This document shows positions 1-44,513 of a DNA stretch of 44,513 bases, in pieces. A program made the translations under genes and the position numbers. Origin of the DNA: Candidatus Bathyarchaeota archaeon (lineage in GTDB: Archaea; Thermoproteota; Bathyarchaeia; Bathyarchaeales; Bathycorpusculaceae); the NCBI GenBank assembly GCA_026014705.1, contig JAOZHU010000037.1, positions 1 through 44,513 of the forward strand, read 5' to 3'. Below the pieces are notes generated by a model that was not told the DNA's origin, did not search any database, and worked only from the letters and a program-made list of their open reading frames with translations. Position 1 is the first letter of the stretch, and each line of letters begins with the position of its first letter.

Positions 1-264
1 ATTCAGGAGGAAGCTACTTCGCCGCTTATCAGAAAACCCGTGCTGGTGATTAGGCTTTCCACTGAACGCCCCGAAGCAGCAGAAGCAGGATTTGCCAAAG
101 TTGTTGGCACTGAGAAACACCAAATACTAACAGCCATAAAAACAGCAATAGAAAGCAAGAAGCAACTGCCCGAGAAATCACCATTCGGAGACGGAAACGC
201 AGCACAAAAAACCACACAAACCATCAAAAAAGAACTCTTTTCAGCTACTGCTAGCCTGTCTTAA
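1..264 (+). CDS. wecB: UDP-N-acetylglucosamine 2-epimerase (non-hydrolysing), C-terminal end only
   Basis: The frame is open from base 1 to the TAA at 262-264, so only the last 87 residues are present and the start lies outside the window. The fragment opens with IQEEATSPLIRKPVLVIR, followed by STERPEAAEAG, KVVGTEK and SPFGDGNAAQ. This is the family's conserved C-terminal UDP-binding segment (typically SGGIQEEA, then KPVLVLR-x-TERPEA, then a PYGDG-x-A motif). The enzyme interconverts UDP-GlcNAc and UDP-ManNAc in the cytoplasm, feeding surface glycan or N-glycan synthesis. Seen: the motifs. Known: the family role. Inferred: a link to surface glycosylation, which fits the GT-C and dolichol-phosphate sugar transferase genes further on. 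An alternative reading as a related nucleotide-sugar epimerase is possible but less likely. Confidence 0.85.
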   Translation: MQEEATSPLIRKPVLVIRLSTERPEAAEAGFAKVVGTEKHQILTAIKTAIESKKQLPEKSPFGDGNAAQKTTQTIKKELFSATASLS

Positions 265-372
265 ACCCGTCCACTCAGTCACATATGCAAAAACAAAAGA
301 AACAAGAAAATGTTAATGAAGAGGAAGCTCAAAGGAACGTGCCAACAATCGCACTATCAAACTGTTTATGAC

Positions 373-1377
373 CTACTTCATATATACCAAAAAGACCAAA
401 TCATCTTTTTCTCGTTTGACTTCTATGTGGGCTATTTGGTTTTTGTCTAATATTTCGTCGCAAATTACTGATTCAAGTCTCCGAGCTATAGAATAATTTA
501 TAATTTCATCATCTTCGTAAAGTTTAGCACCCTTCGTCAATTTCATTATTTGCAATGAGTTATCTCTTGAATAATCTGTGGAGCTTTGAATTCCCATTAT
601 CTGCTCCAGTTTACTTGAAAGTTTGCACGGGTCCAATTCTGATTGCTTCGTGTTGAGCAATAGGGTATTGGGGTCATCAAAGAAGAACATACGCCCATCT
701 TTGGCTCTTTTAACTTTTTTGTAAACCTTGCCTTTATTCCATTTTTCATTCCACTTCAAGAATGTCGTTATTGGCAGATATTTGTCAAGAATATAGGGCT
801 TGCTTCCAATCATCATTCCTATTGACACATGGCGTGGGGCATAAACGAAATAGATTTCCTTTTCAGGATAAATATTGAACAATAGAGCTGCAGACAATTT
901 CGCATAGTCTCTGCAAACAGCCAGTTTCCTATCAAGAAGAAAATCTATCGAAATGCTTTTGTCAAGAATATGGAGAGCCTCTGATAATGGAATATTTCTG
1001 TAGTTAGTAACCATAAAAGCAGTAATAATAAACAATGTTACAGTGACTGTCATGGATATTGCAAATGGCCACCATGCAATTGGGAAGTAGGCGGTGGCTC
1101 CAAAAAATACAACGGGTGGGATAGTGGACAGATATGAGTAGTAAAGGAGCGGATATCGTTCAAACCAATAAGTCATCTTGTTATTGTGCCATTCGGATAT
1201 GTTTGTTAACGTTTCTCTATCCGAAGACCCAGTCAGCCTTTCTGCAAGCTTTCTAATCTTCCTGTTTTTTATCTCCGTTAAACTGGGGCAGACTCCGTCC
1301 TCACATGCACGTTTGTACCTTTGCATTGCCTTATCTTCGGTTTTCTTTTTGATAGACATGATGCGCCCTATTCTCAC
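373..1377 (-). CDS. Membrane protein with transglutaminase-like cysteine peptidase fold
   Basis: A 334-aa protein. The N-terminal 80 residues are charged, two hydrophobic segments span about 84-104 and 105-125, and a soluble domain follows. In that domain a Cys (C155 in AVCRDYAK), a His (H183 in PRHVSIG) and an Asp (D198 in YILDKYLP) have the order and spacing of the transglutaminase-like catalytic triad. The pattern resembles the archaeal DUF553/UPF0252 transglutaminase-like group. That family assignment is from memory of motifs and not from a search. The GTG at 1377 is the longest start and an ATG six codons in (1359) is equally possible. It stands alone on the minus strand between two intergenic gaps. 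Substrate unknown; a membrane-tethered peptidase or transamidase is inferred. Confidence 0.6.
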   Translation of the reverse strand: MRIGRIMSIKKKTEDKAMQRYKRACEDGVCPSLTEIKNRKIRKLAERLTGSSDRETLTNISEWHNNKMTYWFERYPLLYYSYLSTIPPVVFFGATAYFPIAWWPFAISMTVTVTLFIITAFMVTNYRNIPLSEALHILDKSISIDFLLDRKLAVCRDYAKLSAALLFNIYPEKEIYFVYAPRHVSIGMMIGSKPYILDKYLPITTFLKWNEKWNKGKVYKKVKRAKDGRMFFFDDPNTLLLNTKQSELDPCKLSSKLEQIMGIQSSTDYSRDNSLQIMKLTKGAKLYEDDEIINYSIARRLESVICDEILDKNQIAHIEVKREKDDLVFLVYMK

Positions 1378-1487
1378 ATAGTATGAAAAACGAACTTAAG
1401 TATATCGTTAATAATGTCTGCCCGCCGTCGCTGTCTGTTTGTCAATCTGCCACTTGATAGTAGTCTTTCAAATAAACGCTTAGAATT

Positions 1488-3089
1488 CTACGTCTTCTTG
1501 TTGCTGGTTTGCAGAAGCCTTGCATTGACAATATCACCTAAAATCGTTAACCCAGCGTCTTTTACTAACCCCATTTCTTCAAGAGTCTTAACCAGTGCTG
1601 GGTCACTGACTTTCTCTTTTCTTGCAATTCTGGAGAAAACATCACGTAGCGTGGAGTCTTCTTTAATTTGCCTAAACGGTTTGCCTGCCATACTCCTAAC
1701 AAAAAGCGGGTATACTGTCAATGGATTATCTCTAAAAGCTTCGTCTATTCCACTCAAATTGGCGGGGACCACCAAGTTTTCAAAATTGATATCATAGGCT
1801 GCAGCCAGTAGAAAACCAATAGCTAAATTCTCACTAAAGTTCCAGATATCTTTGTAGTTTACAACCGAATGCCCTACACTCTTGTAGCACTGACCGTTTT
1901 CTGGGAAGATTTGATAATCAACGTGCAAATTTGGCTCGCCTTTTGACATATCGAACCGCACTTGATGAAGGAAAGTCTGACCTCCCTCTCTAAAACCGAG
2001 CATAACTAGAGCTCTTTGTCTTTCAGCGTCAAAGTCGTAGCTCGGTTTATTTTCTAATAATAGTGGCGCTCCAAATGCGAGAAACAAAGGCAAGTCAAAG
2101 TTGACCCCGTTGACAACTATTCTTTCCTTTATTCCACTTATGAAGGCAAAACAAAACCAAGGTAATGGAGTGTAGTCTCTTAGGTTGACTGGGAGCGGAA
2201 GATAACTTGTAAACAAATGGTCATTTTCGATTCGTTGGAACAAGTCGAAGACGCACTCCCAAAGACCTTTACTTCCAACATTGAGGTTTTTCCGTTTGAA
2301 CTGCCCCAGAGAATTCATGTTGAGAGAAAGGGTTCGGCGGTATTTCAAATCGTACACAAGCAATCCGACTATTACATCGGAGTGCTCTTTTCTCTTGGAA
2401 AACACTTTCGGCCCAATTACGAATGCGCTGAAACATATTGCCAAATTCGCTTTTTGGCTTTCCGAAAGAATGGCGCTAATGTCACTAAGGCTAGTTCTTT
2501 CCTTCGAAATGAGTCTAAACTCATAGTCTTTTCCTCTTAGAAGTAGAATTCCAGCATCGTAGAATATCTGACATAATTTGGTGGTTAGCATCCCGATGTT
2601 CTTTTCTGAGAGAATCCAATTCTTCTCGAAAGACACGATTTTTTTGAAGCCTTTTTGGAAATTTTCCAGCCTATGCTGACTTATTATAAACTCTTTTATT
2701 TGACCACTAAACAAGTCTACAATTTCTTTCTGTATGTCAAAGTATCTGTTCGTGTCCTCTACGTATACGAAATCTGAGCCGTCATCTTCTTTGTGAGGGA
2801 TACTGTGCAAGTGAATAACATACGAGAAAAGCTCTGGCTCTGATGATGATATAACAATTTCTCCAAGCCCTTTTTTTAGGGTTAGCTCAGCTACTTCTGG
2901 TGGATTTTCCTTGTTGTTAAAACTTATATTGATTTCTACTATTCTGTAACCTTCACCTTTTAGTCTTTGAAGTCTCTGCAAATCACTTTCGATCAAAGCA
3001 GCTCCTGTCCTAAAATTACATTGCGAGTTTGCCACAATTCTTGGTCGCCATTCTCTTTTTTCACTCCTCAAATACCTTGCAAACAGCAA
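1488..3089 (-). CDS. Unrecognised 533-aa protein
   Basis: I do not recognise this protein. It is soluble in appearance, with no signal peptide and no convincing membrane segment. The middle contains hydrophobic beta-like stretches (for example PLFLAFGAPLLLENKPSYDF), and the last 60 residues are charged and helical, possibly a small winged-helix or helical tail. TTG at 3089 is chosen because a GGAGAGG purine tract lies 5-7 bases upstream and an in-frame stop closes the frame farther up. Bases are AT-richer than in the neighbouring ribosomal-protein operon and codon third positions are mixed. The upstream gap (3090-3516) contains structured repeats, so a regulated leader is possible. No partner gene is evident; the transglutaminase-like gene lies just downstream on the same strand with a 110-bp gap. 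Confidence 0.6.
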   Translation of the reverse strand: MLFARYLRSEKREWRPRIVANSQCNFRTGAALIESDLQRLQRLKGEGYRIVEINISFNNKENPPEVAELTLKKGLGEIVISSSEPELFSYVIHLHSIPHKEDDGSDFVYVEDTNRYFDIQKEIVDLFSGQIKEFIISQHRLENFQKGFKKIVSFEKNWILSEKNIGMLTTKLCQIFYDAGILLLRGKDYEFRLISKERTSLSDISAILSESQKANLAICFSAFVIGPKVFSKRKEHSDVIVGLLVYDLKYRRTLSLNMNSLGQFKRKNLNVGSKGLWECVFDLFQRIENDHLFTSYLPLPVNLRDYTPLPWFCFAFISGIKERIVVNGVNFDLPLFLAFGAPLLLENKPSYDFDAERQRALVMLGFREGGQTFLHQVRFDMSKGEPNLHVDYQIFPENGQCYKSVGHSVVNYKDIWNFSENLAIGFLLAAAYDINFENLVVPANLSGIDEAFRDNPLTVYPLFVRSMAGKPFRQIKEDSTLRDVFSRIARKEKVSDPALVKTLEEMGLVKDAGLTILGDIVNARLLQTSNKKT

Positions 3090-3246
3090 GAGGCCTCTCC
3101 GCTGATTAGTGCCTCAACTGTTTGTTTTTGTCCAATTTTAAGCGTTGAATCAACGAAACACAATTTGAATATTTGAAAGGTGGTTATAATCATTTGCTAA
3201 ACGGTAGTGTTGTAAATTGGTTGGTAAATTTGTATGTTAATTTGTG

Positions 3247-3266
3247 AATTTGTAAATTTACAAATT
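3247..3266. repeat. 20-bp perfect palindrome
   Basis: AATTTGTAAATTTACAAATT equals its own reverse complement over all 20 bases. It is preceded by two looser copies of the same AATTTGT word (3226-3250). It lies about 160 bp upstream of the TTG start of the unrecognised gene on the minus strand. It could be a dimeric-regulator operator or an AT-rich termination element; no protein partner can be assigned. Confidence 0.6.
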
Positions 3267-3299
3267 TCGTTAAGGTTCATTAAGGCGGTTTTGCCCTGC

Positions 3300-3443
3300 T
3301 GAACAGTGCACATGGAGGTGAAACTCACCACAGCAACACTGAACCACGCATGATGGGCTGTTCTGCAACAGCGCCTTGCACCAGCATATTTGGCGCCTAT
3401 TAGTGGTTCAATGCAGAAACCTATGGAGGGTAGGTCCGCACAG
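3300..3443 (-). ncRNA. Candidate structured RNA or structured mRNA leader
   Basis: Perfect inverted repeats cluster here: GGTGA-AAC-TCACC (3317-3329), GCTGTT-CTGC-AACAGC (3357-3372), GCGCC/GGCGC (3371-3375 with 3392-3396), and an enclosing 8-bp pair TGAACCAC/GTGGTTCA (3340-3347 with 3403-3410). A TATA-like CCTATTTAAAGG at 3469-3480 would place a minus-strand transcript start near 3443, which is why the minus strand is favoured. It does not show the signature loops of SRP RNA or RNase P RNA that I would expect. It may instead be the long 5' leader of the 1488-3089 gene. Strand and boundaries are inferred. Confidence 0.25.
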
Positions 3444-3516
3444 CCTCTTTCAGAACTATACAAAGCGCCTTTAAATAGGGGGGCTATAGAAAAAAATTCA
3501 CAACAGCGCACAAAGC

Positions 3517-4293
3517 TTAGGATATGTACGTGGTTTTCTTAACATCCTGCTTCCGCGACTCCTCAGCCTGCAAAACCCGCTGCTCCTCAATCTTCTGCAA
3601 CCGCGAAACCATCCGCTCAGCCCTCGCAATATCCTCATCCAAACCCGCCAAATCCACACCCAACCCAAACGCCCCATTCAAAACCTCCAAAACACTCCGA
3701 GCAGCCAACGGATCAGGCAAATAACCACGCGTTTCACCCAACAAACACAACGCGTCCATACGCTTAAACCGAGCCAAACCCAAAATCAAACCCGCAGTAC
3801 CCACAATCGGACTCCCCGAATCACTAACCACCGCACCAGCACCCAACGCCTTCTCAAGCACCCCTTGCCCAGTAGCAGCCACATAAACCTTCGGCTTCCC
3901 CTGAGCCTCCACACGGTAACCCCCAATAGTCACAATCGCCACAACACCATGCCGCCTAGCAAAATCCAACATACAATCAGCAATCTCATACTGACCCTCA
4001 ATAGTCTGCGATTGACTATCACCCGTGAAAAAAATAAAATCACGCCCACCAACAACAGGATTCCGCCAAAAATAAAAAACACCACGCAACAAACGCACAC
4101 CACCACGCTTATTCACAAGCACAAAATACGGAAAATGCGGCGAATACAAAAACCCAAACCGCTGCGCACCCAACCGCTTCACCAAATAACGAACCGCAAT
4201 CTTACCCACCAAACCCAAACCCGGCAACCCAGCCACCAAAACAGGCTCCCGAAGCGCAACACTCAAACGCTCCTTAACATAAGTCTCCTTCAC
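3517..4293 (-). CDS. PAC2 family protein (proteasome assembly chaperone-like)
   Basis: A 258-aa soluble protein. The N-terminal part carries the PAC2 family pattern: PVLVAGLPGLGLVGKIAVRYL (residues about 18-38), a central DFIFFTGDSQ and VAIVTIGGYRVE, and GTAGLILGLA near residue 170. The last 40 residues form a charged helix, probably a coiled coil. Archaeal PAC2 proteins are related to eukaryotic proteasome assembly chaperones 1/2 and are regularly found in this operon. A role in proteasome assembly is known only for some members and is inferred here. GTG at 4293 is the start; its GTGA overlaps the stop of nop10, implying translational coupling. It is the last gene of the five-gene operon. 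Confidence 0.85.
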   Translation of the reverse strand: MKETYVKERLSVALREPVLVAGLPGLGLVGKIAVRYLVKRLGAQRFGFLYSPHFPYFVLVNKRGGVRLLRGVFYFWRNPVVGGRDFIFFTGDSQSQTIEGQYEIADCMLDFARRHGVVAIVTIGGYRVEAQGKPKVYVAATGQGVLEKALGAGAVVSDSGSPIVGTAGLILGLARFKRMDALCLLGETRGYLPDPLAARSVLEVLNGAFGLGVDLAGLDEDIARAERMVSRLQKIEEQRVLQAEESRKQDVKKTTYIS

Positions 4294-4460
4294 GCCGCTT
4301 CACACTCCCGCTTCAACGCCAACCGATACCGAAGATACTTATCATCAGGAGAAAACTTCGCCGGATGCGGAACACGCACCGCGCCACCACAAAAAGAACA
4401 AACATCCACACGCAACGTATAACGCCCACAACCCACGCACTTCCGCAGCAACCAAACCAT
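4290..4460 (-). CDS. nop10: Ribosome biogenesis protein Nop10
   Basis: A 56-aa protein beginning MVWLLRKCVGCGRYTL. It has two zinc-ribbon Cys pairs, C8-x2-C11 and C21-x2-C24, followed by the conserved archaeal Nop10 segment with HPAKFSPDDKYLRYR near the C-terminus. Nop10 is a core component of H/ACA ribonucleoproteins with Cbf5, Gar1 and L7Ae, acting in rRNA pseudouridylation. The ATG at 4458-4460 lies five bases after the stop of the aIF2-alpha gene, and its TGA overlaps the GTG of the PAC2 gene. Size and order are exactly as in other archaea. Confidence 0.95.
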   Translation of the reverse strand: MVWLLRKCVGCGRYTLRVDVCSFCGGAVRVPHPAKFSPDDKYLRYRLALKRECEAA

Positions 4461-4465
4461 ACCCA

Positions 4466-5254
4466 CTACTTCTCCCTGCGAAAACTACCCTGCCCACCAG
4501 CCGCAACCACATTCTCCACAACACGCTCAGAAACCCGCTGCAACACATCCTCAGCACGCTTATAATTCTCAGCCGCAACCTCAACACTGTACTTAGGCGC
4601 AGCAACAACATAAAACCGCACCTCAGCATCCTTCGCCTTCTCAGCCTCAGCCGCACCCAAAAACGCCTCCTGAATCACCCGAACACCATTAGGCTTCATA
4701 CAACGAACCTCAATCACACCCTTAACCTTCACCAACTTCACACGAATACGCTCAGCCGCAACCTCAGCAAACGCCTTAGCCAAAACCTCAGGCACACCAA
4801 CCGCCGTTAAAACCTCAGCACCCTCACGCGAAGCCCGCTCAAAACCCTCATACAAACCAAAAGCCTCATCAATCACCTTCCCAGCCTGCGCATAAACCTC
4901 ATCAACCGACAACCCAACCTTCTCCGCCACACCACGCAACAACGCATCAGCCTTCCGCTCAGTCTTCCAAGACTTAATCTTCTCAATCTTCTCCCGCTTA
5001 GTCACACGACGCAACGACAAATCAATATGACCCTTATCCAAATCAACCCGCAAAACCTTCAAAACAAGCTTCTGACCCTCACGCACAAAATCCCGAATAT
5101 TCCGAATCCAAGAACTAGAAATCTCAGAAACATGCAACAAACCACGCTTACCAAACTCATCCAACTTCACATAAGCACCATAATCAGTAACAGACTCAAC
5201 CGTAACAATAACCAAATCCCCAACTTCAGGCCACTCAACACTACCCGCAGACAT
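4466..5254 (-). CDS. eif2a: Translation initiation factor aIF2 subunit alpha
   Basis: About 262 aa. An N-terminal S1/OB domain (residues about 10-85; VTDYGAYVKLDE, GLLHVSEISSSWI) is followed by the helical middle domain and a C-terminal alpha/beta domain ending near residue 250. This is the standard three-domain layout and length of archaeal aIF2-alpha, which with the beta and gamma subunits delivers initiator Met-tRNA to the ribosome. The serine phosphorylated in eukaryotes would fall in the HVSEISSSWIR loop. ATG at 5254 is preferred to the TTG one codon upstream because AGGT precedes it. It lies 11 bases after the eS27 stop. Third codon positions are almost entirely G or T. Confidence 0.95.
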   Translation of the reverse strand: MSAGSVEWPEVGDLVIVTVESVTDYGAYVKLDEFGKRGLLHVSEISSSWIRNIRDFVREGQKLVLKVLRVDLDKGHIDLSLRRVTKREKIEKIKSWKTERKADALLRGVAEKVGLSVDEVYAQAGKVIDEAFGLYEGFERASREGAEVLTAVGVPEVLAKAFAEVAAERIRVKLVKVKGVIEVRCMKPNGVRVIQEAFLGAAEAEKAKDAEVRFYVVAAPKYSVEVAAENYKRAEDVLQRVSERVVENVVAAGGQGSFRREK

Positions 5255-5265
5255 CAACCTCTGCC

Positions 5266-5469
5266 CTACTCAAACACCGCAGTCTTCTCACCCTTAATCC
5301 GAGCCCGACCACCACTCGGCTCAGCCAACACCTCACCACACACGTTACACTTAACCACATTCACAGCATTACTATAAAGCAACTGCTCATTACCACACTT
5401 AGCACAACGCACACGAATAAAAGCACTAGAAGGCTTAGGAATCAAATCATTCCACTCACTCACACACAC
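5266..5469 (-). CDS. rps27e: Small ribosomal subunit protein eS27
   Basis: A 67-aa protein with a zinc finger of two Cys pairs (CAKCGNEQLLYS and CNVCGEVLAEPSGG) and the usual C-terminal KGEKTAVFE-like tail. Length and motifs match archaeal S27e. The start is one of two in-frame GTG codons (5469 or 5463). A GGGAGGCGA ribosome-binding tract precedes both and the sequence cannot choose firmly between them. It sits between eL42 and aIF2-alpha with gaps of about 11 bases on each side. Confidence 0.95.
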   Translation of the reverse strand: MCVSEWNDLIPKPSSAFIRVRCAKCGNEQLLYSNAVNVVKCNVCGEVLAEPSGGRARIKGEKTAVFE

Positions 5470-5480
5470 TCGCCTCCCAA

Positions 5481-5756
5481 CTACCCTATAACCAACTTAC
5501 GCAAACGAATACCATCCTTATGCCGCATATAACCACACACTTTGCATTTAACACGCAAAGTCTGCTTCTTAGTCGTCTTAGCAAACTCATGCTGCAAAGG
5601 ATACTTCTGCCCACCATAACCCCTCTTCTCACGCTCATGATGACGCTCACCCTTAGCCAAAGCCCTACGCTTACCAGCCTTATACTGACTAACAGCATGC
5701 ACCTGATGAGCCTTACACTTAGGACAATAAGTCCGCACTTCCTTAGGAACATTCAT
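5481..5756 (-). CDS. rpl44e: Large ribosomal subunit protein eL42 (L44e)
   Basis: A 91-aa basic zinc-ribbon protein with CPKC at residues 11-14 and CKVC at about 71-74. It also has the family's GERHHEREKRGYGGQKYP segment, which places a basic loop at the ribosomal E site. ATG at 5754-5756 is the start. It is the first gene of the operon eL42-eS27-aIF2alpha-nop10-PAC2, with its TATA box about 45 bases upstream. Length is typical for archaea. Confidence 0.96.
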   Translation of the reverse strand: MNVPKEVRTYCPKCKAHQVHAVSQYKAGKRRALAKGERHHEREKRGYGGQKYPLQHEFAKTTKKQTLRVKCKVCGYMRHKDGIRLRKLVIG

Positions 5757-6064
5757 ACCAATTCACATCTAACTTTCCAATACAAAAAACACACGCACTC
5801 TTATACTTTTTCCGTTACTCCACCAAAAACACGCAACACCACAACCCCGTTACCCACTGGTGCACTCTCAGCCTCACCAATCCCTCCAAGCATCATCAAC
5901 AAATACAATTGCACCCACAAAATAAAGCCTAACCCACAAACATAGCTGAAACCCGTATTACCCATCTACCTCAAATTTAAGCGCCACCTACCACATTACG
6001 CATCCTTTTTTAAACCGCGCACCCACCGTTATTAACACCATAAAACAAGGTTTGATAACACAGA
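5757..6064. other. Divergent intergenic region between the ribosomal operon and the archaeosortase gene
   Basis: A 308-bp stretch, A/C-rich on the top strand, with no gene I can support. It holds the minus-strand TATA box of the eL42 operon (5801-5810) and, for the plus-strand gene, a TTTTTTAAACC tract near 6006-6016 about 50 bases before the GTG start. No tRNA or repeat was found in it. Confidence 0.6.
5801..5810 (-). promoter_or_regulatory. TATA box of the eL42 operon
   Basis: Minus-strand AAAAGTATAA, about 45 bases before the eL42 ATG. This would put the transcript start near 5778 with a leader of about 20 nt. Confidence 0.55.
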
Positions 6065-7144
6065 GTGCAAACCATACGCTCAATCCTAACAAAACACAGC
6101 AACACACTATTGAGGCTAACTCCCCTACTGGCTTTTCTAGCCCCAATAATTTTGCTTTACGCGCTGAACCCATCAGACCCACTACTGCACCCAATAGACC
6201 CACGCCTAACATTTACCGCACGCGAATCATTTGAAGTAATGTGGAAAGGCAGAACCTTCCAACTGTTCTTCGTGTGGCTAATAGCCCTAGAACTCATTCT
6301 CGACTGGGAAAAACTACAGGAAAACAAGCTTGCAAAACTCTTCTCATTCAGAACTATAGCTTTCGCCGTAACACTGCTGCTACCTACACTTTACATGATC
6401 ACATCTAATTACTATAGACTGAACAGCAACATCGCAGATTTCGCCTTACAGAACAACGTTCACAGGTGGAACCTCATACCTCTTGCCACCGAATACCTTG
6501 TTTACGCGGCTCTTTTCTGCGCAATAGTCCTCTTGTGCTTCAGCGTTAAAGGGTTAAAGATTTTCTCCGTACCCCTCTTCTTCCTAACCATTGTAGGCGC
6601 ATTATACGCTATAGACAACGTTTACCCCTATGGAGAATTCACGCCGTTCCAGCTTCTTGTCCCAACAACCACCATGCTTGCCGCCGCAGTTCTGCAAGCA
6701 ATGGGTTACCGCACAGACCTCTACATCGCCAACAACATGCCACATCTAACCGCAATCGACCCCAACACACTGAAAAGCGCCACTTTTGATGTAGCTTGGC
6801 CCTGCGCAGGAATCGAAAGCCTCCTCATCTTCACCGTCGTAGCATTGCTGTTTCTAAAGAGAATGCCCCTATCTTGGAAGACAAAGGTGGGCTATTTCGC
6901 GGTAGGCGCAGTGGTAACGTATTTAGTTAACGTTTTGAGGATAACAGCAATTTTCGTGATTGCCATGAATGGCGATTGGAGACCGTTTCACGATTTATAT
7001 GGTCCGTTGTATTCGATTGCATGGATAGTGGCTTATCCATTGATAATTCTAGGCAGCCAAAGCTTATGGCGTAAGCTCAAGAAAACTGGAAACGACACAA
7101 TGCGCTCTACGAGATCTCAACCGCCACAGCCAAACCCTGCTTAA
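6065..7144 (+). CDS. Exosortase/archaeosortase family membrane protease-transpeptidase
   Basis: A 359-aa integral membrane protein with roughly eight hydrophobic segments. The three catalytic residues of the exosortase/archaeosortase superfamily can be placed: Cys247 in AWPCAGIESLLIF, Arg292 in NVLRITAIF and His309 in RPFHDLYGPLYS. The AWPCAGIES context resembles the archaeosortases I associate with Thaumarchaeota/TACK archaea. Such enzymes cleave a C-terminal tripartite signal (short motif, membrane helix, basic tail) and attach the protein to a lipid. The GTG at 6065 is used. Its last 38 bases overlap the 3' end of the convergent gins51 gene. Its substrates are not identified; candidates are the surface proteins at 25.5, 28.5, 37.7 and 42.1 kb, though none shows a classic PGF-type signal. 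Confidence 0.8.
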   Translation: MQTIRSILTKHSNTLLRLTPLLAFLAPIILLYALNPSDPLLHPIDPRLTFTARESFEVMWKGRTFQLFFVWLIALELILDWEKLQENKLAKLFSFRTIAFAVTLLLPTLYMITSNYYRLNSNIADFALQNNVHRWNLIPLATEYLVYAALFCAIVLLCFSVKGLKIFSVPLFFLTIVGALYAIDNVYPYGEFTPFQLLVPTTTMLAAAVLQAMGYRTDLYIANNMPHLTAIDPNTLKSATFDVAWPCAGIESLLIFTVVALLFLKRMPLSWKTKVGYFAVGAVVTYLVNVLRITAIFVIAMNGDWRPFHDLYGPLYSIAWIVAYPLIILGSQSLWRKLKKTGNDTMRSTRSQPPQPNPA

Positions 7145-7667
7145 CCAGAACCTTCGCGTTCTCCACAGGCAAAGACGCTACGTCTTCAGCCGTGAACGGC
7201 CCATAAGGCTTCATGTCTGCGCCAATGATGGCTGGAATAGCCTTAACAAAACGCAAAACAACTCTTTTCCGCGGTTTCGCCACGCTAACTTTTAAGACTT
7301 GCCCCATTAGCAAGTTCTGGGCGAATTTCTGGTAGGCTTCCGCGAAAGAAACATAACCTGCACAGATTTCTGTTTCTTCGGCAGTCAACGAATCGGAAGG
7401 CATTTTCTGTCCTTCCCCAACTACTTTCACCAGTTTCTTGTACCGTGCCCAAACCAACTCTTGCAACATGCGCTTAACATTTTGCAATTCGCGCTCAAGT
7501 AACGCTGCTTTAACGGATTTGCGGTCCAGCATTCGAGTCTCTTCTCTTATGCGCTTCACGTAATCGGCAACTTTCACGTAAAAGTCAGGGAGCAAACGCG
7601 CCAGTTCAGCACCTTCAATCTCCTGCTGCCAAGCTGCACAGAGTTCAGCGTACACTTTATGACACAT
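7107..7667 (-). CDS. gins51: GINS complex subunit Gins51
   Basis: About 186 aa from the ATG at 7667. A longer frame to 7757 exists, but that extension lies inside priS and does not look like the family. The N-terminal helical A domain (LLPDFYVKVADYVKRIREE) comes first. A short C-terminal B domain ends the protein (VKAIPAIIGADMKPYGPF, then AEDVASLPVENAKVLVKQG). This A-then-B order is typical of the Gins51/Sld5-Psf1 type. GINS binds MCM and GAN/Cdc45 in the replicative helicase. The ATG overlaps the end of priS by 11 bases, suggesting coupled expression. The 3' end overlaps the convergent archaeosortase gene by 38 bases. Confidence 0.85.
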   Translation of the reverse strand: MCHKVYAELCAAWQQEIEGAELARLLPDFYVKVADYVKRIREETRMLDRKSVKAALLERELQNVKRMLQELVWARYKKLVKVVGEGQKMPSDSLTAEETEICAGYVSFAEAYQKFAQNLLMGQVLKVSVAKPRKRVVLRFVKAIPAIIGADMKPYGPFTAEDVASLPVENAKVLVKQGLAVAVEIS

Positions 7668-8889
7668 CCTCCGCTCTGCCTTTGCAGATAAGTAGCACAG
7701 CCGCTGCTGTTGGCAACTCGACTGCTTGTCGCCTATAAGGACCAAACATGCTTTCACCCAATCGGAATTCTGGCACGTCAGAGACGAATACTTTTACTGT
7801 GCCGTCTTTAAAAGCTACTGCCTCTTTAAACGGGTCAAACTCCATTAAGCGCGCAGCAGGGAACTCGATTTTTTTTAAGCCTGTTTTGCCGTGGAGGGTT
7901 CCTGCCATGCGTATGAGGCGGTGAATGTCGCTGGTGACGACCGTGTCGATTTTGGCTGACTCCAGATTCTTCACGTGTTCGGCTATTCGTGCCCAAGTTT
8001 CGATGCTCACGCCTTTCACGCTGGTCCAGCGGTTTTCCTCTAGACAGCGCTTCAAAATCGCTTCCTTATTTTGCAGTACTGCAGCGTAGCTTCTGACGCC
8101 AACATGCCGCAAATCTTCTTTTGCGGCATTGAGGATGAATTTTTGCATACCTCTCTTTAGGCGTTTATTCCAGCCGAAATCATGCAGACCGAAAACATTT
8201 GAGGCACCTTTTTTTCGCGTTTTTGCTTTTGTTTTTTCCGTCAATACAGTTAAACCCAGTCCCGAGACGTAATCCACGATTTCCTTGCGCGCTATGGCAT
8301 CCAATGTTCGAACAGTTTCGTTTTCAACGTGAACGTGGTAACCGCGGTGACCCGAGAAGAATACGTGTAACTCTTTGGGGGAGAAACCGAAGTCTTTTTC
8401 TAGCATGTCGATTAGTTTGGCGGTTTCTTCTTTGGCGGAGTTTAAGCATTGATCACAGGGCCATGTTTTCGCGTCGAATTTTTGGCTTCCACAGATGGGA
8501 CAGTTTTCTGGCGTAATGCCTTTTCCGTTAAACCCGCATTTGCCGCATGTCCATTCATCGTGTATTTTGTTGCAGGAGGTTGGAATGTGGTCGGCATCTA
8601 TGTCAAAAACTAGATCCGCGCCAAGCCATCCTTTTCTGTCCATTTCGGCTTCGGGGTTTTCGTAGTAAGCGCAAGAGTGATAAATGTCCGAAGGCACAGT
8701 TTCGTTTAGAAAAGTCTTGAGCCTGTTAAGGTCTGGAAAGTTTCTGTGTCTTATCATGACTCGTTCTTTGAATAGGAGAAAGGCAAATTCTCTTTGTTTA
8801 GCTAAAGTTGGCAGAGGAAGAACCTCTGAAGAGGTTTTGTAGAATTCCGAGAATTTTGTGTATACTACTTCTTGTGAGAACGCCGCCAC
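7657..8889 (-). CDS. priS: DNA primase small (catalytic) subunit PriS
   Basis: A 410-aa protein, the catalytic subunit that makes primers. The metal-binding acidic motif is LVFDIDADH (D96 and D98) and the SGHRGYHVH nucleotide-binding motif lies at 179-187. The conserved SDIHRLIRMAGTLHGKTG lies near 320-337. A zinc-binding knob has Cys pairs at C115/C118, C130/C133 and C145/C148; three pairs is slightly more than the minimal knob. Start GTG at 8889 follows GGAGG by about four bases. It overlaps gins51 downstream. PriL, its partner, lies 1 kb upstream in the same direction, separated by a sugar-transferase gene. Confidence 0.95.
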   Translation of the reverse strand: MAAFSQEVVYTKFSEFYKTSSEVLPLPTLAKQREFAFLLFKERVMIRHRNFPDLNRLKTFLNETVPSDIYHSCAYYENPEAEMDRKGWLGADLVFDIDADHIPTSCNKIHDEWTCGKCGFNGKGITPENCPICGSQKFDAKTWPCDQCLNSAKEETAKLIDMLEKDFGFSPKELHVFFSGHRGYHVHVENETVRTLDAIARKEIVDYVSGLGLTVLTEKTKAKTRKKGASNVFGLHDFGWNKRLKRGMQKFILNAAKEDLRHVGVRSYAAVLQNKEAILKRCLEENRWTSVKGVSIETWARIAEHVKNLESAKIDTVVTSDIHRLIRMAGTLHGKTGLKKIEFPAARLMEFDPFKEAVAFKDGTVKVFVSDVPEFRLGESMFGPYRRQAVELPTAAAVLLICKGRAEDVS

Positions 8890-9011
8890 TGCCTCCGCCT
8901 GCCATATATGTATCTTAAGGGTGTTTCCGCAAATTTAACCGTTAAGTTTTAGCCCGTGGTTGGGAATTGTTACGGTGATCGGAAAATGGTCGGGCTGATT
9001 TTCTGCGGGAT

Positions 9012-9818
9012 TTACTTGTTTCGTCCAGATGTAGCTGTTTTAAGAATGTAGGATATGTAACTCTGAACTTCAACCAAAGTTAGTTTGGATTTGCCACGTT
9101 TTCTGTTGACGAAAAGCATTGGCACTTCCTTGATGCAGAATCCTCTTAAAAGAGCCTGCTTTATGGTTTCGATTTGGATTTCATAGGTATGGCTGTGCAA
9201 ACTGCCAATGGCTTCCTTTAGAAAGTTTGTGGAATAACAGCGAAAACCGCTGGTGCAATCGTTAAGTTTGAAACCTACGACGGATTTGGCGATGGCGTTT
9301 GCGGTGCGGCTGATGATTTTTCGGGTAAATGGCCAGCAAGCTGTTCCGCCGCCTTTGCAGTAGCGGCTACCTATGGCTATTCCGCAACCTTCGTACATAG
9401 CGGACAACAGTTGCAGGATTACTTTTGGGTTGTGTGAATAATCTGCGTCCATCGTTATGACATATCGCGGCGTGTTTTTCAGGGATAGGAAAATTTTGAA
9501 GCCGTCGGTTATTGCGGTTCCTAGACCGCTTTTTTCTGGTCTGATACAGAGGAGGATGTCGCCGTATTTTTTCTGCAGGTTTTTTACGGTTTCGGCAGTT
9601 TTGTCGGGGCTGGAATCGTCTATTACAAGTATGGAGGCGTTTAGGTGGAGGTTCTCGATTTCAACAATTAGTTTTTCGATGTTTTCAGCTTCTCGGTATG
9701 TAGGAAGAATCACGCCAACTTCTGAGTTGACGTTCAAATCGCCAATTAACTGGTAAGGCACCAGTGAACCGTTGTGCATTAGTGGTTCTTTACTGTTTGT
9801 CAGGTTTTTTGTGCTCAT
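9012..9818 (-). CDS. GT2 family polyprenol-phosphate sugar transferase (dolichol-phosphate mannose synthase-like)
   Basis: About 268 aa from the ATG at 9818. A TTG at 9848 would extend it by 10 residues into the end of priL. The GT-A fold motifs are present: VGVILPTYREAENI, VIDDSSPDKT, the metal-binding DADYSHNP, IGSRYCKGGG and the C-terminal NRKRGKSKL typical of DPM1-like enzymes. There is no C-terminal membrane domain, so it is the short soluble form. It should transfer mannose or glucose from a nucleotide sugar to a polyprenol phosphate on the cytoplasmic membrane face, supplying GT-C enzymes such as those at 15.4-20.0 kb. It lies between priL and priS, a position unrelated to its function. 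Confidence 0.85.
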   Translation of the reverse strand: MSTKNLTNSKEPLMHNGSLVPYQLIGDLNVNSEVGVILPTYREAENIEKLIVEIENLHLNASILVIDDSSPDKTAETVKNLQKKYGDILLCIRPEKSGLGTAITDGFKIFLSLKNTPRYVITMDADYSHNPKVILQLLSAMYEGCGIAIGSRYCKGGGTACWPFTRKIISRTANAIAKSVVGFKLNDCTSGFRCYSTNFLKEAIGSLHSHTYEIQIETIKQALLRGFCIKEVPMLFVNRKRGKSKLTLVEVQSYISYILKTATSGRNK

Positions 9819-9844
9819 GGTAACCGCCAAAGCGTTTTGATGAC

Positions 9845-10885
9845 TCAACGCCTCTGCTTATACTTATAGTATTTTAGTGGGTGCCGAATTTTGCGGCATA
9901 GGTTGTCGCTGTTTGTGCACACGCCGTGAGTCTGCAAGGTGGCGCATTGCGGTGGGGTGTACCGCGTTCGGGAGCCTCTTTCTCCGGCGATGTGTTCAAC
10001 TTGGTAGCGTGTCAAGCGTTCGTTGTAGTCTGAGAAGCTTTTGAATAGTTCGTTCACTTTTTCAGGGGTCATTCCGATGTTTACGAGGAAAGAAGTTAAT
10101 GTAAAGCGTCCTATGTGTGAAAGGTGGCGTCCTTTTGAGGCGGCTTCATAGAGAGCGGCTATGCAAGGTGGAAAAGCTGATTGCGTGACTACCTTGGGGA
10201 ACCCTTCCATTTCTTCTATTCCTAATCTTTCTTTCGCTAGCGCCAGCAGTTGTTGCGCTATCTGGGTTATTTTTTCTGGAAAATTCGGGAGTTCTTTTGT
10301 TTCCAGTCTTTTTTCGATGCGTCTTTGAACTTCTTCCTGCAGCAGTCGTGCAACATCATGCTTGTTCAGGTAAACTGTACCGTTGATTAAGATGCGGTTG
10401 ACGAGTTTCCAGTTTGAGTCCCGTAGGTGCACGGTGTTCCGCAAATAGTCAGCGAAGTTGAGGGCAAATTCAAGAGGAACCGCTGTGCTTCGGTTCAGTT
10501 CTATTTTCCAGTTGAAGTCTGCAGCTATTGCTAAAAGTTTTTCTCGGGTTTCAAATTGCATGTCGCTGAAGGCTTGTTTTGCCTCGGCTAGGGCGTAACG
10601 TTTCTTGATGAAAGAGTTTTGTGTGGCTATGGCGAGCATGATTGCAACAGGAAAAGAAGGGAGTTCCACGTCATTCTCGCGTTTTGTGCCTACCGAAACA
10701 GACAAAATTGCGTTTTTTACTCTTTCTTCGGCGCGGTCGAGGATTGGTGCCATTTCAGTATTTGTCAGTTCTTCGATTTTTAACCCTAGTTTCTTCACGT
10801 GCTCTGCGGTTTGTTTCAGGAAAGGGTATTTTGCCAAGTCGTTTTTTGTGAAGCCCAGCATTTCCAGTTGCATACAAGTTTTCAC
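9845..10885 (-). CDS. priL: DNA primase large subunit PriL
   Basis: A 346-aa protein. The N-terminal helical domain (about 1-210) is followed by the Fe-S domain, where four cysteines can ligate a 4Fe-4S cluster: C241 (FPPCIAALYE), C314 and C323 (PQCATLQTHGVC), and C330 (LCRKIRHPLKYY). This is the signature of archaeal/eukaryotic PriL, which assists primer synthesis and handover. GTG at 10885 begins three bases past the PCNA stop; the ATG at 10873 is an alternative. The order PCNA-PriL implies one transcript. Confidence 0.93.
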   Translation of the reverse strand: MKTCMQLEMLGFTKNDLAKYPFLKQTAEHVKKLGLKIEELTNTEMAPILDRAEERVKNAILSVSVGTKRENDVELPSFPVAIMLAIATQNSFIKKRYALAEAKQAFSDMQFETREKLLAIAADFNWKIELNRSTAVPLEFALNFADYLRNTVHLRDSNWKLVNRILINGTVYLNKHDVARLLQEEVQRRIEKRLETKELPNFPEKITQIAQQLLALAKERLGIEEMEGFPKVVTQSAFPPCIAALYEAASKGRHLSHIGRFTLTSFLVNIGMTPEKVNELFKSFSDYNERLTRYQVEHIAGERGSRTRYTPPQCATLQTHGVCTNSDNLCRKIRHPLKYYKYKQRR

Positions 10886-10886
10886 A

Positions 10887-11642
10887 TTATTCGGTTTCGA
10901 TTCTCGGCGCGAGGAAGAACGTTAGTTTACCCTCTTTTGTCTGCTGAAAATCAATGCGGATAGGCATATCTGATGAGAACTCCAGTGTAGCGATGTCAGA
11001 CGTGGCTGATGCCGCCTTTATTATTTCAGACAAGTAACTCAAACTGAAAGTTGCCTTCGAGTTCTCTTTTACCTCCAAATCCAGCAGCGCGTCGCTACCC
11101 TTTTGAAGCGTTATCATTGCACCCATCAAATCGCCTGCAGCGTTCAAAACCAGTTTCTCCGCGTCCGCTTCCACCCGCACATGATCGCTTACAAGCTGCG
11201 CGTCCTCTATTGCTTGGCTCAGTCCCTGCGTTGTGGTTTTGGCTTTCACGTTGAATGTAATTTTTGGCGTGGGCACTTCTTCTTCGGAGGCTTCAAGCGT
11301 TGGCATGGTGAAGTTTCGGGTGTATTTGCCTGTGATTTTGATCTCGAGTCGCGCTGTTTTCTCGTCAAGCGCCAACTCCACTGCTTCGTCTTTGCTTGCT
11401 CTTTTGAGCAGTTTCAGCAGTTCGCTGATGTTTATGCACATTCGCGTGGGTTCTGCGCATACGTATTCTTCGAAGATTGTTTTAGGCCATTCGAAGTCAA
11501 TCATGGCAACGCGTGAGGGGTCCATGGCGCGCAGTTTTAGTCCTTCAGGGTCGATTTTGAAGGTGGCTTCGTCTACGAGTATGGAGATGGCGGTTGCCAT
11601 GTCTCTTAAGAGTTTAGCGTCAGCTACTTTGAGTTTAAACAT
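10887..11642 (-). CDS. pcn: DNA polymerase sliding clamp (PCNA)
   Basis: A 251-aa protein of the normal length for archaeal PCNA. It starts MFKLKVADAKLLRDMATAIS, continues with KLRAMDPSRVAMIDFEWP, and ends FFLAPRIETE, the conserved C-terminal segment used by PIP-box partners. Two repeated clamp domains are separated by an interdomain linker near residues 118-130. ATG at 11642 is preceded by GAGAGGAAA. It is the first gene of the replication cluster, with a TATA box about 40 bases upstream. Confidence 0.96.
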   Translation of the reverse strand: MFKLKVADAKLLRDMATAISILVDEATFKIDPEGLKLRAMDPSRVAMIDFEWPKTIFEEYVCAEPTRMCINISELLKLLKRASKDEAVELALDEKTARLEIKITGKYTRNFTMPTLEASEEEVPTPKITFNVKAKTTTQGLSQAIEDAQLVSDHVRVEADAEKLVLNAAGDLMGAMITLQKGSDALLDLEVKENSKATFSLSYLSEIIKAASATSDIATLEFSSDMPIRIDFQQTKEGKLTFFLAPRIETE

Positions 11643-11678
11643 ATCATTTTCCTCTCTGTTAATGCATACACAGTAGAG

Positions 11679-11686
11679 TTATAAAG
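11679..11686 (-). promoter_or_regulatory. TATA box of the PCNA-PriL transcript
   Basis: Minus-strand CTTTATAA, 37-44 bases before the PCNA ATG. The expected transcript start is near 11655, leaving a short leader that contains the GAGAGGAAA ribosome-binding tract. Confidence 0.6.
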
Positions 11687-12027
11687 ATTTACTCACCTAT
11701 GTGCAGTGCCAACAGATAAAAGTGCTCCTCACAGCCAACAGAAGCATATTGCAGCATCAATTTATCCCGTGAAAATGCGCGATGTATCATTACTGTGTTA
11801 GACCACATTAGGAAATCGGTAACAAAACGCCACCAGAGGAACACGAAATCAAGATGGAAGGCTAAAGAAAGTGGCTAACGCTGAGTCGTATACTTCTTGC
11901 AGTTTTTCCTGAGTGCAACATTACCTAAGCTTGACCAACGACAGAAGGGTACTATCAGTTTCTTTTGGCGCCGTGCAGTCATAGCGCATTTTTAGTTTGT
12001 TTCTGCAGTTTTCAGGCATGGGTTAGA
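11687..12027. other. Intergenic stretch, nothing recognised
   Basis: About 340 bp between the divergent PCNA and radical SAM genes. No frame longer than a few dozen codons looks coding, and no tRNA arms, repeats or strong hairpins were seen. The only recognisable elements are the flanking promoters. Confidence 0.5.
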
Positions 12028-12039
12028 AAACTATATAAT
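12028..12039 (+). promoter_or_regulatory. TATA box of the 12.1-kb radical SAM gene
   Basis: AAACTATATAAT lies 46-57 bases before the ATG at 12085. The predicted transcript start is near 12060. Confidence 0.6.
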
Positions 12040-12084
12040 CCCTCCAATGATTGTATTTCTCTTGCATCAAGGTAGAACCCGTTA

Positions 12085-13470
12085 ATGAAAATCACCCTTG
12101 TCAACCCACCATACCCGCACGTAGGACACCAACATCCACCATTCATCCCCTTAAGCATAGGCTATTTGGGCGCAGTTGCCGAGAAAAACGGACATGAAGT
12201 CACAGTCATAGACTGCCAAGCCGAAAAACTCGAACCCGAACACTACCGTAAACGCATCAACCAAACAAACGCCGAAGTAGTCGGCATAACATCTACTACC
12301 CTCACCTACAAGTCAGCCCTGAAAATCGCCACCGTAACCAAACAACAACTCCCAAACGCAACCACTATCCTAGGCGGTTGTCACGCCACGTTCTGGGACG
12401 AAAACGCCCTGAAAGAGTGCCCGAGCCTAGACGTCATTGTCCGTCGTGAGGGCGAAGTAACTTTCATCGAACTGCTCGAAAAACTCCAGAACAACACCAG
12501 TCTAACCAATGTTAGAGGCATAACATACAGGCAAGCCGACGGCGCCATAAGCCGAAACGAAGATAGACCATTCATCCAAAACTTAGATGAACTACCCTTC
12601 CCCGCATTCCATCTGTTCCCGCTCAACACATTCCGCAGAGTAGGCAAAATAATCTTCCCATTGCAAACCAGCCGCGGATGCGTATATTGGTGCGACTTCT
12701 GCAGTGCCGTGCGCATGTTCGGCAGAGGATACCGCGGCAGAAGCCCAAAGAACGTCGTAGACGAAATCCAATGCCTCCAAGACAAATACGGTGAAAGCCA
12801 GTTCGCCTTCTATGACGACGCATTCACGGTGAACACCGAGCGCGTCGAGAAAATCTGCGACGAAATAATCTCGCGAAAACTCAACGTACACTGGGACTGC
12901 GAAGCCAGGGTAGACATGGTTAACAAGCAACTATTACAGAAAATGAAGGCGGCAGGTTGCATGGCAGTATGGCTAGGTGTAGAATCAGGAAGCCAACTCA
13001 TGATAGAAAAAATGCACAAAAAAATAAAACTTGACCAGACGCGTAATGCATTCAAAACCGCACGCGAACTAGGCATAATGACCATCGCGAACGTAGTCCT
13101 CGGCTTCCCAGGCGAAACCGAACAAACAGCATGGGAAACAATAAATTTCATCAAAGAACTAAACCCAGGCGACGTAGGCTTTTACATCGCAACACCCTAT
13201 CCTGGCACACCGCTCTACGAGCAGGTTAAACAAAATGGTTGGCTTAGAAACACCGACTTCAACTACTACGACACCGCTACACCCACGTTCGAGACACCCT
13301 ACATTACTATGCAGAAACTGCGCGAAATACGCTACAAAGCACTACAACAATTCTACATACGGCCACGGTACGTGCTCGACATGCTCCGCAGAGGCGGAAT
13401 CTACGGCATATCTGCAGTAAAAACCTCAGCCGCCTACCTACTCAGAGCCCTGCATGTGCGGCTCTCCTAA
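12085..13470 (+). CDS. B12-binding-type radical SAM protein (class B/BchE-like)
   Basis: A 461-aa protein. The N-terminal Rossmann-like cobalamin-binding domain (residues 1-135; ITLVNPPYP, VVGITSTTLTYKSAL, LGGCHAT) lacks the classic DxHxxG cobalamin-ligating motif, which many members of this group also lack. A radical SAM barrel follows with C199-x3-C203-x2-C206 in SRGCVYWCDFC, then YDDAFTVN and GVESGSQ. Members perform methyl transfer or cyclisation on lipids, tetrapyrroles and other substrates; this one's substrate is unknown. It is clearly paralogous to the gene at 31310-32758. Codon third positions are strongly A/C. The 3' end overlaps the convergent DUF1616-like gene by 33 bases. Confidence 0.85.
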   Translation: MKITLVNPPYPHVGHQHPPFIPLSIGYLGAVAEKNGHEVTVIDCQAEKLEPEHYRKRINQTNAEVVGITSTTLTYKSALKIATVTKQQLPNATTILGGCHATFWDENALKECPSLDVIVRREGEVTFIELLEKLQNNTSLTNVRGITYRQADGAISRNEDRPFIQNLDELPFPAFHLFPLNTFRRVGKIIFPLQTSRGCVYWCDFCSAVRMFGRGYRGRSPKNVVDEIQCLQDKYGESQFAFYDDAFTVNTERVEKICDEIISRKLNVHWDCEARVDMVNKQLLQKMKAAGCMAVWLGVESGSQLMIEKMHKKIKLDQTRNAFKTARELGIMTIANVVLGFPGETEQTAWETINFIKELNPGDVGFYIATPYPGTPLYEQVKQNGWLRNTDFNYYDTATPTFETPYITMQKLREIRYKALQQFYIRPRYVLDMLRRGGIYGISAVKTSAAYLLRALHVRLS

Positions 13471-13824
13471 ACTCCTTTTCCTAAATAGTGCCACAGCAGC
13501 CAAAACCAAAACAATAGCACTGAGCGAAACCCTAATCGAAGTAAACGTAATCCCAATAGGCGACAAACCCAAAAACAGCCCCGACAAACCCACAATACTG
13601 AAACTCAGCGCTACAGACAAAACAACCGTCTCCACCAAATCAAGCTTATTCTCTCTCGATGCAAACAACACACTCACCAAACAGTAACCAGGCACAATAG
13701 CCACAAAAACAAACCCAAACACATAACTAAAAGCCGAAAAAACCGAGCCGCTGGGAGTAAAACTAAACAACACTGTTAAAACAGTAAATAGGACAACCGC
13801 ACCAAACCAGTGAAGAGCCTTCAC
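13438..13824 (-). CDS. Short DUF1616-like membrane protein
   Basis: A 128-aa protein with four hydrophobic segments (about residues 5-25, 30-52, 63-88 and 95-115). The segments FVAIVPGYCLVSVLF and ETVVLSVALSFSIVGLSGLFLG resemble the membrane part of DUF1616 proteins. Known members are usually around 300 residues with a soluble C-terminal part. Here the protein ends after the membrane region, so it is either a short family variant or a truncated copy. GTG at 13824. It is convergent with, and overlaps by 33 bases, the radical SAM gene. DUF1616 proteins often sit near surface polysaccharide genes, but their function is unknown. Confidence 0.6.
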   Translation of the reverse strand: MKALHWFGAVVLFTVLTVLFSFTPSGSVFSAFSYVFGFVFVAIVPGYCLVSVLFASRENKLDLVETVVLSVALSFSIVGLSGLFLGLSPIGITFTSIRVSLSAIVLVLAAVALFRKRSLGEPHMQGSE

Positions 13825-13882
13825 CTTCAGTCCTTCAATTCACTTTTCAAACCGCAAGTCAACAAAAAAATAGAGAGGAGAT

Positions 13883-14791
13883 TTAAAGGAAGACTTTGAA
13901 AATCGGATGCGACTCTTCAAGCGGGCGGATATCCAACTCAGACATCGCAGACGACACGTAAGTGTCAACGATAGCAACAGCAGGAAACACCCAATCAGCT
14001 TGTTCCGCAGGTCCAAACATAAGCCAGTTTGCACCCATCACCTGCATTATGGTATTAGTAGCCGTGACACAGCCTTTTCTGAATTCCTTTGCAAAATTAG
14101 CCTTAACCCAGCCCATTGTCGTCACAACGTTCCCGGTGCCTAAGCCTGTAGGATGACCAAACTTCTCCTTGATCTTCGGAATCGCCCGCACTGCAGTACC
14201 CATGTCCGGCGCAAACGCTGGAATGGCAGTATCAATCAACGGCTTTGTAATTCCAGCCTTGTCAGCCATTGCCAATGCTTCTTCCAGTACCTTCATCTTC
14301 CCTTCTAAACTGTTGTCCTTAGGATTATCCGCAAGCACTATAGACATCTTGATTCCGCTTTCCTTAAGCTTCGCCAACTCCACATCAGTAACACCCTTGT
14401 ACACCGAATTGTACAAACAGTTGTCCTGTAGACCCATCTTCTTAACCATGTCAGCAGCCGCCATACGCGTCCTCGGACTCATTGCATCCAACATCATCGG
14501 TGCATCGCTATGTTTAGAAACGAAATCAATGTATTTCCCGAAAGCCTCTTCAGTAGTCCCTACAATGTCGAAAGCAAATGGAACGCCAGTGATGTCACTT
14601 AAAGTCTGCATCTTGTTGATTATGTTTTCTGCTTCCTTGGCATCAAAAATTCCTTTGTTCGCATCCTGAACCATCTTCTGACCGAGCCAGAAAATTGACC
14701 CGATCAGAACGGTCGGCAGTTCTCCTGGTTGACCGCCTATCTTTACTTTCCCTACTTGATACACGTGCTGTGGCGTATTGAACTTATACAT
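13883..14791 (-). CDS. mtrH: MtrH-family methyltransferase (tetrahydromethanopterin S-methyltransferase subunit H homologue)
   Basis: A 302-aa protein aligned by motif with MtrH: YKVGKVKIGGQPGE-like start (QHVYQVGKVKIGGQPGELP), GSIFWLGQKMV, VPFAFDIVGTTEEAF, DAPMMLDAMSPRTR and PTGLGTGNVVTTMGW. MtrH is the soluble subunit that moves a methyl group between methyl-tetrahydro(methano)pterin and a corrinoid. No other Mtr subunit (A-G) is near. Instead a stand-alone corrinoid protein gene lies 23 bases upstream on the same strand, so the two probably form a soluble pterin:corrinoid methyl-transfer pair, as described for several non-methanogenic and methylotrophic systems. ATG at 14791 follows GATGAGG. 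The direction of methyl flow and the primary methyl donor cannot be read from this window. Confidence 0.88.
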   Translation of the reverse strand: MYKFNTPQHVYQVGKVKIGGQPGELPTVLIGSIFWLGQKMVQDANKGIFDAKEAENIINKMQTLSDITGVPFAFDIVGTTEEAFGKYIDFVSKHSDAPMMLDAMSPRTRMAAADMVKKMGLQDNCLYNSVYKGVTDVELAKLKESGIKMSIVLADNPKDNSLEGKMKVLEEALAMADKAGITKPLIDTAIPAFAPDMGTAVRAIPKIKEKFGHPTGLGTGNVVTTMGWVKANFAKEFRKGCVTATNTIMQVMGANWLMFGPAEQADWVFPAVAIVDTYVSSAMSELDIRPLEESHPIFKVFL

Positions 14792-14814
14792 TTTGCCTCA
14801 TCTAGATTACGAGT

Positions 14815-15261
14815 TTATTTCTTCTTTGCAGCCATCGCTTTCTTGGCTATCTCGACTCCCTCTTCCTTGTTCTTGCCGAAAAGTGCACCAATAGCCTCAG
14901 CATCTTCCTTCTTAACTGCAGCACCGCCCATTAGCAGAATCACCTTCCCCTTCAACCCTGCAATTTTCAGCGCTTCATCCAGCTTCGCCAAATTATTCTT
15001 CGCAGGCACCGTGTTGACTGAGATCGCGATTATATCTGCATTGCTTTCTTTTGCTTTGTCCACGAAAACCTGCGGTGCAATGCTTTTACCTGCATCAACA
15101 GTCTTGAATCCAGCCCTCTTCAATGCCTTCCGCACTTGCTCTTTAGCTGTATCATGCATGTCAGGTTCAATGTTGCCGATGACAACCGTACCTATTGGAT
15201 TCGCTGGTTCAGGAGGCTCTTTTTCCATCATAGCTTTAAGGAATGACATTTCAACACCCAT
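14815..15261 (-). CDS. Corrinoid (B12-binding) protein partner of MtrH
   Basis: A 148-aa protein consisting almost entirely of a B12-binding domain. The lower-ligand motif reads EPDMHDTAKEQV: D34 and H36 are present, but the glycine of the usual DxHxxG is Ala39. The later cobalamin-loop motifs are DIIAISVNT and VILLMGGAAV. The N-terminal four-helix cap found in MtaC/MtbC/MtmC-type proteins (about 80 residues) is missing. The C-terminal tail is lysine-rich. It should carry the methyl group between a substrate methyltransferase and MtrH. It is the first gene of a two-gene transcript with MtrH, with a TATA box at 15291-15300. Confidence 0.82.
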   Translation of the reverse strand: MGVEMSFLKAMMEKEPPEPANPIGTVVIGNIEPDMHDTAKEQVRKALKRAGFKTVDAGKSIAPQVFVDKAKESNADIIAISVNTVPAKNNLAKLDEALKIAGLKGKVILLMGGAAVKKEDAEAIGALFGKNKEEGVEIAKKAMAAKKK

Positions 15262-15290
15262 TTTTCACTTTAAAGGTTTTTACCCTGCGC

Positions 15291-15300
15291 TTTTTATACT
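15291..15300 (-). promoter_or_regulatory. TATA box of the corrinoid protein-MtrH transcript
   Basis: Minus-strand AGTATAAAAA, 30-39 bases before the ATG at 15261. It gives a very short leader. Confidence 0.6.
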
Positions 15301-15308
15301 CGAATTCC

Positions 15309-15318
15309 ATATTTAAAC
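15309..15318 (+). promoter_or_regulatory. TATA-like element of the GT-C gene pair
   Basis: ATATTTAAAC, about 55 bases before the ATG at 15371 and abutting the oppositely oriented TATA box of the corrinoid transcript. Confidence 0.4.
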
Positions 15319-15370
15319 TTTAACTCGAACCCACCACTATTCAAAAATGAACGCACAGGAAGCCCACTAA

Positions 15371-17719
15371 ATGCCCAAGAAACCAAACAAATACCTCCTG
15401 CTGCTCCTCGTTTTCATTTTCGCCTTCACATACCGCATGCTGCTGATGCACTGGCAAACCTTCCCACCAGGCGCCGACATCGGACTGCACAACAGCATAA
15501 TCCACTCAATCACTGAAACTGGAAACACAAATTTCCTGTGGAATTATTACCAAATGGGTGGTGGAGCTTCTCTGACTTTTCCAGGATACCACATCTTTCT
15601 ATCATACATAATCTCGATTACCGGACTACCTGAATACTTGGCGCATTCACTGGTTGTTTCCTTCTTTTCCTCACTCATCGTGTTCTGTGCCTTCTTGATA
15701 ACGAGAACGATATGGGCAGAATCTGCCGCCTTAATTGTTGCCTTTTTGGTTGCGATCTCTCGTTTTGATGTTGAAATGTTGCTGTGGGGTGGCTACCCAA
15801 ACGTAATTACGCTGATGCTTATTCCGCTATCTTTCTATTTGTTCCTTCAGAAAGCCAAGTTTTCTTCAATCCCATTTCTTGCTTCCGCTGGACTGCTGTC
15901 AGCAGCAATTTTCCTGACGCATTCGCTCAGTTCTGTCATGTTCGTTGTCATGACTGTTGCAACAATTTTTCTTGTAACACTCTTTTCCAAAAGAGCCAGA
16001 GTTCCTAGAACGCGCCTCTTCGTTTGGCTTGCGCCTATTTTTCTAGGAGCGCTCGTTGTTTCTCCTTTTTTGCTGAAAATTGTCCCAGCCTATTTGAGCA
16101 GCAGCGGTGACATAGTTACTGGTGGCATGTCAGCGATTAGGTTAGCACTGCTCTCAACTAGAGTGCTTCCTCTGGACCTCGTGTTACCCCTTCTTGTCCT
16201 GTTCCCGCTGTTTTTTTTGTTCTCAAGGAAGCAATTCGGAAACTTCTTCGCCGTCCCCGCTTTTCTCTTAGCTGTATGGATTTTGATTCCAACAGTCTTG
16301 ACTCAAGGCTTCTTGGTTGGGTTATACACAGATTACAATCGTTTCTTGTACTTCGTTGTTTTGCCTGTAATAATCCTAATCGGGATAGCAATTGACCACG
16401 GCTCACGCTTTTTCTCGCGCATAATCGATACTTACCGTTCTCTTACACGAACGAATGCGCCAGGCGAAAACCGCGGCAACAAGAAGCTTACACGTTTGGC
16501 ATCGCTTCTCACTCGAAGGAAACTTTACTCCGTTTTTGTTCTAGGTTTCCTGCTGTTTTCCTTTTCAGCAGTACCGATTTTCTTGACTCCTTGGCAAGGC
16601 GCCATCGTATCAAGTTTCTACCAAACTATGAGCGAGCCTAGTTACGAAGCAATGCAGTGGGCTAAGGAGAACACTCCAGTTAATTCGACTTTTGTTTCTG
16701 ACGCCTATTACGGGTGGTGGTTTTCAGGTTTCGCCCAGCGACCAACTTTCAGCGCAGTTGACCCACAGTATTTAACGCTTACACGAGAGTTTCAACCCGC
16801 AAGAACCGCCAAGAGTCTGCTTGACACGGATTACATAATCGATAACGGTTTAATCCAAATTAGAGAAGACGGCGGATACACCGGCAGACATAATCCAATG
16901 TTTCTTGCCAAGCTTAATTGGACCTATTTTCCTTATCCCTTTTTCCACTTCAACAGCAAAGAATCAGCTGTCATGGTCAGAGTAGGCGACGCCGTTCAGT
17001 CTTATGATCTAACGCAACTTGCCGTGAAAGAAATGCGGTGCGAACAAAACGCGGAGTTTGCGTGCATTTTGGTTAGGAAAGGAAATAGCTTTTTCAATTA
17101 CACGCAATGTCTCACGGTCTACAAAGGCATAGGGTTTGTGAACATGTCTATAACCGTAAGAAGCGATGTTAAAGGCGTTTGCTTGGACTGGGTTGATTTC
17201 CTTGTTCACATTAGAGGCGAGCCTATGGTGGGCGGCAACACGATCGGGTTATTCGATAACGGCGTGAAAGCATTGGGGCAGTTTATATTTGTTGGAAAAC
17301 AACCTATTGCCACCGTAGTTACTCCTGAAAACCCCAGCGGTTTAATATTGCGCTATGCTTTGGATGGCACATCGTATCAGAAAATACAGCTTTGGGTAGG
17401 CGCTTTTTCTGTTACAGATGACTTGAACGTTTACCGCGACCCAGCCGGCAAGGCACGTTTTCTCTGGGGGCTATTGGCGGATAATCTGAATTTGTACCTG
17501 AACCATGCAAAGGAAATGCCTGTGGAGGATTTGCCTCTTGATGTATTCGATTATCAAGAAGCCATCGTAAATAATGGAATCTCTTACATTGCTTGCCGTG
17601 ATCGTGACATAATTCCTAAGTTTGCAAACGACCCAGCCTTTGATTTGGTGTTTATTAATGATGAAGTGGCAATATTTAGAGTTAAACAGCGCTTAAATCA
17701 AGTGGAGAGATTACCATAG
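15371..17719 (+). CDS. Large multi-pass membrane protein, GT-C glycosyltransferase-like
   Basis: A 782-aa protein. The first half (about 1-430) has around 11-12 membrane segments and the second half is a soluble, presumably extracytoplasmic domain. The first extracytoplasmic loop has acidic and histidine residues in GADIGLHNSIIHSITETG (D36, H40), where GT-C enzymes place their catalytic Asp. After the last membrane segment, WAKENTPVNSTFVSDAYYGWW resembles the region of AglB/STT3-type enzymes around their WWDYG motif, but the motif itself is not intact. GT-C enzymes transfer sugars from polyprenol phosphates. Seen: topology and loop residues. Inferred: glycosyltransferase activity. It is followed five bases later by a paralogue, so the two are co-transcribed. 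Confidence 0.6.
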   Translation: MPKKPNKYLLLLLVFIFAFTYRMLLMHWQTFPPGADIGLHNSIIHSITETGNTNFLWNYYQMGGGASLTFPGYHIFLSYIISITGLPEYLAHSLVVSFFSSLIVFCAFLITRTIWAESAALIVAFLVAISRFDVEMLLWGGYPNVITLMLIPLSFYLFLQKAKFSSIPFLASAGLLSAAIFLTHSLSSVMFVVMTVATIFLVTLFSKRARVPRTRLFVWLAPIFLGALVVSPFLLKIVPAYLSSSGDIVTGGMSAIRLALLSTRVLPLDLVLPLLVLFPLFFLFSRKQFGNFFAVPAFLLAVWILIPTVLTQGFLVGLYTDYNRFLYFVVLPVIILIGIAIDHGSRFFSRIIDTYRSLTRTNAPGENRGNKKLTRLASLLTRRKLYSVFVLGFLLFSFSAVPIFLTPWQGAIVSSFYQTMSEPSYEAMQWAKENTPVNSTFVSDAYYGWWFSGFAQRPTFSAVDPQYLTLTREFQPARTAKSLLDTDYIIDNGLIQIREDGGYTGRHNPMFLAKLNWTYFPYPFFHFNSKESAVMVRVGDAVQSYDLTQLAVKEMRCEQNAEFACILVRKGNSFFNYTQCLTVYKGIGFVNMSITVRSDVKGVCLDWVDFLVHIRGEPMVGGNTIGLFDNGVKALGQFIFVGKQPIATVVTPENPSGLILRYALDGTSYQKIQLWVGAFSVTDDLNVYRDPAGKARFLWGLLADNLNLYLNHAKEMPVEDLPLDVFDYQEAIVNNGISYIACRDRDIIPKFANDPAFDLVFINDEVAIFRVKQRLNQVERLP

Positions 17720-17724
17720 TCTTG

Positions 17725-20010
17725 ATGCGCATGCTTTCAGACAGAAAATCCCTGGAAATCGTTTTCCTAACAGTGTTCTCCATCGCGTCTTTCGTTCTTT
17801 TTTTTAGCCTCTTGTCAGTAAACGGGTTGGTTTTAGGTAACGACCCTGCGGTTCACTTAGGCAGAGCGGAAATGCTCTTGGCGGGTGGACGAATCCCCCT
17901 AAGCGACATCGCGTGGCTTCCTCCCCTGTACCACATCGTGCTTGCAACCCTTATCACTTTTACAGGCGCAATGACTGTTGAGCAGATGCTGTTCCTAATG
18001 AAAGCTCTGACTGCGTTGATTGATTGGCTTTTGCTGTTCTCAGTGTATCTGGTTGGCGCCAAGTTTCTCGGCAAAAAATATGGGGTTCTTGCCGCGTCGC
18101 TGATGCTGCTTAGTTTTCCATTGTATGAAATAAATTTTTGGGGTGGCTACACGGGCATACTCAGCTTGGCGTTTATTAGCTTGCTGTTTTTGTATTTCTC
18201 TTTAGGTAAGCGGGATTTTGGGTCTATTTTAGTGACGTTCATTCTCGCGTTTTCTCTGGTATTGTCGCATCAGCTTGCCACGTTCTTGGCGGTTATAATT
18301 TTGCCCCTGTTTCTTATCATAATGTTTGCTAAATCCAGAGGGCATTTTTCGAAGGCGTGGCTTGCGGCAATATTAGGCGGCGCATTGGCGTTTTTCATTT
18401 ACTATTTTCAAGCTATTTGGGCTAATCTTGACGTTTTGATTTCGCATGTTTTCTTCGGCATAAAAACCTATTTGTATCAGGTTCCAAGTGTTAGTGCCCA
18501 TTCTTTTATGATTAACTTTGGGTTTATCCTCTTTTTTGCTGCGCTTGGAGTTTTTCTCGGCTACTTCAGGCTGAAGAAAGAGAAAAAATTAGGCGGCTAT
18601 CTGATTTTGTCGTTGAGCTTGTTTATTCCGCTGTTTCTTTCGCAGTCCTATCTCTTTGGTCTTTACTTGCCTTATCAATGGTTCGTTTATTTCTTGATGC
18701 CTCCGCTGGTAGTTTTCGCAGCCGTCGCTTTCTCGTTCATTATTGACCTCTTTTTTGACGCCTATCGCAGAATAAAATTTGGGCGGAAAAGACTAATGCA
18801 AATAGCTTCTGTTTCTCTTGTTCTCTTGGTTCTCTTCTTGCTGCTTGCGCGCTCGCAGGTTCTAGGTTCGAGAATCAACGAAAGCTTCTATTACTATTCC
18901 ACAACTGACATGGCTGGGTATAATGCCGCTGTGTGGCTTAGAGAGAATTTTCCTGATGCAGCTAATGTCACGGCCACCGAGAAGCCTGGCTCGTGGTTCG
19001 GGTTGTACTCAGGCAAGTTTACAATAGCCGCAACCAATCCTATCATTGACAGAAACATTGTGGCCGAGTCTGTTCTTGATTTGTCTTATGAAATTGAGCA
19101 TCCGTTAACGATGATAAGGGCTTACTCGGCGAAAGGCAACATTTCTGACGAAAACCACGTTTCTATTAACAATGTTTGGAGGAGAGTTTCATATCTGTCT
19201 GCCGCTGGGATTTTTTTGAATTTCACTGAAAACAACCGAGCACATTATTCTGCCCTCTCTAATTTGAACAGGGAAATCATTTTTGAGGAAAAAGGCTATC
19301 CGAAAAGGTTCATAATCACTTATTTCAATGACGAAATCGCTTTGACAGAAAGCATCCTCGTTCAAAATGACAGCTACCCTGTGGAAGTCGCTTGGACATT
19401 GTCTCCCTTAAGAAGTGAAATTCACGATGTAACCCTTTATGTGAGTTATTTTTTTGATCTCTACTTCAAGTTTGAGAAGGCATATGTTCCAGGCTCTTTG
19501 AACGGGGAAAATCCTTGGAGCAAGCCTTCAATTGTTAATGGAAACGAGTGGGCTGTTGTGACTTTCTCAAAAAACAATTTGACCGATAATTACATTGGTG
19601 CCTACGATGATACGAATGAAATTGCGTTTGCCCTGAAATTTGCTGATTTACCTGAATGGGGCAATGTGGGCGCATTATCCAGCAGGCAGGTAGATGCTTT
19701 CAGATTTGAATACCGCTTTGACAGCATCAGCATTAACCATACAGCCTCATTCGCCTACCAAATCCTCACTTTTTCTAAAAGCAGTTATCCTGATATGCCC
19801 CGCTTAGGAGAATTGGAAAACCTGTTTGACTTCAGGTCAGCAACTGCTTTTCACGTGACCACCCGAAACTACGTTGACTACATCAAAGAATTCAACTTGG
19901 AGTTTTTAGTATACGACAAAAACAGGTTTGACAGCAAACTCCTCACCTCACCGCTACTACAACTGGTCTATTCAAACGACAAATACGTCGTATGCAGAAT
20001 TAAAAAGTAG
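17725..20010 (+). CDS. Large multi-pass membrane protein, paralogue of the preceding GT-C-like gene
   Basis: About 761 aa. It has the same architecture as its neighbour: about 11-12 membrane segments to residue 385, then a large soluble domain. The first-loop motif is GNDPAVHLGRAEMLLAGG (Asp and His at equivalent positions), followed by WLPPLYHIVLA. After the membrane region YNAAVWLRENFPDAANVTATE parallels the neighbour's post-membrane WAKENTPVNST. The ATG at 17725 is chosen; a TTG directly before it and an ATG nine bases later are alternatives. The pair may act on one glycan or form a heteromer. No acceptor or donor can be named. Confidence 0.58.
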   Translation: MRMLSDRKSLEIVFLTVFSIASFVLFFSLLSVNGLVLGNDPAVHLGRAEMLLAGGRIPLSDIAWLPPLYHIVLATLITFTGAMTVEQMLFLMKALTALIDWLLLFSVYLVGAKFLGKKYGVLAASLMLLSFPLYEINFWGGYTGILSLAFISLLFLYFSLGKRDFGSILVTFILAFSLVLSHQLATFLAVIILPLFLIIMFAKSRGHFSKAWLAAILGGALAFFIYYFQAIWANLDVLISHVFFGIKTYLYQVPSVSAHSFMINFGFILFFAALGVFLGYFRLKKEKKLGGYLILSLSLFIPLFLSQSYLFGLYLPYQWFVYFLMPPLVVFAAVAFSFIIDLFFDAYRRIKFGRKRLMQIASVSLVLLVLFLLLARSQVLGSRINESFYYYSTTDMAGYNAAVWLRENFPDAANVTATEKPGSWFGLYSGKFTIAATNPIIDRNIVAESVLDLSYEIEHPLTMIRAYSAKGNISDENHVSINNVWRRVSYLSAAGIFLNFTENNRAHYSALSNLNREIIFEEKGYPKRFIITYFNDEIALTESILVQNDSYPVEVAWTLSPLRSEIHDVTLYVSYFFDLYFKFEKAYVPGSLNGENPWSKPSIVNGNEWAVVTFSKNNLTDNYIGAYDDTNEIAFALKFADLPEWGNVGALSSRQVDAFRFEYRFDSISINHTASFAYQILTFSKSSYPDMPRLGELENLFDFRSATAFHVTTRNYVDYIKEFNLEFLVYDKNRFDSKLLTSPLLQLVYSNDKYVVCRIKK

Positions 20011-20121
20011 TCTGGCACCCCATTTTGCTCTCGACTTCTTCTAGCGCAGAGCAAGAGCAGAGCACCGCAGCAAAAGTTAAAAAATACAAAAAGGGAATAC
20101 CAGTAAGTTGGTGTTTTCAGT

Positions 20122-21177
20122 TTACTGTTCGCGTAGCACTTTTGGCACGTATGCGCAGGCAGGGTCGCTTTCGAAGAGGTCGCCAGTGTAGTATTCGGCG
20201 CGTGTTCTGCATCCGCCGCAGATTTCGCGGTATTCGCAAACGCCGCATTTGCCCTTAATGTTGCTTTTATCTCTTAGTTTCAAGTGGAAATCGGAACGCT
20301 GCAATTCATCCCATGTAGCCTTCAGTTTCTTGTCCTTTACGTTTCCAAGCCGATAGCCTTCATGGAAACCACAGGACCTGTAGTCGCCGTTTTCGGTTAC
20401 GCTAACATAGTTTCCGCCGATTGTGCACTTGCCTAGGAAGCCCTTTGTGAACCAGTCCCAAAACTCCGTGGGGTTTCTTTGTTTCACGATTCTTGCATAG
20501 AACGGTGCGTAAACGTTTACGTGTACTCTTCCTGCGTATTTGAGTTGTAAATCGTAGATTTCGTTGAACGCGCCTTCGTACTCGTCTGGTGATGGCGCCA
20601 AGTCAGGCATGTTTGAGCCTGCGCGTCCAACTGGCACCAAGTTGTGAAACACCACCATGCGGGCTTTGTATTCTTCTGCCAGCTTTATGGGGTGTTCATA
20701 ATCTTTGATGTTGTATTTGGTCATGGTTGTTACTATGCAGTCTAGAATGCCGTTCTCTGAGAGTTTCTTCATCGCGTATAACGCTTTATCGTAGCTGCCT
20801 TTGCCCCGTATCATGTCGTTTGATTCTCGCGTGCCATCTACGCTGACTGCTGTATGCACTTCGTTTCGCACAAGGTTGTTAAGTCGTTTCTCGTCAAAGG
20901 CGAAGCCGCTTGTTATTAGACTTACTTCGAACCCCATTTTTTTGGCGTATCCTATAACGTCGAATATGTCTTGTCGGACTAGTGGTTCTCCGCCGCTTAT
21001 TCCAAACCATGGAGAACCAAAATCGTAAACTTCATCCACAATTTTGCACGCCGTTTTTGTGTCTACTTCGGTGTCTTTGGCGTATTCTGGAGTATAACTG
21101 CAGTATGCGCAGTTGCCGACACATCTTCTGGTGCACCGCCAAGTCACCATGTATAACGGCGCTTTATTGGTAGCCAT
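20122..21177 (-). CDS. Radical SAM/SPASM protein, AhbC/AhbD/NirJ-like
   Basis: About 351 aa from the ATG at 21177, whose MATNKAP start aligns with the MVNKGP start of the paralogue at 27181-28254; a GTG at 21186 is the alternative. The radical SAM cluster motif is C19-x3-C23-x2-C26 (RRCVGNCAYC), then ISGGEPLVR. The SPASM domain ends CGVCEYREICGGCRTRA...DPACAYVP, the same C-terminal signature as heme-biosynthesis enzymes AhbC, AhbD and heme-d1 enzyme NirJ. The N-terminal PLYMVTWRCTRRC differs from typical Ahb proteins. Function could be tetrapyrrole side-chain chemistry or peptide modification. No precursor-peptide gene is visible next to it. It probably has a very short leader (TATA-like TTTTATATCG near 21212). 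Confidence 0.8.
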   Translation of the reverse strand: MATNKAPLYMVTWRCTRRCVGNCAYCSYTPEYAKDTEVDTKTACKIVDEVYDFGSPWFGISGGEPLVRQDIFDVIGYAKKMGFEVSLITSGFAFDEKRLNNLVRNEVHTAVSVDGTRESNDMIRGKGSYDKALYAMKKLSENGILDCIVTTMTKYNIKDYEHPIKLAEEYKARMVVFHNLVPVGRAGSNMPDLAPSPDEYEGAFNEIYDLQLKYAGRVHVNVYAPFYARIVKQRNPTEFWDWFTKGFLGKCTIGGNYVSVTENGDYRSCGFHEGYRLGNVKDKKLKATWDELQRSDFHLKLRDKSNIKGKCGVCEYREICGGCRTRAEYYTGDLFESDPACAYVPKVLREQ

Positions 21178-21384
21178 CAAGGTCACAAGCCCAACTAGAT
21201 AAAATCTTTACGATATAAAATTTCCGATAAAAAAGCCCATTTTGGCGCCTATAGGCATGCGGTGCAAAACAGAGTAAACAACGCGCTATGGTTCAGCGTC
21301 TCTTTCAGCAGTTATCTCCGCTGCACAATGCGTTTATGCCTTTCCCACTCTTTAATATTGAAGCCATTTTCATTTTGAGAAAGT

Positions 21385-21393
21385 CTTATAAAC
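21385..21393 (+). promoter_or_regulatory. TATA box of the RnfD-RnfC fusion gene
   Basis: CTTATAAAC, about 52 bases before the ATG at 21445, in the 258-bp gap shared with the divergent radical SAM gene. The gap also holds a 10-bp palindrome GCCTATAGGC near 21248-21257. Confidence 0.55.
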
Positions 21394-21444
21394 CTACATT
21401 TCTAGAGTGAGAACAGATTTCAATATAGGAGTTTGTGCATAAGA

Positions 21445-22752
21445 ATGTCTAAACCAAAAGAATTCTCTTCGATGACTAAAGATAAACTGATGACTTACAC
21501 TTTCATCGCACTTCTGATACTTGCTGTCGTGTCCTATCTTTCATTCGGCGTGGAATCACTTATCCTAGCTTTGGTTTCAGTTGGAGTTGCCGTTGGCATC
21601 GATATTCTGTTTTCGAAGGTCGCCGTAGACAGCCCGTTGAACATAATGTCTGCCGCCGTATTCGGTTTAATCGTAGCCCTTTGCTATACTTTGGGAAAAC
21701 CAACAATGGCGTCGGTCGAGGTAATGCCACTGATAGCGCCTGGATCATACATCTTTGTGGCATTGATTTCAACAATTGGCATGGTGCTTTTCAAGAAAAT
21801 CCAAGGTATAGGCGGCAGGAAATTCGTAAACCCCGCTGCAGCAGCGAAACTTGTGGCTATGATTCCGTTCTTGAATACAGTGCTGTTACCAAGCGACCAT
21901 ATGGTGACTGGCAATCTGCAAATGCCTGCATTAGCGGGTCCAATCGGTTATGATGTCATAGGCGGTAACGGTGCGTTTTCATTTGCTGGTTATCTGCAAG
22001 CTTGCTTTGCCAGTCCAACTGCAACCACATACTCATCCGTGTACGATTTGATGCTTGTTCAGAAATGGCACGGTTGGGTAGGAGGCATTTCAAGCATCGC
22101 GGTTATAATCGTCGGCATCGCACTGTTCGTAATCGCACGCAGATACATCAAATGGCGAATAACAGTATCCTACTTGGCAACCGTTGCATTGTTTGCGTTA
22201 GTGTTAGGCTTCGTATATGGCGACGGCGACCCGCTGTTGAGAGCTATCTTTCACCTGTTCATAGGAAGCTCAATATTCTTAGCGTTCTTTATGGCTACTG
22301 ATCCTGCTACTACACCGCTGACGTATCTGGGACAGGGAATCTTCGGCGTAGGCTTAGGCATATTAACAGTGCTAATTCAGACGTACATGAGCTTCTTCGG
22401 CGGTTCAATCCTTGCATTGGTCATAATGAACGTGCTTTCCCCGAAGTTGGACAAAATCGGCAAACTTAAACCGTCAACAGAGACAAAAGAACCGAAACTT
22501 CCGAAAGCCAAGCAGTTCACAAGCGTCAAGACCTATGACTGCATCCGCTGTGGCGCCTGCATGCGTGTTTGCTGTCACAAACTGAGCCCGATTCTGATCA
22601 AGCAAGCGTTCGACAAACAAGACGTAAACACCATTTCGAAACTTAGCGCTGACTACTGCACAGGATGTGGACACTGCACTTTCGTTTGCCCAGCAAGGAT
22701 AGACCTGCGTGCCAGCGTACTCAGAGCAAAAGCAATGCTACGTGGCCAATAG
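21445..22752 (+). CDS. RnfD/NqrB-like membrane protein fused to an RnfC-like double 4Fe-4S domain
   Basis: About 435 aa. Residues 1-340 are an RnfD/NqrB-type membrane domain with about ten helices. They carry GRKFVNPAAAAKLV (compare NPF/NPA of RnfD), WHGWVGGISSIAVII, IKWRITVSYLAT and FFMATDPATTPLTYLGQ, the last being a strong family signature. Residues about 362-435 form a ferredoxin domain, CIRCGACMRVC (C366, 369, 372, 376) and CTGCGHCTFVCPARIDLR (C405, 408, 411, 415). It resembles the C-terminal part of RnfC, not a free ferredoxin. The covalent FMN threonine site is not clear; SPTATTYS (about 190-197) is the positional candidate. AGGAG at 21427 precedes the start. No RnfA, B, E or G is nearby; a second membrane protein follows 252 bases downstream. 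Confidence 0.82.
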   Translation: MSKPKEFSSMTKDKLMTYTFIALLILAVVSYLSFGVESLILALVSVGVAVGIDILFSKVAVDSPLNIMSAAVFGLIVALCYTLGKPTMASVEVMPLIAPGSYIFVALISTIGMVLFKKIQGIGGRKFVNPAAAAKLVAMIPFLNTVLLPSDHMVTGNLQMPALAGPIGYDVIGGNGAFSFAGYLQACFASPTATTYSSVYDLMLVQKWHGWVGGISSIAVIIVGIALFVIARRYIKWRITVSYLATVALFALVLGFVYGDGDPLLRAIFHLFIGSSIFLAFFMATDPATTPLTYLGQGIFGVGLGILTVLIQTYMSFFGGSILALVIMNVLSPKLDKIGKLKPSTETKEPKLPKAKQFTSVKTYDCIRCGACMRVCCHKLSPILIKQAFDKQDVNTISKLSADYCTGCGHCTFVCPARIDLRASVLRAKAMLRGQ

Positions 22753-22960
22753 GCACTTTCACCCAACTTCCTAACCTTTTCTTTTATTGTGAAAACCAAA
22801 GTGGTTTAACGCAAACATTGACAAAACCAGCGTAGTAGCGGTTTGCTTTCTTCCACAATAGCAGCAAACATATTTCAGCATATTTGTAACCTATGACATT
22901 GAATGCCCAAGCGGCATTTTCGCATAGTCACAGCGCCCTACGTCGCCTCAAGGCATTAAA

Positions 22961-22969
22961 TTTATAAAC
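22961..22969 (+). promoter_or_regulatory. TATA box of the 23.0-kb membrane protein gene
   Basis: TTTATAAAC about 36-44 bases before the TTG start, implying a leader of only about 10-15 nt and independent transcription from the upstream RnfD-like gene. Confidence 0.55.
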
Positions 22970-23004
22970 TCGCCACAACGTAATAAAGAAATCAGTGATT
23001 AAAA

Positions 23005-23718
23005 TTGGCAGAAACAGGGAAATTTAAGATAGCCGATGTTCTCTATGGCCTCGTCATACCAATCCTCGTTGCCTTACTGATTATCATTTTCCCAGCAGTA
23101 CTTCGCCCAGCGCTTGACAGTTGGTTCCCACCACCAAACATGGAAACAGGCGACCCAGGTTCGTCATATGCCTTTATCACAGTGATTTTCACACATGGCT
23201 TTGCTCTGATGGTATGCTTTGCTGTTCCACTTATCTTGGGTTTAATTTGGAACAAGTGGGCCGGCGGCGCCACAGGCTTCATAATGGGCACACTGTACTA
23301 CGTTGCTTATGCAGGTTATTACACAATGTACAACATCCAAAACTTCCTTGCCTACGTCATCGCTGATCCAACAACAGCCACAGCTAAAACCATGCTTCCA
23401 AATCTTTTCGCTGATCCAAGTTTCATCGGAGGCTACATTGTAGGCGGAATACTGATAGGATACATCGCGGGTGCACTGAACAACAAATCCTTCTCGTTTA
23501 AGCGGATGCTGGGAGCAAGTTTGACAGCTTCAATAACTGTGGGCATGCTTCAGTTTATCCTGAACTACACAGTTGCGTTTGGAGCATGGATGACCCAAAG
23601 TGACCCAGGATTTGCGCTTTTCACTGCATTGCTGCCGATGATTATCCTTGGTATAGTAGGGCCAATAATTGCCAAAGTGTTCACTTGGTACGGACTAATG
23701 CCAAGCGGGCACTCCTAA
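23005..23718 (+). CDS. Unrecognised multi-pass membrane protein
   Basis: A 237-aa protein with about six hydrophobic segments (roughly residues 12-32, 54-80, 88-108, 137-158, 167-190 and 199-225). I do not recognise the family. A periplasmic-type loop after the first helix carries RPALDSWFPPPNMETGDPG. The start is TTG (23005); no better start is in frame and the short leader supports it. It has its own TATA box but lies immediately downstream of the RnfD-RnfC fusion in the same orientation, and a T-rich terminator follows it. A role as membrane partner of the RnfD-like protein is inferred from position only. Confidence 0.7.
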   Translation: MAETGKFKIADVLYGLVIPILVALLIIIFPAVLRPALDSWFPPPNMETGDPGSSYAFITVIFTHGFALMVCFAVPLILGLIWNKWAGGATGFIMGTLYYVAYAGYYTMYNIQNFLAYVIADPTTATAKTMLPNLFADPSFIGGYIVGGILIGYIAGALNNKSFSFKRMLGASLTASITVGMLQFILNYTVAFGAWMTQSDPGFALFTALLPMIILGIVGPIIAKVFTWYGLMPSGHS

Positions 23719-23727
23719 AATCACCCT

Positions 23728-23741
23728 CCTTTTTTAATTTT
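23728..23741 (+). terminator. T-rich archaeal terminator
   Basis: TCCTTTTTTAATTTT starts 10 bases after the stop of the membrane protein gene. T-tracts of this kind end archaeal transcripts. Confidence 0.5.
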
Positions 23742-23901
23742 CAACCTTAGTCAAGTCAATTATGCGTTAATGGCAACGGTAGTCTGAACTTGGCAAGAAC
23801 GCTTGGGGGTTACTGGGAAGTTTTGCTGCAATGTTTTCTTGCTATTGTTGCCTAATGATATTGAGTAAATAATGAAGTGCCGGCGACGAAGAAAGGGTGG
23901 T

Positions 23902-25212
23902 TTACTGTTTTTTAGCGAGGTTTTCTGACGCGAACTCCCATGCGATGTTTCCTTTCCAAACATCACCCAACTTTGTTATTCTGATCTCTTTGTCGTCAAC
24001 TTCAATTAGTCCCTTGTTTCTCAGCCTTTGAATTTGCTGTGGAAAAACGTCTTCGGGTAGTTTTCCGAAGCGCGTCATGAATTCCTTCTTGCTCACCGGC
24101 AACCGCAAATACAACCTCGACATTTCCCGCCGCATCATCTCGTCATCAGAAGACTCTGAAAGCCTGCTAATCGGCAGTTTCCCGCTGTTAACGGCTGCCA
24201 TGTAACCATTAATGTCTTCAATATTCGAGTATGAAAACCGCTGCAGGTAACCCATGAAGCAGCCCGCGCCCGTGGTCAAGATTCCACCCCATGGCCAACC
24301 GTTGAGGCAATTCTCTCGCATGTGCCATTCCACTCTTGAAAAACGGTCGTGACCGACCGCTTTGTAGCCCGCATTAGTTAACATGTTGTAAGCTGCCAGG
24401 TACATTTGTTTCTCGTATTCCGCATCTCCCTGAGGCGGCGACTTTCCCCTTTTAATCATGGCCTCGAGGGGTGTACCCGGATCCACATGTAGAGAATAAG
24501 CATCAATTTCAACATCCAGTTCTATCGCCTTCTTGAGTGTGCTTATCCAGCTTTCCATTGTCTGACCTGGAAGGTTATACATCAAATCCACACAAACGCA
24601 TAAACCAAGTTTCCGCGCGTGCCGAATGGCTTTTTCCACCTCAGCGGCGCTGTCAGGCAAGCACAACATTTTTCTAAGCTTATCATCGAACGTTTGGGCA
24701 CCCATATCCATCTGGTAAACGCCGTAAGCGGCAAGTTTGTCGATCTTGTTCAGCGCCAAGGTCTTAGATGAACCTGTGACCTTGATGAAGTATTCTTTGT
24801 TGGTAACGAATTTTTCTTTGCAGAAGTCTATAAGGTCAATCATTTGTTCAGCGGAGAGAACGCTTGGTGTTCCGCCTCCCAGCACTATCTCGTCGAAAAT
24901 GCTTGTCTTTACGTACTTCGTGTTGGCGTACATGTTTAACTCTTTTTTTAGGGTATCTAAGTACGGTTCTATGCGCACTTTTGCCGTAGCGGTTGTAGGA
25001 AAATAGCAGAAAGCGCACCTTGAATCGCAGACTGAAATCCACGGCTGCAGCTCCATCAACCTGCCTGATGTGTTTTCAGTTGACAGGAAATCCATAAACG
25101 CCGTGTAAGTTTCAGGTTTTATGTCTGGGTAATCCCTGTAAGTGTAGGGCGGCCAGTTTTCTCTTGAAGCGTAAATGTCTGATTTGTTCTGCGCAGCAAC
25201 AAGATTCTTCAT
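23902..25212 (-). CDS. HemN-like radical SAM protein (coproporphyrinogen III oxidase-like)
   Basis: About 436 aa from the ATG at 25212, which GAGGAAG precedes by nine bases; a TTG at 25227 gives five more residues. The cluster motif is C62-x3-C66-x2-C69 (ISVCDSRCAFCYFP). Family motifs follow: DEIVLGGGTPSVL, YQMDMGAQTFDDKLRKM and VDLMYNLPGQTMESW. A C-terminal winged-helix-like HemN_C region lies near 350-430. This layout is shared by HemN, the heme chaperone HemW and anaerobic heme-degrading HutW/ChuW-type proteins. CxxxCxxC is followed by Tyr-Phe, and without the extra HemN cysteine I cannot assign true coproporphyrinogen oxidase activity. It lies between the Rnf-like genes and two AhbC/D-like genes. 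Confidence 0.8.
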   Translation of the reverse strand: MKNLVAAQNKSDIYASRENWPPYTYRDYPDIKPETYTAFMDFLSTENTSGRLMELQPWISVCDSRCAFCYFPTTATAKVRIEPYLDTLKKELNMYANTKYVKTSIFDEIVLGGGTPSVLSAEQMIDLIDFCKEKFVTNKEYFIKVTGSSKTLALNKIDKLAAYGVYQMDMGAQTFDDKLRKMLCLPDSAAEVEKAIRHARKLGLCVCVDLMYNLPGQTMESWISTLKKAIELDVEIDAYSLHVDPGTPLEAMIKRGKSPPQGDAEYEKQMYLAAYNMLTNAGYKAVGHDRFSRVEWHMRENCLNGWPWGGILTTGAGCFMGYLQRFSYSNIEDINGYMAAVNSGKLPISRLSESSDDEMMRREMSRLYLRLPVSKKEFMTRFGKLPEDVFPQQIQRLRNKGLIEVDDKEIRITKLGDVWKGNIAWEFASENLAKKQ

Positions 25213-25475
25213 TTGCGACTTCCTCAATTGCAGTTTTCAAAACCGTTTAATAACAGATAAAGCTTACGTTTAACGCTCGCTACCTAGAAAAAAGTGATTG
25301 CCCTTCAGTTTCGCCATGCTGCCAACGTCATGGGTGAGGAGGATACGCATTCGAGACCGAATCACTTCATCATTAATCCTCAGCGCGGAGGCAGCCTCAA
25401 CAAAAACTTAAATCTACCTCAACCAGTTGTTAAATTAAGAATGCAGGTGAAATTAAAACTGAGCGCGTTGGGGGC

Positions 25476-27026
25476 TTGCACACGAAAAAAGCTCTTGGGA
25501 TAGTTCTCACTTTGCTGCTCATATCCTCAGCAGTTGTGACAGGCACCGTGAAACCCGATGCGTTCACGGCGCCAGCGACGATTTATATTCGACCTGACGG
25601 TTCGGTTTCCCCTGCAACAGCGCCCATCCAACGTGCGGGCGATACCTACACTTTGGCAAATGAAATTTACTCTCCATTTGTGCTAGACGAGAGTGCCATC
25701 GTGGTGGAGCGAGCGAATATTGTGTTGGACGGCGCAGAATATTCCCTTACAGGAATCGGGCATGGTCAGGGAATAAATGTGTCCCGCGTAAGCAACGTGA
25801 CAATACAGAATCTGGAAATCAAGAGGTTTGGCGTTGGAATTATCATTTCGGAGTCTGCAAACAACACAATTTTCAGAAATGTCCTAACTGAAAACGATGT
25901 CGGCATCGGTTTATGGCAAGTTTCAAATAACAAGATTTCTGGGAACATAATTATCGCGAATAACGGCACGGGCATCGCTGTGTCTGGCAATGGTGCCGCG
26001 AACAGCATTGTTGGCAACTTCGTAGCAAACAACAAAGTTGGCATAGGATTTGGTTATGGTTCTCTGAACATTGTTGCTGAAAACTACATTGCCAATAATG
26101 AAGAAGGCGTTTACTTCGGTGGTAATCCTCCCTTCGCCGGCGCTTCGAACAACACTTTTTACCGCAACAGTTTCATAAACAACACAAAACAAGTTAACGA
26201 CTACCACTGGACCACTAGCTTCTCTGCGCCTTCTATGAATATTTGGGATAAGAGCAGCGCAGGCAATTACTGGAGCGACTACAAAAACAGATACCCAAAT
26301 GCGAAGGAGTTGAACAGTTCAGGTGTATGGAACACCCCGTACGTTCTCGACCAGTACAATAAAGATAACTATCCACTCGTGGGTAACCCTCTCTCCGCTC
26401 CAGCAGATATTGTGCCTCCCGCGGTGTCCATACTCTCTCCTGAAAACAAATCATATGCCGCGGACAGCATCGCTCTAACTTGCGCAGTGAATGAAACAGT
26501 CTTTCGGATGGCTTACAGCATAGATGGGAAATCAAACGTAGCCATTGCAGGCAACACAACGCTGCCAGTTTTGTCCGAAGGTTCACACAATATAGTAGTC
26601 TACGCAATTGATTCTTTCGGGAATGTAGGCGCCTCTGCCGCAGTTTTTTTCACAATTGACCTGTCTCCGCCGCACATTTTGATACTGTCTCCGCAGAACA
26701 AAACATATGACACAACTGATATCCCCTTAACTTTTGAAATTAATGAGCCAATTTCAGGAGTAGCATACAGTCTTAACGGACAAGCAGAAGTAATTATCTC
26801 TGGAAACGCTACTCTCGCAGTGTTGCCTGAAGGTTCGCATCACGTAGTTGTTTACGCGAATGATACCGCTGGGAACTCTGGAGTCTCCGAAGTGGTATAC
26901 TTTAGCGTAGCGCCTTTTCCAGTAATACTGGTCGCTGCTGTAGTTGCAATAGTGGTCATAGTCGGTGCGGTTGCCTTGATTTACGTCAAGAAACCAAAAA
27001 AAAACACGTTAGAAATGAAACATTAA
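25476..27026 (+). CDS. Surface protein: NosD-type right-handed beta-helix, two Ig-like repeats, C-terminal anchor
   Basis: A 516-aa exported protein. Signal peptide about 1-23 (KKALGIVLTLLLISSAVV). A NosD-type parallel beta-helix spans about 70-240 with repeated N-x-I-x-G-N turns (NNKISGNIII, ANSIVGNFVANN), closing with the usual NIWDKSSAGNYWSDY and NTPYVLDQYNKDNYPLV segments. Two tandem Ig-like repeats of about 85 residues follow (around 305-390 and 391-475), each opening PP-x-x-x-IL-SP-x-NK. A hydrophobic anchor (about 480-503) and basic tail KKPKKN end the protein. TTG at 25476 follows a GGGGG tract. Such proteins are common on archaeal cell surfaces; a copper-site maturation role as in nitrous oxide reductase is not implied. 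Confidence 0.8.
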   Translation: MHTKKALGIVLTLLLISSAVVTGTVKPDAFTAPATIYIRPDGSVSPATAPIQRAGDTYTLANEIYSPFVLDESAIVVERANIVLDGAEYSLTGIGHGQGINVSRVSNVTIQNLEIKRFGVGIIISESANNTIFRNVLTENDVGIGLWQVSNNKISGNIIIANNGTGIAVSGNGAANSIVGNFVANNKVGIGFGYGSLNIVAENYIANNEEGVYFGGNPPFAGASNNTFYRNSFINNTKQVNDYHWTTSFSAPSMNIWDKSSAGNYWSDYKNRYPNAKELNSSGVWNTPYVLDQYNKDNYPLVGNPLSAPADIVPPAVSILSPENKSYAADSIALTCAVNETVFRMAYSIDGKSNVAIAGNTTLPVLSEGSHNIVVYAIDSFGNVGASAAVFFTIDLSPPHILILSPQNKTYDTTDIPLTFEINEPISGVAYSLNGQAEVIISGNATLAVLPEGSHHVVVYANDTAGNSGVSEVVYFSVAPFPVILVAAVVAIVVIVGAVALIYVKKPKKNTLEMKH

Positions 27027-27180
27027 CAGCCACCATTAAGTTTTGCCGGAAAGCTAACGTTTCCTTCATCACCACTTCACTAAAGAACGCGGCATTACTG
27101 TTTTTGACCTGTTAAATAATTGACCATTCAAACTGATAACTACTTGGTTGGCGATGGCATCATTCAATGGCGGAGCAAAC

Positions 27181-28254
27181 CTATTTCTTGCACAAGCTTT
27201 CCGGAATGTACATGCACGCCGGGTCAGATTCATATATGTCGCCCGTGTAAGCGTAAGCTCTGTTTCTGCAGCCTCCGCATATATCGCGGTACTCGCAGAC
27301 TCCGCACTTTCCTTTCAGAATGCTTCTGTCTCTGAAGCTGGTGTAATATTCGGACTTCTGCACTTCTTCCCAAGTCTTTCTGAGGCTTTTTTCTCGTATG
27401 TTTCCAAGCTGCATGGGTTCTGAAGGTTGCAGATCAGTGTAGAAACAAGGTATCAAATCACCGTTTTCAGTCACGCTTATATAGCCGCCAAAGGCAAAAT
27501 AGGTGCATTTCCCATGAAATTTATGTTCGTACCACTCCTGAAAATTCGGCGGGTTCCTCTGTTTGACGACACGCGCGAAATGCGGGCAATGCACGTGAAT
27601 CTCAAATTTGTCCTCGTATTTCTGAGTTAAATCCCATATGTGGTTCAGAGTCCACTCGTATTGTTCGGGAGTAGGCGCTAAATCCATTGTTTCTTTGGCT
27701 CTTCCGCTTGGAACTAAATGGTTGAACCAGACAAAATTAGCATGGTACTCCTCAGCCAATTCCGCCACGTGATCCAAATGCTTGTAGTTGACGGTGGTAA
27801 TTGCTGCTGCTAATCCGTTCAGAATTTTCCCCTTTGAAAGCTTCTGAATGGCGGCCAGTGCTTTTTTATACGAGCCTTTGCCGCGCAGCATATCGTTTAT
27901 TTCTTCGGGACCATCTATACTTATAGATGTCCAAACTTGATTCTTTACCAAGTTATCGTAGATTTCTCCATCCACAAAACAGCCATTAGTTAGCAAACAT
28001 ACATTGAGACCTAGGCTTTTAGCGTAGCCAACTATCTCGAATATATCATTCCTCATTAGAGGTTCGCCCCCTTTTATGCCGAACCACTTGACGCCGAAGC
28101 TGTGAACTTCATCCACTAAACGCAAGGCTTCTTGCGTTGTCAACTCTCTGGGGGCGTTTGCGCCTGTGGCGTCAACATTGCAGTATCTACAACGGGCGTT
28201 GCAGGCTCCTGTAGCCCTCCAAGAAGTCATAAGCAAGGGACCTTTATTTACCAA
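27181..28254 (-). CDS. Radical SAM/SPASM protein, paralogue of the one at 20.1 kb
   Basis: A 357-aa protein. The cluster motif is C18-x3-C22-x2-C25 (TGACNARCRYC), then IKGGEPLMR. SPASM cysteines include C in GKCTYFAFGGYISV, IPCFYTD and the terminal CGVCEYRDICGGCRNRA...DPACMYIP. It aligns with the 20122-21177 protein nearly end to end (NKGPLLMTSWRAT versus NKAPLYMVTWRCT, and ISVTENGDLIPC versus VSVTENGDYRSC). TTG at 28254 is preceded by GAAGGTGAA. The same AhbC/AhbD/NirJ-like assignment applies. Two diverged copies within 7 kb suggest successive steps on one molecule, or two related substrates. Confidence 0.8.
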   Translation of the reverse strand: MVNKGPLLMTSWRATGACNARCRYCNVDATGANAPRELTTQEALRLVDEVHSFGVKWFGIKGGEPLMRNDIFEIVGYAKSLGLNVCLLTNGCFVDGEIYDNLVKNQVWTSISIDGPEEINDMLRGKGSYKKALAAIQKLSKGKILNGLAAAITTVNYKHLDHVAELAEEYHANFVWFNHLVPSGRAKETMDLAPTPEQYEWTLNHIWDLTQKYEDKFEIHVHCPHFARVVKQRNPPNFQEWYEHKFHGKCTYFAFGGYISVTENGDLIPCFYTDLQPSEPMQLGNIREKSLRKTWEEVQKSEYYTSFRDRSILKGKCGVCEYRDICGGCRNRAYAYTGDIYESDPACMYIPESLCKK

Positions 28255-28415
28255 GCAAAATTCACCTTCAAATTCTCGCTGTTTGTTTTCCTCATGTACC
28301 TTAAATTTCTCGCGTCCTAAAAAAGATTATGCGTTATTCCCTGCTAACTGTTTCAGTTCTTTTGTAAGCACTTCGGAATTTCAACTGGTTTATGCAACTT
28401 GCCAATTTCCGTAAT

Positions 28416-28423
28416 GTTTATAG
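28416..28423 (+). promoter_or_regulatory. TATA box of the 28.5-kb beta-propeller gene
   Basis: GTTTATAG lies 32-39 bases before the ATG at 28455. It places transcription near 28445 and excludes the longer frame from 28392. Confidence 0.5.
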
Positions 28424-28454
28424 TAAATTAAGCCTATTTGATGATGGCGAAAAG

Positions 28455-31283
28455 ATGTCCAACCTGAACCATCTTTCTATCTATCAATTTCAAAAGCTGA
28501 AAAAGCCGAAGCGCCTAAAGCCATTTTTTGTCGTAGTCACCTTGATAGTGCTTCTTGCAGCATCGGTGTCTATTGCACTTTTTATTCTCAGCAACAGCTT
28601 TTGGAAGCCTGAGGTCGCCCCGGCCGATTATTTACTCCAATACGAGTGGCCCCAGTTTCAAGGTGACTCGTCATTCACGCGTTTCTCCGCTGGCCCAGCG
28701 CCAGACACACCTGATATCCTGTGGAAAACAAACATAACAGGCATACAAAGCTATGTCGCAGCGTTTAACGGCAAAATCTTCGTCACCACAAAAACAGCGG
28801 TTTTTGCTCTCGACAGAGAAACAGGCAGCATCTTGTGGAACACCACTGCGCCTGCCCCTGGACCTTGGCCCGCAGTTTACAAAATCGATGAAACCCATCT
28901 CGTCATAGGCAACAGCAGCCTCGACATAGACACTGGTCGCATAATATGGACCAGTGACAGCTTTTCTGCTACTCCACGTCCCCTTTTCGCCGCAAATGTT
29001 TACAGCCCCGAGGAAAGAATGTTTTATACTAAAGTCAATTCCCATGTTCAAGCATGGGACTTCTCTGACCCTGAAAACCCGCCGAAACTGGCATGGGAAA
29101 CCTATGTTTCTGGCAGTGGCTTCGTTGGCTCTGGGGTGCAGTACGGCGACGGCAAAGTGTTTCCAGGCTCATTTGAACCCCACCAAATGGCACTTGACGC
29201 CAAAACGGGTAAAGTTCTCTGGGACACCGAGACAAAATGTGCCATGCTTTTCTCAGGTTCCTATTACGAGGGGCGTTTCTTTAGAGGTGGCTCCCATGAT
29301 AACACATTGTACTGCTTTAATGCGACGACCGGCAAAATTCTCTGGACGTTTAACCCGAATACGGAAGATGGCTATTTCTGTATTGGCACAGCAACTGCCT
29401 ACGGAATGGTCTACGCGCTCAACAGAGATGGGTATCTCTATGCTCTTGATGCGGACAATGGCGATTTAGTGTGGAAATACAAGGGACCCGGGCTGTTAAT
29501 GTTCCCAGGGAACCCCACGGTTGCCGACGGGAAAGTTTATGCCACAACAGGCCAAACTGCATCGTATACTGGCGTGCAGGGAGAATCTGAATTCGCGTGC
29601 TTTGACGCTTACACGGGACACGTTCTATGGAAACTCCCAATAGAAGCGTTTGCACCGAGAGAGTCGGTAGCCATTGCATACGGCAACTTGTATCTCATTC
29701 CCGGTGATGTGACAACGGCTGTTGACACAACATCAGGCGAAGAGTACGCTACATTGAATCAGGTGTGGGCTATAGGACCTAGCGTGTGGCCCATGTGGCG
29801 GCGAGATGCAGCCCATTCTGCGAGCGGCGTTTCTGGTCCTACATACCTGACTTTGCGCTGGAAATTCACCACTAACGGTGCAGTTGTGTCCTCGCCGTCA
29901 ATCGTCGATGGAATTGCCTATTTTGGGTCACAAGACAAGAACATATACGCTATCAGTGCACGTGATGGGCGTTTCATCTGGAAGTTTGCCACTCAGGGGC
30001 GTATTGAGTCTTCGCCTGCTGTGGTGAATGGAAAAGTGTACACTGGGGCGGATGATGGTTACGTTTACTGTCTGGACGCTTACAGAGGCAACCTCTTATG
30101 GAAAACTTTTGCCGGCGGTGATATTTCGGCTAGCTTTGGCTCTGCTGTTATGCTGAGGTCTTCACCCGCTGTTGTTGAAGGCAGAGTCTACGTGGGGTCG
30201 CTGGACACTAATCTATACTGCTTAGACGCTGATGAAGGCGATGTAAAGTGGACTTTCAAAACTGAAGGATACATTACGTCCTCCCCAGCTGTCGCTGATG
30301 GTGCAGTTTACGTTATCTCACAGGAGCCTGCGTCGGGCGCCCTCTACAAACTCGACGCCATTACGGGCGATTGTATCTGGAAAACTGAACTTCCGTATCA
30401 GATAGTATTCACGGGAGGAACAGACATTCATTCGTCTCCAACAGTAGCCGAAGGCATAATTTTTGCAGCTACTAACGCTATGGAATACTATGGGATAGAC
30501 GCGGCTACAGGCAAAATCAAATGGACGTACAGTGACCCCTCAGCACAGGAGTTCATTGTCTGTTCTCCTATCTATAATGACGGCAAGGTTTTTTTAATCG
30601 ACAAATTCTCAATAGTATGCGTCAACGCTGAGAGCGGTCGCACTGTGTGGTCGACTTATCTTGGCGATGAGCTTTATGTTTCACCTTCTTATGCTGGTGG
30701 AAAGCTATACGTGGTAACTGATCAGCGTTCTATTCATGTCATAAACGCCACGAACGGCGAGAAGTTGTCGCGTTTTGAAACTGGCTCTAATAGTTGGTCT
30801 GCTCCCACAATATACGCGGGGAAGTTGTATGTGGGCAATAACGACTGGAATGTTTACTGCCTCGCAGATCCCGCTGCCTTGGATAGCTACGTCACTGTGG
30901 AATTAGCTGCTTCTGAGGTTGTTTTAGGTGAATCAATTAGGGGTTCTGGTAATCTTGTGCCGGGAATAGCAGGTGCTTCTGTGTTAGTGTCTTTTGTTAG
31001 ACCCAATGGCACAGTGGTTGATCTGCAAGTAGCAGTTTCTAATAAGGGTGCCTTCAATTTTGCCTATAAGCCTGATGTTTTGGGGAATTGGACTGTTGTT
31101 GCCCAGTGGCAGTCAAACAAGGATTACTACGCTTCATCATACAGTGCCCCCACATCTCTCGAGGTTACTGAAGCTGCCCATGATAAGGTGCCTGTTGAAT
31201 ACACTTACGCTGTGGTTGCTGTTTTGGTTGTGCTGATGATCATGTTGCTTGGGTATGCTTACGTGAAGCGAGGAGAAGGGTGA
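28455..31283 (+). CDS. Membrane-anchored PQQ-type beta-propeller surface protein
   Basis: About 942 aa from the ATG at 28455. An N-terminal membrane anchor (about residues 24-46) is followed by WPQFQGDSSFTRF. Then come at least a dozen PQQ/BamB-like propeller blades with the repeating pattern aspartate-x-x-T/S-G-x-x-x-W-K/T-F (for example DRETGSILWNT, DAKTGKVLWDT, DAATGKIKWTY), enough for two propellers (around 60-440 and 460-840). A restart WPMWRRDAAHS marks the second. An Ig-like domain (about 850-910) and a C-terminal membrane helix with tail VKRGEG end it. It is a structural repeat family; no PQQ-dehydrogenase catalytic residues are evident. A ligand- or polymer-binding surface role is inferred. 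Confidence 0.85.
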   Translation: MSNLNHLSIYQFQKLKKPKRLKPFFVVVTLIVLLAASVSIALFILSNSFWKPEVAPADYLLQYEWPQFQGDSSFTRFSAGPAPDTPDILWKTNITGIQSYVAAFNGKIFVTTKTAVFALDRETGSILWNTTAPAPGPWPAVYKIDETHLVIGNSSLDIDTGRIIWTSDSFSATPRPLFAANVYSPEERMFYTKVNSHVQAWDFSDPENPPKLAWETYVSGSGFVGSGVQYGDGKVFPGSFEPHQMALDAKTGKVLWDTETKCAMLFSGSYYEGRFFRGGSHDNTLYCFNATTGKILWTFNPNTEDGYFCIGTATAYGMVYALNRDGYLYALDADNGDLVWKYKGPGLLMFPGNPTVADGKVYATTGQTASYTGVQGESEFACFDAYTGHVLWKLPIEAFAPRESVAIAYGNLYLIPGDVTTAVDTTSGEEYATLNQVWAIGPSVWPMWRRDAAHSASGVSGPTYLTLRWKFTTNGAVVSSPSIVDGIAYFGSQDKNIYAISARDGRFIWKFATQGRIESSPAVVNGKVYTGADDGYVYCLDAYRGNLLWKTFAGGDISASFGSAVMLRSSPAVVEGRVYVGSLDTNLYCLDADEGDVKWTFKTEGYITSSPAVADGAVYVISQEPASGALYKLDAITGDCIWKTELPYQIVFTGGTDIHSSPTVAEGIIFAATNAMEYYGIDAATGKIKWTYSDPSAQEFIVCSPIYNDGKVFLIDKFSIVCVNAESGRTVWSTYLGDELYVSPSYAGGKLYVVTDQRSIHVINATNGEKLSRFETGSNSWSAPTIYAGKLYVGNNDWNVYCLADPAALDSYVTVELAASEVVLGESIRGSGNLVPGIAGASVLVSFVRPNGTVVDLQVAVSNKGAFNFAYKPDVLGNWTVVAQWQSNKDYYASSYSAPTSLEVTEAAHDKVPVEYTYAVVAVLVVLMIMLLGYAYVKRGEG

Positions 31284-31286
31284 AGC

Positions 31287-31306
31287 TTTTCCTCTTTTGT
31301 TTTTTT
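31287..31306 (+). terminator. T-rich terminator between convergent genes
   Basis: CTTTTCCTCTTTTGTTTTTT directly follows the beta-propeller gene and precedes the end of the convergent radical SAM gene. Confidence 0.5.
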
Positions 31307-31309
31307 GAG

Positions 31310-32758
31310 TCATGTTGTTGGGGTTTTCTCTTCTTTGCTGATTGGTGCTATTTTTCGGAAGCCCGAAGAAAACCAGTGAGGCAGTCTAATTCGCCATAGC
31401 AAATGATTTAATGCTGCACGTGCCATGATTTGGCTGTAAAAATCCCTTTTCACTGTTTTGCGTAGGAAATAGGCTGGAGAGAAAAAGCTGTTGTAAAATT
31501 TTCCCCGCATGTCGTCAATTTTCTGCGGTGGCAGCAAAGTGTTTTTAAAGACAGGCGATTGTTCGTCGAAGCGGCTCCAATCAGAGGAAATTTCCCAGTC
31601 TAATTCCTTCAACTTGTCATATAATTCGGTGCCTGGATACGGTATTGCTTGGCAAACATAAACGTAGTCCGGTCCCGTTTTCTTAATGAAATTGAAAGTT
31701 TGCTTCAGCATGTCTGGTGTTTCGCCCGGGTACCCGACAACCACTGATATGGCGACTGATATTCCTGCGTCCTTCGCCATTTTGATGCCCTTTGCGTTTT
31801 GCTCGACTGTGGTGCCTTTCTTCATGGCGTCAAGCATTTTTTGGCTGCCTGATTCCACTCCGAAGTGTATGAGTTGGCAGTTTGCGCCTCTCATTTTCGC
31901 CAAAATTTCAGGGGATATTCTGTCCACTCTTGTTCTGCAATCCCATGGCAAATCAAAGTTTCTTTTTTTCATCTCGTCGCAGATTGCGTATGCGCGTTTA
32001 ACGTCAAACGTGAAGGTGTCATCGTAAAAAGCGAAGACATCCGCGCCATGTACATCTCTTAACCACTCTAGTTCGTCAATTACTTTTTCGGGGCTTCTTG
32101 TTCTGAATCGTTTTCCGCACATCTTGGAGGCAAGGCAGAAGGTGCATTGAAAGGGACATCCTCTGCTTGTTATTATAGGCAAGTACATTTTTCCCGAAAT
32201 CCTGTACTTGCTTAAGTCAAAATGTCCGTACGCTGGATGAGGTAACTCATCCAAGTTTTGAATGAAGGCTCTGTCCTTGTTGCGGATGATTTTGCTGTTT
32301 TTCCTGAAGGTTATTCCGTCAACTTCTGGAAGGCTGTCGAAACAATCTTTGGAAACCAAGTCTGCGATTTCCAGCAGGGTTTTTTCGCCTTCGCCTCTGA
32401 CTATGATGTCGATTTGAGGTGACTCATTTAGAGTTTGCTCATCCAGGACCGTGACGTGAGGTCCGCCGATGAGGGTTAGGCAGTTTGGGGCTGCTTCGCG
32501 GGCTGTTTTCACTATCTCGATGGCAGGGATGTAGGTGAGGGTAGAGGATGTGACGCCGACGATGTCCGGCTTGTTCTTGCTGATTTCTGTTTTTAATTGG
32601 TCTCTTGTGTGTCTATGTGCTTGGCAGTCGATGACGTTTACGGAGTACTGGTTTTTCTCCAGAACAGCCGCTAGATATCCAATACCGAGTGGAATGAAAA
32701 GCGCTGGCGGAGCCCCAGCAGGAGACGGCGGGTTAATGAGGGTTACATGCGCTTTCAA
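31310..32758 (-). CDS. B12-binding-type radical SAM protein, paralogue of the one at 12.1 kb
   Basis: A 482-aa protein. The N-terminal B12-binding-like domain (VTLINPPSPAG, IVGVTSSTLTYIPA, LIGGPHVTVLDE) has no DxHxxG. The radical SAM motif is C201-x3-C205-x2-C208 (SRGCPFQCTFC), followed by AFYDDTFTFD, FGVESGSQKML and VGYPGETPDM. Domain order and many phrases match the 12085-13470 protein, including IPYPGTELYDKL versus TPYPGTPLYEQV. TTG at 32758 is preceded by AGAGGAAA. The C-terminal 100 residues are basic with aromatic patches, perhaps for membrane association with a lipid substrate. Substrate unknown. Confidence 0.84.
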   Translation of the reverse strand: MKAHVTLINPPSPAGAPPALFIPLGIGYLAAVLEKNQYSVNVIDCQAHRHTRDQLKTEISKNKPDIVGVTSSTLTYIPAIEIVKTAREAAPNCLTLIGGPHVTVLDEQTLNESPQIDIIVRGEGEKTLLEIADLVSKDCFDSLPEVDGITFRKNSKIIRNKDRAFIQNLDELPHPAYGHFDLSKYRISGKMYLPIITSRGCPFQCTFCLASKMCGKRFRTRSPEKVIDELEWLRDVHGADVFAFYDDTFTFDVKRAYAICDEMKKRNFDLPWDCRTRVDRISPEILAKMRGANCQLIHFGVESGSQKMLDAMKKGTTVEQNAKGIKMAKDAGISVAISVVVGYPGETPDMLKQTFNFIKKTGPDYVYVCQAIPYPGTELYDKLKELDWEISSDWSRFDEQSPVFKNTLLPPQKIDDMRGKFYNSFFSPAYFLRKTVKRDFYSQIMARAALNHLLWRIRLPHWFSSGFRKIAPISKEEKTPTT

Positions 32759-32950
32759 ACTGTTTCCTCTAACCTCTGATTAATCAGTGAGAAGAGGTGG
32801 CGCCAATTATTATTATGTGTTTTGTAGTTAAACTGAAACTGGCGGCTCGTACTAAAACTCGCAGTTGCGCGGGGGTAACGTAACCTTTTTTTATGTTAAA
32901 CCCTCATTAGCGATTCATTGAACTGTGGTACTCCAAGGGAAACGGTGTTT

Positions 32951-34525
32951 ATGCTTGCGGATTTAGCTTTAATGGAAGGGAAGATTTTGACCATGAACCC
33001 GTCGCAGCCTTGCGCTGAAGCAGTCGCCATAAAGCGCGATAAGATAATCAAGGTTGGCGCCAACGAGGAAATCGTTCAGCTTGTTGGGAGAAAAACGCGG
33101 GTAATCCGTTTAGACGGGAAAACCGTTGTGCCGGGTTTTATCGACACGCATATTCACGTTGCTGATTTTGGTCGCCTCTTAACTTGGGTTGATTTGCGCG
33201 GTGCGAAGTCAATTCGAGAAATGCAGACTCGAATTCTGGAGCATGCCCGAGCAGTACCTGCCAAGAGATGGATCATTGGTCGCGGTTGGGACCAAAACTG
33301 TTTTGCTGAGTTACGTTTACCGACACGTTATGATTTGGACGAGGCTTCTCCAGACAATCCCGTTGTTCTTTATCACGAAAACGGGAAGCTCTGCGTCGTG
33401 AACAGCAAAGCGTTGGAGATAGCGGGCATTAATGTGGATACTCGCAATCCACCGGACGGCGTGATTGACAAGCAAGCAGCAGACGAGCCTACGGGTGTTT
33501 TGCGAAATGCAGCCACTAATCTAATATGGCGCGTTGTTCCAGCACCCAGTGAAGACGAGCTTGCAGATGCTGCTGCTCGGGCATGTAAAAAAGTTGCAGA
33601 GGCTGGAGTGACCACCGTTCACTGGATGGTTTTATACCCAGCCGAGCTGTCGGTAATTCACAAACTTTACAAAGCAGGCAAGCTACCGTTCAGGGTTTAC
33701 GTGATTGTCCCTTCGCAGCTTTTCGATGATTTGGCAGTTTCAACGTTGTCTAGTGAGTTAGGCAATGCGTTTATGAAAGTTGGTGGGGTGGAGATTTCTG
33801 CAGATGGGTATTTGGCTGCGAGGACAGCGGCGCTTTCTAAGCCTTACGGTGATTGCCCAAGTTCAAGCGGGCAACTGCTTTGTTCCATAGATGAAATGCA
33901 TACGCTATCTGCTAAAATTCGCGGCGCCAACCTTCAGTTGGTTATACATGCTGTGGGCGACAGGGCTGTTGATGCAGCGCTGACTGTGATTGAGAGTCCC
34001 TCAGAGGGATTTGTGAAGAATGACCCGCGTATTCGCATTGAGCAAGCCGCTGTTCTCAACCAAGAGTTAATAGCTCGCATGGCAAATCAGAAAGTTGTCG
34101 TATCTGTGCAACCCTGTGTCGTTGGTTCGGAATTTTCAGTGTGGTCAGCTACTGAGCGGTTGGGCATGGAGAGGGCGCGTTGGCTTTTTCCGTTGAAAAC
34201 TTTGCTCAAAACAGGTGTAAAAGTTGTTGCTGGTTCCGATTGCCCCATGGAGCCGTTAAGCCCGCTGGGAGGTATTCAAGCCGCTGTGGCAAGAGAGTTT
34301 TTCCCCGAGGAGGGAGTTACGGTGGATGAGGCTTTGCGGATGTACACGGTTGATGCAGCTTACGCATCGTTTGAAGAAACTGTTAAGGGATCAATCGAAG
34401 TTGGCAAGTTAGCTGACATTGCGGTTTTATCTTGCGATCCGCATGATGTTCCGCCAAACGAGATAGGTCAGATTAGCGTGGATTTGACGGTAGTGGGGGG
34501 GAGAGTCGTTTATTCCAAGCGCTGA
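32951..34525 (+). CDS. YtcJ-like metal-dependent amidohydrolase
   Basis: About 524 aa from the ATG at 32951; a TTG at 32918 and a GTG at 32945 are alternatives. The N-terminal beta domain is followed by the metal-binding VVPGFIDTHIHVADFG (H67, H69), then LVIHAVGDRAVDAAL and VVAGSDCPMEPLSPLGG, and the closing KGSIEVGKLADIAVLS. The last two are standard in the amidohydrolase-3/YtcJ group. Members hydrolyse amides or related C-N bonds in the cytoplasm, often with unknown substrates. It is divergent from the 31.3-kb radical SAM gene and convergent with the TrmB gene; no pathway partner is visible. Confidence 0.88.
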   Translation: MLADLALMEGKILTMNPSQPCAEAVAIKRDKIIKVGANEEIVQLVGRKTRVIRLDGKTVVPGFIDTHIHVADFGRLLTWVDLRGAKSIREMQTRILEHARAVPAKRWIIGRGWDQNCFAELRLPTRYDLDEASPDNPVVLYHENGKLCVVNSKALEIAGINVDTRNPPDGVIDKQAADEPTGVLRNAATNLIWRVVPAPSEDELADAAARACKKVAEAGVTTVHWMVLYPAELSVIHKLYKAGKLPFRVYVIVPSQLFDDLAVSTLSSELGNAFMKVGGVEISADGYLAARTAALSKPYGDCPSSSGQLLCSIDEMHTLSAKIRGANLQLVIHAVGDRAVDAALTVIESPSEGFVKNDPRIRIEQAAVLNQELIARMANQKVVVSVQPCVVGSEFSVWSATERLGMERARWLFPLKTLLKTGVKVVAGSDCPMEPLSPLGGIQAAVAREFFPEEGVTVDEALRMYTVDAAYASFEETVKGSIEVGKLADIAVLSCDPHDVPPNEIGQISVDLTVVGGRVVYSKR

Positions 34526-34620
34526 TTTGCCCTCTTGCGGTCGTTTGTTTTTCGCGCATGGTAAATTTGTGTGTAATGTGAATTCTGAAGAACTTGGCGT
34601 AGGTTGCTTTTTCTCGAAAA

Positions 34621-35484
34621 CTAGTCTGCCCTCTCGATGGGTTGTTGCTGGTTCTTGTTCTCCTCTCCGTGACTCAATTCAGCTTCAGTCTTTGCGTTGA
34701 ACCAGAGGTTTTCAAAGTAGCTGTTGGCCATATCTACTATGAATTGGTTGTTTGAGCGTAACCAGAGCATCTTGTTTATGTTGCTTTCTTGAGTGGTGGA
34801 GATTAAAGCTGTTTTTTTGTCGAATATCATCAGTTCAACCGAGACAGGGCTTTTAACGTACTTGAAGTCGATATACTTCAGCTTTGGCCGAAAGGCGGGT
34901 GCAAAAACTTCGGGATGGGCTGCCACAATGTTCAACAATTCTTCTTCTGCGATTATTCGCATTTTTATATTTCGTTCTATGACTTCTTTGAGGCTCCATT
35001 CAGCGTAATGCTGTGACCATTGAATGAATTTGCCTGCTGGAAAAGTCAAATCAATGCTTTTTTTTGCGTTAAGATATTCCTGAGTGATTCTAAACTGTTT
35101 TGGTCCTCCTGAAGGAATCAGCGTGATTTGCTGGTCTTCTATTTTCAGAGAAGTTTTGTTTTGATGTCTTTGAAGGATTTCTCTTGCTTTTTTGTTCAGT
35201 TCTTTGTTTTCTTCTTCCTTTCGCCGAAGCAATATTGCTATGGCTTCTTTCATCGGAATTGCTTTGAAGGCTCTCGGTGAAGTTATTGCTTCTTCCACCA
35301 TGCCTTTCTTGAGCAGTTTCGGCATTATTTGATAGACAACTTCTCGAGCTACCCCTGAGGACACCGCGATTTCTTTCGCTGTCATGGTTCCCAGTTGAGA
35401 CAGGGTGAGGAAGACTTTGGCTTCACTTAGGGTTAACCCTAAGCTGTTCAAAATGGAAACGTCTTCTCCATGGCTTCTCGGCAA
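34621..35484 (-). CDS. TrmB family transcriptional regulator
   Basis: A 287-aa protein. The N-terminal winged helix (about 10-78; LGLTLSEAKVFLTLSQLG, SGVAREVVYQIMPKLLKKGMVEE, RAFKAIPMKEAI) is the TrmB DNA-binding domain. A coiled-coil linker (88-110) and an alpha/beta sensor domain (about 120-270, with FIDMANSYFENLW-like end) follow. Known TrmB proteins sense sugars or other small molecules; this one's ligand is unknown. TTG at 35484 has GGTGG upstream. The 670-bp gap upstream of it holds direct TTAACTT repeats and a 25-bp inverted repeat that could be its operator. Confidence 0.88.
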   Translation of the reverse strand: MPRSHGEDVSILNSLGLTLSEAKVFLTLSQLGTMTAKEIAVSSGVAREVVYQIMPKLLKKGMVEEAITSPRAFKAIPMKEAIAILLRRKEEENKELNKKAREILQRHQNKTSLKIEDQQITLIPSGGPKQFRITQEYLNAKKSIDLTFPAGKFIQWSQHYAEWSLKEVIERNIKMRIIAEEELLNIVAAHPEVFAPAFRPKLKYIDFKYVKSPVSVELMIFDKKTALISTTQESNINKMLWLRSNNQFIVDMANSYFENLWFNAKTEAELSHGEENKNQQQPIERAD

Positions 35485-35637
35485 CCTTCATTTCCACCTA
35501 TAGTATGCAGTAGCTAAACTATTGAATTAACTTTTCAGTTGTTAACTTGTATCGAATCTTGCACGTTTCGAAGAGGGTTTCATTCTCTATTTAGAAAGTA
35601 GTGTGTGTTCTATTAAATGTTCTGATTTCAACTAGAG

Positions 35638-35662
35638 TTGTAAGTAGAGACGTAACTTACAA
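35638..35662. repeat. Inverted repeat, candidate operator
   Basis: TTGTAAGT (35638-35645) and ACTTACAA (35655-35662) are perfect reverse complements separated by 9 bases. Centre-to-centre spacing fits a dimeric DNA-binding protein. It lies about 155 bp upstream of the TrmB gene and 65 bp upstream of the small frame at 35727. Confidence 0.5.
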
Positions 35663-35726
35663 AGTTTTATCAGATTGCTGTCAACACTAATTATTTTTAG
35701 TACAGTAGAAGGAGAAAAAGAGGACG

Positions 35727-36059
35727 ATGACTGACAGCAATGCCCAATTAGCTGATGCTTTTGATTTGCTTCCATCGTTTACTATTTCAGCAACGTTTGC
35801 TGCTGTACGTTGGTTGACGGCAATAAGTAAAGAACAAGCGTCCTCTGTTTTGATTTCAACCAGTAGGCAAATCCAGCATGGTAGAAAAAGGGCTGAAAAG
35901 GCTCCCGGGCGGGAAAAAGCCGCAGTAATAGCTGTTGCGAAAGGGTTTCCTTCTCCCTTTTCTCCTTTTATTGCACCTGCCCAGAGCCTCAGCAAACCCT
36001 CATTTTTTGCTAGATCTTGCCAAGCAGTTAGTCGGGTGTGCTTTTGTTTTTTTCGCTGA
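35727..36059 (+). CDS. Doubtful 110-codon frame
   Basis: Starts ATG with AGGAG 12 bases upstream. The first 70 residues (MTDSNAQLADAFDLLPSF and onward) have plausible composition, but the last 40 are Phe/Cys/Ser-rich and overlap the repeat shared with 40.4 kb. It could be a real small protein, a decayed gene, or chance. No homologue is recognised. Confidence 0.25.
   Translation: MTDSNAQLADAFDLLPSFTISATFAAVRWLTAISKEQASSVLISTSRQIQHGRKRAEKAPGREKAAVIAVAKGFPSPFSPFIAPAQSLSKPSFFARSCQAVSRVCFCFFR
35931..35998. repeat. Diverged intergenic repeat, copy 1
   Basis: About 68 bp starting GCTGTTG and ending CAGAGCCTCAGCAAACCC. It matches copy 2 (40422-40493) at both ends and in the pyrimidine-rich middle, with a few gaps. 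The right end shares 20 of 22 bases (35979-36000 against 40473-40494). Both copies lie near TrmB-type genes. Confidence 0.4.
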
Positions 36060-36157
36060 AGTTGAAAGATTGTTTGTCAACTTTCAATATTGTGGCCGGA
36101 GAGAAAGGTTCAAGTTTGATTTATGAGTATACTTCTAATTAGGAGAGAATAGCGGGT

Positions 36158-36751
36158 TTGTTTGAAACAGCAGATGAACAACTTGTTTCTGGGCGTTCTC
36201 AACGTAGCACTGGTAAGAGACAGAAAACTGTGACTCGGACTTTTCGCATCAGGACGGCTTGGGATGAACTTCTCAGAGATGAAGCCGAGAAGCAAGGGGT
36301 AAGCGTGAACGTCTTGGTGAACTTGATTTTTCGAAGGTATGCGCTTTTTGACAGGTGGGTTCGAGGTTACAACGCGATCACTTTAAACCAACAGGTATTC
36401 CGCGAGCTCATAGACCGCCTCTCAGAGGAGAAACTTGTTTCTGCTGGTGAAAAAAGCGGTCCGGTAGATGTTCAAAACACCTTAGACATCATGGGACTCC
36501 CTTCCAGCTATGACTCATTCACCTACTTGGTGTCAAAGCATTTAGGCGGTTCCGACTGCGCAATGTGGTTCACCTGTTGCCACCACTCGCAAGATAACAG
36601 TGACGTTTTTCATTTGCAGCACAATTTTGGGCGCGGCTGGAGCATTTTTCTGCAGAGTTATTTTCTCTCTTATTTAAAGAACTTGAAAGTTAACTGTGAG
36701 ACAAAGATTTACGACTTTGCAGTGAATCTGAAAGTTAATCGCCCGCGGTAG
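36158..36751 (+). CDS. Ribbon-helix-helix-like DNA-binding protein with unknown C-terminal domain
   Basis: A 197-aa protein. Residues about 24-67 (TVTRTFRIRTAWDELLRDEA, then GVSVNVLVNLIFRRY) look like a beta strand plus two helices of the CopG/ribbon-helix-helix type. The C-terminal part (about 110-185) has paired cysteines in WFTCCHHSQDNSD and an HLQHNFGRGWSIFLQSYF segment. I recall similar two-part proteins in other TACK archaea but cannot name a function. TTG at 36158 follows AGGAGA by about a dozen bases. It is divergent from the TrmB gene; a local regulator role is inferred. Confidence 0.6.
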   Translation: MFETADEQLVSGRSQRSTGKRQKTVTRTFRIRTAWDELLRDEAEKQGVSVNVLVNLIFRRYALFDRWVRGYNAITLNQQVFRELIDRLSEEKLVSAGEKSGPVDVQNTLDIMGLPSSYDSFTYLVSKHLGGSDCAMWFTCCHHSQDNSDVFHLQHNFGRGWSIFLQSYFLSYLKNLKVNCETKIYDFAVNLKVNRPR

Positions 36752-36874
36752 CTTCCATCTGGGCAGCATCTTCAGGTTCCTCTCATGTTTGGACTAAACC
36801 ATCACATCCAAGGATAGGAGTACAACATGGGCGAAATGTTGGTGGTGTTACACTGGTTCATCTTTCAGTTTCTG

Positions 36875-37474
36875 TCAGAAATGGCTTAACCTATGGCCAG
36901 CTTTCTGGCATAATTCGCAAATGTTCCAAATTATGTTTCCGATGTGATCCGCCAGTACCTCGTATTCTTCGATTTTCTCAAGAGTGAACCTGTTCTCGCG
37001 GGGGTCGTTTATCTGAATCAGCCCGATTGTCTTGCCGTTTGCGTGCATTGGGACTAGTGCGACTGATTCGTACCCGTAATTGTGACATGTGTTGCGCGTT
37101 CTACCGATTTCTTGTCGTTCCTTCTCGGTTAAGCTGCTGAGAAGTTTGGTGGTGCTGTTCGTCCAGAAACTTCCGCTCTTGGTGAAACAGGGAATTTCGG
37201 GGTTGCATCTGTTTCTGAGTATGTTTCCACACATGCATTCAAGAAATGGCGTGCCGTCAGCGTCTAAAACAAGGTCGCCTTTTTCATTCTTTATGCTCAA
37301 GGAGTTTTCTTTTAGAATAAAAAACTCTGGGAATCCCATGTGGAGGTAATAGGGGAAATCACCGTCTTTGTTCAGTCTCATGGCGATGCTTTGACATTCA
37401 GAAAAACCAAAAACTTCCCTCAGCACTTCTTTCATGAAAGCCTTGATTGCTGGCTCTATTGATTTTTTCGTCAC
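36875..37474 (-). CDS. Stand-alone cysteine-rich GAF sensor protein
   Basis: A 199-aa protein, a single GAF-type domain without kinase or DNA-binding domain. It carries the cysteine-bearing GAF subtype pattern CMCGNILRNRCNPEIPCF (C80, C82, C90, C96), GSFWTNSTTKLLSS and RTRNTCHNYGYESVALVP (C130), then IGLIQINDPRENRF. This pattern is familiar as a sensor module in bacterial and archaeal hybrid kinases, and the cysteines may hold a metal or Fe-S centre. Two more cysteines (C186, C189) lie near the C-terminus. It is transcribed away from the 37.7-kb surface-protein gene, sharing a 180-bp promoter region with several inverted repeats. Ligand and output partner unknown. Confidence 0.78.
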   Translation of the reverse strand: MTKKSIEPAIKAFMKEVLREVFGFSECQSIAMRLNKDGDFPYYLHMGFPEFFILKENSLSIKNEKGDLVLDADGTPFLECMCGNILRNRCNPEIPCFTKSGSFWTNSTTKLLSSLTEKERQEIGRTRNTCHNYGYESVALVPMHANGKTIGLIQINDPRENRFTLEKIEEYEVLADHIGNIIWNICELCQKAGHRLSHF

Positions 37475-37547
37475 TTTCCTTCTCTTCTATGTTTCCACTG
37501 GTTTAAGTCAACTGTATAGGCAAATAAATTAAATGTTTGCGGTTGAG

Positions 37548-37561
37548 TGCACAATAGTGCA
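37548..37561. repeat. Small inverted repeat in the divergent promoter region
   Basis: TGCAC-AATA-GTGCA, 5-bp perfect arms, between the GAF gene and the 37.7-kb propeller gene. Possible operator; short enough to occur by chance. Confidence 0.3.
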
Positions 37562-37609
37562 TTGCATACGTCATACTTATTTTTTCATCGCTCACAAAAA
37601 TAGCACCAT

Positions 37610-37636
37610 TAGCGCATTCTACGCGCTATTAAAAAA
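37610..37636 (+). promoter_or_regulatory. Inverted repeat overlapping the TATA box of the 37.7-kb gene
   Basis: TAGCGC (37610-37615) and GCGCTA (37623-37628) are perfect complements 7 bases apart. The right arm runs into a TATA-like CTATTAAAAAAC (37626-37636). The same GCGCTAT-A word is the core promoter of the paralogous gene at 42.1 kb, so a shared regulator is possible. Binding here would block TBP. Confidence 0.45.
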
Positions 37637-37656
37637 CTATAGGAGAAAGAAAATAC

Positions 37657-40299
37657 TTGAAAATTTCAAAAAGCAGAAAACCAACCACTATGATTGCTAC
37701 AATTTTGACATTAGCTATAGCTGCTACATTGGTTGCCTTGCCTACTGCTAGCGCACATTACCCTGCATGGGAAATCCCCACGTATGCCTATATCAGCGCT
37801 TCACCTTCAGTCGTCGGCGTAAACCAAGCCGTTCTAGTCGTCATGTGGCTCAACGAGTTTCCACCAACAGCAGTCGGCGGGTACGGCGATAGATGGGACG
37901 GCTTCAAAGTGGAAATCACTAAGCCAGATGGTTCCATGGAAACCTTGGGGCCATTCACATCTGACCCCGTGGGCTCGTACTATGCAAGTTACACGCCTTC
38001 ACAGGTCGGCACCTACAAATTCGTGTTCAAATTTCCAGGCGACAAAATAACTGGGCTTCCCACGCCGCCAGCAGGCGCACGCAGCATGGAATTCGTCAAC
38101 GACACATACTTAGCAAGCGAAAGCGAGCCTGTATACGTTGCTGTTCAGCAGGACGCAATACAACCGTACCAAGAAACTCCTCTTCCGCAGGGCTATTGGA
38201 CTAGACCGATATATGGTGCTAACAGACAATGGTCACAAATCGCAGGGAACTGGCTGGGCGGAGACGCTCATCCAAACAGAATCAACAATTACAGTGAAGG
38301 CCCAGAAAGTGCTCACATACTGTGGACGCGACCATACTGGGCTGGAGGCGTAATGGACGGACGATTCGGCGACCTCGGCTACTACAATTCACTGTCTTAC
38401 GAACATTTCTGGCGCATCCAACCCATAATCATCAACGGCATACTTTACTACAATGTGCAAACGCCGCCAAGGTACGGCTGGTACGCCGTTGACTTGTACA
38501 CAGGCGAAACAAAATATTTCGTCAACACAACTGGACCAGCGACAACCACTGAAGGAATCCTTGGCAACTTTGACTATTCAGGCGGTCTCCCAGTCGGAGA
38601 AATAGCTTTCGGCCAGATATACGCATATGAGTCGCCAAACCAGCACGGAGGCTTCCCCTACCTATGGAGCACTGTTGGCCCAGGTCAGACTACTACTACG
38701 TATGCCCAGTCAACTTCTGTATGGATGATGTTTGACGCTTTCACTGGAAACTACATTTGCAGCATTGCTAACACGACACAGACTGAACGGAGAGGTACTA
38801 GGACAATAACTACAGGCGCCACCGGTACAGGCGTATATGGCTTAGACGGAAGCATACTGCGCTACAACATCGTCAACTTGGGCACAACAACCCCAGCGTA
38901 CTACTTGCAAGTGTGGAACACCAGCAGAGCCATATGGTACGAAGCCTCTTGGCTATCAAACGAGTACTGGATGTGGCGACCTGACTTTAATAAAACATAC
39001 GATGGGCGAAACGGCTTCTCATTAAACGCCTCAATTCCTGCGGTGCAAGGTGCTATCCGCGAAGTTGTTGAGGGCAAACACATAATTGGCGGAACCACAG
39101 GCTTCAACGATGAACGAGGCGTGCAGCAGGGTAACTTGTGGGCTTTAAGCCTCAAACAAGGACAAGAAGGGACACTGCTGTGGAACATAACTTTCACGCC
39201 GCCAAAGCAATGGCAAATCTCAGGCAGCACAGCCACCAGAGGCGCAGTTAGCCTAGTTGCAGTTAACTCTGAAAACGGTGTATTCTACTTCAAAGAAGGC
39301 GCAACCAGAAAATACTACGTATACAGCCTTGACACTGGACAAATGCTGTGGGAAAGCAAGTCTGAAGCACAGTGGAACTTCTATGACCTCAACAGCGTCA
39401 TCTACCGCGGCAAACTATTGACATACGGCTACGGCGGAATACTGATGGCTTATGAAGTTAAAACTGGCAAAGTCTTGTGGAACTGGACAAGCGGCACCGT
39501 GGGCTTCGAAGGCTACTACGAAAACACTCCGCTCGTCTTGGGCTGCATTGCTAACGGAAAAATTTACTTGTATTCCAGTGAACACTCGCCGTCGGAACCA
39601 CTAAGACGCGACGCTCAAATATGGTGCATAGACACCGAAAATGGACAGCTGCTCTGGAAAATACAGAGCTGGCCAAACGCCATGATAATCGCCGACGGAC
39701 GCATTATAACGCTTGACTTGTTCGACAACATGATATACTGCTTCGGCAAGGGACCCAGCGCTACCACAGTCACTGCTTCGCCAAAGATATCAGTACATGG
39801 CACAAGCGTACTAATCGAAGGCACAGTCACAGACGATTCGCCCTCCGGCAGACATAACGGCGCAGGCAGCTTAGACTTCACACTAAAAGGTACACCTGCA
39901 ATAGCCGACGAAGACCAAGAAGAATGGATGGAGTACTTATTCCAGCAGAGACCCTGCCCAGCAAACGCGAAAGGCGTTGAAGTCACGTTAGACGCACTTG
40001 ACCCCAACGGCAACTTTGTACACATCGGCACCGTCACCAGCGACATGAGCGGCATGTACAGCTTGATGTTCACTCCCGAAGTCCCAGGCAAATACACAAT
40101 AATTGCCACGTTCGCAGGCTCCAAATCCTACGGTCCATCATACGCGGAAACAGCAATAGGCGTAGACGAGGCTCCGCCAGCATCGCCGCCACCAGAGTAC
40201 CCGCAGCCAATCGACCCCACGATGACCATCCTCGCCGTCGGCATCGCCATAATACTAGTGGTCATAATTGTTGGCGTACTACTGCTTAGGAAGAAGTAG
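37657..40299 (+). CDS. Exported PQQ-type beta-propeller surface protein with C-terminal anchor
   Basis: An 880-aa protein. Signal peptide about 1-33 (ending LPTASA), an N-terminal Ig-like domain (about 35-145, SPSVVGVNQAVLVVMWLNEF to YTPSQVGTYKFVF), and a linker with PLPQGYWTRPIYG. A degenerate PQQ/BamB-type propeller spans about 190-690 (DLYTGETKYF, DTGQMLWES, EVKTGKVLWNWT, DTENGQLLWKI). A C-terminal Ig-like domain (about 700-830) follows, with proline-rich PPPEYPQPIDPT, a membrane helix (about 854-876) and the tail LRKK. TTG at 37657 follows AGGAG by 11 bases. It is closely paralogous to the gene at 42.1 kb. Probable cell-envelope protein; motif plus helix plus basic tail could be an archaeosortase signal, which is not established. 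Confidence 0.85.
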   Translation: MKISKSRKPTTMIATILTLAIAATLVALPTASAHYPAWEIPTYAYISASPSVVGVNQAVLVVMWLNEFPPTAVGGYGDRWDGFKVEITKPDGSMETLGPFTSDPVGSYYASYTPSQVGTYKFVFKFPGDKITGLPTPPAGARSMEFVNDTYLASESEPVYVAVQQDAIQPYQETPLPQGYWTRPIYGANRQWSQIAGNWLGGDAHPNRINNYSEGPESAHILWTRPYWAGGVMDGRFGDLGYYNSLSYEHFWRIQPIIINGILYYNVQTPPRYGWYAVDLYTGETKYFVNTTGPATTTEGILGNFDYSGGLPVGEIAFGQIYAYESPNQHGGFPYLWSTVGPGQTTTTYAQSTSVWMMFDAFTGNYICSIANTTQTERRGTRTITTGATGTGVYGLDGSILRYNIVNLGTTTPAYYLQVWNTSRAIWYEASWLSNEYWMWRPDFNKTYDGRNGFSLNASIPAVQGAIREVVEGKHIIGGTTGFNDERGVQQGNLWALSLKQGQEGTLLWNITFTPPKQWQISGSTATRGAVSLVAVNSENGVFYFKEGATRKYYVYSLDTGQMLWESKSEAQWNFYDLNSVIYRGKLLTYGYGGILMAYEVKTGKVLWNWTSGTVGFEGYYENTPLVLGCIANGKIYLYSSEHSPSEPLRRDAQIWCIDTENGQLLWKIQSWPNAMIIADGRIITLDLFDNMIYCFGKGPSATTVTASPKISVHGTSVLIEGTVTDDSPSGRHNGAGSLDFTLKGTPAIADEDQEEWMEYLFQQRPCPANAKGVEVTLDALDPNGNFVHIGTVTSDMSGMYSLMFTPEVPGKYTIIATFAGSKSYGPSYAETAIGVDEAPPASPPPEYPQPIDPTMTILAVGIAIILVVIIVGVLLLRKK

Positions 40300-40335
40300 C
40301 CAGCGGAGCAATGGAATAAAACTGCACTTCCCCCC

Positions 40336-40341
40336 TTTTTT
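40336..40341 (+). terminator. T-tract terminator after the 37.7-kb gene
   Basis: CCCCCCTTTTTT beginning 31 bases after the stop codon; a T6 tract in a pyrimidine run. Confidence 0.4.
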
Positions 40342-40421
40342 AGTCACACACAAACGTTTAGGAGAAATTTGGGGCTGAATGGGCTCTGAGCGGAGAAAAC
40401 AACTAACAGCAGCAACTAGCA

Positions 40422-40493
40422 GCTGTTGTTCAAAGGAAATGCGTTTTCTCTCTTTCTCCTTCCTTAACCTCCGCCCAAAGCCTCAGCAAACCC
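40422..40493. repeat. Diverged intergenic repeat, copy 2
   Basis: About 72 bp beginning GCTGTTG and ending AAAGCCTCAGCAAACCC, the partner of 35931-35998. A 6-bp hairpin AACAGC/GCTGTT (40405-40410 with 40422-40427) abuts its left end. It lies between the convergent 37.7-kb propeller and TrmB-MEDS genes. A 63-codon frame across it (40379-40570) is considered chance. Confidence 0.4.
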
Positions 40494-40543
40494 CAGAGAA
40501 CGCGTTTTCCTGTACTTTGGTGTTGGTTATTGAAGTCATATTA

Positions 40544-42022
40544 TCATGTTCTGATTTCAATCATGCCTAGTTTGTTGTCCAACGCGGTGAAAAAAACTGT
40601 CCCGTGCGCTTGAAGTAATTCAGTGTACAATTTTGCTGGATTGCTATCCGCATTGAAATCTTTGCTGTTGTAGGAGCATATTGCTATTATCGGGAGGTCC
40701 AGTTTGCGATGCAACGTTTTTTCGTAGCTGAGGAGATCGTCTATCAGGTTATTCTTAAAAAAACACGACATTTCCCCAGTTACCCTCAAACCAAAAAAAG
40801 TCTTAGATGCTTTTTGATATTCTTGTTTCCAGAAGGCGAGTGTTTTTTCTATATCGAATTTTCCATTGCAAACATACACTTCACTGTAGTTTAGAATTTG
40901 AAGCGCACCTGTCTTCTCGTGTTTGTCAACATCTATTCCGTGTTCTTTCATGGCAATTCTAATGTCGGCAGGCGTTTCTTCGCTTGCCACGTAAATGACT
41001 GCTTCGTGGTTGTTTAATCCTGTGTTCAAATAGGTAAAGAGAACTTGATGTTTAGCGTCTATCGAATCGTAGACCAGTATCGCATGGTTTGTCGGTTTTA
41101 GTTTTTGTACTTGCTCCAAGATTCTCGGGGATAGTGTTTTCTCGGCAATTTTTTGGTGGATGGTGGAGTTCTGCCAGAGAGATTCAAAGCTCCTGTGAAG
41201 GGTTGCTACTAGACTATGGTTGTTTGTCCACAAGCAAGGGTAATCGGCAATATTGCCTTCTGTGTTGGTCGATATTAGAGCCTCTTTAAAGTCAGAAACT
41301 AGAAAATTGCTAAGCGGGACATCAGCATAGCGTACTTCAACGGAACCCCTTGCAGAGAGGCAGTTTTCAATTATTGCTGGGTCGCTTTCGTTGTAGCTCT
41401 GCAAATCGGACACTATTCGCAGTTTCACTCCGCGCTGAGTCGCTTGTTTCAGTTCTGGTTCACTAGCGTGAAGGCATTGCATCAATTTGTTCCTTCCGTA
41501 GACTGCCTTGAGTTCCGTATCACTGTTCTGAATCATGCTAACAGCTTTACCCAGTATCTGCTGCCTTTTGGATAGCAACAAGAAATTTGTTTGTTCGTCC
41601 TGTTTTATCTGTTGCTCACTGTTAGCTGTGAAATGTTGTTTCAGTTCCTTTTTTTTGGCTTCAAGCGTTCTTATTCTCCTGCTTGCCTTTTCTTGCTCTT
41701 GCTTAATCAGCATATCAAATGCTTGATCGATAGACACCGCTTTGATTTTGACCGGAGCGCCAATTGTTTTTTCAATAAGCCCTAATGATTCCAGTTTCGG
41801 CAAACTCCGGTACACATCTTCCTTCCTGACTTGGGAAGAAGCGGAAATCTGCGAAACGGATGCAATGTGACATTTAACGGAGGCGAGATATATTCTAGCC
41901 TGTACGTTAGTTAAGCCAAACTCGGCCAAAACTTGAAATATGTCATCTGAATTAGGCAACTGGTAATCTCCAAGGGTTTTCGCGCTTATTTTGTCAAGTT
42001 TTGACTGTGAGGTAACAGTCAC
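40544..42022 (-). CDS. TrmB family regulator fused to a C-terminal MEDS sensory domain
   Basis: A 492-aa protein. The TrmB winged helix lies at about 28-97 (LAEFGLTNVQARIYLASVKC, SSQVRKEDVYRSLPKLESLG). A coiled coil (100-135) and a TrmB-type sensor region (about 145-290, ending LHRSFESLW) follow. An added domain of about 180 residues (around 308-490; HAILVYDSIDAKHQVLFTYL, EAVIYVASEETPADIRIAM, GLRVTGEMSCFF, AICSYNSKDF) matches the MEDS/DcmR sensory pattern seen in methanogen and methylotroph regulators. GTG at 42022; the TATA box at about 42045 makes the mRNA nearly leaderless. It is divergent from the 42.1-kb propeller gene across only 76 bp, so it probably controls that gene and itself. Confidence 0.85.
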   Translation of the reverse strand: MTVTSQSKLDKISAKTLGDYQLPNSDDIFQVLAEFGLTNVQARIYLASVKCHIASVSQISASSQVRKEDVYRSLPKLESLGLIEKTIGAPVKIKAVSIDQAFDMLIKQEQEKASRRIRTLEAKKKELKQHFTANSEQQIKQDEQTNFLLLSKRQQILGKAVSMIQNSDTELKAVYGRNKLMQCLHASEPELKQATQRGVKLRIVSDLQSYNESDPAIIENCLSARGSVEVRYADVPLSNFLVSDFKEALISTNTEGNIADYPCLWTNNHSLVATLHRSFESLWQNSTIHQKIAEKTLSPRILEQVQKLKPTNHAILVYDSIDAKHQVLFTYLNTGLNNHEAVIYVASEETPADIRIAMKEHGIDVDKHEKTGALQILNYSEVYVCNGKFDIEKTLAFWKQEYQKASKTFFGLRVTGEMSCFFKNNLIDDLLSYEKTLHRKLDLPIIAICSYNSKDFNADSNPAKLYTELLQAHGTVFFTALDNKLGMIEIRT

Positions 42023-42041
42023 GTACTCTTTTAAAAAACTT

Positions 42042-42053
42042 GCGCTATAAAGA
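42042..42053. promoter_or_regulatory. Shared bidirectional TATA region
   Basis: GCGCTATAAAGA reads CTATAAAG on the plus strand for the gene at 42099 and CTTTATAG on the minus strand for the TrmB-MEDS gene starting at 42022. One TATA element appears to serve both directions. A second A/T tract (TTTTAAAAAAC, 42030-42040) lies beside it. Confidence 0.45.
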
Positions 42054-42098
42054 GATGTCTTTATTGCATGTAAATTTCAGGAAAAGGAGAAAAAAGAA

Positions 42099-44513
42099 AT
42101 GAATGACAAATGTAAATCAAGAGCTACGTTGATTGTTTTGTTTCTGACACTGACTATCGCCGCTCCATTGGCTCTACCACTAGCTAGTGCACACACACCT
42201 CCATGGAAAATTCCAACATGGTGCTACATCGGTGTTGTTCCACAAACTATAGGTGTTAATCAGGAAGCGACAATTGTCTTTTGGCTCAACGAGTACCCGC
42301 CAACGGCACAAGGGGGGTATGGCGACAGGTGGACTTTCACTGTGGAAGTGACCAAGCCAGACGGTTCCAAAGAAAACCTAGGACCGTATACATCTGACCC
42401 TGTAGGAAGTGGATGGACTTCATACACGCCAACTCAAGTTGGCACATATACTTTCGTCGCCAAGTTTCCAGGAAAAGTATTGACAGGTGAGCCAAGACCT
42501 CCAATTATAGAGTCGGCTTATGTATCAAGATATCAATACGTCAACGACACCTACGTAGCGAGCACAAGCGACCCATTTGCGTTAACGGTACAGCAAGACC
42601 CAATTCCAAAGTACGCTGAGACCCCGCTTCCAACAGGATACTGGACTCGCCCCATACACGGCGCCAACAGAGAATGGTATCAAGTTGCAGGGAATTGGCT
42701 GGGCGGTGCAGCTCAACAGCATGGCTCAACTACAAATTTTGCATATGGTGAAGGACCAGAGAGCGCCCACATATTGTGGACGCGTCCGTATTGGTCTGGC
42801 GGCGTCATGGACACACGAACGGGCAGCATAGGCTATTACACAGGATTGTCATACGAGGGCTTTGGTAGTCCAGATTTCATTATAGAAGGGAAAATTTGGT
42901 ATGATGTGCGAACGCCTCCAAGATATGGGTACTACTGCATTGATTTATACACAGGCGAAATAATTTACTTCCGCAATACTACTGGACCAGTAAGAGAGAC
43001 TGCATACATTACAAATGCTTCAGGAGTGATAACAGGCACAGGTTTTGATCAATCAGGAGCTATCTCAGACGGAGTGTTATCATTCGCTCAAATCTACAAT
43101 TATGAATCACCAAACCAGCACGGAGGCTTCCCGTACTTGTGGAGCACTTCCACTGGAAAGACCAACACATGGGACATGTACGATGCATACAGTGGAAACT
43201 ACATCTGCAGCATTAACAACACTAATCTGGCCACGGGCACAAACGTCTATGGCAAAGACGGAAGCATACTCTACTATAACATTGCTAATCTGGGAACTAC
43301 GGCAGCTCCCAAGTACTATTTGCGCGTGTGGAATACAAGCCAAGCCATATGGTACAGAAACATCTACCAGACCAACCAATACTGGATGTGGCGCCCCTAC
43401 CTTGGCTATACATTCGACGGCAGAAACGGTTACTCATTGAACGCATCCATACCCGCAGTACAGGGCACAATCCGTGCAGTGCGTGAAGATCAATACATCA
43501 TCGGCGGAACCACAGGCAGCAACAACGAGCAGGGTGTCACTCAAGGCAATCTGTGGGCACTGAACCTGAAACCCGCAGCAGACGGATCAATCACCCCGAC
43601 ACTGCTTTGGAATATAACATTCACGCCACCATCTAGTGCAGGCAACTTGACAGTCAGCATGGGGACGGTGGATCCAGAAAACGGCATGTTTTACTTTACG
43701 GAAACAAAAACTAGAAGACGCTGGGGCTACAGTCTTGCCACGGGGCAACAAATCTGGGAAAGCCCTTCAGAACCGCAATTTAACTTCTATGGCATGAGCA
43801 ACTTCATTTACCAAGGCAAATACTTCGGACTTGGCTATAGCGGCGTACTGATTGCTTATAATGCTACGACAGGAAAAATCATATACAATTGGACAGCACC
43901 TGACGAAGGCTTGGGCGAAACATGGTATCCAAACACGCCACTGTCGATGGGTGTAATTGCAGACGGCAAAATCTACTTGTACTCCACTGAGCACTCGCCT
44001 ACCATGCCATTAAGACGCGATGCAAACATATGGTGCCTAGATGCGGAAACAGGAACCTTGCTATGGAAGATACAGGCATGGCCAAGTGCTCTCAGAATCG
44101 CAGATGGACGCTTGGTATACTTTGACATATTTGATAACCAAATCTACTGCCTCGGCAAAGGACAAAGCGCCACAACAGTTTCAGCACCGCAAACCTTCAT
44201 AACACAAGGACAAAGCGTAATGATAACAGGCACAGTTACAGATCAATCTCCATCTGGCAGACACAATGCAGCAGGCAGCTTGGACTTCACACTTAAGGGA
44301 ACCCCCGCAATATCTGATGAAGACATGGAAGCATGGATGGAGTATCTATTCCAGCAGCGACCCATACCCGCAAACGCGAAAGGCGTTGACGTGACACTGG
44401 ACACGATTGACCCCAACGGCAACTTCATACACATCGGCACCGTCACAAGCGACGTCACCGGCACTTACGGATGCTTATTCACTCCAGAAGTACCAGGCAC
44501 ATACAAGATAATC
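42099..44513 (+). CDS. Exported PQQ-type beta-propeller surface protein, cut by the window end
   Basis: The frame is open for 805 codons from the ATG at 42099 to the last base. AGGAG precedes the start. Signal peptide about 1-32 (TLIVLFLTLTIAAPLALP, ending LASA), N-terminal Ig-like domain (SYTPTQVGTYTFVAKFPG), linker PLPTGYWTRPIHG, propeller blades (DLYTGEIIYF, NATTGKIIYNW, DAETGTLLWKI) and the start of the C-terminal Ig-like domain (SPSGRHNAAGSLDFTLKGTP). It follows the 37.7-kb protein almost domain for domain, so about 75 residues including the membrane anchor should lie beyond the window. It is divergent from the TrmB-MEDS gene. Confidence 0.88.
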   Translation, partial: MNDKCKSRATLIVLFLTLTIAAPLALPLASAHTPPWKIPTWCYIGVVPQTIGVNQEATIVFWLNEYPPTAQGGYGDRWTFTVEVTKPDGSKENLGPYTSDPVGSGWTSYTPTQVGTYTFVAKFPGKVLTGEPRPPIIESAYVSRYQYVNDTYVASTSDPFALTVQQDPIPKYAETPLPTGYWTRPIHGANREWYQVAGNWLGGAAQQHGSTTNFAYGEGPESAHILWTRPYWSGGVMDTRTGSIGYYTGLSYEGFGSPDFIIEGKIWYDVRTPPRYGYYCIDLYTGEIIYFRNTTGPVRETAYITNASGVITGTGFDQSGAISDGVLSFAQIYNYESPNQHGGFPYLWSTSTGKTNTWDMYDAYSGNYICSINNTNLATGTNVYGKDGSILYYNIANLGTTAAPKYYLRVWNTSQAIWYRNIYQTNQYWMWRPYLGYTFDGRNGYSLNASIPAVQGTIRAVREDQYIIGGTTGSNNEQGVTQGNLWALNLKPAADGSITPTLLWNITFTPPSSAGNLTVSMGTVDPENGMFYFTETKTRRRWGYSLATGQQIWESPSEPQFNFYGMSNFIYQGKYFGLGYSGVLIAYNATTGKIIYNWTAPDEGLGETWYPNTPLSMGVIADGKIYLYSTEHSPTMPLRRDANIWCLDAETGTLLWKIQAWPSALRIADGRLVYFDIFDNQIYCLGKGQSATTVSAPQTFITQGQSVMITGTVTDQSPSGRHNAAGSLDFTLKGTPAISDEDMEAWMEYLFQQRPIPANAKGVDVTLDTIDPNGNFIHIGTVTSDVTGTYGCLFTPEVPGTYKII

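Follow-up and report, generated by a model that had tools for sequence, protein, structure and literature searches.

A conserved RnfD-based membrane redox module and a linked six-helix protein in Bathyarchaeia

Some uncultured Bathyarchaeia encode a redox module that is real and conserved and that is a variant of the known Rnf/Nqr-type membrane redox systems. In the window, by which we mean the whole 44,513-nucleotide stretch of DNA analysed, it consists of a gene in which an RnfD/NqrB membrane domain is fused to an RnfC-like tail with two [4Fe-4S] clusters, followed by a gene for a six-helix membrane protein, here called P2 (Table 1). We consider it probable that the module works as a stand-alone transmembrane electron conduit, in which the RnfD half of the pump Rnf receives electrons from swappable cytoplasmic inputs.

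Genome studies of sediment- and lignocellulose-associated Bathyarchaeia could identify neither a route for the disposal of reduced ferredoxin nor the terminal electron-transfer machinery (PMC9534799, PMC11697101), and the RnfD module is a concrete candidate for this reductant outlet. Isolated RnfC and RnfD hits in Bathyarchaeota have already been noted (PMC9534799); the literature searched contains no description of the module as a system.

Table 1 Features of the module and of the genes on either side, in positions of the window.
Feature	Position	Strand	Remarks
Radical SAM/SPASM protein, divergent neighbour	20122..21186	-	AhbD-like, below cut-off
TATA-like element 5' of fusion gene	21385..21393	+	Seen in the sequence of the window alone
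RnfD-ferredoxin fusion gene	21445..22752	+	435 aa, ATG start; start kept in relatives
RnfD/NqrB membrane domain, residues 3-338	21451..22458	+	PF03116 E 8e-44; Foldseek 9eri_D E 4e-11
Codon of Asn129, equivalent of A. woodii RnfD riboflavin ligand Asn123	21829..21831	+	
Codon of Asp286, equivalent of A. woodii RnfD riboflavin ligand Asp249	22300..22302	+	
Two-[4Fe-4S] domain, residues 361-418, RnfC-tail-like	22525..22698	+	Profile matches
P2 TATA-box region, GGCATTAAATTTATAAAC	22952..22969	+	Same place 5' of P2 in most relatives
P2, six-helix membrane protein	23005..23718	+	237 aa, TTG start; restricted to Bathyarchaeia
HutW/HemN-like radical SAM protein, convergent neighbour	23902..25227	-	Below cut-off

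Results

The fusion protein

A Pfam scan places the membrane domain of the fusion protein above the cut-off of PF03116 (NQR2_RnfD_RnfE), while against TIGR01946 the protein scores 102, under the cut-off of 207. The tail carries two intact CxxCxxCxxxC motifs and, when compared with whole families, is closest to the C-terminus of RnfC (positions 353-433 of the TIGR01945 model, E 1e-13); Fer4 domains are the only ones that the Pfam scan returns there, with no PF00175 NAD-binding domain. The first match of the predicted fold is RnfD of A. woodii, followed by NqrB, from a structure model that is only moderate in quality (pLDDT 60). These matches bear out the initial annotation, which had described an RnfD/NqrB membrane domain joined to an RnfC-type two-cluster tail. 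About 30 other fusion loci in relatives have the identical layout, so the fusion is not an assembly accident.

Riboflavin in A. woodii RnfD is bound by Asn123 and Asp249, both of them essential, and covalent FMN is attached to Thr156 (PMC11889175). The equivalent of the first, Asn129, is kept in 31 of 32 relatives, the remaining one being truncated, and Asp286 is present in all 32; on this conservation, riboflavin is probably held by Asn129 and Asp286 in the RnfD domain. The column of the covalent-FMN threonine has Thr in none of 54 sequences, a loss that fits the absence of ApbE described below, and the Glu at A. woodii position 188 is replaced by an invariant Gly in Bathyarchaeia RnfD. In the outer linker, His152 and His209 are invariant and Cys187 is nearly so (30 of 32), and one may speculate that these three residues could hold another cofactor. 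Two candidate flavinylation motifs in this region were rejected: a TATT around residues 192-195 lacks conservation and falls outside the alignment column of the Rnf threonine, and an [ST]GA[ST] motif is present in only one of 54 linkers.

Rnf, Nqr and flavinylation genes are missing from the whole genome

The source genome (1.99 Mb, 96% complete) was searched with the profiles PF03116, PF02508, PF04205, PF13375 and PF02424, every one of which gave matches in control genomes. The only PF03116 match is the fusion gene itself. Nowhere in the genome is there a match for RnfA/E (PF02508), for an RnfG-type FMN_bind domain (PF04205), for RnfC (RnfC_N, PF13375; found in the type-b relatives described below) or for ApbE (PF02424). 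NqrC-type and NqrD/E-type families are likewise absent, the other Nqr subunits were not found, and there is no MqnA or MqnD. The lack of RnfA, RnfE and RnfG, which the initial annotation had reported for the window, thus holds for the entire genome. A complete rnf operon or an ApbE gene elsewhere, named beforehand as a test, was looked for and none was found; the profile searches rule out a hidden operon. Because the genome has a single RnfD and no RnfA/E, RnfC, RnfG-type FMN domain or ApbE, the fusion is not a stray paralogue.

The same holds across the class: RnfD is present in 56 of 257 Bathyarchaeia genomes, RnfA/E over the cut-off in none of the 257, and ApbE in one, as a borderline match in a genome lacking RnfD. 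A sample of 398 genomes from across the phylum has PF03116 in no families other than the two known from the class survey.

One membrane domain with three input architectures

RnfD occurs in three forms in these genomes. Form (a) is RnfD-2[4Fe-4S], as in the window; form (b) is a tail-less RnfD followed by a separate, complete RnfC gene; and form (c) is RnfD-2[4Fe-4S]-FrhB, in which the added domain is nearest to the F420-reducing hydrogenase beta subunit (FrhB) and FpoF. Both cluster motifs are intact in 33 of 33 fusions. In type b, the RnfC gene overlaps that of RnfD by 4 bp at 19 of 20 loci, its product has the GxGGxGFPT motif and two cluster motifs in all 20, and a representative exceeds the TIGR01945 and RsxC cut-offs. 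Strong RnfC_N matches are confined to the 20 type-b genomes and G056; in the latter, which lies outside the type-b group and has no RnfD match, the match is near a contig start (G056:C40:84-347). A tail-less RnfD with no RnfC neighbour was seen once (G086:C57), and two further RnfD copies are truncated.

The fused tail and the RnfC tail are about 40% identical, and the clusters are either fused to RnfD or brought by RnfC, a complementarity that is strong evidence for the fused tail taking over the function of the RnfC tail. Judged by domain composition, three cytoplasmic inputs appear to serve one membrane domain, of which the ferredoxin-only fusion in the window is one. A tree of RnfD places all 20 RnfC-linked genes in a single supported clade that falls within the fusions, with type c scattered; owing to the great length of the E. 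coli outgroup branch, the direction of change among the forms is uncertain.

We also considered whether FrhB is supplied in trans in the source genome, and rejected this: it has only two FrhB-type proteins, which are 26-32% identical to the fused domains and located elsewhere. One genome with the RnfC form encodes a stand-alone relative of the fused FrhB domain (L068:1781-3553; about 52% identical) about 4 kb from RnfC, adjoining a gene that by eye resembles methylenetetrahydrofolate reductase.

P2 is a lineage-specific six-helix protein

The initial annotation had described P2 as a six-helix protein of no known family with its own TATA box, and both points stand. The AF2 model has six helices (pLDDT 88, pTM 0.83), P2 has no relative in Pfam, NCBIfam or PDB, and the TATA element, about 45 nt 5' of the P2 start, is kept in position in most relatives. 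The top PDB folds are S-components of ECF transporters (PanT, ThiT and RibU), a likeness that is suggestive only, because the fold E values are 0.15-0.26; against ECF S-component profiles, one weak match each was obtained in Pfam and NCBIfam among 39 members. P2 has no conserved His or Cys and no obvious redox ligands, and with these and the weakly matching ECF folds the earlier idea of P2 as a redox partner finds no support. Comparison of the profiles of its two halves gave no sign of an internal duplication.

Named relatives of P2 are almost all labelled as Bathyarchaeota or Bathycorpusculum/Bathyarchaeum MAGs, and none was found in viral contigs. The source genome has P2 paralogues in three further places. 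Of 27 P2 paralogues in this and related genomes, 17 lie near ArsR-type regulators, 11 near ferredoxins and 8 near ACR3-type permeases, and P-type ATPases also occur in these islands (G000:C18:100912-101478 and G000:C22:38725-43302, loci L081 and L082; L136-L158). The islands suggest a wider membrane-protein family tied to metal or redox stress. In one genus, g5 (loci L062, L069, L093, L094 and L095; genomes G104, G082, G094 and G098), contigs stop within P2: its N- and C-terminal portions lie on separate contigs, and the part between them is absent. Strain variation or repeats that disturbed the assembly are the likely cause, a hypervariable segment a possible one.

RnfD and P2 are linked within a conserved gene block

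Relatives of P2 are found in 62 of 257 genomes and 52 of these share RnfD (Fisher P 3e-39, a value that overstates the association, as the genomes share ancestry and some of the 62 have only a paralogue or fragment). At 24 of the 40 loci that could be tested, P2 lies 3' of RnfD or RnfC on the same strand, in most cases 150-290 bp away. The termite-gut lineages and a few more genera keep both genes but have them apart or in divergent orientation. A lack of conserved linkage in relatives had been named beforehand as a refuting outcome; the linkage is recovered there and, with no Rnf operon or ApbE elsewhere in the genome, it supports the earlier description of a minimal Rnf-like redox module.

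The flanking genes are conserved as well: the HutW/HemN-like gene comes next after P2, convergently, in 22 of 24 cases, and immediately 5' of RnfD there is, in 33 of 48, a divergently oriented SPASM radical SAM gene. The two flanking radical SAM proteins and a third at 31310-32758 are nearest to AhbD, HutW and BchE, far below the family cut-offs; a block of three such genes could possibly be a locus for an unknown tetrapyrrole or lipid modification. The initial annotation had suggested that the flanking radical SAM enzymes might receive electrons from the module. Beyond the conserved gene order this idea finds no support: the genes are on the opposite strand, and without RnfA/E it is not evident how the module could drive ferredoxin reduction uphill.

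Two further features of the window recur beside or near the block in many relatives. At 15371-20010 two large membrane proteins (782 and 762 aa) of no confident Pfam family are encoded in tandem, and at 28392-31283 a 963-aa PQQ-like beta-propeller protein. The latter could be an extracellular electron partner; we make no claim for it as an acceptor, because these genomes are reported to be rich in such genes.

Discussion

In the conduit that we favour, a cytoplasmic carrier would reduce the two [4Fe-4S] clusters of the tail. Ferredoxin would be the donor in the window; in relatives it may be NADH, via RnfC, or probably F420H2, via FrhB. From the clusters, electrons would reach the riboflavin at Asn129/Asp286 of the RnfD domain and then an acceptor that lies within the membrane or beyond it. 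In this reading the inner half is kept, and the outer half and the pump are lost. With RnfA/E, RnfG and the covalent FMN of RnfD missing, the module most likely does not pump ions and is independent of ApbE. Ion translocation has been placed in RnfA/E by one study (PMC11889175) and in RnfD by another (PMC9588780), and pumping is not expected here if it resides in RnfA/E. The likeliest job would be the disposal of excess reductant, as reduced ferredoxin, in anaerobes with no known sink. Outward flow of electrons is probable: the membrane potential favours it, and so do published statements that these archaea have no known reductant sink. P2 is perhaps a dedicated, separately transcribed membrane partner that forms or loads the acceptor side. 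A quinone as acceptor lacks support because the genome has no MqnA/MqnD.

Other readings of the locus were weighed against this conduit. It is unlikely that we are dealing with a tetrapyrrole or corrinoid locus, in which P2 would be an ECF-S-like uptake or binding protein and the RnfD-ferredoxin fusion would reduce the imported cofactor or feed the radical SAM enzymes. The nearest families of all three flanking radical SAM proteins are tetrapyrrole enzymes, their order around the module is kept, and P2 resembles ECF S-components. However, all three matches fall far under the family cut-offs and the genes lie on the opposite strand, the fold matches of P2 have the weak E values given above and its paralogues sit in metal-resistance-type islands, and radical SAM enzymes use soluble carriers and have no need of a membrane conduit. 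Slightly less credence goes to inward flow, from an external donor through RnfD to cytoplasmic ferredoxin, NAD+ or F420. When Rnf runs forward, RnfD takes electrons from the outer side and delivers them to RnfC (PMC11889175), and the type-b RnfD-RnfC pair is for that reason built for the inward direction; yet no external low-potential donor is known, and inward flow would oppose the membrane potential with no pump subunit to drive it.

It is more doubtful still that electrons never cross the membrane, with RnfD passing them, close to the riboflavin site, to a carrier within the membrane, lipid-soluble or otherwise, in the manner of NqrB. NqrB is the next best fold after RnfD and reduces quinone (PMC12174285), and the outer FMN site is lost, whereas the genome lacks the MqnA/MqnD route and no quinone pathway has been reported for Bathyarchaeia (PMC11697101). 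That the fusion is a functionless, decaying relic of a former Rnf operon is largely refuted and most improbable: subunits are missing and the flavinylation site is gone, but 56 genomes keep RnfD, the riboflavin ligands are invariant, every cluster cysteine is preserved, there are three input architectures that include a translationally coupled RnfC gene, and the P2 promoter is conserved.

The preferred conduit suggests that RnfD can exist apart from both the ion pump and flavinylation. This is relevant to the debate about which of RnfD and RnfA/E carries the ion. The conduit also combines one membrane domain with three different cytoplasmic input modules. Tentatively, and with less confidence than we place in the conduit itself, the module may represent a new archaeal exporter class that would be the missing reductant outlet of Bathyarchaeia: RnfD freed of pump and ApbE, fed by ferredoxin, NADH or F420H2, with an outer-loop cofactor site at His152, His209 and Cys187 and a lineage-specific partner.

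Comparison with known systems

P2 has six helices, and the ECF S-components ThiT, RibU and PanT are its top fold matches, at the weak E values given above; it has no significant sequence match to them and sits with redox genes. The F420-oxidising subunits FrhB and FpoF are the nearest relatives of the C-terminal domain of type-c proteins, where it is fused to RnfD and the clusters; this domain is absent from the fusion in the window. With NqrB of Na+-NQR, which reduces membrane quinone from riboflavin, the module shares the fold family, whereas the accompanying Nqr subunits and MqnA/MqnD were not found here.

The Rnf complex itself (RnfABCDGE, ferredoxin:NAD+ oxidoreductase) has in common with the module the RnfD fold, the riboflavin ligands and the RnfC-type cluster tail, and type-b relatives have a complete RnfC. 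In contrast to Rnf, the module dispenses with RnfA/E, RnfG, ApbE and the covalent-FMN threonine, RnfD is fused to the clusters, and the source genome has no RnfC. The bacterial Nqr/Rnf-like two-subunit complexes, which have been proposed to export electrons (PMC8238504, PMC11334425), likewise combine an NqrB/RnfD domain with a cytosolic C-terminal input domain, and have also lost the covalent-FMN threonine and RnfA/E. They differ in their input, a PF00175 NAD domain in bacteria as against Fe-S clusters, RnfC or FrhB in the archaea, and in their partner: where the bacterial systems have a flavinylated FMN_bind protein and ApbE, the archaeal module has the unrelated six-helix P2.
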